A program made the translations under genes and the position numbers. A stretch of DNA of 64,000 nt from NCBI RefSeq assembly GCF_021155765.1, contig NC_060107.1:6868501-6932500 (forward strand), written 5' to 3'. The DNA is from Diprion similis (taxonomy: Eukaryota > Arthropoda > Insecta > Hymenoptera > Diprionidae). The notes beneath the pieces were generated by a model. The model saw only the letters and a list, made by a program, of their open reading frames with translations. It was not told where the DNA came from and made no database searches. Every line of letters begins with the position of its first letter. Position 1 is the first letter of the stretch. Positions 1 to 64,000 of the stretch are shown here, piece by piece.

Positions 1-174
1 TCTCTACCTTGTGTATACGGCATAGCGCAGTAGCACTTTCATGACAATCTACAGATCACGCGAATAGCACAAGTGATGAAATATAAGTCGATCATTTTTT
101 CAATCCTCCAATAACGATAAATGTATACTTATATTCGTAAATGTATTTAGAATTGCGTAGGATTTGATAAAAGT

Positions 175-366
175 GAAAAAAAAAAAAAGAGTAAAATTTT
201 ACTCTGTCGGTAAAAACTGAGTGTAAAACTATTTTATACGTCGTCTTTGTGCATTTCTTCCACGTTTTTTAAACCTCCTTCAAATTATAAGTAGATATTA
301 CTGTTCAGCATGGCAATAATGAAAAAAAAGAGTGAAATTTTACTCTGTCGGTAAAAACTGAGTGTA
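175..366. repeat. diverged direct repeat with 16-bp palindromic core
   Basis: Two copies of an element about 45 bp long lie 141 bp apart, at about 175-226 and 321-366. Each has an A-run, then a palindrome (GAGTAAAATTTTACTC at 189-204; one base changed at 330-345), then the shared string CTGTCGGTAAAAACTGAGTG. Both copies are followed by similar text around GTCT and GCATTTCTT, so the duplicated unit is probably about 140 bp and diverged. It could be a decayed tandem repeat or a transposon-end fragment. Confidence 0.65.
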
Positions 367-479
367 GACCTCCCTTAAACCTCGTCTGCATTTCTTATTG
401 TAAAACAGAGACTTTAGGCTGATGCATTGCGGAAGGGCGTAGAAACCTTCAATTTTTTCCTGTAAGGGATATTACACGA

Positions 480-700
480 AGACCCTGGGGGGCGTCGGCG
501 GACCTTCGTGATAATCAAGATTGCGGAGCCGAGTGGCTCTACAAGCGTAACCTACTCCACGAGCCGGGTTCTTGGGGCACTACACGTTGTAGGTTAAGGG
601 TGCGGGAGGGAGAATCGGGGAGTAATATACGGCTCGAAGAGGGAAACAAGGCCAGGTTTACTCGGTAACCGTGTCACCGGCTATCGATTCGACCCCAACC
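480..700. other. GC-rich island, function unknown
   Basis: This block is clearly richer in G+C and in CpG than its flanks (for example GGGGGGCGTCGGCGGACC near 486-503). It has no open frame I would defend. It could be a regulatory element or untranslated exon of a neighbouring gene, or a fragment of a repeat. Confidence 0.35.
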
Positions 701-747
701 GACGTAATCGCGGAAGGAATTCTAGTCCCCGAAAGAGTGCGTGTTTT

Positions 748-750
<3 letters not shown>

Positions 751-791
<41 letters not shown>

Positions 792-800
792 GTACATATG
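751..800. repeat. (TA)n then (TATG)n microsatellite
   Basis: About 29 bases of alternating TA are followed by TATG/TGTA tetranucleotide repeats. Similar compound repeats occur at about 1085-1115, 3815-3845, 4410-4430, 4715-4745 and 5136-5170. Confidence 0.9.
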
Positions 801-1973
801 TAAGCAAGACACGTTTAAAAAGTAGTCAGTGTAAAATAAATCCGTCGCCACTATAGCTTTTACAGCGTCGTCGTCATCGATGAGAGAAACTGTTTCATTT
901 ATCTTGACTCGACGGTAAACAACGTCAATTTTCAATTTTTATTTTCATAGATATATTTCTAACGTAAGTGAGCAGTGAAATATTGTTCTCAATATTGGAA
1001 TTGATATGAAAATTATTCTAATATGCTATTTTATAATGTTATTTTTCAAATTGTTATAATTGAACAAAGAAAGTAAGATTTCGTATATATATATGTATAT
1101 ATATATATGTATGTATGGAAGTAGGTATGAACTGTTTAGTGTAGTGATTAGGTCTGATTAAAAGTAACCATATTTTTCGGTTACAGTGAAAAATAGTAAT
1201 AATAATAACGATACATGGTTGAATATACTGTTTATAATAACAAAAATCTGTAAGATTACACGTTTTTTTTTTGTTTTTTTTTTTTGGGAACAGGTATCAC
1301 AGGTATATTGGAAGATTTTGTTTGATCGAAACAAAAATTCGCGACATCAAATCGAATGGAAAATTTTTAGCAAATCTTGAAGAGTATGAGAAAAAGAATG
1401 ATTGTTTTTTTTTTTTTTTAATTCAATCCTCAATGTGCGACTATCTAGTATCAAAGCAAAGAAAGACGAATTAAACTTTGAGACGAAACATCAAAATTTA
1501 GAATGATCGAAGATTTTCAGTTCCGTGAATTTCTGGCTCGGTGAAATTTGTTTTTGACTTTCGATATTTTTACCTTCGGAATTCCGTTCATTCCGATTTT
1601 CGGTTTTACTGATTTTTCACACGAACTCGCGGATAGTAAACTACGATGTGCGAGTAAATTTTAACTTTCGGAATTTCCCTCTATCGAATCCTTGAATTTT
1701 CGAAATCTTACAATCCTGAACTTAAACCCGTCGTTTTCTTCGATCATTCGAAACTTTGTTGTTTCTTCAAAGTTTGACTTGTTCACATCAAGTTTCTCCA
1801 GCAAATAATTCAAAATCAAACGCTTTCGAGACTCTTGAAATCCGGAACTTCATCCCCACTCCACTTACTCATAATTTTATTAATTTTTTTCCTCCCTCTC
1901 CTCGCCGAGGAACTTTTTTTACACAACGGCGACGTCTGCCATAGTCAGTCGTAGAAAATGAATGTGTAATGTG

Positions 1974-2010
1974 TGTATGTATGTATGTATGTATGTATGT
2001 ATGCATGTAT
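1974..2010. repeat. (ATGT)n microsatellite
   Basis: About nine near-perfect copies of the tetranucleotide ATGT are present, the last with one substitution (ATGC). Confidence 0.9.
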
Positions 2011-4709
2011 AGAGGTTTAATAGGTGCGCAGAGGCACGACTCGCCTCGTGGTTAGCTTTCGTTTTCGCGCGCAGCCTACTTGTTAATCCGGTGAGTCAAT
2101 ATAGTTGTATAACACTGGAACTGAGTGAGTTACGTAACTATATCTATACCTATATACCTATATACCTACGCCATGGTTTCGCTCGCGACCCACTTGCCCA
2201 CTAAACTAGACACACATTTCTTATCCTCGCACATCCCTAGACTCCTCCTCATCGCTTCCACGTTTTACATTATTATATACATATATATATACCTACCCAA
2301 ACAGACGACACCCGCAGCCGCCATTTGGCATTTCGTATGTGATAATTTTTTACGAAATATTGTTAATCTCAAGGACAAGTTTAAAGTATTGTGAAAAATA
2401 GTTTTTAAAATCGAAGTTTCTTTCTATAGGTTTTGATTTTTTTTTTTTTAAATGTTTATTGCACTTTTTTACTTCATTCCGCACTTCTTGATATTATTAT
2501 TATACTTAGGTTGTAAAAAAGTATTCAATCTTTATGGTTTTCAAAGAATTCAAAATTCGCGGATGAACGTTGCATCCTTTATCCTTTACGCGTCACCATA
2601 ATCATGATTGTGATTATTTGTTGCAATTATCAATCAGCTTCATAAGTTGCAGATGCATTCGGCACTTTCCAAATAATATTAGACAAAATGTCAATGTCAC
2701 ATTATAACATCACATCTGTAACAAGTTATATGCAACGTAACACCGAAGCATATAATATAGTCTCTATATGCTGGAAAATTGCATAACCATAACCATATCC
2801 ATACATATTATAGGCGGGGTGCGAGGATTCGTTATTTCGCAAGAAGGGGCGTCGATCGAGTGAACCAAATACTAAATATAACCAGGTTAAAAGGCTGCTT
2901 TTGAGGGCAGGCTGCTCGTTTTATTACATATAGACGTGTGATGTTATATTGTAGCTGTATAATAAACTATTATCGATGAAACGTTTTAAACACGTGCGAG
3001 GAAATTTGCATGAGTGAAACTTAAGCCCTTTTGATTACAATCATCATCATTATTATTATTATTATTGATATTGTTGTTGCTGTTGTTACTACACATAATT
3101 TTCTATTTCTATTTATACACGAGATTATTATAAATAAATTATTCGCAGCAGCATCCCGACGTGCCCTTGAAGAGAAGGTTTCGATATTCGTTATAATAAT
3201 ATATACCTACCAGCTATATATTGTACACAATGAGTCGTTGAAAATTAACTTTTTTTTTTTTAACAATTTTGTCAACGAGATATTTCTTGCACGTAACAAA
3301 ACCCGTGAACTTGGTTCAGAAGAGAGAAAAAAAAAAAAAAAAAAAACTAAAATTCTACAAATACCGTCGTTCAATTCTCGAGATTCCGATTTCGAAACAT
3401 AATTAAACGCAATTTTCTGCAAGAAATTTGAGAAAAAAAAAAAAAAAAAATTAACGGAAACTGTTTTCGTGTTTTTTGTTTGATTTTTCATATTTTTCTT
3501 CACCTTTCTCGAAAAATAATACAATTTGTGTTAATGCGATATATGTGCTATAGATTATAACAACGTATGTATACCCCATGGTTAGAGGTGCAGTGCGTTT
3601 AATAATCCATATCGTATATGTATATCTATGGTACACTGTATATTATGTCACGTGTATGTGAACACAAGGTGTTATAATTGGAGTTTACACCCGCGAGTAT
3701 CGACGATGTGTGCGAATATATTACAAATTCATCGCTGTACCTCGTACACGTTATATACCTGTAATATAACTTTATGCGGTACGTGTTCTACTTAAAAAGC
3801 ATGATATATATACATACGTATATATATATACATATATATATATATTCATATTACACACACAAGACTGTAAGATTGACAATCGTAATTACCCACATTTCTC
3901 TGTATGTAACATAAAGAGGTAACGCGTCTATCTACGTATGTGTGTGTGTATGTGTATGTATGTATATATGTATATAATATCTATGTATAATTTACATCGG
4001 AGAGACCTCGAAGTCGGTATTAAGGCGCCCCGAAAACCTTGACAATAATATAAAAAAGGAAAATGTGTGATGCGTATCACACGTGGTTAGAGAGGAGAAT
4101 AAAATTAAAAATAATTATAAACAACAAAATAACCGCTCAAGTGAAGGTAAACACATTAACGAATCAAGATCGGATGACGAAAAATATATCCCGCGTACAG
4201 TAATAAATCAAGCCATTATAAATATGTACCTATATAATGTCTGTTAGATATATATATATATCATATTATTATAGGTATAGGATTGAGGGAAAAAAAAAAA
4301 AAAAAAAAACATCGTAAAAAGGTTTCAAACATATTTTTGAAACGCAGGAGTACATATGTGCGTAATATGTTACATAACGCAGTACTTTTCTTATTTCTTA
4401 CAATTTTCCGATAATATATATATATATATATGTTTTTTTTTCTTTCTTTCTTTCTTTACACCCTTTAGTGTATATTATATGTATTTATTTTTTTCGCCTC
4501 CCCCCTTGTTTTCTTGTATTTTCAACTAGTACGCGTTTCTACGATAAGATTTCGGTTGGATCGCCGCAACTATATCAGCTTGCGTAATCAGCTTGCATGC
4601 GGTTTAGTGAAGTAAGTAATTAAGTACACAATATGCATATCGTTTATACATGTATAGTATGATAATACACATACTATGTATAAATGGTAAAAAATAAGTA
4701 AAGAACAAT

Positions 4710-4748
<39 letters not shown>

Positions 4749-5131
4749 TATATCGGAATTTAGTACACACATACACAGAGAAATGCGTCTTTTTGGGTCA
4801 GATAAATAAAAATTCATTCGCGTTATAAGTATTATTGGTTGGTATGTGACGCGTGTTATATGCATATAATTATGTATCAATAAAACTATAACAAGTGTAG
4901 TATATCTAACCCGATGAATCAGACCAGCAGTGAGAGTAAATAATCAGAATCACGTTTCGTATATCATACACTGCGATTATTTGAAATTAATTTCCTTTTT
5001 AATATGCCAGAATGTCCCTAGATGGTGAATTTTTTTTTCACCAAAATGTAAAAAAAAATAAATAAATAAATAAAAATACGTACTGTTCTGCATATTGGAA
5101 TTTATACGGGTATAATAATATTTTTTATATA

Positions 5132-5174
<43 letters not shown>

Positions 5175-5310
5175 CATGTATATATAATAAAAGCTGTTCA
5201 ACAAATTTGACCCACATTTAATATTTACTTTTATTAAAAATGCGATAGTATGCACGTTTGACTGTTATTATACCAATTGCCTCTCGTTTTTATACGACAT
5301 ATTGTGCATA

Positions 5311-5342
5311 ATAATAGTAATAATAATAATAATAATAATAAT
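5311..5342. repeat. (AAT)n microsatellite
   Basis: Trinucleotide AAT repeats with one interruption. A related tract lies at about 11275-11301. Confidence 0.85.
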
Positions 5343-6421
5343 TTAAAAAAAGGGTCATCCGGGATGTTAGAATGTAAATAAAATTAAATAACCGTCAATT
5401 AGATTCTTTTATGTTCATGCCTATGTATCTACTATCAAGTCGAAGAGTTTAAAGAGAAAGAATGCAACTGTATAATGTAATATCGATTGATAGTTTTGTT
5501 GAAAAATTATTTCAAACAGAAACTAATCCATTTAAGCTCGGTATAAATGCGTCAATAAGTTAAATACTAAATAGTTACTATTTTTCGATTGTAGTTATAC
5601 GAAAATTGACTTTTTATAAATAAAATATAAAACATTGAAACCAAGGTTGACAGACCGAAACCTCCCCCTCCTGCTCCTCTAAAAAAAAAAAAAGAAAGAA
5701 AGAAAAAAAAAAAAAAATTGGACCGTGTTTCTAATACTACGAGATAGTAATTTTTGCGCCCTGTTAGAATTTGAAATACGAAAAAAGTTTATATTCTATC
5801 AACCCTGTTGACGAAGATGTGATAAAGATTAGAATTAAAAAGAAAGAAAAAAAAACACCACTTAATAAAATAAAGAATATCGAGGTGAATCTGTTTTTCC
5901 TTTTCAAGGGTTGCTAACCTACTAATTTCGTTAGACGTCAAGCATGTCTCTACGTACATGCATACGAACATGCAAATGCATACGATTAAGTTATAAAAAT
6001 ATGACACACAGTCTGCGTTTAGATATTTTTCAAATTTTCCTTACTCGCGCGGTCTACGTTATATACAATGTGTATGCACGTCCTTACGTAGTATATATAC
6101 ACATTATACGGCATCGCGAAAAGGTAAACCTCCTTCTGACACGGAGCTTTTTTTTATTAGTCCAAGTATTGAGATTAAGTATATTCAATACCGAGTGTGC
6201 CATGACACACTAACCAAGTGGTCGAGACCTACTTACTGCTACTGGGTGACCTCCGTCAAAATGAATGGGGTTGCTTGCTCGTTTGTCTCTCTCACTCTCT
6301 TTATATATACAAACATATCTATATATAGACCGATACGCAAGTATTTAATATACATTATACACACATCAAGGTGCACCGCATGTAATCTCTACTATACGAG
6401 GTAAATAAATTATACCATTTC

Positions 6422-6424
<3 letters not shown>

Positions 6425-6453
<29 letters not shown>
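6425..6453. repeat. (AC)n microsatellite
   Basis: About 14 uninterrupted AC dinucleotides. Confidence 0.95.
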
Positions 6454-6456
<3 letters not shown>

Positions 6457-8903
6457 GGTATACTGTATAAACATATGCATGTGTACGACATGAGCAACTC
6501 GTTAGCCGCAGGTGTATGCAGCAACATAATGATACGCAAACACATACTGTCGTATTATTATAAACATATATATTCATATAATAAATGCGCAAAGAAGAAT
6601 GATCATGATACATGTGTTGCTGGCTTCAAACGCGTTTCGCAACTTGTATCGCGGCGGCTGAGGAACCAGGCTAATAAAAATATATCGTGATCACTACCAT
6701 AACGGCGAGAGAAATACGTACGATCTATGTATGAATTATGTATGACATCTATATGTATGTCTATATATACATATATATGCATATACATATCAGGGTGGTT
6801 TGTTTTTTAACATTTTTTTTTTATTTTTAAAGTGCCACTCGAAAAATTTCGTATCAATACTGATGAAAAGAATTGTCGTGAAGCCTGGATTAAGTAGGAG
6901 AATATTTAGAGGTCGCTACCAACCATTGGAATATTTTTTATTTATTTTTATATGCCTACCTTACGGAAACGGACTTATTTGTTGTTTATTGGTGAACAAT
7001 TAATTGGACCACGATACCAAAAAAAAATAATAATAATAAGAAAAACAAACTAACAAATGTGTATTTATATGTCCGTAAGGTGGACACAGATAAACGAATA
7101 AAAAATATTACAATAATTGGTAAAGTTTTTTCTTCTCAATTTTCTTTCAAATATCCTGCGACAGAGAAATAATATCGCGATCCAATCCACCTATAGAAAT
7201 TTACTTTATTACCCATATAATATACCGATTTTTCAATTGAAGAGGAATTATATAAACGGTGAAACTGATAAGTGAATAATAATTATTTTTATACTTTATA
7301 TTTATCTATACATGCATGACAATTATTGCTGACAGATCAATTGTGAAAGATAATCATCTGACGAATGACCAACGATACAGCGCGCATTGATCCAAACGGT
7401 TGTATCGATTGGCTGGAGTGAGTACACTTATTTATATATAATTACGTGTGTCTGTGTGTGTGCGTATGTAACGTGAAGTTGAAACGAGGGCAGAATAAAC
7501 GTGGCATCAAAATGTTGTATAACAACTTTTGATCCCGTTGCCGGTTTATGCGGTTGTTAATTGTCGGAGAATGAAAAAAAGAACGCTTTAAGCGCCATTT
7601 TGTTTTTTTGAAAAAAAAAAACAAAAAAAAACAAACAAAGAACAAAGAAATTAATAACCACGCAACGAAGAAAAAGTATTTTTTTTCCGCTTGTTGATTA
7701 TTTTATTTTTAATTTTTATTTTATCTCTCGCAAAATTTTTGATTTCATTCGCAGACATTTACAATATTTTTTAATTTTAAAATCACGCTTGTTAGATGAA
7801 GTTTGTACGAATTGCAAAATCGCGAGGAAACGCTACCATTGCAGACAGCCGGAGATCCGGAATCATCGGACAGTTTCACAAATAATCTAAGGTAAAGCCC
7901 GTTGCGTCACATAATAATAAAAATTCAGTCAAGGACGAAAGAAATTCTTTCAAAGTATCTTGGATATTATAATGAGCTGTAATAAATTCCTGCTAAAGTG
8001 ATTCAAGCCTCGCAGACGCGAAAAACCCTACATCTATGAAAAAAAAAAAAAAAGAGGATCAGTTAAATATGGCGGAAGATAAGAAGACGAAAGAGGAATT
8101 TGGAATTTGGATGAAAAAGAAGAATAAAAAGAAAGAACACCAGAGTATATGAGAAAAAAACCCAGATCTTCAACTTCGAGTTTCGTAGGTACGCTATATT
8201 TCCTCCTAAAAATACCATGAATTTTCAATTTGATTTCTAGATATCGAATTTTGATTTCTTCTCCACCTAACTGATGAAAGGAAAAATAATAAATAATAAA
8301 TAATAATAATAATTTCTCGACAATTTTACCGTAGGATGTAGAAAATTTACGCACACACACATAAATTTATTTATACATATATATATATATATACACATAT
8401 ATGTGTGCATACAAATATAGTGAGTGAGTCCGAGCATTAGCTAACAGCATAATGAACACAGAGAACGTGTAGTAGGTATATATATAGTAAGATAAATACA
8501 CATGCGTAAACACGTCACAGATACACAGATACAGATTCTTACGCAAACTAGCGAAAGTAGGCGTCGTATCACGGCTTGAAACACGGTATATCTATATATA
8601 GGATGAAATAATACGCGAACGTGTGTGGTTGCAGGGAAACGTTGCGAAACGCGTCCCGCCGAAAGCGAGAACGGTCGCTCCTCTCTCTCTCTCTTTTTCT
8701 CTATCCCATGGCATACGTGACACGCGGCAAGGATTGAAATTTTGCGCTCTTCCAACAAGTCTGCACCGCAAAAGTGGGGAGGGCCGATAAGAAAAAGAGC
8801 GAGGATCTTTTCGTCCAGTTTCAGGATGAATGGATCTCAATGGTCTGGATAAAAATTTGTTGGGTTTCAAAAGGGAGGAGAGAAAAAAAAATAAGTTTTT
8901 AGA

Positions 8904-8927
8904 CCCCCCCCCCCCCCCCCCCCCCCC
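8904..8927. repeat. 24-base poly-C run
   Basis: An uninterrupted run of 24 C on the plus strand, followed by G and CC. It is preceded by an A-rich/G-rich segment. The run could form a G-quadruplex on the minus strand and is also a place where assembly length errors are likely. Confidence 0.95.
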
Positions 8928-10284
8928 GCCTCTCAAATTTTATTAGCAATATTCTTTGTACTGGTGTATATATATGGGGAATTCCATACGAACCCGATCA
9001 ACGTTTCACCCTCACCATTTCTGATTCTGTTTGAAAATAAAAAAAACATTTCTGCAAGCGTAACCGTGATTTTTTTCAGATTTTTTCATTCAACTGCTCG
9101 ATAATTTGTAAATATTTGAAGTGATTTTGGAAATGACCTTTTTTAAAATTCTAAAAATATTCTCAGAAACTGAATTTTCTATTCGAAACAATTTGAGACC
9201 GTGCTCACGATGGGTAGATTTTTTTTTAATTTTCTTTATCACTGTAAAATTTTTTTTCTCGGTTAAAAAATTGTTTGAACCATAGGAAGATTCGTGAAAA
9301 ATGTTGCAAGACTTCTATTTTTTACTTGGAACACGTTTCTAGGCCGGTTTCGTTATGGAGAAATTTTCGTCCATTTTTCTTCTTCTTCTTCTACTTCTTT
9401 TCTTTTCTTTTCACAATCAACAGAGGACCTGAGCAAAAAAATGTCTTCTCAAGTAATTTCTAAAAGGATTTAGAAATGAAACGTGAAAAATGCTAAATCC
9501 ATATTAGGTTAAGTATTTCGAATTATGAAATTACCGCGTAAAATTTATTGACGAAGTACGTAATATCTTGCTGTGGTAATCAAAATTCGTGACTTTTAAT
9601 TTATATTCTTCCTTTTTTCACACGTCAAGTATACCTAAGTGCAAACATAATTTTCGAACGAATTTATCCATAGATCGAATCTACATATATACATATATAT
9701 ATATGTAATAAATATATAAATATACATATACATAAAAATATTTCTGACATTTGTTTATCATTTCGTAACTATTTCGCTTCAACCTCGATTATTGGAATTA
9801 ATTGAAATTTCAAAGAATAAATTAACCCTGAAATATAGGAATCAGATATTTAAATATACATTACACGTTATACTGTAACATCCGATAAACTGTATTTTGT
9901 GTGTGAATAAATAGTCGTCGTCGCAGTAAAAATACAAGGTAACGGCCTTCCAATATCACGGACAACCGATAGATCTTTCTTTCTCAACGCAGGACTGCGT
10001 GAAGGTAGGTAACTTACGCAGCAGGCACGTGTGAGCAATATCGGAAAAAGGTTCCTCTTCATCGCGATCAATATGGTTTATATTTGTTTTCAAGTACGGA
10101 TACTTTATTACGTTTATATAATATGTACGGGTACACAGTAAGAAGATTAGAAATGCCGCGTGTCGGAAACGGAAGTCATAATTAAATGGCTAAACCCACT
10201 GTGCTCCCTTTTCTCTGGCGGGAACAACAAATAATGTAACGATTTAGGCATTAAAGAATAAATGAAACATAATGTGAAAAATAC

Positions 10285-10514
10285 TTTTTTACGGCATGGG
10301 CATTGAAAAGTCTACTTTCTGTGGCGGTTTACGTTCCGTAAAGTGACACTTTATACGGCAGCGTGCAAAGTTGCGGAATAAAGTCTTTATTCCGCAGTTT
10401 TGATGCGTAGTTCGAAGTGCGCATCCCGAACTGCCGAATAAAGTAGCTTCGTCGAACAGATCGCGACATAACCTCACTCTTCGTTTTGCTTTTCAATGCC
10501 CATAGCGTAAAAAA
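10285..10514. mobile_element. MITE-like element with 26-bp terminal inverted repeats
   Basis: The left end (10285-10310) and the reverse complement of the right end (10489-10514) match at about 24 of 26 positions, sharing ATGGGCATTGAAAAG. Inside is a perfect 11-bp hairpin, GCGGAATAAAG and its complement separated by one base (about 10374-10396), plus partial further foldback (ACTTTAT-CGGCAG occurs in both orientations). There is no transposase. The size of about 230 bp fits a non-autonomous DNA transposon. The target-site duplication is not certain because the flanks are A/T rich. Confidence 0.7.
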
Positions 10515-12030
10515 TATTGTACGTGGCATGCCCGTAAACCGTTTTTTGGCTCGGATAATTTCAGTACTCGCTTCCGGCTGTTACTACCTAGGATATAATA
10601 TCGGTTTACACATATATATATATATATATAACACACGAGAGTTTCTTATCTATGCTTTTATATCTACAATGACTGCTAGATAATTAAAGCCGGTGGTAAA
10701 ACGGTTTATTCCATCCTCTGTAAGAGAATGATGTTCGCTACCGGAAGAGGTAAGAATAAATCCTGATCTCGCCGTATCATATTGTCAAATAAAAATCCGA
10801 TATTTCAACCGAATGATTGTAGTTTTCTCTCATTGTACACAATATCCGCAGGTTTCTCGTCTCCCCTTAACAAACGTTATTCGATTTCCAATACCATTTA
10901 CGGACATAGGATACCGATGATCGCGTGTAGAGTGCATTGCGAGTCCTTGAAAACTCATACAGACCAATACCTTCACCACGTATAGGTACAGTCCGTGTAC
11001 CAGTTAAATCCGGCATTGCACGTACAGACAAAATGTGTGTCTATATAATATATAATATATATATAAATATAAAAACGTTAAACTCACATCCGTAACTGCG
11101 TCATATATGACCTATGCGTATAATTACTTGTAATAACACCACGTTACACTCTGTGGTTATATACACGCGTGAATAATGGCGTATCGTGAAAGCAAGCGAC
11201 GAATGAAATCGTTTTCCAAAAATAAATTTCAAAAAAATCGATGAAACAAAGATCAGAAAAGGTAAATAATACTAATAATAATAACAATAATAATAATAAT
11301 AAAATACCTCGCAGCTTGAGAAAAGAAAAAATGGCGAAGGACCGAAGATATGTACCTGAAACCTAGCCGATTTGGTAAATTATAAGGATACAATAAGGAT
11401 AAATACCTGCACCTTACCATTCATAAATATATATTATACATAATATACCACCGCTGCTATAACTTGTACAATAATTATCGAATCCTGTTAAAGTAACGAA
11501 TTATACAAGTCCTAGCCGGTACAATAATTTTCATTCGAAGGGCACGTTGATTTCTTGCGTGTATATATATATATATACATTGGAATAAATAAATAAAAAA
11601 CCGAGCTGTAAGACTAGACGGAAAAAAAAAAAAAAAAAAAATGATCCGCACGTGCGTGTGTTATATATCTATAACCGTACAACACATCCATACAATATAA
11701 GTATCAAATATATAAAATATATACAAAATTCATTAATAATCGCTCTTAAGCGACCGACGACGACGACGTCGATAATAATTCTACGTCACCTCTCATCGTT
11801 GCGTCAACCAACCCGGACAGGGTTGAGGTGAGGAACTCACGGGCGAGAGGGGGGTGGGGGGAAACAAGCGTTCGGCTATGTACGGTACGTATTGATGTAC
11901 GTAACGTAGAGGGAGGAAGAGATATATTTCCACCCCCCCCCCTCCCCTCGACCCCCTTTCGCCCCAACCCTTCCCTCGCCTCCTCTCTATAGGTACGTCA
12001 CGTCGTACACACAGAAAGACATGCGCAGCG

Positions 12031-12080
12031 AGTCAGTCAGTTAGTCAGTTAGTCAGTCAGTCAGTCAGTCAGTCAGTCAG
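12031..12080. repeat. (CAGT)n tandem repeat
   Basis: About 12 copies of AGTC/CAGT with two AGTT variants, inside the GC-rich island. Confidence 0.9.
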
Positions 12081-12584
12081 ACCGCGAGAGATCGGTGTCA
12101 TTGTCAGTGGGTAAGGAGGTCAGTGGGTCAGTGGGACACCACTTTCAGTTTCGCTTCTGCACTACGGAGCAGGAGTCGCGCAACACCGCACGCAACGCGC
12201 AGGTCTCTCTATATATCGTCTCTCTCTCTCTCTCACTCACTCTCTTTGACGTTATCTCACCAGTGTGGCGAGGGGGCAAGAGAGGGAGAGGGAGAGGGAG
12301 AGGGAGATGAGGGCTGATGGTGGGGGCGGATGGGAGGAAACGAGGGGTGAAGGGAGACCAGGGTGGGGGTGGGGGAGGGGGGCGCCGCCGCGTCGCGCGA
12401 GATACCGCGGAAAGTAGGACGCTTATTAAAAAACCGCGCGCGGCGCTATCCGCGTGACGTGTTCTTGGATATGTATATATATATATAGGTATGTACATAC
12501 ATACATACATAAAGACGTATTACGTGGAGGATGTATGCCTGGTTTGCGGGAGCGCACGCGTGCGCGTGCGCGAAACCTGCACTG

Positions 12585-12639
12585 CTGCCCATTGCCCATT
12601 GCACGTTGCCCGTTGCCCATTGCTCGTTGCACGATGCCC
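12585..12639. repeat. degenerate 7-mer tandem repeat
   Basis: About eight imperfect copies of a heptamer of the type TGCCCAT/TGCACGT (GCCCATT, GCACGTT, GCCCGTT, GCTCGTT and similar). The copies are variant rather than identical. Confidence 0.75.
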
Positions 12640-13176
12640 ATGTCGGCGGGACACGCGCGCGCACGCGGTTTAGGGTGTGTATGAGCTGGTGTTGCTGCTA
12701 CTGCTGCTGCTGCTGCTCCTTATTACTTCATGGCATGATGATCGTTTAAACTGTCGGTTACCCAATCGAATTAACATCGTAACTAACAATGTCTCTCTGC
12801 ATGTAGGATAACGCGTTTATTATTATAATATTACTGTATGTAAGCGTCTATGTATAACGTCTGTGTATTGTGTATATGTATATATATATACATATAATAT
12901 TACAATGTTTAGTTGGAATGATTGGAAAAATAGTATATTACGCACGTATATAAGGAGGAAAAGTAGGCTATTCGGTTGAGGTTGACAAGAATGCTTGACG
13001 TATACAATTTTTCACCAACCCCTGAAGAGAAAGGTACAATTTCTCGTTTACGCGAGGGGCTGAAAGTTGTACTTTCGGTGCAGGTATGGTGAAAAAAGGT
13101 TTTCTTTCGTAGCTCAAACGTGGAAGTAGTAGGCGGTTTTGACCACCGGCTGAAAGTGAAACAAAAAAAAAGACGT

Positions 13177-13313
13177 TATTTCTCAACGAATGACGTACGA
13201 GTTGGGAAATAATGAATCATTTCTTCACTAGTGTGGAAAAAACTGTTTTTACCCACTAGTGAAGGAATATTTTTCTATTTCCAAACAGCGCTTAATTCGT
13301 TGTGAAATAGAGT
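13177..13313. repeat. imperfect palindrome (foldback), about 65-bp arms
   Basis: The two halves are imperfect reverse complements centred at about 13243. CAACGAAT at 13184-13191 pairs with ATTCGTTG at 13295-13302. TTCTTCACTAGTG at 13221-13233 pairs with the segment at 13254-13267, and the intervening A-run and T-run also pair. The centres agree within 1 bp, so this is one hairpin. It may be a MITE relic or a small hairpin-RNA source. Confidence 0.7.
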
Positions 13314-15429
13314 GTTTTTTGCTCATTTAAAATAGGATTAAGGCTTCAGCAATCTAATATTGTACATGCATAATGAATCCATAGACGCACAGAAATCATC
13401 ATTTCTTTGATTCGTTTAACATTGTACTTTTAGATTCAGATTAATTGTAATATAAATATTTTCAACAAACAATTATACAGGCAGTTCTGCTGTTTTATTT
13501 TCAACTTTTCTTTTCTCTTTTTTTTATCTTCATCCCGACTTCCCGAATTTTAACGATAAGTCATCGATTGTATTGTAGGTTATCCTACAATGTATATTAT
13601 TAGCGGTATACGTTTGATTGGATTCGATTTATTCTTTTTTGGTTTCAGTTAATCTGACATTCAAATCGACGTTTCGCATTGTAATATAGCCATGAATTTT
13701 CAAAGCGTTATACACAGTATAAAATCTGGTATGTATCTGGAACAGTTCATATTCAACTTTTTTTTCTTCACACTATTTTGCTGGGTACAGTGTAAGTACA
13801 TATATATGTATATGTATAAGAATTGCAAGCAAGAATTAAAAAATTTGACGTATCAGAATTTCAGTAATTACCACCTGTAACATTGTCCAACAATAAAGAA
13901 CAACCCAATTGTTGCTAATACGTGGATTTACACATGCCTGAATTATTGTCAATCCTGTTTTGCCAAATTTCTTTCACCATGATAGCCTTAAGATTCTCAA
14001 AGATAGCAAATTATGTCGAAAAATCATGGAAAGCACGTATCACAAGAGTGAAAGAATCAAATTCATTGTTTTTTTTTTTTTGTAAATAAAATGGTCGTCT
14101 ATGATTACGAACGATTACGATACTTCATAACTCTGAATCAGTGTGTTGATTCCAGGCGAAAGTACTAAAAGGCAGTTATATTCTCCATCGGGTGAATTCG
14201 AAAACTGTTTTTTTTTTTAAGATTATTCTAATTCTTTATTTTGCTTCAGATTTTATTGAATTATCGTGAAAGTGTGCCGAAGACGCGTAAAAATATGCAA
14301 AGTGGGAGGTCTGACCTAGTTTCAAATTGCAGAGGCGAAATAAATGTGGAATTGCAGAAGAGCTATAATAACGTAGCTGATTATTAAACGTGCGATTCGA
14401 ATGATTTCGAAGCCGAGAAATTGAAATGATTGAATTGAATTGAAGCCATAGTTTAAATTTAATTGAAGGTTGCAAAGTTGTTTTAACAATTTTCTTTCTT
14501 TCTTTCTTTTTTTTTTAACTAGTTATTTCGCAACCTTAAAATAATTCGAAATTAAAAAAAGAAATCAATTAACAAACTCGACAATTTTTTAATTCGACGT
14601 CTAACAAGTTCCATTCCAAAGCTGCGAAATGGTGATTATTTTTTACTTCACAATAAGAAACTGTCAAAACTACAATTTGGTAAATTTTCCTCATCGTAAG
14701 AGTAAAAATTTCGGTAAAAAAAAAAAAAGAAAAACACGGTACTTAATAACTTGTTCTGTTCCAAAGTGATGTATAGTTTTTCACTAATATATAATATACA
14801 GGCAATGTAAATCCTGTTCCTTAATTTCACCGTTCCGGCAATTTTTTTACTAGACTGTACACCCGACGCATCTTTAATCAACGTCACCGTATAGAGAATG
14901 TATAATTTCACCAACCTCACGTTAAAGCGGGTAGGTATACATGTATATGCATATAATAAAGAGAGCGAGAAACGAAAAGGCGAGAAAAAGAAGTAAACGA
15001 AAATTTAAAAAAAAAAAGGAAAAAAAAAATGAAAAAAGTACTTGCAGCGTCTAAATTTGTAACCCGGGGTACGAGATTTATCATATTATTTTTTTTTTTT
15101 TAGTTTCGTTCAGTAACCACATTAGAGAAGATGGAACGAGACGCTTAATCTAGCGGTCTGGAATCGGGTCTCCCTTTTTTATAATACAAATATAGCATAC
15201 GTGCATGTATGTAACACGAATGCAAAGGATAATAAAAAGAGTCGAACACGAAGAAGACCTGCAGCCCCGAAATTTAAGAGGCGCGTCTGTCTGGCTCGGC
15301 ACAAACCGACCATTGGGTCAGAAAACGGAGACTAATGGACTGTGCCAACTGGTCCATGAACGCGCCAGATGTTCGCTGATCCCGCGCAGAAAGATTGAAA
15401 GTGAAAAATCGACGCCCTGCAGGACAAGT

Positions 15430-15960
15430 GCCGTTTAAGGGGATATTCTGGTCTCGAAATTTGAGAAAATCGATTTTTTTTTCTCTACATTTTCAAAATT
15501 TAAGAATAAAAGCCTCTAAGAGGATTTTTGAAAGTTCAAATTATTTTTATGACGCGCCAACTAAACCGGTCCGGCCGGGAGGAATCTTTAAACGCGTTTT
15601 TCTCGAAACTGCTTTTTCGAGCTGGTTGACATGATATCGCAAGTTTTACTCGAACGATTCTCCTGAAATTTGGTGGCAATCTTCTTTATATATCCGTCTA
15701 TAATTTGACCCTTGGATTTAGAGAAATTTTTTTTTCATATCGTAGCCATTTTGTGAATATTTCTTTTTTTTCTCTTTTCCAAGAGTTAAACCATAGAAAC
15801 ATCTTTACTGATTAAGAAATTTTCAATTTTTCTTATTTCAGATTACTGTAAGGGTTTAAATAACGTCGACCAGGATGCACCCTTTTTTTTGTAGCCCCCA
15901 CTTCACCAGCCTATAACTCTACCAATTTTTGACTAAGTTTTTCCTAAACACGCACCGTTA
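15430..15960. mobile_element. probable interspersed-repeat (transposon-derived) sequence
   Basis: This stretch is stylistically unlike its neighbours. It has repeated short words such as TTTCTCGAAACTG, TTTTTCGAGCTGGTTGACATG, ACTCGAACGATTCTCCTGAAATTTGG and TTTGACCCTTGGATTTAGAG, typical of dispersed insect repeats as I remember them. There is no transposase or reverse-transcriptase frame and I cannot assign a family. The boundaries are approximate. Confidence 0.4.
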
Positions 15961-18062
15961 GAATAACGTAACTAACTCCAGCCTCATCATTAATAATAAT
16001 GATCTTTGCAAATGATAAGCGGTATATATACTTTTTATTGGATTCGATTTATTCTTTTTCGGTGTGAAATAGTATTTGTTTTCATACTTCGACCTCCATA
16101 TCCAAGAAATCAACATCATTCGTTAATAATAATATCAGGACTTTCCCGTTTCACGGTTTTCCTTCTCAACCTATTTGCTGATAACAACTATTGAAATTTC
16201 GAATCGTGTAACGCGGACGCTTCACGAACCAAACAATTTGCGCATGTGTGTTGGTCCTGCATCTCGGCTTGCGAATTAGAGACTGTACATACGTATATAT
16301 GTATGTATAAGTAAACGCAAGATCCGCACTCCGGTTAACTTCATCTCGACTCATAGTTCAAACAACGAGTAAACATGACCCGTTTGTATTTTTTAAACGA
16401 ACCGTCGATCACCACTTATTGAATTATATGATCACGATCACGCCCAAGGAAACGATGATCGGCTCGAGATAGATTTTTTCTTCAATATTAGCGTGAAAAA
16501 TAGGAATCTGCCTTATCATTCGTGCGATCTATTATCGACCTATAAAATTAAAAAGAAAAGTTTTGCTTGTTAAGACTCACTTCCTGCTGACAATGTGTGT
16601 TTTCATTCTTAAATAGTGTAGAATCTTCTTATCAATATTAATCAATTTTCATATTTACAATCACGACCTGTATAAATACTCATTACTCAACTGAAATTTA
16701 ATGACGATTGTTTCTTTTCTTAATGAAGTTGTATGGAAAATTAAAAACAATATCGATCAGCAATTTGGGAAGAAATAATTTTGTGATAAAAATATTCAGT
16801 GCTGTTAATTATTTTTGCTCCTTCTTTGGATGTCAAATTTTTCATTCCCGATGATCTGACGTGTTACTTCCGAAGTAAGTATATATGTATAATGTAGAGG
16901 CACCCAAGTAACTATAAAGACATATCGAGTTCACACTATTTGTGCGGCAGACTTTTACTCGTCATATAATTACTAATTGTGCAGTAAAGTAAGCCTTACT
17001 TACAATATACAACGCATTTCTGAATGTTGCATGCAATCCTATGTTTATCGATTCTTGCATTCGTTCAGCATAGCGTCGAAAATAGAAACTGTTTATAAAT
17101 AATAAATAATGCATAAGGTAAATGCGATCAATTATTAATAGATCAGAAGCCTAGTGCCGTTGTTTGAAAGTCATCCATTACGAAGAGAATTTATACAGTA
17201 TCAATTCGAGTGATTCGATAGCGTCTAAATTTAAATCTCGTCTCTGGTTTTGATGATGTTTCACATACATTTGACTCACTTACGTGAAGTGAATCTTCTC
17301 GAAGTTCAAATCATTCTCATTAAACTTTGCGGACATGAGAATATTTCTACAAACAAATAAAGTCTTCAAATATTTTTCTCTCTCCTTCAGGATCACGTTA
17401 TCATTTTTTCTACAACCCTATCTACAGAGAAAAAATGACGAGTGAAAAAGCCTGTATTAACAAAATCTGATTCAAACTAAGAATCGCTGTAGATATAAAA
17501 AATTTCAATCCAAGTTACAAGTTCAATAATCACGTGAATTTCGTATTTGAAATTCCATCACGCGTCTTAAAACGTCTCAAAATCACGTTTTCGTTTCGTC
17601 GAGAGATTTTCGACCCGACTGTCCACGATCATTCGTCCCATACGTCCTGCAATTCCGCGACAGCGATCTACACTATCGAATGGTGCAGACAGAGTGGGCC
17701 GAGTGACGTCAGTAGAGGAGGCCCGTCGATCATTTATCCCTGAAAGTGGTCGCGTGGCGGCGCTGGTGTTAAAGTCCGTGTAAAACGTCGTTGATTTCAT
17801 AGAATGTACATACTTTTTAAATAAGGAACCGTTTCGCGAGTTTGCAACCGATTGGCAAAGTAACGCCGGCGTTTATCATTTGCAAACCTAATGTGCAGCA
17901 CCTCCTCCTCCTCCTCCTCCTCCTCCTCCTTCTCAACTTATATGCGTTCACGAAAGATGAAGGCTTGCAAGAGAAGACGGTGGTTCACAACAGCCATGCA
18001 GAAACGGTCCGATAGATGGTGTTGTAGCCGTATTAAGAGAAAAAGTAGGTACAAGTGTAAGG

Positions 18063-18099
18063 CATCAAGCATCAAGCATCAAGCGTCAAGCGTCAAGCA
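18063..18099. repeat. heptanucleotide (ATCAAGC)n tandem repeat
   Basis: Five tandem copies of a 7-mer, ATCAAGC changing to GTCAAGC in the later copies. Confidence 0.85.
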
Positions 18100-19705
18100 C
18101 CCGTCACATCGCGATCTGAATTAAACGCAAAACTGATTCCAACTCGAGGTCACCGTATCTTTTCGCCTTTTTTATTACGCTTCGCGGACAAGTTTCGTGC
18201 ACAAATTCCATAAGCTTACCGCAGGAATGGATTATTATTTATAAAACTATGTGTATTTATATATCTATCTATCTATCTATCTATCACAGAGTTACGTAAT
18301 TTCGAACATTGCAAATTAATTCTAAGTTGTGGGTGTGTTTTATGTATTATGTGTGTTACACGTATGGTTAAATGTGTAATACATACACATACAGCATACT
18401 ATAGATATAATGATATATTTTTAACGCACTGTATTCTCTCGGTAAAGATTATGTATAAAATTAAATATTGTATATTACACACTTTTTTTTTTACTATAGC
18501 CAAAAATTCTTCCTCATTCTCTCCTCGATTCCTCTTCCATTGATTTCTGTTTCCTTTTGTACAAAACATGAGCCGAGTGTATAATATAGATATTATTTGG
18601 TACGCATGTAACGTTTATATTTGAATGTATATGTACGCGCAGTCACGTATAAAAGTGTGCATTATCGACGCAGGAACCACCATATCGTTGAGGATAGAAT
18701 AATGGAGAACGGAACATGTCGACCGTTCCTTTTAAAAAAAAAAGAAAGAAAAAACCATGCACGAAGCATAATTTTGTGAAATTGTCTGAGATATTTAGAA
18801 GATACAGTGAAAAGGGCAAACCTGAATACGAATAATGTTATTGATAATCGTTGCGAATGAAGTATAATACGTACTGTGACCAACGTGAAGAATGGAATGT
18901 AAGCAAAAAAAAATCGAGCCAATTTTTTACGCTAATTTGAAGAATTCGTAACAAAAAGAAAAAAAGAAAATTACGTCGAACAAAATCAAGCAGGAAGATT
19001 ATTTTTACGGCGGTAATACAACTTTGGGATTTCAGAACTAGGTTATGTTCGTAGAAAGAATTATTGTATCTAATATTTAGTAAAGTTTAATAGGATAAAA
19101 AAAAAAGTAAATAAAGTAAATATCCCGTTGTTTATACAACGTACGCAAAGTATAGATAACGGTAGTATTTTTAAATAATTGGCTGTCCTGTTAAATTCCA
19201 TGAAAAAGGATAATTGCAAAAGTTGTGTGCAATTGAATTTTACCGCTTCTGCGATATCAACGTGTATATATATATTACACTTAAGTATACTTTAGCACAT
19301 GATGGATGCGGTGATGTCGTACTGTACGATACCATTTTTCAACCGGTGCATACGAGTGTTAAAACTTTGTTTCGAATTGAATGAAAGAAAAAAATACACG
19401 ACCAAATTATTCTACCCCCTTAACTGCTAAAATATGAAGTTGTAAAATGTAAAAAAAAAAAAAAAATTAAAAAAAAACAGAATAAACAAAAAAAAAAAAA
19501 AATCCACGCAACTTTCCTGTCGTCAAGTATGAACCTATATACCTATGTACATAAATATATGATGTATATGCCAGACAATCGTTGTGCCAACCCGATATAA
19601 AATTGATATTTATAACTTGCACCCTGTCTAGGCTTCAATATAAATTATACAAACACTCGTCGCGTTTTTCGTATAAACATGAGATAGAGATAGATAGACA
19701 TATAG

Positions 19706-19706
19706 T

Positions 19707-19740
<34 letters not shown>

Positions 19741-19742
19741 TA
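19706..19742. repeat. (GATA)n microsatellite
   Basis: About nine GATA tetranucleotides. The complementary CTAT tract occurs 1.4 kb upstream at 18262-18285. Confidence 0.9.
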
Positions 19743-19799
19743 TAGGTAGACAGAATCCAAAGAGTTAAGTACGTGCATAATAATTATTGTTAACTTTGT

Positions 19800-22080
19800 G
19801 GTGTATTATTGAGTTATTCCAGTGCGGGTTTATCGAAGTGGGTCAAGCGATTCAATAACTGAGGTATACGCGTGGGAGACGACGGAGCTGAGCGGAGGGG
19901 CAACGAGAAGAGACGCGGGGAACCCGAGGGTATCGCCAACGTTACCCAATTCGTTGGCAACCAGTGCCTCCTCCTCCTCCTCCTACTCCCCCTCCACCCC
20001 CTCCTCCGCCTCCTCCTCCGTCTCCACCATCCTCAATCCACCTCCTCCTCCTCCTTCTTCTTCTCCTTCTCCTCCTCATGCCTTTATGCCATTTTACAAC
20101 CACTTTTGTGTACTTCTCTCTTCTTCTGCACGTTTCCTCTCAACTGCACGCGCAGAGGAAGACACAAAAAGAAAGAGAAAACGAAAAAAAGTAAGAAGGA
20201 TTGCAGAAAAAATGAAAGAAAAAAATACTGCCGTACCCTAATCGATTCAATCGTAACTTCGTATCAATTTCCATCATAATCTAAGTATTTCAACCTATAT
20301 TCGCAAGCAACGAAACAGTATAGCCTTGAAATTTTTTTAATTATTAATTGAAATATTCGTGTTATAATATATATTACAATTGATGAAATAACAGTGAAAT
20401 TTTAAATAGAAACTGGGAAAACAAAAAATGTATACATCAGATCTAGAACAACTAGGTATACACATGCTTGAGTATTACATATCTATAGATATACGTGGCA
20501 CGAGTGCACAATACCTAATTAAAACGTTTACATAATTATTCAACATTCAAGAATGGACTCGATTTACCGTGTGATAATGTATAATATACATATTTTAAGA
20601 CCACTAGCGTTAACTGTAACAAATGTTCGGAAAACAATTTTTTTTATTTTCTAACAGACAAAATTAAACTTTTGTCCAAACTAATATCTACACGGTAAGT
20701 ATGTATCTAAAATAAAATTTTGTTCTAGTTCATTTCAATATTAATTGATTGACAAATGCGAAATTTTACTGTGACAAATAAACGTGGAAGTTATTTCTCG
20801 TAAAACCTGATTTCTTCAACCTCAGAGTGAATGAAAGAAAAAAAAAAGAAAAAAACGAAGAAAGAAGATAAAAATTCAGCGATACAAACGAAGCATCACA
20901 GATCATTCACAGTCATCTTTGACAACGACACGAAGTGATTAACAAAAATCGAAAAGAAGAAATTTCCTACAAGAAAAAAAAAAAAAAACATTTCTGTCAA
21001 ACAGTGTATTTTTGATAAGTAAAAAAGGAAAAGAAAAATTAAAATATTATACGATCATACAATCTCGTTAGTCGTGATAACTTACAGAATTATTATCTCA
21101 ACGATATTTGACTGCGCTGATTGTCGCTGCCAGCATAAGCGTCATTTAAGAATCGTTTCGCTTCCTCCTCCCTTCGGGACGACGTGGAGGATAAAATTGA
21201 GACTTTAAATTTCCCGCTCCGCAGCTAACTCGGTATTATATTTTACAGGCTGCGTACACACCAATAAATACAAAAGGTTGTAAAATCGTCAATCCTACTC
21301 CACCCCCGGTGAGAAAGTTGGCTCAACAACGTCGAGGGTTGTAAAATACGGTGAAGAAGAAGTCGGAAATGACTAGGGTACACATCCTAACCGATACCCA
21401 TAACAGAGGGGTGAAATGTCTAAACTCTGTTGTTACAGTACCCGATGAGGTAGGAGGTACTACGTGTGCCTAATTGCGAGGAGACGCAGCTTGAATCCAA
21501 CCCCGAGTCTATCCATTATTGGACGCGAGTTGTGAGGGTGAATGGAACAAGTGACGATTCGATGCGAAGAGGAGGACTCGAACCACCTGCAGAGACTCGC
21601 CTGAACGAATAGCACCGTGAAAATGAGCAGATTTTAACGGGGGTTGCGATTTTAGGCACGTGCCAAAAAGGAGGGGACCGGCTCTAGGAGCGGCGTTTAG
21701 TCCTTTGTCAAATTGGGCTCATCGTCGTCCCGGATCCCCGCTGCTGCAGGTATGGATTTCGTGTGAATTTTGACCTGGTTTAATGGCGTCCGTCCCTCCG
21801 TTCGTTCGTTCGCTCGCTCACTCACTCACTCACTTAGTGGCAGACTCTTACTTCACCCGCGGGCTCGCGCCATGCACTTGGTCACGGAAAAAGGGAAAGT
21901 GTGACAACAATGCGACCTCTCCGCCTGCAGTTGCAACATCCTTGTACCGACAAAGGTTACCGAATTTTACCATTCAAATTTGGCTGATTGGAAACTACCA
22001 CGAAACGTCTGCGATTCCATTTGTCATATCTACAATTATTTTCGAACGAAGAAATAACCGCGGGAATTAGTTGGTAAGTT
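19800..22080. promoter_or_regulatory. GC-richer promoter-like region with CCT tract
   Basis: A GC-rich block begins at about 19820. It includes a strand-asymmetric CCT/CTC tract (19967-20078), and a second GC-rich, CpG-containing block spans about 21120-22050. The open frames over the CCT tract are low-complexity P/S/L translations and are rejected as genes. The two blocks look like further alternative promoters or 5' UTR segments within the long 5' region of a gene. Orientation is undetermined. Confidence 0.3.
19967..20078. repeat. polypyrimidine (CCT/CTT) tract
   Basis: About 110 bases almost entirely C and T on the plus strand, in triplets CCT, CTC and CTT. Such mirror-like homopurine/homopyrimidine DNA can form triplex structures, and it can also be the C/T-rich part of a 5' UTR. 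Confidence 0.85.
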
Positions 22081-24867
22081 AAGTAACGATATAAAGTTCA
22101 ATTACATAGGTCAATACACAACGTATCCTAGATGTTTTAGAAAAGCGAGAAGAAAAATTCTTTCTCAACTTTTGTCGAGTTTATAACTTACTCGCCATCC
22201 AACGCTAGGTTTATGTTGAACAATGGATACCTTTACAGGTGTACCTTGGACGAGAAATGAATTAGAATCAGGTCGTTATTGTGCAGTGGTCTGTGAGAAG
22301 AAAAAAAAAAAGAATGAAAACTTTTTCATCTTTGATACTTTTCTGGGTTCAAATGTACTGGTAAATCCATTTATTTGAATTGCATAAAGTACGACCTGAT
22401 TCTACAGTGTTATCATAGCTTCTGTGTACAAAACCTCATTTTTAATCACACCCATATATATATATATATATGAGGATAGGTTTATTTTTTCAAGTCGCAA
22501 TATCAAGAGTTTCGCAAATTTCACGTAATTCCAAGACGTTGTTAACGCTGCGCCGTCTGCAACTGCGATCGACACTTTTGTCTAGATACGTTCCCTTTAT
22601 ACCCGAGGAGGACTGTTGTAAAAAGATTGAATCGGTGCATTCCCATAATCGGAATCGTCCTTGATTGAAATCGGTTTTCGAATCATCGACGTTATCGTTA
22701 CAACTACGATTGCTTTGGAACGCGTTAAACTTCTCTCGACTAGCGACCTCGGGTAATTAATAGTCGTAATAGGTACGCAGCGTCTATGTCGCGTGTAGAC
22801 GAGATGAGCCCGGCGATCTAAAATAACCAAATGACTCCGAGCAGGTGTGCCTAATTTTAATGAACCTGCAAGTGCGTCCAAGGATGCGAACAATAAACAG
22901 ACACCACCGAACCCTCTGTATAATGCAAATAATAAATGGCTGGCTACGTATATATGTATAAGAGAATACTCGTCAATGTTTGCCGATGAAATTTCGTTAA
23001 TTTCATGATTCGATCGTACAGAGACGACGAAGAGCAGTGTAAAACTACGTGTAGGTAAAACTACATTACGCAAGATGAAAAGAGGGAATACTTCTGACGA
23101 GGTACATGAATATGTATTGCGATTCGATTTGATCTGTAGTTACGAGAGAAAAACACACGTGCGATTGCACATGATAATACTAAGGTAAATATTGAAACAG
23201 TCTGTTTCAAAATAATACACGAAGGAGAGAAGGTTCCCTTACCGGTGAAAGTATGAACCGTTACAAAGAAGAAGAAAAGATCATGAAGAGTTCTGGAGGA
23301 GGTATACCTGCTGCAATGCCATGCCATGCCATGACCGTTTACTGTTTGCAAATATCCTCGGTTGTATGTGTGTGTAATACCTTTGAAACTGGCGTTGCGA
23401 CGAAAGTAAGATTTTAATCTTGATTTATGACGGCGTTGGCAAGTCGCAAGTCGCAAGGTGCCTCATAGAGATCAGTCGACCCAAGTTAGGGCGTCGCTCG
23501 CTTACTTTCGGAAGTGTAACAAGTGCAAGGCAGCAGCAGGTACAAGGTATACCTAGGCGTAAGGTGTGAGGATAGAATCAAACACGCGTATTGACTTGTC
23601 GTCAACAAACCCGGCGGGGAGTCTGTGTCGAAGATTAACTGCGCCCTTTTCCCTTCCCCACCTTGCCATTGCAGCAGCAGCAGCAGCAGCAGCAGAAGGC
23701 ACGTGCCGCAAAGGGCAGCCTAGTCGTCAAAGAATGTCTCATTTTTCGCGACCATTGGAAAAGCTGAGACCTCAGAAAAGGAAGTTACCTGCCTCTGGAA
23801 TCCGATATACGATGAATTTGCCACGAGCGGTGAATCAAATTTGAAGATTATAGAATATACTGCAACGAAGAAGAGAATGAATTATGTACAATTAAAGCTA
23901 AATCAATTAACTTATGTTAGAAACCTGTGAGTTCATTTTTCTCTAAACACTAAGAATGTGATCAGGCATAGTTTCTAATCGTTTTCCGTGCATTATTTGG
24001 CGACATAAAATTTAAATTAGCCAGTCACTTCTACTGTTTGGTAAAAAAAATATTTTCAATTTAAGGTAAAAGTGACGGTGAAGCTTCTCTTTCTGCAACA
24101 AAGCGTCTGGAGGATGAATCCGCATATTTTCGAATGAGCTTCTCCTTCCTCCATCAACTGATATGCATTAGCATGCACAGAGTCGTCTTTCTCTATAAGG
24201 CTGAACCCGACGAAACCCACGCGCGAAACCTGTTCCAACTTAAACTAACGCGTTGATCGTCGCATCGTTGATCGTGAATGTAAGATAAATTAAAGAAAGG
24301 GTTTTATTCGCCACATCTGTAGTGGCGATGTGTGAGAAGACGCGAGTAACGGACACAGAGGTTTGCATTCGCACAGTGCCTACACGCTGTGATCCCACAT
24401 CCTGTGGATGTGCGAGGATAATTATAAGTTCGAGTTAAAAGTGACTGATATTTTCCTCCTTATTAGCTTACATTACAGCAGTTCGTCACTCATTTTGCCG
24501 ATAAATTTATGATATAAATGAATATGAAATCGGTTACGCGGGTACACATTAGAGAGGTATACATATATTTGTTAGTCATTATTTCTACAAGGAAGACGGT
24601 TTATTCTCCGTTAACTTCAGCTCTTACAACCAATGACGACGAGGAGAGGAAAAAATGGTCAAACGGAGCGCCGTACTGCACACAATTGCACTTATATTGC
24701 ATGCAATACATACATACACGTGTAGATACGCGACGTGAGCAATTAGCCTCTTTGCAAATTTCTAGCGGGTATTTCAGCGGTAATTTATAAACGTAGCCTG
24801 AATTTGTCACGGTTTGCTTCGCACGTCTAATAATGTATCTGGGATTTTCTAAGCAGGGTTTCCTAAG
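22080..24867. other. non-coding spacer, nothing definite seen
   Basis: The longest open frames here (minus 22597-23073, 158 codons; minus 23061-23456) have no domain, signal or splice context that convinces. A CAG run sits at 23673-23695. A 5-bp repeat GCCAT occurs near 23316-23330. Confidence 0.5.
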
Positions 24868-25250
24868 GAGAAGGTCGTGAAGAGGGTGCCCTGGACGATT
24901 TCGACGTTTACGTATACATCTCCCAATATCGAAGTCTATGTATCTCAAATGCGAAAAAGGGTTTAACAGCCCCATTCTGCACGCAATTCCGAACAAAAAC
25001 ACTCCGACACATTTTCATTCGACGCAGAAATAAAGAAATGGCACGAATTCTACGAATTTACTATTACCATTTTGTAGATTCCGTGACATTTCTTTATTAC
25101 TGCATCAGACGAAATGAGATTGGAGTGTTTTTGTTGAGAATTGCATACGGAACCGGGCTGTCATCCCCCGTTTCGCCCTTTTTCAATATTTCAAGGCACA
25201 CGCGTAATCGTCGAAATCGACCAAAGCCTCCCCTTGAACACACGTCACTA
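24868..25250. repeat. long imperfect hairpin (about 185-bp arms, short loop)
   Basis: The left arm (about 24868-25057) is an imperfect reverse complement of the right arm (about 25069-25250). AACAAAAACACTCC at 24992-25005 pairs with 25122-25135, CGATTTCGACG at 24896-24906 pairs with 25209-25219, and ATAAAGAAATG pairs with CATTTCTTTAT next to the loop. Computed centres (25058-25064) agree, so the arms form one continuous foldback with a loop of about 10 bases. It could be a foldback transposon or a hairpin-RNA (endo-siRNA) locus. Open frames overlapping it are by-products. Confidence 0.75.
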
Positions 25251-27029
25251 ACATATAACAAATGAATACGAACATTTTAACACGTCCGCGGCAACAAGCG
25301 TTATACGAAGTGAAATCACTGGTATATATATGTATATATACACGTTAATTGATCCGCGCGAAAACAAGAATAAAGAGTAAAAATAATACAATGTCTCGGG
25401 ACCGATTGTTCGTTGATTCGCTCGAACTTACCTGCAGCGCTAGAGCCGATTGTGAGAGAGCGATGGAAAAATAGAATAACCTGAGACAATACACAACGCT
25501 TGTTGCAATTGTGCAACGATTACACGTATTACATGTACACAACGCGACACAAGTCAACGATTGCGCGAGAGAGAATGAGTTATTTTCACAGCAATATGAA
25601 GCATATAACATGTACATACATACATGTGCATCGTGTGTTGGGATTGGGAGAATTATTATTAGCGGTTGTACATGCATGCGTACAGACCGCGGCCTGGCAA
25701 GATCGCGCGACACGCGTGCAATTCACGAACAGCGTGTGCGTGTAGCTGCAACGCACGCACACTGGCCCAAATCTGCGTGCCAATAAACAACCCGCACCGC
25801 GTTGCTGAATGTTGGTAACATGTGTCTCCGGGGCAGGAGTGTAATTTCTAGGTCCACGCCAGGCGGGCACGCGTGTAAGATTACATGCGCTACGTATATA
25901 CATTGTACGCACGTGTATACACGCGTGCGTCGTAAGTACTCTACGTGCGTAGCGTATAGCTAGTTGGGTGTATAGGTATGCGAATTTATCGCAGATAGAG
26001 ACGATGCGTAGCGTCATATGTCGCGGCTGGATATGCCGATGATGGCACGGCGTTGCCGGTTTTCAGGCGCGATGCGTCGTCCCTGCCCTCCTGTCCTCCT
26101 GGCCTCCTGGCCTCCTCCTATTTCTCTTTCTCTTTCTCTTTCTCTTTCTGTTTCTTCTCGGCGCGCAGCGATCGAGCAACGACGACACGTAGTGGCCGAG
26201 CCACAGGCTGGAAACTTTAGTGAATGATCTCCCTCTCTCCCTCTCTCTCTCTCTTTCTCTCTCCGTCTGTCCCAGTATAACCAGGTGTTTCGCTTTCGCA
26301 GGCACATCGCTACTCGCGGTGCTTTTTATCCTTTCTTTTCAGAGAGACTGATCCTCCTTTCGTTGGTTGCGTAACCCGTCGTCTCAACGACGAGACAGAT
26401 GTGTCACTTCAGCGTGACAGCAACAGCAAAACAGCAGCAAGAGTAAAAGTAGTAACACGGTAGCAATAATTGTGCAGCGGCAGTCTTATCAGCAACAATA
26501 TATCAACACCAGCAACATTGGTGGTTGAAAAGGAACGAGAATGCGAGTAAATATATTATATGGGGTAAACGTGGAATAGAAACGGCGGGAAGGAATTGGA
26601 ATTGGGGGGGTTGGATAGACGGACCCCCGACCACGGTTTACTCCGTCTACCGTGTGCCAGCGAGTCAGCGCGTAGGTACGAACACAATACAACTATACCG
26701 GCACACGGGTAGGTGTTGTAATAACGCATTTCGTACAAGTGTGAGAACAGCAGGTACGCAGAGTGCGACAGCGGAAGGGGGGGGGGTATGTAAAACCTGA
26801 CAGAAACGTCGGGGGTTATGGGTACAGAATTTTTGACCATAGACAAAAGAACAGCGAAACAAAGAAACAAACGAACTCGTATAAGGTTTGGCAAAGAGGA
26901 TTACCACCACCACCTGTAGTAGTCGGTTATCCGGAGTTAGTATATACTATATTTATATATAGTTAAAGTACGGCTGGCTTATCGGTTCGTTTTTGTTTTT
27001 TTGTCACTTGTTTTTCAATTGGCTCATAC
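25251..27029. other. non-coding spacer and GC-rich block
   Basis: No supported exon. A CpG-rich block runs from about 25650 to 26280 and ends in polypyrimidine tracts (26098-26156 and 26229-26268). On the minus strand it lies inside the probable first intron of the gene whose exon ends at 27030. A G run at about 26777-26787 and a C-rich complement are also present. Confidence 0.45.
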
Positions 27030-27303
27030 CTGTGGCTTCGACGGTGGCGGCTGGCACGGCAGCAGCGCTGCCCTGCACGGCCAGTGTAGGTGGGTGATGC
27101 GTTGCAGTTTCAGTTTGTACCTGTTGGGGCTGCGGTGGTCCCGTTCCCAGGACCGGGGCAGGGGCTGATACCGAGGTTGAGACAGGGACAGGGACAGGTA
27201 CAGGGGCAGAGGTTGCAGGGGCCAGGGTGACCGAGGAGGCCTCGGACAGAGCGGCCGCCGGTGGGCTACCCGGACCCCCTCCGTCGGTTGTAGCTGCTGC
27301 CAT
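27030..27303 (-). CDS. probable first coding exon of an unidentified gene
   Basis: The minus strand starts at an ATG at 27303 and reads about 91 residues of Ala/Pro/Val/Ser/Thr-rich sequence beginning MAAATTDGGGPGSPPAAA. It then meets a good 5' splice site (ACAG|GTATGA) at 27030, leaving phase 1. A second in-frame ATG at 27318 (MHEGRM...) is equally possible as the start. The composition is that of a disordered N-terminus. A short repeat (PVPVPVPV) comes from a GACAGG repeat at 27180-27205. GC content and codon use differ sharply from the AT-rich flanks. No domain is visible and later exons were not found in the window, so they probably lie left of position 1. I do not recognise the protein. 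Confidence 0.45.
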
Positions 27304-28811
27304 TCGGCCCTCGTGCATTCTAGTTATGTATGTATGTGCTCTGTCTGTCCTCTTGCGCCCGTCTCTTCTGCCGCGCACAACACCTACACCACGCCGTTAA
27401 TGCCCGACGCCCTTTTCGAGAAGCTGCGCGAACACCGTACGCTACTGGGGCATTTATTATCACGCCGACATGACGACCCCAACCCTTCGAATTATTAATC
27501 CCTACGCGGGTAAAAAAAATCGAACGTTAGATAAATGTAGGTCTGTAGGCCACTTCACTTACACTTTGCATTCAGAGACGGAGACTCGCTAGTCAAGCGA
27601 GCGTTCGCGACTGGTCGTAGCCTCGTTAAGAGGGACTGACAGCCGACGGTCCTATGTAACCGAATTACCTACGTCTTCGTTTTTTTTTATTTATTTGCTC
27701 TACTACGGTTACTTTAACCCCATGCGTTTACACCTCGCCCTCGAAACGACCTCGTGTATCGAAACGATACGATACATCGGTTAATTCTACCCGGCCAATG
27801 ATTTCGTTGATCATTTATTCCACCGCGGATAGGTGGTTTTTTTTCCTCTCGGGAACAATGATGAAAGGCATTAAGTAGGTCAGATGTCACAATATTATTG
27901 CTCGTGTATTGACGATGCTTTACTACCCGTTTTTCACATTTATTATACCGTTAATTCAAACGGTGTATAAACCTTGATAAATCGACAATAGAACCTCAGA
28001 TAATACGATCTAATGTGTATTTCATTAATAAGCGGCGCACTTGACTAGCACGTTAGAATTCGTCGCCGAGGCGCCACCTACAACTTTTATGACCGCGAAA
28101 ATCAACCTGACTAACGCGCGACGAGCCGTCGTGCAGATATTCTAAACAGATTACTTTCGTTTTCATTCCTCTCACTTTCTAATCTCGCCGGGCTGATTAC
28201 ACATTCGCACACGTACATTACAACATACGCTCATCGTCCGAATGATTTCGTTTTCTACCTTTTTTTGCTTTGTTTCATCCTCGTCTTGTCACGTATGTGT
28301 TAAAAATGCAACCGTTGACGGTGTTCAAACATATACTCCTCGAAGAACTTGATAAAATGGACATATAAAATACAAAAATTCCAGAATTACCAAGAGTTTC
28401 ACATGTATAAGCCATTTTTTTTTTTTTTACAAATACGTATAGGCAATGCTGAAGTTGTCGAATCTAGTGTATTATAAATATTGTATATTATACAGTCTAC
28501 GACAATAACGAATGAATTGTTATGAAGATAAGGAGATAATATATTTACAATTTAAAATGGATTAGGAAACAGGTATAGAATAATTTACGCTTTAGAGTAA
28601 ACTTCAGTTAAGTAACGAGAATAAAAAATATATATTTTTTGTGAGCCATACTTTGAACACACGCTACTCCACGAGTATTATGAATTATTGTATGTTATCC
28701 TGTATGTATGTACAATGGTATCGGTAACAATAACAGTGCATTGAATATTATCTGAACACTTTTGGTGCAATCAGATATTTATGATTTGTACATATGATTG
28801 ATATGATTTCA
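27304..28811. other. probable 5' UTR/promoter of minus gene, then intergenic DNA
   Basis: GC-richer DNA to about 27650 is likely the leader and promoter of the minus-strand exon at 27.0 kb. From about 27660 to 28811 the DNA is AT-rich with nothing recognisable, and its right end is the 3' flank of the acyl-CoA dehydrogenase gene. Confidence 0.45.
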
Positions 28812-31800
28812 TCATTTACCACCTTGTTGAGCCTCTGACAATAAAGTACGTGATATAATCATTCTTTGAATTTGTGCTGTACCTTCGTATATTTGATAAA
28901 TCTTAGCATCTCTCATTAGCTTCTCTACAGGGTATTCAGTGTTGAAACCACAACCGCCAAATATCTGTAAAAAATTACACGTTGAAACTTAGTGATTATA
29001 GCTATTGATGATTAGACACTAAGTAGGTTCAAATCAAATGTAAAAAACTGAACTCTTTATACAAATTAGCATTGTGTATTAATGAATATGAATAAAAACT
29101 TTTTATGCAATGCGTATTGAATATACAATTGTAATTCCGGAACAAACCTGTACTGCATCTGTGGCGCACTTATTAGCTACATCTGCGGCATAGCATTTAG
29201 CAATACTGGCTAAAAAGGTATTCCTCTGGCCGTTATCGACAGCCCAAGCAGCTTTCATCCAAGCTAGTCGAGCTGTTTCGATTCCAATTGCCATATCAGC
29301 CAACAGGAAAGCTACAGCCTGATGTTCGGCAATAGGTTTGCCGAAAGTTTTTCGTTCCAGAGCATACTTGGTAGCTTCGTCCAATGCTCTCTGCGCTAGT
29401 CCGACTGCACCAGACGCAACCTTGCAATCATGAAATAGTTTTCAAAGAATATGTAATTCCACGGCGCAATTCTATTACAGAAAAATGAATGAATGGTTAC
29501 CGGAGGACGAGTTTTGTCGAAAGCTCCCATTGCAATTTTGAAACCTTGACCCTCGCCAAGCAACACATTCTCCGCTGGGACACGTACGTCTTCAAATGTT
29601 ATCATGCGGGTATCAGATGCTCTTTGCCCCATATTCAATTCCTGAAAGTTTTATCGCTGAACGTTAACTTTCTACCCGTGAGGTAATAAGTAACTCATCA
29701 AATTATCAAACTTACTTTACGTCCAGGAGTCAGACCCGGGGTATCCCGTTCAACGATGAAACCTGTGAATGCCTTACTAGCCGATACTTTAGGATCTGGA
29801 TTAGTGCGAGCCAGAACAAAGTACCTAAAAAAATGAAAAAGTTGAATAGGATTAGAGTTTTTGTCATTTTGCTACAACCTAAAATTCACATCAAATCAAA
29901 AATGCCTTTAAACAACCAGTTATGGATTTTCAGTAATATTAAATCTCTTACCACCTTTCCCTTTATTAGAATTCATGAACTATTTCGGGCTTAAGTGAAT
30001 TTCGGAGTGCTTAAGATTGTACTTGCTAGATTTTAAATACATCTAGATAAATTTAAAGAGTAAATTTCTACTCTCAACATTACCAATTGGCAACACCGCC
30101 ATTTGTTATCCACATTTTAGTTCCATTGATAACCCATTCATTTCCTTTTTTCTCTGCTCGAGTTTTAATGGCGCTTACGTCAGATCCAGCACCAGGTTCA
30201 GTTACACAGTAAGCCTGCCATGAACACATCATTATTAATTTATTTACTTATTATCATAGTCTGAAAATTTCAATTTATCTCTTGGAACTCTTGGAAAAGT
30301 TATTCACGCGTCTCAGTACTTTTGGACCACTCTGTATGAAATATATAGCACAGACCTTGGTATTCAAACTATAATTTGATTTTAAAAACATTGAAATTAG
30401 AAGAAAATTTTTTTTACTATTTAATTTCTTATGCTAGGTAGTAAAACATTAGTAGACTAGTATAAACTATGCATAGAAGAACGACACACTCTGGTTCCTG
30501 AATAGAAGGTTAACTTACCGCTAGAAGTGGTTCATCAATGAGTCTTCCCAAGTATTTTTTTTGTTGTTCTTTGGTTCCGGCAATAATAACAGGCATTTGC
30601 TGTGTAAATAATTTTAATATATATTTAGGAAATACGGAATTGGCTTTGAAAAAATAACAATGAAAGCAATAATGTTTATATGACTAGGCAAAGGTTGTGG
30701 TTCAGCAAAGTGATACCCAGGTAAACTTGAACATCAGACTGAGAGACATAACAGATGGTGCACAGGCATTCTCATTTAAACTGCAGCAATTTCTTACATC
30801 AAACAAAAAAGACAGTGAACATCTCTTTTCTTTCCCTACTTCGAATCCTCACCTGCAAAAGCTAGCAAGTACTGATACTATTTCAAAAATTAGAAACTGA
30901 AAATAGCAGAGTGAAATTTTGTGGATAAAGTTTAAAAAACATAAATTCACTAATTCAAGACTCTGCTGTTATTTATCAAAGAATCCGATATGCAAGTACC
31001 GTCGATCGTGGAGAAACGATGTTAATGTTTCGAATTAATTTCTAAGTTAGTAGACAGACAGACAAATAGATTGGATTTCCATCTTGAGCAGAATGAACTT
31101 ACACCGAGACCTGATCCCTCCATTGCAGTCTTTATCCCCGTACAGCCATAGGCAAGCTCTTCTGCCACCATGCAACCATCAAAAATACCACACTCTAATC
31201 CTCCTGGAATGTACCAAAAGCCATTTAATGTATCACATACCATGGCTATTTTGGCATATTGTACGTTTTGCGTTTCGATGTTGAAATTTCTCTTTATCGG
31301 GTAATTTTTTTTCCCTAATATATTTATTTGATCCACAAGTAAATGCATAAAATATTTAATATCGCTTTGATGCCGAAGTAATACAATCCAACAAGAAATC
31401 GACACTGACAGTAATGATATGATAAACGACGTTCAAATCCCTTCAACATGAATACATATACCATCTCAAGAACTATGAATTGCGATGCAGTGTTAGATTT
31501 CCGAATGCCACTTACTCCTAATTTTGTAGATCCAATGCCACTGGCAATACCAGAGCATCCGTATGCAAGTTCCTCCCCAATCATACAAGAATCAAACGTA
31601 TTCATTCCGATACCTCCTGAATGTCAAAATAGTACTGTATATAATGTAAGGACATTGTTTGATCTATTGCTTTGCAACGAGCAACAAGTATTTTACTCAT
31701 AATTTCCTATAAATAGTATTCTGATTGTTTTGTTGACATAAGATTCATTCAGTAATAGTGCATAATTGTAAAGTGACCGAGGACATAAGAGTAAAGTGGC

Positions 31801-33750
31801 CATGATAATTTGATGAACTAAACATTAGGGAAAGCCTGTAGAATTGTCGTAAATATAAATTAAGCTTTTGTAGCAAGTAACTATGTAAACTTGTATAATT
31901 TGGTAACAATCGAAAGGCCACAAACAGCAGAAGGAGGATGAGATGAGTCACAATGAAACGGGCTGAGTGCTCCATAAGCTTACATGAAATTTTTAAGAAC
32001 TCTTTTCATTATCCTCTGGCAGAAACTTACTCCTAAATCTGTGGATCCAAGACCACCGGCTATGCCAGAACATCCGTATGTAAATTCTTCACCAACCAGA
32101 CACGTCTCAAAAATACCTATTCCCATTCCTCCTGAAGATTCAATTATAACGGAAAGTCACCATATTAATTTGGCTGTGACTGATCGAATTCGACACATAG
32201 TTGAACAATTTCATGTTGATTTAGTTACATAATAATTTGTAGAAAAGTGAAGTTAAAAACGTGCGATTATGCAAAGTGGATGCTTCATATCGATCTTCTA
32301 AGTTATTTGACCGTGGTAAACTATCAGCATTTATTATTGTTTAATATACACATTCCGTGTGATGGTGAAAAGAATTTATTGCGGTATTCGGTCTTTGTTA
32401 GGATACAGTACAAAAATTGACGTTGAGAAATACTGTTCAATTTTAGTCTCGATAAATATTTTGTAAAAAAAAACAAATGCAGATACTTATACGAACAGAA
32501 GTTTTAGATTTGGACGGATATTTGCCTTTCATTGTACCGCATACATAAAAAAGTTGTATTTGACCTTGAACAGGTGCGTAGATTCTCATGTTTCAAATTA
32601 AATTTTCAACCATCCATGCTAAATCAACATCAAAATATACTAAATCTTCTAATACATTATCAGACTATAGTTCAAATATCTTGACCTTGTTGTTTTGGCA
32701 TGACAAGTCATTTATTACCAGATATCTTATAGAGCGATCATTGTACCACTATTCTGATTAGATAAATATTACAAGAAAACAGATTGGGGCAAATTTGATT
32801 AGCAGATATATAATAGAATAACATATCACAATGGGCTAAAGTTTAAAACACACCTATGCTCCTGATTATTTCAATCCGAAATCATGAGTTTTTCAAAAGG
32901 TTCAAGATTTAAATCTTAAATGGTGGAAACGCTCAACGTTTATCTAAACAAAAATATTAATGAGATTATACTACGCTAGATGTTTGAAGAAATTTTTCAA
33001 TGTGTACAACAGTTTTTATCAGAATCAATACGAATTGATAAATGTATTATCAAATTTGTAGAGTTTTTTTGTCCAAAAAACTCGTGTAATATATGTTATA
33101 TACGCATCTGAAATATCGCATCATCGAAAGAACATTCTTAGCCAATAATATTTAGAACATACCGCAATGCTGTGGAATGTGTCCATTCATGAGTCCCAGG
33201 CCCCAGGCTTTCTTGACAACTTCCCATGGGAATTTTCCCGTTCTATCATGCTCTGCAGCTACAGGAATTATTTCTTCTCTTGTGAACTTCCTGGCAAGTT
33301 CCTGCATTTCACGTTGTGTATCGGAAAGCTCTGGATAAAAAATATATCAAAATCGATTCTGGATTAATTCTGTACTGTAATCAGGGTTTAATTAAGCAGA
33401 ACAGTTCTATTTAGTTTATAGAAAGTAATGCATGCGGTACTTGAAATTTTTGTCATCGGATTACTTATTATGCTAAACTGTTAAAATATAATGTAATTAC
33501 AGTAAAAAATTGATACTAACGAAAACTGTAGCCATTTGGTACTGCAGCTTGAGAAGAGAAGGATCTGACCGCTGCTTGTCGCACTGACCTACTAATCACC
33601 TGCAATTGGACGAACAAATGAAGGAAAAAAGTTTGGAATGGCTGATGACGATGAAATTACGCTGAATAATATTTCATGCTGTGCGTAGTCTTGAACATTA
33701 ATGGAAATAGAAAACGTTCGAAGGGGAAATTATACCTGGCTCAGAGACAT
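28812..33750 (-). CDS. ACADM: medium-chain acyl-CoA dehydrogenase, mitochondrial
   Basis: FAD enzyme catalysing the first step of mitochondrial beta-oxidation of medium-chain acyl-CoA, passing electrons to ETF. Ten coding exons (minus): 33736-33750, 33521-33599, 33163-33330, one of three alternative exon 4 copies (32031-32131, 31516-31616 or 31103-31203), 30519-30599, 30084-30214, 29716-29824, 29501-29641, 29148-29420, 28812-28964. All phases agree and the product is 416 aa (human precursor 421). The N-terminus [19 protein letters not shown] is Arg/Ser-rich and lacks acids, as in mitochondrial presequences. Seen motifs: TEPGAGSD (about 153-160), WITNGG with the flavin-contacting Thr (about 185), and the catalytic-base Glu in IYEGT (about 393). 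A Cys replaces the usual Asn in IFGGCGF. Start ATG at 33750 was chosen because its 5-codon exon ends in CAG|GTATAA in the right phase; this tiny first exon is the least certain part. Confidence 0.96.
30688..30900 (+). other. possible coding fragment inside an ACADM intron (opposite strand)
   Basis: Between ACADM exons 4A and 5, the plus strand has an open frame of 71 codons to a TGA at 30900 that begins right after a TAG (30685-30687), which could be a 3' splice site. The product is not low-complexity: it runs [18 protein letters not shown] and later [19 protein letters not shown] do not recognise it. It could be the last exon of a nested gene, a retrocopy fragment, or chance. Confidence 0.25.
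31103..31203 (-). CDS. ACADM: ACADM alternative exon 4, copy A (canonical type)
   Basis: A 101-nt exon between TTCCAG and GTAAGT, entering in phase 1 and leaving in phase 0. It encodes (G)[19 protein letters not shown] then [14 protein letters not shown], matching the human segment almost residue for residue. It keeps the Thr and Glu (T-A-M-E) that in mammalian MCAD are Thr96 and Glu99 of the acyl pocket. It is the copy closest to exon 5 and the one most like ordinary MCAD. Confidence 0.92.
31516..31616 (-). CDS. ACADM: ACADM alternative exon 4, copy B
   Basis: A 101-nt exon (ATTCAG before, GTAAGT after), with the same phases as copies A and C. It encodes (G)[19 protein letters not shown] then [14 protein letters not shown]. 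The FD.C......EELAYGC core is conserved, but the pocket segment reads [10 protein letters not shown] instead of QTAIEGNSLG, so the pocket Glu is Gly and an added Lys appears. It is open throughout with intact splice sites, so it does not look like a dead copy. Confidence 0.9.
32031..32131 (-). CDS. ACADM: ACADM alternative exon 4, copy C
   Basis: A 101-nt exon (CTTCAG before, GTAAGT after), with the same phases as copies A and B. It encodes (G)[19 protein letters not shown] then [14 protein letters not shown]. Like copy B it has CSGIA.G.GST.LG in place of the canonical CTG..TA.EG..LG. Copies B and C are closer to each other than to A, suggesting an A/B-type duplication followed by a second one. 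It is the first copy in transcription order. Confidence 0.9.
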
Positions 33751-34699
33751 TCTGAAGATAAACGCGATGATCGACGTTGAAGAAACGATTGAGGTGAGAG
33801 TCCAGCTGCAGAGGTTCAAAAGTTTTGAAACTCGAATGTACTTTGACCCAGAGATAAATACATGTAATCAACGAACAACGGTGATGGCCTACAATGACTA
33901 AGATTTCATCTGGAGCTAAATACATGATCTAAACTGATGTAATCACATTTGGATTGGCACAATCCGTTGTACCGATGCTGTCATTGGTTGATCTATTTGA
34001 ACGTTGCTGGATTTAGCACTAGATGGCTAAGCAGTTGATACGCAGTGCTAGTACCACATTAGCACACATTTTTATAAATCTCATTCAAGATACCGCAAGT
34101 TATGAAATTGGCGCGCTTTTTAAAAGTGGAAAGCGTATATTTAATTCGTAGCAACAAGCGCCTTGGATTAAGTGAAGAAGATGCAGTGAAATATGTCTCA
34201 AAATGAAGTCTGTTCTACGGAAATATGTTAAAATATCTTTTGTATCCTAGGCATGAAAGACTAACAAGTTGGAATTCAATCGTCTGTTTAACGCATAGGG
34301 AGTTTGAGCGTTGGCAGTTGTTTTCAGAACGCACCCTTAGCTACGTCGATTTGTAGAGCTTACAAACACGCGGTAAATTTGAGAACTCCCGTTTCAGCCA
34401 ATCGCAGCTCGCGGCTTGTGGGCTTGAGCATCGATCGTACACTGCCATCTAGACGATCTTTGTAAGGGGTAAACGTCAAAATCGAATAAATAGTCGTCTG
34501 CAGTGGCAGACGTCATAATACAGGACAGATGAGTAGAGTGGGGTGCGAGCAAGTGTCAATTTGATTATTGTTGTATGTTTGATAACAGTGCGGATTACAG
34601 TCTGTTATTTAATACCGATGATTGAGAAATTGCGCTTAAAAATTTTTGAGGGTGCCACGGGGAGGCGAGAAGGGCCACCCTTTTAATTCCGGGGAAGGA
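33751..34699. promoter_or_regulatory. divergent (bidirectional) promoter region of ACADM and Syx6
   Basis: The start codons of ACADM (minus, 33750) and Syx6 (plus, 34700) face away from each other across 949 bp, so both 5' UTRs and promoters must fit here. I see no clear TATA box at a fixed place. A GC-richer stretch lies at about 34300-34700, including the Syx6 leader (GGGTGCCACGGGGAGGCG near 34650). Transcription start sites are not determined. Confidence 0.55.
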
Positions 34700-37600
34700 A
34701 TGACGCTGGAAGACCCCTTCTTTGTCGTCAAGGAGTAAGTTCACAAAATGGGGCTGACGTTATCAATATTTTCTTTGTTTTATATACCTATTTTATTCAC
34801 ATTTCATCTCGGATACGGCGTTGCGCCTTATATGCCGCCAAATCGCATCGTTTATTTCTTTCTGAACAACAGGCAGAATTTTCCATTCATCATTTTCTGT
34901 ATTTGTCAATACACGCGTTTTATGTTGAAGAAGTTATTCAAATATCTCGGAATAAATTGCAGCACATGTTTTAAATTTTCGTAAACCGATATGTTGAATT
35001 ACTAAAATTATTTCTATCGTTTATTTCTGTAGTTTAATTCTTCATTTCCGAAATCAATTGTAGCATTATATTTCGCTAATGTTGTTAAAAAATAGCTACA
35101 CTGCTTTTTGACAAAAATGAATAATTATAATTAATTGTCTTTGTTAAAATTAAATAGAGTAGTACTCGATGTATTTACAACAATTTAGATTCGTATTATT
35201 TTTACCACAATCGTCGTTTACAATCCTGTAAATTATCCTCTGCACTTAATTAACATATTAATCCAAAACTCATACGTGCACAATACTTGAAGCGAGAAAT
35301 AGATCAAAGATATCAATTGTCAAATATTTCTAAAATATATTGAATAAATATAAACAATCTTTCGTATTCGAATTTAAACCGAAAGAGAGTGAAATAATTT
35401 ATTTGATTCTTATCAAATAAATATACGGGTTATAAACGATGTAGATAAATGATTTGAAATGACTTACGCGAATGTATAGAAGACTTAGAAAAGTTGCATG
35501 GCTACGGCGTGTTTGAATAATTTAAATAATTTGTATGTAGTAAAATTCTGTAAGACCTTTAAAAAAACTTGTCGTTTAGCGAGGTGTGCAAGGCTCTAAA
35601 CAAAACACGAGCATTATACGGGCGTTGGACAGAGTTACAAGATGGGTCGAATGCAACATCAACTCCAACTGTAGTCGGAGGACTTCCGGTTTCGCGTGAA
35701 GAACTTGAGTGGACGACCACGGAATTGCGGAACGCTCTCAGATCTATCGAGTGGGATTTAGAAGATTTAGAGGACACGATCTATATCCTTTTACATTTCT
35801 ATGCCTTAACCTCGCGAAAATATTTATCTGTAATAAAAAAACAAAAAAAAAAAAAAAAATAAGTAACAACACTACGTATATTAATTTTCACGGCTGATTG
35901 TAGACGAAAGTTTTTAAACGTCAGATGAAGTGTTATTAGATGTTTATTGGCGTTTGCACGCACGTCCGTAATGTGAAATTTAGCTAAAAAAAACTTGACT
36001 GTCATAATTTTGGCGTAGTCGACAATACCGTGGCGAAAATCGTACTGATATTGAATATCAAGTAAGTTGAACAATGAATAAATTGTTAGCAATATTTTAC
36101 AATATTATAGCTTTTGTGATAACCTTATAGGGAAATCGTGAATAGGCTATGTCGAGGATAAACGTTTCTCTTTACTGATATTATTTCCTTTACAATCTTT
36201 TGCCTGTTGACAACATGTTTATGCCATTCAAAGCTTAGCAAATAAGCCTTAACTTCACACATACGTATCGTAGAAAAGAATCCAAATAAATTTAAAATCG
36301 ATAATAAGGAATTAACTATCCGAAGAAACTTCATAGAACAGACTCGTGAGATGGTTAAGGTAAGGTTGTGCAGTTAAGGATTACTGTTTCTCTGAAATTT
36401 GGCATACCAATATTACATGACTACTCACCCTTCCATACTTCAAAAGCACGATTAGAAGCCTTGTTCATTTTTTCAGATTATGAAAGAAAAAATGAATGTT
36501 AGCAGAGGACGAGACCGCGATCATACCGCTAGACAGGTCAGTATTCTTAAGTGAACACAAAGTACTGAATGCAAAAGGAAATTATTAGTCAATTTATCCA
36601 GATAATACCATTAATCAATTCATAAAATGAGGAAGAAAAGTTGTTTATACCTGATTTATACAGCCTCTGCTGGACAACAGTCCGGCAAGAGTTCCCGTCA
36701 CTCACGGAACAACAAAGTACAGTAAGCTGGAAAATGAAATGGACAGTCCTAACAGGCAGTTCCTTGAGGACACGCTACAGCAGCAAAGCACAATGATGCA
36801 TCAACAAGACGAGCAGCTAGACATGATTGGAGAAAGTATTGGTACTCTGAAAACCGTGTCTCGTCAGATAAACACCGAGCTAGACGAGCAAGCTGTGTAG
36901 GTTTGACATCATATTTTTTAAAAAGGAAATTCAAGAAAAAGTTGGGATTTGATACTAGTATGACATTATACAAGTAGAAAAGTTTTCTCGATAAAGTATT
37001 TAATTTTTTAAATACTTGCAGAATGCTAGATGACTTTGGAAATGAGCTGGAAGTAACGGACTCAAAATTGGACGCAACAATGAAGAAAATGGCAAAAGTC
37101 CTTCACATGAGCAATGGTAACTATAACAATTACATTCCTGCTCCTACCACCTCATCGTCTACAGCATCCGACCTTATTTCTAAGCCTTCCTCTTTATCCT
37201 CTTTATCCTCTCTATCTAGTACCTTAACAAACTGTTTCTTGTGTTCCGCAGAATAGAATATTGGTAATAGTGTTCTGGTCATGTAAACATAAGCTGCAAA
37301 TCCCTGTAATTCTTAATTCTCATGTTGATGTACGCTTGATTTAACAAAAAATTTCGATTTGAACGTAACATTTTGCAACAAAGTTTGAAAATAAAATTAT
37401 ATTGCAACAACAGCAGCTTATGTTCACATAAGTAATATTCATTAACCTGTTCAGTCTGTGCAGTATCACTTTGCACAATTTTAATTTTAATTTGGTGCAT
37501 CACAAGGTCACGAGAGAAAAATACGCGGAATTTAGAAAAATTTGTGAATCTAAATTAATTTATTCAGGACTGAACGGGTTAATGGTACGACAAAGAGTTT

Positions 37601-39477
37601 ATAGTTTACAACAGATTATCCTGATTAAATAGTATTTTCCGTGTCTATAAAGTATACACGTATATTGGGGGTGAATATATGATTGAATACATTGAAATGA
37701 ATGCATGTATTCCATTTACATGGCATAGTCTTACTCAAACGAAACACTTTGGTACACACAGGCTACCAATTTCGACAGTACTCAGAATTTGGTTTTTAGC
37801 CATGTTTCAAGAAAGTCACCCAAGTTTATATTTTTTCTATCCCTTGATGTTGGAATGTATAACATTGGATTAGTTATAAACTCAAATCTAGTTTTCATGG
37901 CGAGTACCGTCAAAATCAGTCACCATGCATCTAAAAAAAGTGTCCTGTTGCAGCAAAACTATTTCACATATGTGTAAAAAAAATCCTCTATCTAATATGT
38001 GCTTTAGACAATAATGTACTATCTATTTGATCAAAAAATGGTAAAGAAGAATTATAAGGTAACTTTTTAAGAGTTTCAACTAGTTAAAACTATGATGGTA
38101 GGTATTTTAAATACTGTCATCCCAAAGGTTGTGTCAATATAATTACCTATTAGGCTGTTGTATGTACATTGTACATAGTTACCACCATTAAACGTCAGAG
38201 AAATATTGAACGGGATGTACACTTGAGTTTTCCTTTAGTAAGAGTAAAATTATATGTAGAGGAATCAGCAAATAGCATCAAATTTTCTGTACTGCATAAT
38301 GAAATAATGTCACTCGTATACCTAGTCTAACAAGATCTGAAGTTAAAAAAAATTTGTATACATATAGCATAGTATTACATTAGATATTAAAATCGTGTTG
38401 TTGACAACTACTATGATTATAATACATATGTTATAAAATTGTTGTAGAATCGGTTGAAGCATTGATTCTGAACTTGTAGAAGTGTAGAATCTCAGCTGAT
38501 TATTCTGTTGTTGGGGCATAGAAAAACTTACTTGTATACCTAGATGAACAGATAAACGTTAATAGTTCATTGGAACCAGATGTTAACCATTCTAAATGAT
38601 GTTTTTGAGAGAAAGTACACATTCAATCCAAATATTCGTATTTGTGTAAAGATTTTAGAAAACTGTAACCAGTAGTCATTGAGGCAAAGTGAAAAGTAAT
38701 TCGTCTTAATTGAACACCAAATGATTATAGGTATACGTCGCTTAGTTGCATCATACTCCAGACTACATATTCATGTAAATTACAACTTCTTTGGAAGTTT
38801 GAAAATATAAATTAAGCTCGTTTGCAGCTAATATAAAGAGATGAAAATGGTACTGTTCCGAAATGCAATCCTTACAAAATCTACATTATTAACTAGGTTC
38901 ATTTTCAAACGCATATCAGTTCTAGATTTTAGCAGATATTTTCGCATGGTTAGATTTCTTCAAAAAACAACATCATAATATGGAATTTATAGATTCTTGC
39001 GAATAATGATCGTTCAGACGAATGTAAAAAGGAAATCTACTTGTTGTACAACTTGATAACTCTAACCATTATGGTATACATATACTGTACTGCTTGACAA
39101 TGGTTTAATTTTTTGATAAATTTCGATCATACCTTTCAAGTTTAAAGACACATTAGTTCCCAAAATGTTGTTGAATATTTAAATAATTTGAAAGATCCAA
39201 TATTACAAAAATAATGATAAACTTTAATGTTAAAATCTTCTTCTGATTGTTGGTATTAAAGTTTAAACTAGGGTAATAATTATTTGTGTTTCAAATTGTT
39301 ACATATTACAGTAACAATAATTTGTCTTTCACAGAATCAACAAAATAAAAAATGTAGTTTTATAAGTGGCGCATGTGATGTTACTTTCCGTTTGTTTTAG
39401 ATCGGAGACAATGGGTAGCCATTGGCGTCTTGACTGCGATATTGGTACTCCTAATTATTTTGTTTATAATTAAGTGA
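34700..39477 (+). CDS. Syx6: syntaxin-6 (Qc-SNARE)
   Basis: SNARE of the trans-Golgi network and endosomes. Seven coding exons: 34700-34734, 35580-35782, 36265-36359, 36477-36536, 36664-36896, 37022-37116, 39401-39477. Phases agree and the product is 265 aa (human STX6 255). It starts [14 protein letters not shown], matching the family start [14 protein letters not shown]. The N-terminal three-helix domain includes [20 protein letters not shown] and [16 protein letters not shown]. The SNARE motif runs from about 175 to 235 with the zero-layer Gln at about 207 (ELDEQAVMLDDF). A C-terminal anchor follows DRRQW (about 244-264). Intron 2 is a U12-type AT-AC intron. AATAAA signals follow at 39653 and 39757. 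Intron 6 is 2.3 kb. Confidence 0.96.
35783..36264 (+). other. U12-type AT-AC intron of Syx6
   Basis: No GT donor exists near the end of exon 2. Instead the protein homology breaks exactly at ATATCCTTTT, the consensus U12 AT-AC 5' splice site. Homology resumes ([10 protein letters not shown]) after an AC dinucleotide at 36263-36264, and the branch-like GCCTTAACT lies with its A about 12 nt upstream, the distance required by the minor spliceosome. The phases (1 to 1) close the frame. The length is 482 bp. Confidence 0.9.
37117..37259 (+). other. possible read-through end of Syx6 exon 6
   Basis: If the GTAACT donor at 37117 is not used, the frame stays open for 46 more codons (Ser/Thr/Leu-rich, with an [11 protein letters not shown] repeat from a TCTTTATCC tandem) to a stop at about 37256. 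That would give a SNARE motif without its membrane anchor. The donor is weaker than most in the gene. It may be chance. Confidence 0.2.
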
Positions 39478-41108
39478 ATAACTTATTTCATTTCACAGAC
39501 TGTTCATCAATTATAGTGATTAATTTTCTTACTAGAATTTAAATTACACGTATACATATTACATACATATATGTATATGTGTATTTTATATATATATATG
39601 ATTTTTGTTAAACCGCATATTTATTGACTAGACTACTGTTTTACCGAAGATAAATAAAAAGATATTTACGTTGTTGTTAGAAACAAAGTGCCATATACCA
39701 TACATATAATGTTAACTTGTCCTTTGTATAATTGAAGAAAAATCAATATCTCGTAAAATAAAGGTAGTCACCTTCAATTTTGACAAAAGATATTTTTTCT
39801 TTTCTTATTAGTTATAAAAATGATCAACTCCTGTTCATTTTTTTAAATCAAAGACCCTCTACTAATTTCAATTTCACGTTTAAATTATTTTCATAAAAAA
39901 AACATCTCAACGAGGTCACACAAAAATTATGAATCATTGTAATTATTTTTTCCGTGTTACAAGAATACAATGATTTTATAATTGTTTATTGTTATATTTT
40001 ATATGCTACATTTTCTTCTAAACTATAAACTTCATACAAATGTTGTTTTTTTTTTTATTTATAATTTTATATAAGTAAAAAGTTTAAAGAGTACAATATT
40101 AAGTAATATGAATTGCCAAACAACACTAGTAATCAAAGTTCCTAAAGTTGGCTGAAGTACCAGAGACATTAATTTAGATTGCCAATTATTCTTTCTTACT
40201 TTGTCGGTTTAAAGAGACTTGAAAACCGCCAACTTAACTGCAATCCATTAACGATAGAACAGATGATCCATCTCGAATGTTATAATGATTGATATAGTTG
40301 TTCAACCATGATGAGGCTTACCATAACGCATTGGTGATACGAGTTATAGCCTTTGTATGAGACTCAAAGTTCGGAACCTATTCTAGTATGAGTTTTGAAA
40401 ACGTGTGTTCAGAATTTTAGAAAATGAAATTAGGAAATCCTTCAAAGTTGCAGAGTATAGTTGGCAAAGGTATATTATTGAAAATTTCATAATGTTGAAT
40501 AGGGTTCTATTATTTAAATCTTTGGTATAATAATCATGATTGCAAGGATTATCATTATATAAAAAGTATCAACGTAGTTTAACTTCAAAAAATACAGAGA
40601 AAATATTTTAACTTATCTGTTAAATAATAAAATCTAGTAATTAATGTACAATTAAAATAGTTTTTTTAAATGTTTTTTCTTTGTTGTTCTTTTCAGATAG
40701 AATATTGTACAAACTGAGAGTTTTGTGTAATAGAGAATTTAAATCTCGAAGTTGATGACGATGGACATGAAAAACGGTCCACTGATTGTTTTAGCATTGT
40801 TGTTACATTGTTTTATTAGTAAGTTAGCGTCATATTATTAAAAAATTCGAAGTTTATTTTTTCTCTATTAAATTACGCCCCTTTTTTTTTTTGTTCGTCC
40901 ATTTTCTTTCAATTCTTTGTATTTTTTCTGATAATTATATTTTTTTGCATTCTCAGTGTTAATTTAAAATATTTTTTGTAGCATCATACGATACTGGATT
41001 GTGTATAATTTGACTTGTTAGCTCTGGTTTCATTCAAGTAAATGAAACGTAAAATTCATGATTTTTTTTAAGTATTCTAGGGCATATTGTATCAGACGTG
41101 ATGAAAGT
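39478..41108. other. Syx6 3' UTR and intergenic AT-rich DNA
   Basis: The Syx6 3' UTR with AATAAA at 39653-39658 and 39757-39762 comes first. AT-rich DNA without features follows to about 40690. The right end holds a possible plus-strand signal-peptide exon (40697-40818) and the minus-strand LanB2 3' UTR. AATAAA on the minus strand occurs at 40853-40858. Confidence 0.6.
40697..40818 (+). CDS. possible signal-peptide exon of an unknown plus-strand gene
   Basis: A strong 3' splice site (GTTCTTTTCAG at 40686-40696) and a strong 5' splice site (A|GTAAGT at 40819) bracket 122 bases. From the ATG at 40755 they encode MTMDMKNGPLIVLALLLHCF, a textbook secretion signal (basic residue, then about 11 hydrophobics), leaving phase 1. 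No continuing exon was found. It would have to lie in LanB2 introns or beyond. It overlaps the expected LanB2 3' UTR on the other strand. Confidence 0.3.
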
Positions 41109-44100
41109 CTAAGGTTCAAGACGGACTCGTTTAAAGCATTCCGTTGGAAGAGCTAATTTAATAGTTTCTATATTATCAACTTCAAGTTTAAGCCTTTCGA
41201 CTTCTTCTTCATAATTTTTAACCCACTGAATTTGAACATTTTTCGCCAGTGTCAAGGCACGAATTCTTTCATCCAAATTAGCAGCTTTTATTTGCTCCTC
41301 AGCTGCATTAAGTCGTTCTTCCAAACGATCCAAGTCTGCCTCGTCTAAAAATATGCAATGTTATAGTAAATTATTAAAAAACCATATAAATTTGTATATC
41401 ATCCACGAATACTATATGTATAAATATAATTTTCTCAAATAAAATGTTTTATGCTGTTCACTAGATTATTGTTTCTTTTCTGACACAACTTACTTATTTC
41501 GGGCAAAGCCTCTAGTTCCTTTATAATCTCTGCTACTTCTGTAAGTGCTTTATCAACTTGTTGGGATGCAACACCAACATTGGTTTTCGATTGACCGACC
41601 TTTTGTTTCGCCTGGTTACAAAAAATAAACATAAACATTATTTTCTTGTGGTACTCTTCAAGCAAAATCGAAATAATCGAGAAATTATTGTTGAACAGAA
41701 GAATATTATACATATTTTGTCTACATTAAAATCTGACCTCGCTAGTAATGTTAGCGTCCCTAGCTGCCTGTTCTTCTTGTTCCTTGATAAGACTCTCTGT
41801 GAATCCTAGCCTAAGTTGTAGGTTTGCTGATTCTTGACCCAAAGTAAAGGCTTTGGATTTTGTTCGATTCGCTTCATTCCTGATTCTATTGGCATTTTCA
41901 CTTGCTTTATTCGCGTAGTTTTCCTGGAATACTTACAGTTAGTATCTTCTCAACTTTAGAGTTAAATAAAACATTGTATTTATTTACCTGCGCTTCTTTA
42001 GCGATATTCCTTGCCTTGACTGCATTAACTTCAGCTCCATTCAGAGTTTGATCAGCTGATTTAGTTTTGTTAAAAGCTTCTTCAATCAGTTTTCTGATCT
42101 CGTCAATGTCACGCAAGGATGCTTGTGCTATCACTTGTTCTCGTCGAACTTCTTCGTCAAATTCTATGTAAAACATGAATTGTAAGTTAGGAACCATCCA
42201 ACAAATTAAAAAAAAATTGATGATTCAGTTATATGAAATCACACTAACCGCTCAATTTCTTGTGCGTTTCTTGGGCTTCTTTAAGAGTGTGATCACCCCT
42301 TTTAACAGCTTCATCAACCTTTGCATTCGCATCGTCCGCTTCCAAGAATAGTTCGCCAATCGCTTCTTGTTGATCTCTCGCTCTTTCCAATAACTTTTCA
42401 CTGTTCAAAATTTTCTCACTTATTTCTCTCAGTAAATCATCATTGTTTTCAAGTAATAGTTGCGCTCGCTCTTTTATGCTCAATCCCTGTAATATAGACA
42501 GACGATATAACTTATGAGATAGCATGACAATAACAATGTTCCACTCAAGTATACGGCAAAGTAAAACCATAAGAAAAAAAGACGTATGGAATGTAGACGA
42601 AAGTGGAAAAAAATTTGAACTTTGGTAAAATCTCACCTCGTTACTGATGATATCGGCTTGCCTTTGAAGTTCATTAATATCAATGGTTGGAATACTAAGA
42701 TTTACAATTGATATCACCAATGCTTCTTTTAGAACTGAGGCAGATTTATTAGCTGTAATTTTTGTGAGATCCTTGACTTTATTAAATTTATCCTTGAGTG
42801 ACTGGAGTTCATTATCCAATACTCGAATCTCATCGCTGATGGAAAAAAAAATGTATGAATACGAAAACCATATAAATTTCTTGTCAATGAATATTCACTG
42901 TATTCAATAGATGTTCACCAATTGAAAAAATTTTCAAACTAACCTTATGTTGGTATTTTTATACATAGCTTGTTTTGCCAGATTATAAGCTTGCAGTGTT
43001 CTATTTTTTGCATTATTTGCAATGTCATAAACTTTCTTAGCTTCGTTCGTGTTACTGTAAGAATATTTCATTTAAGCCTTAGAAATAATTTTCATATGAT
43101 TCAAACGAGTTTTATTACAAGTCATATAGGTATATTCAAGTTTCGCCGCATAGTTTTAGCTGTATTTAGATGAATAAATGCTTGAGCAAATGAGAGAAGA
43201 TATTAAATACATAGTTGTGTATCACAAAACGCGTTGTTGGTAACTTACATATCCGCTAGTTCACGTGCCTTCTGCGCAATAGCGGTCATCTGATTATTTT
43301 GCTGGCCAACTTCCTCGGCTCTTTTTCTAGCATCTTCTAGTGCAGTTCGGCCTTCAGTCGCTAAATAAGCTTCAGCTTCCTGTGGTTAAATGATTTAGTT
43401 TGCATTGATGCGTGACTACGTTATTCGTTAATGCTACTTCAAAACTATAAAATAATAGACTTACAGACAGCTGTTCGTGAATTGTATCCAACACTGTTTC
43501 GGCCTCTTCAATACTCATTTGGCCATCAGTAGCGGTCTCGTTAGCTTTGTCAGCAATAAATTCGACCTCACGTGAATTGTCATCTATCTCGTTCAGAAGA
43601 TTACGCAAGTCATCCAACTGTTCAACTAGAGATTTCTCGTCGCCTAAAAGATATAGAATTTCATTTGTGAGAAATTCATCATTTTGAATAACAAAAATAC
43701 AAACTCTGCTGAAAGCAATATAGATACCACATACTTCCAGAATTTTGTTGAGCATTTTGTAACAACGTTTTGACACGATCTTGAACGTTCTTTAATTCTT
43801 TTTCAAAGTCCGTATCCTTTTTAAACGCAGTTTGAGAGCCACCGATTTTTCTTAATGTATCTTCTAAATCATCTAATCGTCTCCGATGCGCATTTATGGC
43901 ATCTTGAACCAGGTTGTAACAAGGAGGACAGTCTATACATCCACGCTGCCGGTCATACTTATTTTCTTTGCATCGATCACAACGTCGACCTTCCACATTT
44001 TGTAGACACTAACAAATAGCAGGAAGTTCGTTAGAATAAACTCAATTGCCTTGCTTAGTACAGAATGAATAACTTACTGGGCACTGCCCATCTGGACCAC

Positions 44101-47100
44101 ATTGCAATTCTTGTGAACCAATTTCATCGCAGTCACAGCGCTTGCATCCTTCATTACCAAATCCGTATTGGTAGGGCAAACAGGCATCGCAACGTTGAGA
44201 TGTTACACCAGGTTTACATTGACATTGTCCTGTCAGTGCGTCACAAGTCCGACCATGCGATCCTTCAGGGTCACAGTTACACGGAGCGCAACCCTAAAAT
44301 ATGTGTTTAAACAATATATATGAACTTGAGTGACGTATCACTCTTGAATCTGAATTAGCTAAAAATTCCAAGAAATTACCTCTCCGCTAGCAATATTATA
44401 ATATCCGTCCTCACACTTGTCGCAGTTATGGCCAGTCACATGAGGCTTGCATCTACAATAACCTGTCAATTGGTCACACGGAGCAATACTTCCGTCGTCA
44501 AGTTCCTGCGTGCCTGGAGCATAACACTCACACGCTACACAGCCATCCTCTTTACGATCAGATAAGGCATCACCATAATATCCTGGAAATGGTCAAGAAA
44601 TATTTGTGGAATTGCCTGTTATTATGCAAATGAAAAACTTTTTCACATCAAAGAAAATGCAAATTGTAGATTACCTGGAAGACATTCCTCGCAGTTAAAG
44701 CCAGCTGTGTTGTTCACGCACTTTAAACACTCTCCCGTAAGTTGATTACAGTTTCGCACCGCATTCAGGTCGATATTGTTATTACACTCACAAGGCTTGC
44801 ACTTTTGGTTATTTTCAGGGTCACCAAAGTAACCATCAGAGCAAACTTCGCAGCGGGCACCTGTGATCGAATGTGTTTATTCAGTATTCAAGTATATGTT
44901 GGCATTATACAATATGCTACTAAATATACATGTTAATGATTTTATGCTTCCAGTATCGTATTGACAATTATTATACTACTATGACTATAGTATTATATTC
45001 CACTATTGTTGGATACGAACCTGTACGTCCTAGAGGACATTCCGAACAAATTGGGTCGGCATTATTATCAAGTAGAATGCAATGTCCTTGATCTGGGCAA
45101 GGGCATGGTTTGCAATCATCAGCTGTCCCCTTTAATGGGTACCCATAATATCCACGTTGACAGTGCTGACAATTATCTCCCGAAGTGTGATGCTGGCAAA
45201 TACACTGGCCTGTGGATAATTAGCAGGAGAAAGTTAAAATTATTGCATCGATTTCCGATTGTACTTGTAAGTCACCGGTTTTCACCAATGACGATTTCTG
45301 CATACTGGTCATATTGGCGTTAATGCAATACGCACCTGTTTCAGCTTCACAGATGTCGGCATGTCCGTTACAGTTACACGGTACACAAAGCGCGAATGGA
45401 CCACCGTTTGAGGGTTCATGGTGGAAACCTGGCGAGCAGGATTCACAAAATTGACCAATGTATCCCTGAGGACAGGTGCAGTGCTCTATCCAATCCGCCG
45501 GTTCACCAGGCGCGCCACGATGTGCTGTTTCTAGCATTACGTCATCCAAGAATCCTTTGCCTGTAGTGCATGCAAAGAATTATTAAAAATACAAGCTTTA
45601 CAGAAAAAAATGAGTAAATCTTGATTACCTTTGTGAGTGTAAGTTCCGCGGATTTTGATCGCGGTCAAATTAGACAATACGGACATGAAATCTCGCGATG
45701 ATAATTGCGGAAGCCAACCATAATCAGGATGCTCGTGCAGTCTAAATCTGTATTCCATAAACTGTGGAAAAAGTGTGAATTAGGATAGCATCAAACCCTA
45801 GACAATGGTGTTTCGATAATTATATACGTACTACACCAGACGGCGAAGGGTTGTTCTGTCCGAATATTGGTTGGGCAATCGGCTGCCCATTCCTTCCTTC
45901 AAGAATTACGTCACGTACCGTTGGTGCCGCACCTCTATCTCCTATCCTCAATTTGAAAGTCAGATCTTGATTGTAAGACGCACGTTGATCGCCGAGAAAT
46001 CTGTCTACAAGAGACATGAGTGATCAAAATATTATGAACAACTTATAACTCGATTGACATTCACATTTCACAAGTTTTACACTTACCAGGTGCAACGAAA
46101 TACACATCTTCACGATCTTGGGCTGAAACACTGATAGATTGTGTCAGTGAGTCGTAATTGAGTGGTAAACGTCTGCCATTGACTTCCGCTGACCAGCGCT
46201 CGGTACCTCTAGCAAACATGCTCTCAATAACAACTTTAGAATATCCAGATTCAGACTCACAGACTGATGAATGCCCATAACAGAAGCACGGGGTGCACCC
46301 GAATACATTTGAAAGAGCAAGATTGAAGAAGCCAGGACGACACCTACGGGTGAAGGTTGAGAAGTTATTACAAATGAGTGGATGTTGAGTGAAAATTGAA
46401 TAAAATATAATTTTGAAGTAACTTTAAAAAAAATTTCAAATTCGTTATTTGATTGAAGCTGAATATCGAAGTCCTTACTCGCGACAACGTTTTCCTTCAA
46501 CATTTTCCTTGCACTGGCAGTCTCCGGTGTGTGGGTCACATCTTTCAACGTTACCCAATGAACCAGCAATGTTACACTCACAGGAAGTACAACCAAGTGA
46601 TCCAAAGTTATAAAAATTGGGAGCACAACGATCACATTTGTCTCCGGTGACACCAGGTTTGCACTGGCACTTGCCTTCACTGTTACACTGCAAGCTTCTT
46701 GAACCTGTGAAAATCGAATACCGTAATGAAATAAATGATATTTTGATTGAAAATAGTATGTTCAAACTCTATTTCCACAATTGTAGCAGATTCCTATCTG
46801 ATTATCACAAAAGCTATGATTCACTTACCAGTTTCATGACAATTGCAAGGAATGCAATAGCCGTCTTCAGAACGTTCGTAGAAATTTTCACGACATCTTT
46901 CACAATTAGCACCGTCGCGATTCAAATTACAGTCCAAACAGTGCCCTCCGTGTCCAGTAGCTTTGTACAGTTCATTATCAAAGTAACATCGATCTGAGTA
47001 GCCGTTACAGTTGCAAGCTGATTTTGAGAAAAGAAATGCATTTAATTAAGAATATTACGTAGGTATAACAAACCATGTAAAGTGTTAAAAATCAACGAAA

Positions 47101-50100
47101 CTTACAAAACTAATATGCATATTCACTAAGGCGGGGCTGCGTAAGGAAATTGTGTGTGTGTGTGTGTATTTAAGTGAGTATGCAAGATACATCGCGGCGG
47201 CTTCTCACAAAGAAGTCTTCGCAGTCTCCGCGAAAGGGAAGGTAGGTCATTTTTTTCAAAGACCGCATGACTTCTACTTTATCAGCGATTGTTTTTCGTG
47301 TCACTATATCGGAGAACATTTCCTGTCCACAATTATTCTCAATTTTCTTCCATTTTTTCTTAACAATTGGCTAACTCGAGATTTCAAATACTTTGGGACA
47401 GCAAAGATCGATTGTGATACGAAAGTGATAATTTTTTTAAAATCTAGAACGCTAAAAATTTAAGAGTGATCAATTCATTTTAGTTTTCCACTGTTTATGG
47501 GAATATCAGTTGCATATATATTATAGGAATGATGACATAATGAATTTCAATCATCCCGGGGGATCGTTTATTTATTTATTCGTTTATTTTATCTTCATAC
47601 AAATTCAAAGAACCCCGTAACGGCTATCGCACGACTCACGTTCTGCATTACTTATCGTTGTATCGAGAACGAAGAGCGTGCGAAGCTTGGCGATGATGGT
47701 ATTCGTTCGTTTCGCGACTTGGTTGACTTGTCCATATAAGGTGAGGCCGCACAATGGGGTTCTAAGCCGACCGAGCAAGACGGTGGGCTGGCCGTGGATA
47801 TACGTGGAGAAAAAACGCTCAACAGATCCGCGAAGCGGCAGAATGCTCGCGGGTATCGCGATCACGAAGATATAATTATGCATCTGGCCGAAGCTGCATA
47901 GTTACCGATTCGAATAATAAATTTTGTCGGATTCTGATTTAATTTTTTTTTTTTTAATTAATCTAAAAAAAACCAATATCATGAAAATAATTATACCTTT
48001 GCATTCATTGGCGTTAAACGACGTGGCTCGAGCCCAGGGTGCGTCATTGTAAAATGGTAAACACTCGTTGCAATCGGGTCCAGCGGTGTTGTGTTCACAG
48101 CTGCGAAAATTGTTGTTAAATTATGAGTTTCCATTGTCCGAAAGAATATCGTTGAATAACGTGTTGGTGTAATTGATATATATTTTCAGAGGGAAATTAT
48201 AATGTAAACATTATAGAATCAGAAAAAAATGTAGAGATTATGAAAATGTAAAGATTTCATTTTTCGTCCAGACTATACGCTCCGCAATTAAATATCACGG
48301 ATTCCCGAGTTAAATGCTCACCGACAAACGCGGCGAGTTGATCCGTCGATACCGGTACTTTGAACACATTCGCCTGCGTGTCCGTTGCAGGTGCAACGTG
48401 CACCAACCGCTACTTCAGCGATGGCGTAGTAATAAGATTTTAGCACCTGATCATCCCCGAATACCTCGTCACCGAACGTGTTCAGACGATCCAAAGTGAT
48501 CCTCAAGTCGCTGGCTTGGACCCATTCCTATTTATATACAGAAAAGAAGCTTGGGCAAGTAACGAAAGATCTTTAAAGACTTCGCCGAAAAATCTTGACA
48601 ATCGAAATTAATTACCTGCAGTTCCGGGTTGGTCTCAAACCAGTAAGCAGAGGGTCGTCCTTCGAGGGTGGAAAAGGCTACGTTGCCGCCGGTGAGGGGA
48701 GATATGTCCGAGTACTCGGAGCTGCACAAAACTCTCGTATCATCGCCGCGAACGGTTTCCTTGGAGTCGGGAAGTCCGTAGGTGTCCCTGCAGGTAGCCG
48801 AATAAAACTGGTACGGTTGCCAGGGGGATTTCTCGTTCTTCCTCTTGTATATACCCAAGCTTTCGGGTCGCGGTGATATGAAAAGTATCCGGACGTACGT
48901 AATGTCGTAAGTTTTTCCTGAAATTTTTTATTTCGAAAATATTACGGCGAACATTTAGTTATAAGTATACTATCTTTATGCTTCTCGCTTCAAATTATAG
49001 GGCATCTGTAATAGTTTCCTTTGACAATGAGTGAAGAATGATTATTGATTAGCGATAAATGTTCGAGATTTTCTAAGAAAAAAAAATCCCATTACTGCAT
49101 CCTACAAATTCCAGTTCCTTTGGGCATCTCGTCGTTTACACTTTTCTGATAATCCAAATTCTGGAGGGTATAAACATGCTCTGCACATTTCGCCGACTCA
49201 TTTAACGAATAATTGCTAACTTAATTGGCGTGAATCGCAGAAGAATAATAACCGTTTGGACGTTCAGCTTCTTCGAGAATGAGAAAGAATGTATAATATA
49301 ATACTTTAATGTTACAGCAGCAGCGGTCCTTTTAAAAATTCGTAGAAAGACCGCTTAGTAGGTGGTCTTCGTCACGTTGGTGCAGATCAACGTTGAAAGC
49401 CTAAGAAAGTCGGCGGTTGTTTTATGAATGAACATGTGGGGCCCATAAGGTCTCGGTGGTTATTCCGTCGAGACCACATGATCGTTAACTCGCAAAAATT
49501 TCTCCCTCGAAAAGCCATGCTGTTTCTTATTCCAAATATTTGTATAACTCTATGTTGAAAATTAGAGAATACTGCAGCAATACAAAGCTTCAATATGAAC
49601 TATAATATTTTTATTCATATATTTGTCCTTTACCATAAGCCAATAAAGATCAATGAATATCAAAGTAACGAATTTCTTCTTTCCCTGAATCAGTATAATT
49701 AGTACAGGCAATCTGTTATAAAACGCCACAAAACCTTATCTGGCAGAATTTCAAGACAGTCTATGAGTAAAGAGGTCAATATTTCACCCCGCCCATTCCA
49801 TTTTTCTCTCCTTTGATTCTCTCGTCTCTTATATATCAGCTTATATCTTCGCTCCTCTGTCATTATAATAGTCGTAACGAATGAATGAATCTTTTATAGT
49901 ACAGTCCTGCAGCAGCTAAACGCCACACTACATGCATATATAGGTATATTATATTATATGATACCCGTCTGTATGATATTACACACAGCTGTACGTCTGG
50001 GAACTGATATGACTACGAGTACTTATCTGTATAGAAAAAAAAAACAACGAAGAAAAATAATCATGAATCTGCCCGGATGTAGGTATATGAAACTTAGTAA

Positions 50101-53100
50101 TACGTCAACTATCTTTGCAACAAAATTAAATATCGTATCCTCAATGTTCGTTTGTTACTCGCAACAAGAATATGGAATAAAACGGTTTTCCTAATGGATA
50201 GAAATTAGTTTAAAAAAAAGTTGGAAATCGCTAACTTTTCCGTAAAAATACGATATAACGAAGTGAAAACAAAGTAATATAAAAATCGTTTAGGCATCAA
50301 GCTGCGTTACCGGAAAATACGTCACGCACGTGTTTCACATGTACTGCCCAAGGTGGGCGAGCTACCTGTACATGCATTTCGTAGGCATAATAAGCCCGTG
50401 CGTGTTTATAATGTTGCAGTCTTGTAACCAGTGACAGGAGATATAAATAACGTCGAAATCACGGCTAAGGTAGTTCAGTGGCATCGCCATGCAGAAAAAT
50501 GTAGAAGCGTGCCTCTGTCTGAAGTTCGAGTGTATATTTCACTGCCGCATACATACGTTTCAACCATCAAAATTAAGAGCTTGATGAACGATCATAAAAA
50601 GTTACACTCGTATAATCATCGTTAGAAAAATGAAAATTTATGTTCTTGAAATTCGAATGGCATGCAATGGGTATTTTGATTTTGTTTTTTTTTAGAGATC
50701 GCCGAAGAAGTTGGTGGGAATTATTTCTAATAGAATAATTTTAAACGTACCCAGGTGAAGGGTCAGGTTGACCTGGTTGGGATACTGAACCGCCTCGTAC
50801 ATTGTTTCCGACTGCCACCACGTAGCGTTATCGTTATTTCCAAGGTCCGTTAGGTAAGAGGCAGGGTGATCACCCGCCTGGCAAAAATCGCACGATTTTT
50901 GCTGGACTCCGGTCTGTTTGCAGTATTCGGTAGGAATACCGTTTTCACCGCAGGTATTTGTCGCCTCCATGGGAACACTGAACGCAGCGTTCAGAAACGA
51001 GGGAATACACCTCTGAAACAATATTGTTCAATTTATTATTTTCAAGCCTACCTCGTCCCTTGTAGGTGCAATATAAATAGAAAAAATGATACATATTATA
51101 GGTCATTCGTCGTTGCGTAAGTACACCGCGGCTCTTAATCAAATTTTTCTTCTGCTTCGTAAAAGCGTTGCGAAGATCATCGGGGCCTTTCAAAACGTGG
51201 CACAAATCATAGATATATATTATATTTTCTCGAACCTTGGATTCTGCTGACGACAATATGCTGAGCCGGCACCGATAGTACAGAGAGTCACATTGATCGG
51301 TGATTCCCCGGAATAATTATTTACATCGAATCGTCGTTAACCGGCGATCCGAGTTCCGTCTTATCCGGTTCATTCGCCAATCAAAGCTGATATCCGTTCC
51401 GCGTTCATCTAACGACTTTTATCGATATTTGCAACTACGACGGTTTATCGGTCACTCCTTCTCATATTATACGTACAGTATGCATAACGCAGTTCTATAT
51501 ATATTTAGCGAATAAGTCTCCAATGGAATTGCAGCGCTCTGCTCTCGGTGCTTGAGAAAACTTTTAACTTTAATTTCCGTTCTATTCACATAAAGTGTTC
51601 ACTAAAGATCTATTCACATTTCTGTGCGTCTAATTATTACTTTCCATCTCAAGTACTATCATTGCAGGTTATATAGTATGAGTATGATAGGTAGACGAGG
51701 TTTTTTGCGGAAAAGCTACTGTATAATATACGATATTATAATAATTTTCTCCATCTCGTTCTCTCGTTCCTACTCCTTTTTCTAGCAGTCGGCGCACATA
51801 ATGGAGCGGTAAGTTATTAGCCTGTAAAGATTGAAACTTTCTAGCCGCGACGGACAGAGCAAGGAGTACCTAGACGACAAAGCGAGAGCTCTCCTTATCC
51901 CTCGTTATAAGCAGGTGCATAGATGCATGCTGCACTCGAAACTCTTACCGATATTGCCGTCGCACTTGTGAACTTAGAACACACAAGATTACACGACATG
52001 AAGTACCTATTCCTAGAAAAATATTTCCATTTTTTCAGGTAAAAATACATTTCACCTGAGGTTGAAATATAAATCGTTCGATGTATATCATAATAATGTA
52101 TATTTTGTTGCTTTACAAAAAATTCTGAGTCAATACGACAGAATTTCGCCTTCTTGTTCGCTGCACTCAATATGGTTTATACATTCTATTCTTACACTGT
52201 TTTATCACTTCGAGCATTAGGCGTTACATTTCGAATTTCTATACCTAAGCGGATTGCGGCGGTGAAGAATGATTGGAACAATAAGGCCGGTGAATAAGCC
52301 GCAAAGAATGCTACAAGAGGACAAGCCCTGCAAAATTTTCGACCGACGGAGGTCGGACAGCCAGTCAATAGGAGTCCTGGGACAACCGGGGGAAACTATG
52401 AGGAATAATCCTTATGCATTTCCTGGAACGTATGGACCTTGTTTCCGCTCACAATCACCCTTACACAGGCAAATATTTACCAATGACGGACGATTCACCC
52501 TCGGTCGACGGTTCTAACGAACATTCTACAGCTTCTGCTTTGAACCGATAAATCCAACGAGGTTGAAAAGTTCTTAACGTTATAGGAGTAACAAAACGTT
52601 GAGAAAAAATCACTCTTTTCTCATCTTTACACTGATTCTGAAGTAACTAGAATTGAAGAATCAAAGTATCTTTTGTTTTATCACGGTTTACTGAATTTCA
52701 AACCGTTCCAAAATTGCGAAATAACGGTTTTTGCTCAGCATGAATTGTTACAATAACGTTACTAACTTCAACATAATTAAATCCGCATCGGCCGCAGTCT
52801 TTCAACGATTCAGGTAACTGCGGTGCCTATTTGTATTCACGAGAGAACTGATTACACTCGGTCTTTGGTGAGAATCATGGTTTCAGAAACCCAAAAACTT
52901 TTGAAAATCGATAATCCCGGAAAATCCTGGGCATGAAAACATCGGGGCAAGTTTCGAACCTGCATCATATTATGCATAAGCGATTTGAAATCGATGTCCT
53001 TCTATGGAGTTCCGACAAACAATTTTCGGAATGTCACAAATTATTCTTACTGAATTTGTACAATTTCGTGCCCAAAATTGGAAAAGCTCAGAAGTATCAT

Positions 53101-54135
53101 AAATGAATATTGTACACGTAACCACATCATTCTTTATTATAAATACATACTCGAACGAGCAGAGCGGCGGTGCGAGTATCGCGTATTTATCTGTGGTGTG
53201 TATTTATCTCTGCGGAGAGTTCAAGCAACTTCGAACTCGTTGATAACCCTCCTGCACCCTAGGCGTCCCTACCAAAACCCAAAATTAAGTCATCTAAAAA
53301 TAGATCGTCATTTCTTCTCCCGTTTGCTCGACACGTTGTGCTCGCTATACACGCGGCATGTGCTGCAGACCATGCAAAGACGTGGAGTTACGATTTTCCA
53401 GCCTTCTTCAAGTTCCAGTTCCAGCAGCGTCGTGTAAACTACTTAACCGCTTTACCGGCGAGTTCTTCTCGCCATTATCTACCATCTTCAACGTATCATC
53501 TTCTCCTTCCATCGCTGCTTCTACGCTACATTGCCTTTATACGCTATGTAGCCTACAACCATTAACAGCGTATTGTGTAACAAGGAGGCAAACTCGGTCT
53601 TTTCGGCACGACCCTAATTTTGCAGTATGAGTCTTAGGTGAGCCGAAGTCGAATACTGCAAATACGCGAGGCGAAAAGACCGTTGCAACCTATTTGCACA
53701 CGATTCTTTATATGACAAGAGTGTGTTACGCGTATTTTCACGAAGCGTAAAATTGAGGTTATGGTCGCGTAACGTCAGATTTTTTCGCGACAGCGCATGC
53801 GCGGAGTACAGGAAAGATCCCTTTCAACTCCTAGGGCTCAAAACTGGTATTTGCAGTATTCCGCGCATGCGCATTCGCAGATTCACTCGATCGTCGTAGA
53901 AACGGGTACTTTGTACACGGAAAACACGTATGGAAAAACGCGTAAACCATGCTCGCATTGTATAAACTACGTTTACAGCATCGAGGAGACTCACCTGCGC
54001 TCTTCCGGTAGTTTCGTTGTAGCACTTGTCATCTCTCCGCGTGATCGGCACCTGGTCGAAATCCGCGAGCACTATAACTGCGAAAGAGCTCACGGCGGCA
54101 ATAAGGAGCAGCGAATTCCACATCGCCCCACACAT
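41109..54135 (-). CDS. LanB2: laminin subunit gamma-1
   Basis: Secreted basement-membrane subunit that joins an alpha and a beta chain. 25 coding exons (minus), high ends 54135, 51012, 48917, 48527, 48100, 47017, 46704, 46343, 46004, 45761, 45560, 45209, 44860, 44582, 44293, 44008, 43643, 43379, 43054, 42835, 42486, 42163, 41923, 41611, 41344; low ends 53995, 50751, 48616, 48322, 47997, 46829, 46479, 46087, 45832, 45629, 45336, 45021, 44675, 44380, 44078, 43735, 43465, 43249, 42944, 42637, 42249, 41988, 41738, 41494, 41109. Product 1619 aa (human LAMC1 1609). Domains: signal peptide 1-24, LN domain to about 279, Cys-rich LE repeats from 280, laminin IV domain about 500-690, more LE repeats to about 980 (nidogen-site NIDLNAV at about 831), then a coiled coil to the end. 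Cys1611 (LPTECF) is the conserved C-terminal cysteine for the beta-chain disulfide. Confidence 0.97.
47600..47890 (-). other. GC-rich open frame inside LanB2 intron 5
   Basis: A block much richer in GC than the surrounding intron carries a minus-strand frame from an ATG at 47883 ([20 protein letters not shown]...) of 92 codons, with G/C at most third positions. A possible 5' splice site (GTGAGT) lies near 47639 and a possible acceptor just before the ATG (TTCGGCCAG). I do not recognise the product. It may be a nested or alternative exon, an enhancer, or a repeat fragment. Confidence 0.25.
48918..50750 (-). other. LanB2 intron 2
   Basis: A 1.8-kb intron inside the LN domain. It is AT-rich, and I see no nested gene or repeat in it. 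Plus-strand open frames here are short and featureless. Confidence 0.8.
51013..53994 (-). other. LanB2 intron 1
   Basis: A 3-kb intron between the signal-peptide exon and the LN domain. A first-intron position often carries enhancers. A plus-strand frame at 52269-52517 (82 codons; Arg-rich, with [13 protein letters not shown]) is open but is bounded by a stop two codons upstream and has no recognisable family. Confidence 0.8.
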
Positions 54136-57100
54136 ATTGTCAGCAGTTTTTCACGGTGCCGATATTGTCCGTACCAGTTTTATACCTAAACCTGTTTATT
54201 ATCTTCGAAGAACGCGCTGCGCCGATTCTTCCGCTCACTCATCTATGCGCGCGATTTTATTCTTTGCGTGTAATAGGAGCTGAGAAACACTCGAGTCCAC
54301 CACTCGTTATTCTAGTGATAGTACAGTTCCCTCATCAATCCTCAGCACTGTCATAAATTTTCACTATTCACCTACAAGACGCAGAAAAATATAACCCTGT
54401 TAATGATATTATTTCTACCACATTACAAAGAATTACGCGCTTTTTCGCCGATGTCGTTCACCGGTAGTTATACGATATACATATACAACCAGTCGCGCTT
54501 CTTTATCCGAGATGTAATTACAAATTTCCAACATCAAACCACGGGCATTGGCAACTTTCGTTGTAATCATCAACGTTTCACGGATCGGAAAGGGAGTGAG
54601 TCCAGAACCATTGATAGATCGCGAAATGAATAAAAGTTGCGAATGCCCACCGGTAGTGTATATCGTTTAATTGCGACGATCAATTCGTGACAGAAGATAC
54701 TAGGTATAATCCTTTTCGTACGTGTGTAGTACGTACATACATGCATACACCGTGTAAACAATATAATAGACAGCACGTGGTGTCGGAGGATTGACGCGGA
54801 ACGTGGGGGAGAACGAGGAAGAGGATAATCGGGTAACAATGAATTACAAAGCACCGGCGAGGCAGTCGAGTCCTTACGCACGCAGAGACGACGAGAACCG
54901 TGGAACCGACACTGAACACCCTCCGCCTGGCGGACTCCAACTGCGGACTAGGCTCAGCTCCGTCCTCCGACTCTCTCGGCTCGGCAGCAGCGGCACTCGG
55001 CGAGCCTTATATTTCCCATTGTCAGCTTCGCTTCGCCTCCTTTGCCCTCGGCTGCGCTCCGCTCTCGAGAGCAGCGATGTGGTGGTGATCCGTCGATGCG
55101 ACCCATGCGACCACCACACCAAGTCCGTGAACGAACGTCCCCGAGAATTCTTCTCCTTCTCGTTGGAACCTCTCCTCCCTTCGCTGCAGGCTCCCCCCCT
55201 CGCCCTCGGTCCTTTGCTCCTCGAGAGCTCGGCTCGCCAAGCCTCCGGCTATAATCCGTCGACCCGTTCCGTCGCGTCGTGTTGCTGGAAATGAATGCTG
55301 AATGCAGGCGCTTCGCTTCGAGAGACACCGACACGCGCCGTGTGTGGAAGCCTGACGCTCGCCCGGCGCCCTACGCCCACGATCATGGGTGCGCGCATTA
55401 TTAGCGAGATTTGCCAGGTTTCACACGTCTCTGCACCTCGCGACACGTGCTCGTCTCGGTCTACCCCAACGACATGTGTCGGTGGTCTACCCCTTTACTT
55501 TCCAGGCCCCTGTTCTCTGACTTCGACACGCGATGTCGACAATATTTCCTTCCGCATTATCGGCTGTGGACTTCAGTGTCATCTCATCGACAAACACTGG
55601 AGAAAATAAAACGGTTGCGTGCACCAGTCGTTGTTAGATATGTATACTATTTACGAGGTGCTAAACTGTAATACTGTCTTGTAGCGTGAAACAAGAATCA
55701 ATTATTATAATTTTATACTCAACGATTATTCTCAGTATCTTGAATTATGAGGCTGAAATTAGTAATGTTGACCTAACGAAACATCAGGGCATAAATCATA
55801 TTCAGAAATTTTAGAATCGTTTTTAAGGAATTGGCTTTTCATGGTTTACTAAATTTCGGACATTGCTAAAGGCACGAAGTAACGATTTTTCCTAAATAAA
55901 TATAGTTACAGTTAAGTTATTAACTCCATTCTCATTCTCAATTTCTAAAGAGTCAATTTCTTCGTAAGTTAACGGCTGCGGACACTGGCGATCACGATAA
56001 AATGTGTAAAGCTGGAGAATGAGACGACGGTGAGGTGGAGGTCGGATGTGCTATGGGGCAAATGATATAGATATCTCTTTACCCGGAAACGACAAGCGAT
56101 ACTGTGAGCCTCCCACGCTTCGAGACCACAATGGTACGAGCGCGGGTATCTCGGTGTTTGTACATACACATAGTGTAATATTCTCGATTTAGTTATACGG
56201 TATTTGTGTACTGCAATCATGCGTCAGTCGCTTGGCGGGATCGAATATTGGGCGATTGATCATTCATCGAATATCTTCTCGATATCATGTATAATATGGT
56301 CCACGGAACTTCTCCGTTGACAAAATCACCGATGGAATCGACCTAAATAACATCGAGATCACTTTGAAGCATAAAAAACAACAGATAGCTTTTACTGTGC
56401 GTATGTGTATGTTGTATTGCACAGATAATATGACCGACGAATAAACTTTGTTTCCTTAGTTTTCTTCAACTTTCAACATCAACAAATTACACAGCTAACA
56501 TCTGCACGTAGCTACACCGTAGAACTGTGTGCGTTATCTTCCATGTCGACGAAGATGAACTGGTTAACTTTCTTAGCTCTGTAAGAATATCCTAAGTATG
56601 GATTTTCGACTGAAATTATTTTAAGCACAATTCAATTTGTGAAAATCGACGACGTGACATATTGTACACTTAAATGTAGTGAAAACGCGGAGTATATTCG
56701 TATAGAAACGGCAGGAGAATTGAACCGAAACATTTCTTTATTTCCATGCCTAGGCTGAAGCGATAACTGTTATAGGCCTAAAACAGTATGGGGTTGAAAA
56801 TTAGGCCGTGTTGTAAAGATAGTACTGTTTAAATTGAGACGAGTAGAATATTTTGAATAACATTATTACATTTATTGCTTTATTCACGAATTTTCAATTC
56901 AATATGACAATAAAATCGAAATCATTGCATAAATCGTACTCGAGTATTAAAATATAACACATTTATTTCGCCTAACAATAATAAAATTATATTATCTTCA
57001 AGCTTACACACAAATGACTTTAATTAGTACGATCAATCATTGATTAATTTTCTGTACCAAATCAATGATTCGTAACATTACTTAGTACTCATTAACTTGT

Positions 57101-57546
57101 ACATCTGAAATGTTCATATGAGCAAAATATATTAAAAATAATACTATACAGTATCACTAACAATAAGATTTTCTGCGGTGCGAATTAACCGCGGCGTCAC
57201 AACTTTATCAATATAGATATTCATAGCCAATCATAAAATAATGTGTACATGTCTTTAACCATTTGCTTTATATTGCATGCGGGTAATACACATGTGCCTC
57301 TACGTCTCATCATCAATATTAAAGTTATTAGGAGACAGTAATTTTCTGCATTGCACGAATTGTTTACGAAGACATCCACAGCAAGTAAATATTGCCGGAT
57401 AGGTCCGTACTCAAAATCAAGCAATATACAACGTTTGTAACAATCGAAAAAAATTTACTCTAGTTTAATTTACTTATTTCTCAAGTGAGGAACAAGTCAA
57501 CGACAAAGAGACTTGGAATTATTTAGTTATATGTGAAACTGATTTG
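54136..57546. other. LanB2 upstream CpG-rich region, then AT-rich intergenic DNA
   Basis: A GC- and CpG-rich block spans about 54780-55600, with a minus-strand TATA-like AAATATAAG at 55006-55014 and a possible leader donor (GTAAGG, 54872-54877). It is the likeliest distal LanB2 promoter. Long open frames on both strands inside it (for example plus 54791-55294) are a side effect of high GC. The region 55.7-56.85 kb is featureless. About 56.87-57.55 kb is likely the 3' UTR of the HAD gene, with minus-strand AATAAA at 56871, 56879 and 56962. Confidence 0.45.
54178..54184 (-). promoter_or_regulatory. candidate TATA box near the LanB2 start
   Basis: TATAAAA on the minus strand about 45 bp upstream of the LanB2 start codon. 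If used, the leader would be very short (start at about 54150). A competing candidate, AAATATAAG, lies at 55006-55014 within the CpG-rich block and would need a spliced leader. Confidence 0.35.
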
Positions 57547-58323
57547 CTAAGGCGATTCCGTCGACTCGTACCGAAAGACTTTGTCAAAGTGAATTTTGAG
57601 ATCGTTGAGACTACGGTAAACGTCGCGATGAGGTAGTTTCGTGTTATCAGTTGGCTTTTTGTCATCACGTTTGATCAGTATAGCATTCCATTTGGCGTTT
57701 TTGGCACCAAGATAATCCTTGTCGTACGTATCTCCGATGTGTACGGCTTCATGGGGTAGAACCGATCTATCGCAATAACGTTTCGTTATTTTTAGAGCCT
57801 CTTCAAATATCAATGGATCCGGCTTTTCCGTTCCAAGGTCGTAAGAGGACAAAACGAAAGAAAAATACGGGCGCAATTCGGTGCTGACGAGTACAGACTC
57901 TAGACGAGCATCAAAGTTGGATATGACGCCGAGTACGACATTCTTCTTCTTCAAGTAATCGAGTATATTGAGCGTGTCGGGATACTTGTGCCAGCATTCA
58001 TTCGTACTATAACATTCGATCAAAGTGCTCGCCACCTTGTCGAGTGCCTTTTCGCAAGTGTGCTCGTTTTGCTCTCGGAAAACGTTGTGCACTATGGTTC
58101 GCCACCAATTCTCCCATCCAAGTCCCGTGTGCTTTCCGAACACCGGATGATCCGCCGCCAGTTTGTTGAAGTTCTGTTTGAAACTTCCCGCCAATTTCCT
58201 AGGGTCCACCGACAGCCCGTATCTCGATCCTACTTCCGAGTAGTGAACCTCCAACCCCGTCATGAGCAGAGTTCCCGTCACGTCAAACGTGACTAAACGC
58301 GGTCGTATAGCGTTCATTGTCAC
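57547..58323 (-). CDS. HDHD3: HAD-like hydrolase, HDHD3 / Reg-2 family
   Basis: An intronless gene of 258 aa (human HDHD3 251; Drosophila Reg-2 is similar). HAD-fold motifs are visible in order. Motif I is FDVTGTLL with the nucleophile Asp at 14. Motif II is VISNFD with Ser135. The motif III Lys is at 167 (TEKPDP). Motif IV is HIGDTYDKDY (Asp198, Asp203). The cap region includes GWENWWRTIV, like the WW segment of HDHD3. The usual second Asp of motif I (DxDxT) is Thr16, as in Drosophila Reg-2 (DVTNT). Phosphatase activity is therefore uncertain and the substrate unknown. There is no targeting signal. An in-frame Met at position 3 is an alternative start. Confidence 0.93.
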   Translation of the reverse strand: MTMNAIRPRLVTFDVTGTLLMTGLEVHYSEVGSRYGLSVDPRKLAGSFKQNFNKLAADHPVFGKHTGLGWENWWRTIVHNVFREQNEHTCEKALDKVASTLIECYSTNECWHKYPDTLNILDYLKKKNVVLGVISNFDARLESVLVSTELRPYFSFVLSSYDLGTEKPDPLIFEEALKITKRYCDRSVLPHEAVHIGDTYDKDYLGAKNAKWNAILIKRDDKKPTDNTKLPHRDVYRSLNDLKIHFDKVFRYESTESP

Positions 58324-59583
58324 CCTGTATTTTTATGAATTTTTAATACTGCACAACTTCAATTAACTCGGACTTTCACGCGATCAAAACACAAAACCGC
58401 CACGGATTTGCAAATCTATTGAGAAAAAAATGAGCTTTCATTTTTTATTCCCACCAGTGCTGCCAACGCTTGCAGAAATGGCCGCCTTTCGATACTTGTG
58501 CGCATCCACGCGCGCATCTTCTACGTCTTGTGATGTCATACTATTCCCCCGTGTAGCATGCCTAAATCATAAACATATTATCACGGAATTATGTGATTTT
58601 GTACAAATTTACCTACCGATTCTATGAATATTTTTTTTTTATTACAAAGGTCAGAAATTCATTTCTTACAATCTACATTAATTCCAGCGTTAAGTGACCC
58701 AGAAGAACTTGTGCGTTAAATTTAGGATCACGTGATTCTGAGCAGCGGAATTTTTGAATAAATAATCTTAGATAATTTGTTATTTTTCCTAGTTATTATT
58801 ATAATGATACGGAATTATGCATCAAATTCGATAGTAAAACTTTTGTGTTGAGGCTCAACAACGATGGGAATGAAATTCGATTTTCGTGTAGAATAACTAT
58901 AATATGTAATTACTCGAACCAAAGGCTTTACAATGCTCAAGCCAGGTAATTTTTAGGGAAACAGGAATAGTTATTTTTCAGGAAACAGGGAATTTTGGTC
59001 GTTTTAAAATTTTTCAATTGTACTCCAAAAATATGTTCATATTACAGAAAAAAAAATCACCTGTTAATGTAAAGATTTTCATATAATATTAAGACGTGCC
59101 AGGGGGAGATCGACATTTTTATTGTAACTGAAAATTTATACTGAATATTTTGTTGAAAAAATTAATTTGATGCTTGAGAACCATGTTTATATTTCCAACT
59201 AAATGTAGGAACAAAATAACTTGAGATCAGCGCACATATTCCATAGATAACGACGCTCACTTAAACCACAAAAATTACGGTTTTGTGAAGTACGGTAGAG
59301 TTTTGAGATTCAATGTATTTCTTTTTTGGTCCTGTGTTCATTTGGAAATATAAACATTGTTCTCAAGCACAAAATAGGGGTGTTTCAGGGAAAAATTTAC
59401 TGCATTAGGGTACACTTAGGGAAAAGCTTCAGTTTGAGTGTGCTTATAGGGGATGAAAAAAAAATTAGGGTACCTTCAAGGAAATAGGGGAACCACTGTG
59501 AAGCCTACAACCAATAAAATGTCTCGACTACACCCAATTTCCCAAGATTGTCAATCGATTCAATTCAATTTCAATTCGAATGT
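58324..59583. other. intergenic region with a foldback element
   Basis: This is the promoter side of the HAD gene (58.3-58.6 kb), then AT-rich DNA. A foldback element lies at 59171-59369. It is flanked by repeated short words of the type AGGGAAA/CAGGGAA (58950-59010 and 59390-59500), suggesting transposon-derived sequence over about 58.9-59.5 kb. Confidence 0.5.
59171..59369. mobile_element. foldback / MITE-like inverted repeat
   Basis: TGCTTGAGAAC-ATGTTTATATTTCCAA begins at 59171, and its reverse complement ends at 59369, with about one mismatch in the first 27 bases. Similarity continues inward (AGGAACAAAA against the right arm) and CACAAAA/TTTTGTG flanks the centre near 59275. No protein is encoded. 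It is about 199 bp. Confidence 0.65.
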
Positions 59584-62500
59584 TCAATTTTTATAATATC
59601 TATGACGAGTGCTCGCTGGTTTGATATTCGCAGTCCTCTGGGTTGTCTGTACCTGCATTGGAGTCAAATCTGTGCCATTCTTACTACAGAGGTCCAACGT
59701 GTATCGCAAGAGAACAATCTTGTTTTCGTCATATATTGCATGTTCCTTTTGTAATGCGAGTTGAATTTTACTTTTCAAAATATGGTATATATTTAGTTTG
59801 CCTTTGTGGAACAAACTAGAATAGTTCTGAAATAAAAAAGTACATTCTGTTGACATAAATCATATGATCAGTCACAACTAACAATGAACATTTTGGTTGC
59901 CTAACTTTTTCCACAACAAGTATTGCTAGCATTGGTTCTATGATAGTCTATTTATGCTGCAAACAGGGCCAAATAGAATGCATTTCTCCTTTTTAATTCA
60001 AATTAGGCACACTTTACAGATGTTCAGTTAAATATCAACATCTTGAAACATCTTTCCTACTAAAAAATATCTTGAAAAAATAACACAATCATCTAAAACT
60101 ATTAAAAAAATGAGAATTCAGTCCTGGTGTCCTTCTCTACCCTCAGAATTTTTCATAAAATCTAAATCTAAATAGTTCTCCAACAGGTATAGGTTCTGAT
60201 TTTTTTGCAATATATTCAGTCGAAAATGTTCTAAAATGACTTGTACAACATAATTATGCTAATAATTGATAACTATGCGTATATAGTTATATATATTTTT
60301 TTGACTCACTGTTAGCATACGGGCATCTGACCGAATTTCAATGGCTTTAGTAAGATACTGACATGCGGACGGAATATCATTCAAAGATAAGAGATAGTAT
60401 AATCCGATTTCGATATTTATACATTGAATGATATCATCAGGATTTTTGTCATATTTCTTCAACAAACCCATCATATATGGTAGTGGGTCCCATTCAAGGT
60501 GAACTATCCGCTTACATTTTACAAACTGCCATTCCGCACCAAAAGTGTTTCCTCGCGTTGCAGCTTCGTAGTAAGGAAGAGCAGCCTGGAAACATAATCA
60601 AAAACTAATTATTGTTTATTTCTACATACTTAACATATTGCATCTCCTATTGCAGAAATGTTTTTTAACTCGATATATCATCTATATGTACTAATCAAAT
60701 AAAATTTGGTATAATATTTTTATTTGACTCAATATGGGCAAGAGCTGTCAGATACGTAAATAGTAAACTCGTGATAAACAGATCAGCAGTTACTGTGCAT
60801 AATTTTTTACTCCTGACCTGATAATCCTGATTGCATTTGTCCTCGTATAAACCCATATAATGAGCATACATAGGGTGGTTTGGCATCTTTTGACGTACGT
60901 AATCAAGACACTCCTTGGCCAGCCTATAACTGTTTCCCCGAATAAATCCTAGAGCTATTTTCAGGCGTACCGTGCAACAACTTGGATTAAGAGCGTAAGC
61001 CTCTTTGTAGATTTGATTAGCGTCAACAAAATTATTACTTTCTTTATACATTTGGGCCAAAGATACGGTAAACAAAGGTTTCTTAGAAATCTTGTAAGCA
61101 GTCTGAAAGGCTGATGCTTCTTCGGGACTTGGTCGCTCTGTTATCGATACAATCTTCCTTCTCAATCTCCTGTAACTCGTTCCCAGCAAATAATGCCACT
61201 TAGCATTACCAGAATCGTACTCCAAAGCTTTTTGAATACAGCTTATCGCTTTTGGAATGTAAGTGGAGTAATACAATGACCAAGCCATACATTGACATCC
61301 TTCCAGCATACCCAATTCGGTATTACATGTATAGTCGATATCGTATATTCCTTCCAGTAATTCGTTTGCCACTGTTAACTGTTCCATTTTTAGTAGGACA
61401 CAGTATTTCGTTCCCATCAATATATGTCGTAAGATGTTTTCCTCATTTTTCAGAGTATTTCTGAAATGATAAATAATTAGAATCATGATAATGGTAACTT
61501 TTCCGTAAACAACACATTAGTTGCTATTGGCATAATACACGTATAAAAGATAGCCTTCAACTTTTAATAAAGTAATGTTGTAGTTGGCATTGTTGAATCA
61601 ATAAAAAGTGAAGCAATTAGATTGTGATTTCTTATAAGATCTATAAAAAAAACAATAAGTTTATATATTTCATTGCATGTTGTTTCCTAAATTTAACGAA
61701 ACAATATCTATGATGTTGCTACGAACTTTTCCTCAATAAGAGCAAATTGTTTTTCTGCATTTACTACATATTGCATGCTAATCGAGGGATCGTTGCCCAT
61801 TGTGCTTTCGTAGGCCAGCATGAGAAGATAAATTAGCAAATATTCTGGAAAATCATCCCCATAGTCGTAAAGCAGTTGCAGACAACCTTGTCTCGAGAGC
61901 TCTGATTTTTTCCGGTCTTCAAGAATACTTTCCATGCCCCAGGTGAACGGACAACTGAGTTTCGTTATCGGTTTATCATCGGCACCTAAACTTTTGTGTG
62001 ACGAATCTCCTAAAACAAATGCATTGGACTTACAATTGGATATGAGCAATAAGTTATTATATTACTTATTATTAATACGAAAATTTTTTTTGAATTTGTT
62101 TCTCAACGATTACACTTGAAAAATATTTATCTTCGTATAAGAGGGTCAGTTTCTTGACTTACAGTAAAAATTTCCGAACGTAAGTATCATTGAATCAATC
62201 GTAATGGATACAAGCCTTATTCTCAGTGTAAAAATGATATGTTACTTTAAATTGTAACATGTCAGAAATCGTACACTAAATTCATCTAAAATATTTAACT
62301 CCATTTACTTTGAGAAAACAGGACAAAACGGTAACAACACCGGAAAGCCATCTAGAACCAAGCGCGACACTGTCGAGCTCCTCTCACTTAATTAATTGAA
62401 AGTTAATTAATATTAACGTTATAACATATTTCATTACAACTTTAGTAGGTCCTCATAGAATTTAAATAGGAAGAAACCAAAAACTAATAACTATTTATTT

Positions 62501-62782
62501 ACCCGAAAACAGAAATTGCATTATTTATCTTGTTTATAAGAGATCGGAAAACAGATTCATTTTAATTTCTGTACAAAAGTTCACAAATATCCACCATAAT
62601 TACTCCATTCATTATTATTCATGTATTTTATTCAATATTCAACTAACATCATATATAAATGTAACCATATTACTTATCTTGCACCGATTTCTTCAAATGA
62701 TCTAAGATAATTGTAACACCCTTGACTAAATTCCAACGTCCTGAGAAGGACCTTTGCTCTCCGCATTTGTATTTCCGCTTAG

Positions 62783-62813
<31 letters not shown>

Positions 62814-63016
62814 CAAATTGCAATAAGAAATTAGCACTCAACATCATAAATATATATTAAGTAAAACAAATATCGAATTCGTGTCTTACCATTCGCCACT
62901 GAGGAATTCATGATGTTGGCGTCGTGAGACCTCAATGTATCTGAATGAACTGCGCTTTCAATCTTTGAAGCTGACCAACATATACGTGCAAATTCATTGC
63001 CTCCCAGAGTAATCAT
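59584..63016 (-). CDS. TPR-repeat protein resembling IFIT proteins
   Basis: Five coding exons (minus): 62890-63016, 61727-62009, 60818-61460, 60310-60585, 59584-59826. Phases agree and the product is 523 aa. After a short unique N-terminus it reads LSCPFTWGMES, then helical repeats whose residues fit TPR spacing, for example IPKAISCIQKALEYDSGNAKWHYLLGTSYRRLRR (split here as IPKAISCIQKALEYDSG and NAKWHYLLGTSYRRLRR), FVDANQIYKEAYALNPSC and IPSACQYLTKAIEIRSDARM. The CxFTW word, the C-x(n)-W-x-L-Y helix and the overall layout recall vertebrate IFIT1/5, which bind 5' ends of foreign RNA, but this is a resemblance seen by eye. The exon 2 donor (AA|GTTCGT) is unusual. No signal peptide or membrane segment. 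Function unknown. Confidence 0.85.
62783..62809. repeat. 27-base poly-T run
   Basis: An uninterrupted T run in intron 1 of the TPR gene (A run in its transcript). It may be the tail of a retro-inserted sequence on the minus strand, though no retroelement is visible beside it. Confidence 0.95.
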
Positions 63017-64000
63017 AAGAGAGTTTTCCTAATCGCAATCCTGCCGGAAGTGGAACTGTCAGTGTCATTCGGAATGTTGAAACAAAATATATTTCACCAG
63101 GAATAAGTAACAAGAAACATTTTTTATTTTTCCGACTATTCGAATAATAATTGATTTAATTAATTTTTATAATTTTTGTTTTTTATAGTAATAATTGATT
63201 TATTATTCGAATGCTGTAAATTTGTTCACATTTATTCGCACCATTATTACGGCAGTCCCAATAAAATTACTTCCGGGTGATTCATGATACCGCAAACTTG
63301 CGCTAAAGATAACCGTAGCGGAAATACAAGATTTGAATGTTTCATTATATACATCACGAAAAGACTACAGCACAAGTTAAAAACCAAATAGTTACGAAAA
63401 ATCTCATAGATTCTCTAGCGAAAATAGTGTTGGTATATTGTAGACTGGAGTGAAAAACGATCGATATATTTCTTTTTCTTTCTTTTTTTTTTTTTTCTTT
63501 ATATAATACTTTAATCAATTCTTAACAAATGGAATATTTTGTAATACTTTGTCCAATATGTACAATTATTGCAAAAAAAAAGACAAAAAAATAAAATAAA
63601 ATAAAATAAAATAAATAAAGACATGGATTGAAGTGTATAAAGTCTGCAATGTACATTAGCCAGATGGAGTACGGTACATTGTAATAATAGCAATAATGAG
63701 ATATTCATCAGACATTACAAATATTAGATTACTAAAAATGGTACAATTACTTAAACAATACTACTTACGACTATAAGTTACTGTAGAAAATAAAGATCTG
63801 TGTTGGTATGTGCAGTCGTAAAGTTTATCATAAAATAAATTTATATTACTTCTCTTCAGAAGAGAAGAGAAAAAAAAAAAAAAATTACAAAAGAGAGATA
63901 CGATACTAAGTGTATGCTTATAGTATAATAATCTAGGGATTATATTATAACAACCTTAAATATAATATATTATTAGACTACACAATACGAAACGAATTAA
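63017..64000. other. upstream region of the TPR gene, nothing definite
   Basis: AT-rich DNA with poly-A/T runs and a short (AAAAT)n repeat at about 63589-63616. No coding exon is supported to the window edge. The promoter of the TPR gene should lie just right of 63016. Confidence 0.5.

Follow-up and report, generated by a model that had tools for sequence, protein, structure and literature searches.

The DNA analysed here, a 64,000-nucleotide stretch of Diprion similis (contig NC_060107.1, positions 6,868,501 to 6,932,500; hereafter the window), carries on its minus strand a complete ACADM (MCAD) gene, as assembled in an in silico gene model. The coding part of exon 1 (33736..33750) is the presumed start exon and supplies the ATG and the residues MSLSQ, with an open frame and a GT donor. 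Constant exons 2 (33521..33599) and 3 (33163..33330) follow, the latter ending in phase 1 with one base of a Gly codon. Then come three alternative versions of exon 4, here called 4A (32031..32131), 4B (31516..31616) and 4C (31103..31203), of which 4C is nearest to vertebrate MCAD, and after them constant exons 5 (30519..30599), 6 (30084..30214), 7 (29716..29824), 8 (29501..29641), 9 (29148..29420) and 10 (28812..28964). Exon 10 ends with TGA and contains the motif YEGT, which aligns to YEGT of MCAD and which we take to be the site of the catalytic Glu376.

All three predicted isoforms match the three acyl-CoA dehydrogenase domains of Pfam (N, middle and C-terminal). The isoform with 4A matches solved MCADs at about 1e-190 over residues 24–407, and when it was used as the sole query the six top matches among the best 60 of 122 matched sequences were MCADs; the isoform with 4C is 73% identical to pig MCAD. 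An NCBIfam search with the 4A isoform only listed 22 models, none at its own cut-off, and there were no Rfam matches within the window. A search of the genome found no second MCAD gene and returned five other loci at 25–48% identity. One of these is ACAD9-like, its identity having been tested, and a second (L105) is called VLCAD-like from one stretch, GVGITLG, which is the same in human VLCAD. The others we assume from their motifs to be SCAD (L104), IVD (L106) and short/branched-chain (L107). Among viral contigs, 15 pattern matches included no relatives.

The three versions of exon 4 are tandem internal exons of 101 nt each, flanked by the constant exons at 33163–33330 and 30519–30599. Each is bounded by an AG acceptor and a GTAAGT donor of its own, and all share one phase. 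A sequence-only reading of this DNA had reported these coordinates, phases and splice sites, and direct reading together with the gene model bears it out on every one of them. In tblastn searches within the window, with composition correction off, the copies align to each other without gaps over 34 residues, with E values of 5e-14 (4A–4B), 1e-9 (4B–4C) and 8e-9 (4A–4C), while the best unrelated place in the window reaches E 0.12. When the 4A peptide was compared with the whole genome, with scoring limited to candidates from a fast first look, only the three copies appeared at E<=1, and no fourth or decayed copy stood out in the window or the genome. That the trio is an assembly artefact or a chance resemblance is scarcely credible: we found nothing in its favour, chance sits poorly with E values of 5e-14 to 8e-9, and a duplicated stretch of assembly is disfavoured because the copies are too different, sharing only 53–76 of 101 bases (52–75%). 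Their intron flanks do not align past short words.

We assembled eight splice combinations in silico. Each of the three single inclusions is open and gives a full enzyme of 416 residues, while all four multiple inclusions and the skip run into a premature stop after 108–125 residues. The claim of the sequence-only reading that each copy completes a full-length MCAD frame, and that two copies or none shift it, is thus upheld, and its proposal of mutually exclusive use fits the anatomy, the homology and the frame logic as seen by frame assembly, tblastn and genome search. Because only single inclusion keeps the frame, we infer that 4A, 4B and 4C are spliced in a mutually exclusive manner. One of the three homologous exons would be chosen for each transcript, and the exactness of that choice would be kept by the frame shift and by decay of wrong products. 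The early stop in five of five wrong combinations would also suit a different role, in which multiple inclusion or skipping produces decay-targeted transcripts that lower the output of enzyme. We consider such quantity control very improbable, as decay would presumably not need three divergent, intact copies.

The arrangement recalls the mutually exclusive clusters of arthropods, such as those of Dscam1 and muscle myosin heavy chain, which likewise consist of tandem homologous internal exons of equal length and phase. Criteria described for such clusters include one constant exon on each side, equal length and phase (PMC3228551). The ACADM trio differs from these two examples in belonging to a metabolic enzyme, in being predicted from DNA, and in its scores for competing RNA pairing, by which a docking site in one intron could bind a selector near each copy and so enforce an exclusive choice. 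These scores are not above shuffled controls: for ungapped helices in this one genome they were equalled or exceeded, depending on which of four layouts was scored, by 35 to 51 of 60 shuffles. The introns between the copies measure 414 and 312 nt, lengths that permit normal splicing, and because of these lengths steric exclusion through very short introns was set aside. Inverted repeats are present in the introns, as listed without a shuffled control. To the sequence-only reading no such exon set was known in an acyl-CoA dehydrogenase gene, a view that the part of the literature under open licence, as far as it was available to us, does not contradict.

What the exons exchange can be judged by mapping residues on the human chain, where Q120 and E124 correspond to Q95 and E99 in mature numbering. 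By this numbering the equivalent of exon 4 is human c.287-387, also 101 nt, overlapping human ACADM exon 5, which we take to be a single copy with borders at exactly those positions. Human exon 5 is reported to contain c.350-355 and c.362, and its inclusion to be controlled by an enhancer and a silencer close by (PMC4932749). From the alignment, the swapped exon would encode the helix closing off the acyl-chain pocket, a point that the sequence-only reading did not make. The residues of this helix at 95 and 99 are Gln and Glu in pig and human MCAD; exon 4C has Lys and Glu (IKTAMEGS), keeping the acid E99 of MCAD, which is absent from 4A (IAGGLGST) and 4B (IASGIGST), both with Ala and Gly. Human VLCAD has Gly at both positions and human LCAD has Gly and His, each of these enzymes being encoded by a separate gene. 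The bulkier active-site residues of MCAD are described as glycines in VLCAD, whose pocket thereby opens to chains of up to 24 carbons (PMC5798300) and reaches 12 A past the end of that of MCAD (PMC9237092), while the cavity of LCAD is reported to be widened by unwinding of helix E and by small residues nearby (PMC11153573). In the open-licence literature we did not find Glu99 or Gln95 named as pocket residues.

Taken together, we think it rather probable, on frame logic and homology, that this one ACADM gene encodes three mitochondrial acyl-CoA dehydrogenases, with mutually exclusive splicing switching the substrate pocket. Exon choice would exchange the helix closing the pocket and leave the remaining enzyme unchanged. 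With 4C the isoform would have the classical MCAD pocket, its Glu99 kept; with 4A or 4B, Ala95 and Gly99 would make the pocket deeper or wider in a VLCAD-like manner and admit longer or bulkier acyl-CoAs. We infer that the isoforms differ in substrate specificity, with 4A and 4B probably shifted to acyl chains that are longer or bulkier. Because the copies differ at the putative substrate-measuring site, splicing could alter which fats are burned. The isoforms are not, by their sequences, members of VLCAD, but may work alike: in 4A and 4B the helix is as long as in MCAD and the remainder of MCAD is retained, and the extra C-terminal domain of VLCAD is absent, the isoforms stopping at 416 residues after the standard domains. 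Also absent is the LCAD proline (Pro132) near the start of helix E, where all three copies have Ile at the aligned position.

We further examined positions 95 and 99 in prokaryotic relatives, of which 80 were fetched and the 20 with at least 47% identity were counted. Ala or Ser at 95 together with Gly99 occurs in 6 of the 20, so a small residue at 95 with Gly99 is compatible with an enzyme. Position 95 is A, G, S or C in 17 of the 20, seven of which keep Glu99, and by these alignments it is no conserved bulky site; Glu at position 99 is found in only 7 of the 20. Nor is Gly99 a general mark of long-chain enzymes, because in LCAD, which acts on longer chains, the aligned residue is His, and the glycine-rich helices of 4A and 4B could weaken the enzyme instead. 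Such variation among relatives at 95 and 99, together with the 13 to 18 of 34 residues that differ between copies, also beyond positions 95–99, would suit exclusive splicing that is real but tunes stability, contacts with the electron transfer partner, feedback by CoA esters or the use of branched substrates. We regard this as unlikely, since a radical change shared by 4A and 4B sits at the pocket end, where the literature available to us places the difference between MCAD and VLCAD.

Another explanation that we hold to be improbable, to a similar degree, is that 4C is the working exon, with 4A and 4B left over from old tandem duplications, seldom included in transcripts and yielding hardly any functional enzyme, if any. 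Consistent with this, 4C is the copy that shares most of the 34 residues with pig MCAD (21) and human MCAD (22), the counts for 4A and 4B being 15–19, and it is the top-scoring copy for 11 of the 20 prokaryotic relatives; in a simple neutral simulation the exon stays open in 27–42% of runs, and the observed amino-acid identity is reached in 6–42%, depending on the pair. However, 4A and 4B have kept the exact length, the frame, the AG and the GTAAGT, and they retain the same altered pocket residues, Ala95 and Gly99, despite differing from each other at 25 of 102 bases. These 25 changes spare the second codon position (9, 2 and 14 at positions 1, 2 and 3; p 0.013), and 7 of the 13 replacements score above zero in BLOSUM62. 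The corresponding bias has p 0.11 for 4A–4C and 0.022 for 4B–4C, and synonymous distances to 4C are near or beyond saturation. The sequence evidence of selection on each copy is modest.

If the pocket switch holds, the single MCAD gene might span medium and long chains, with 4C serving medium chains and 4A and 4B longer or bulky ones, perhaps in particular tissues or stages. We put this forward tentatively and with some doubt; no separate LCAD gene was found with a 102-residue LCAD query, whose six hits all fell within loci known from the other searches, and because that query is a fragment only, this is weak evidence that LCAD is absent.

The choice of chain length in beta-oxidation is usually attributed to the separate genes SCAD, MCAD, LCAD and VLCAD. 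If splicing sets chain length within one gene, the insect could retune its fat oxidation with the amount of enzyme unchanged. The human counterpart of the gene, ACADM, underlies MCAD deficiency, and three natural isoforms would, if the prediction is true, amount to a natural experiment on the control of chain length by a single helix. In Pseudomonas aeruginosa FadE1 and FadE2, a few exchangeable pocket residues are reported to set the preference for medium versus long chains (PMC11890623); these are separate bacterial genes, likened to the ACADM copies by description. In nematode COQ-2, two mutually exclusive exons are reported from experiment to alter active-site residues and so switch the substrate (PMC8659336). 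As in COQ-2, the ACADM trio would swap an exon at active-site residues of an enzyme, the change of specificity in ACADM being predicted; the enzyme and pathway are different, and there are three exons instead of two. If true, ACADM would join COQ-2 as a metabolic enzyme whose substrate pocket is exchanged through mutually exclusive exons.

A complete ACADM gene occupies the window's minus strand; its start codon, ATG, lies at 33750 and its stop codon, TGA, ends at 28812. Between its constant exons at 33163–33330 (upstream) and 30519–30599 (downstream), both on the minus strand, lie three versions of exon 4 on that strand, 4A (32131–32031), 4B (31616–31516) and 4C (31203–31103). Each is 101 nt long, with an AG acceptor and a GTAAGT donor, a donor sequence found in two of the gene's eight remaining donors. 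Re-assembly of the gene model showed that the sequence-only reading had placed these exons correctly. Its rule that only single inclusion leaves the frame intact was borne out when all eight combinations were spliced in silico: the three single-copy products are open (416 aa each), while the other five are truncated by a premature stop after 125 (4A+4B), 123 (4B+4C), 123 (4A+4C), 125 (all three) or 108 residues (none). The three-copy exon cluster in ACADM is real, and the DNA predicts that it is very likely mutually exclusive.

The peptides of the three copies align pairwise without gaps over all 34 residues, with tblastn E-values in the window (composition correction off) of 5e-14 for 4A–4B, 1e-9 for 4B–4C and 8e-9 for 4A–4C. 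Exon DNA is identical between copies at 76, 57 and 53 of 101 bases, whereas flanking blocks of 25 bases have only 4–14 matches; the 4A–4B repeat delimited by a repeat finder is 112 nt long and so reaches just a few bases past the exon. In the whole 269-Mb genome, the 4A peptide finds only the 4A, 4B and 4C places at E≤1, the last at just 0.004, in a search that scores only the candidates of a first look. The whole 4C isoform identifies a single MCAD locus, on contig C3, with nine exon matches at 93–97% and exon 4B at 44%; its remaining acyl-CoA dehydrogenase matches have 25–48% identity.

4A and 4B are the closer pair (21/34 residues identical, dS ~0.54); both lie far from 4C, with 16 and 17 of 34 residues shared and a dS of 2.4 or saturated. 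Differences at codon positions 1/2/3 number 9/2/14 for 4A–4B (p 0.013), 13/10/21 for 4A–4C (p 0.11) and 11/12/25 for 4B–4C (p 0.022). This bias is consistent with coding constraint, but is weak taken alone, because in a simple neutral simulation such an exon stays open in 27–42% of runs and the observed amino-acid identity is attained in 6–42%, depending on the pair. That length, phase and splice sites are kept exactly strengthens the case for constraint. Of the three copies, 4C most resembles the MCADs of pig (21 of 34 residues) and human (22 of 34), and it scores highest against 11 of 20 prokaryotic relatives (4B against six, 4A against three); it is therefore probably the ancestral type.

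The swapped exon contains Q95 and E99 (mature MCAD numbering), which reportedly close the acyl pocket of MCAD, a finding attributed to Kim et al. 1993 and McAndrew et al. 2008. In alignment, residues 95/99 are Gln/Glu in pig and human MCAD, Lys/Glu in 4C, Ala/Gly in both 4A and 4B, Gly/Gly in human VLCAD and Gly/His in human LCAD. On this comparison with VLCAD, 4A and 4B would give the enzyme a pocket end like that of VLCAD on an otherwise MCAD body; all three copies retain the MCAD helix length. Exon choice is thus predicted to swap the end of the acyl-CoA pocket, and the trio gives an unusually direct, testable functional prediction. Structural studies state that glycines in VLCAD replace bulkier MCAD active-site residues, so that the pocket takes up to 24 carbons (PMC5798300), that this pocket extends 12 Å past the MCAD end (PMC9237092), and that in LCAD helix E unwinds at Pro132, which together with neighbouring small residues widens the cavity (PMC11153573). 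This genome also has a VLCAD-like gene, which (L105; G000:C10, 7160800–7165500) contains GVGITLG, as in human VLCAD. It carries GVGITLGAHQSIGFK, identical to human VLCAD across the pocket stretch.

Among the 20 prokaryotic relatives with at least 47% identity, from 80 retrieved, position 95 is A in 7, G in 4, S in 4, C in 2 and Q, T and Y in one each, and position 99 is E in 7, G in 6, M in 3, D in 3 and N in one. In the other 60 the alignment around these positions is less certain, and 10 of the 80 have a gap at position 95. As A or S at 95 occurs with Gly99 in 6/20, the 4A/4B pattern appears compatible with an enzyme. All seven relatives with Glu99 have a small residue at 95, and position 99 is therefore likely the more telling of the two, which weakens any simple story. 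Ser95 with Gly99 is found in four bacterial MCAD relatives (L010, L011, L013, L014; 50–54% identity), whose records are named Chloroflexi, Chloroflexota, Caldilineaceae and Promineifilum, and Ala95 with Gly99 in two archaeal ones (L016, L018). These are natural enzymes for comparison with 4A and 4B.

The exon peptide maps to residues 96–129 of the human MCAD chain, which with the same split codon correspond to c.287–387 (101 nt). We take this to be exactly the extent of human ACADM exon 5, so the borders are probably common to this species and human and the exon is probably old, the triplication being the special feature here. One study locates c.350–355 and c.362 in that exon (PMC4932749).

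At the protein level, the reading frame would enforce single inclusion; splicing factors would pick a copy in a regulated way, and wrongly spliced products would decay. The introns between copies, of 414 and 312 nt, are too long for steric exclusion, which we set aside. Docking-site pairing above shuffled controls was not found among ungapped helices in this one genome. The exon could depend on enhancer and silencer sites, since human exon 5 contains a splicing silencer and an enhancer (PMC4932749).

Similarity in length, splice sites and frame, and homology, by which mutually exclusive exons are predicted in PMC3228551, are all found in the trio; the same paper reports these features for 0.56% (90/16,180) of non-exclusive fly X chromosome exons. 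The nearest case found in working principle is nematode COQ-2, where two mutually exclusive exons switch substrate (PMC8659336). Fly Mcad (CG12262) behaves as a medium-chain enzyme, judging by the acylcarnitines of mutants; the main text of that study does not use the word "isoform" (PMC12341901). Among the open-licence papers listed, in one case 25 of 214, none was found to describe a mutually exclusive exon set in an acyl-CoA dehydrogenase gene; the automatic gene annotation of Diprion similis may already include such isoforms.

Elsewhere in the genome, L103:920-2842 (G000:C1, 4710919–4712841) is a single-exon ACAD9-like gene whose top solved match is human ACAD9 (2e-90). It has YNES where human has FEGT; the Glu of this motif is presumably the catalytic residue, which appears to be lost, and the product could act in assembly while lacking dehydrogenase activity. 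On the minus strand of the window, two long open frames with no Pfam match (42244–42894 and 46144–46761) are candidate laminin-chain exons. Also on that strand, one long open frame at 57547–58332 encodes a haloacid dehalogenase-like hydrolase (Pfam PF00702), and an open frame at 60695–61516 matches the tetratricopeptide repeat.
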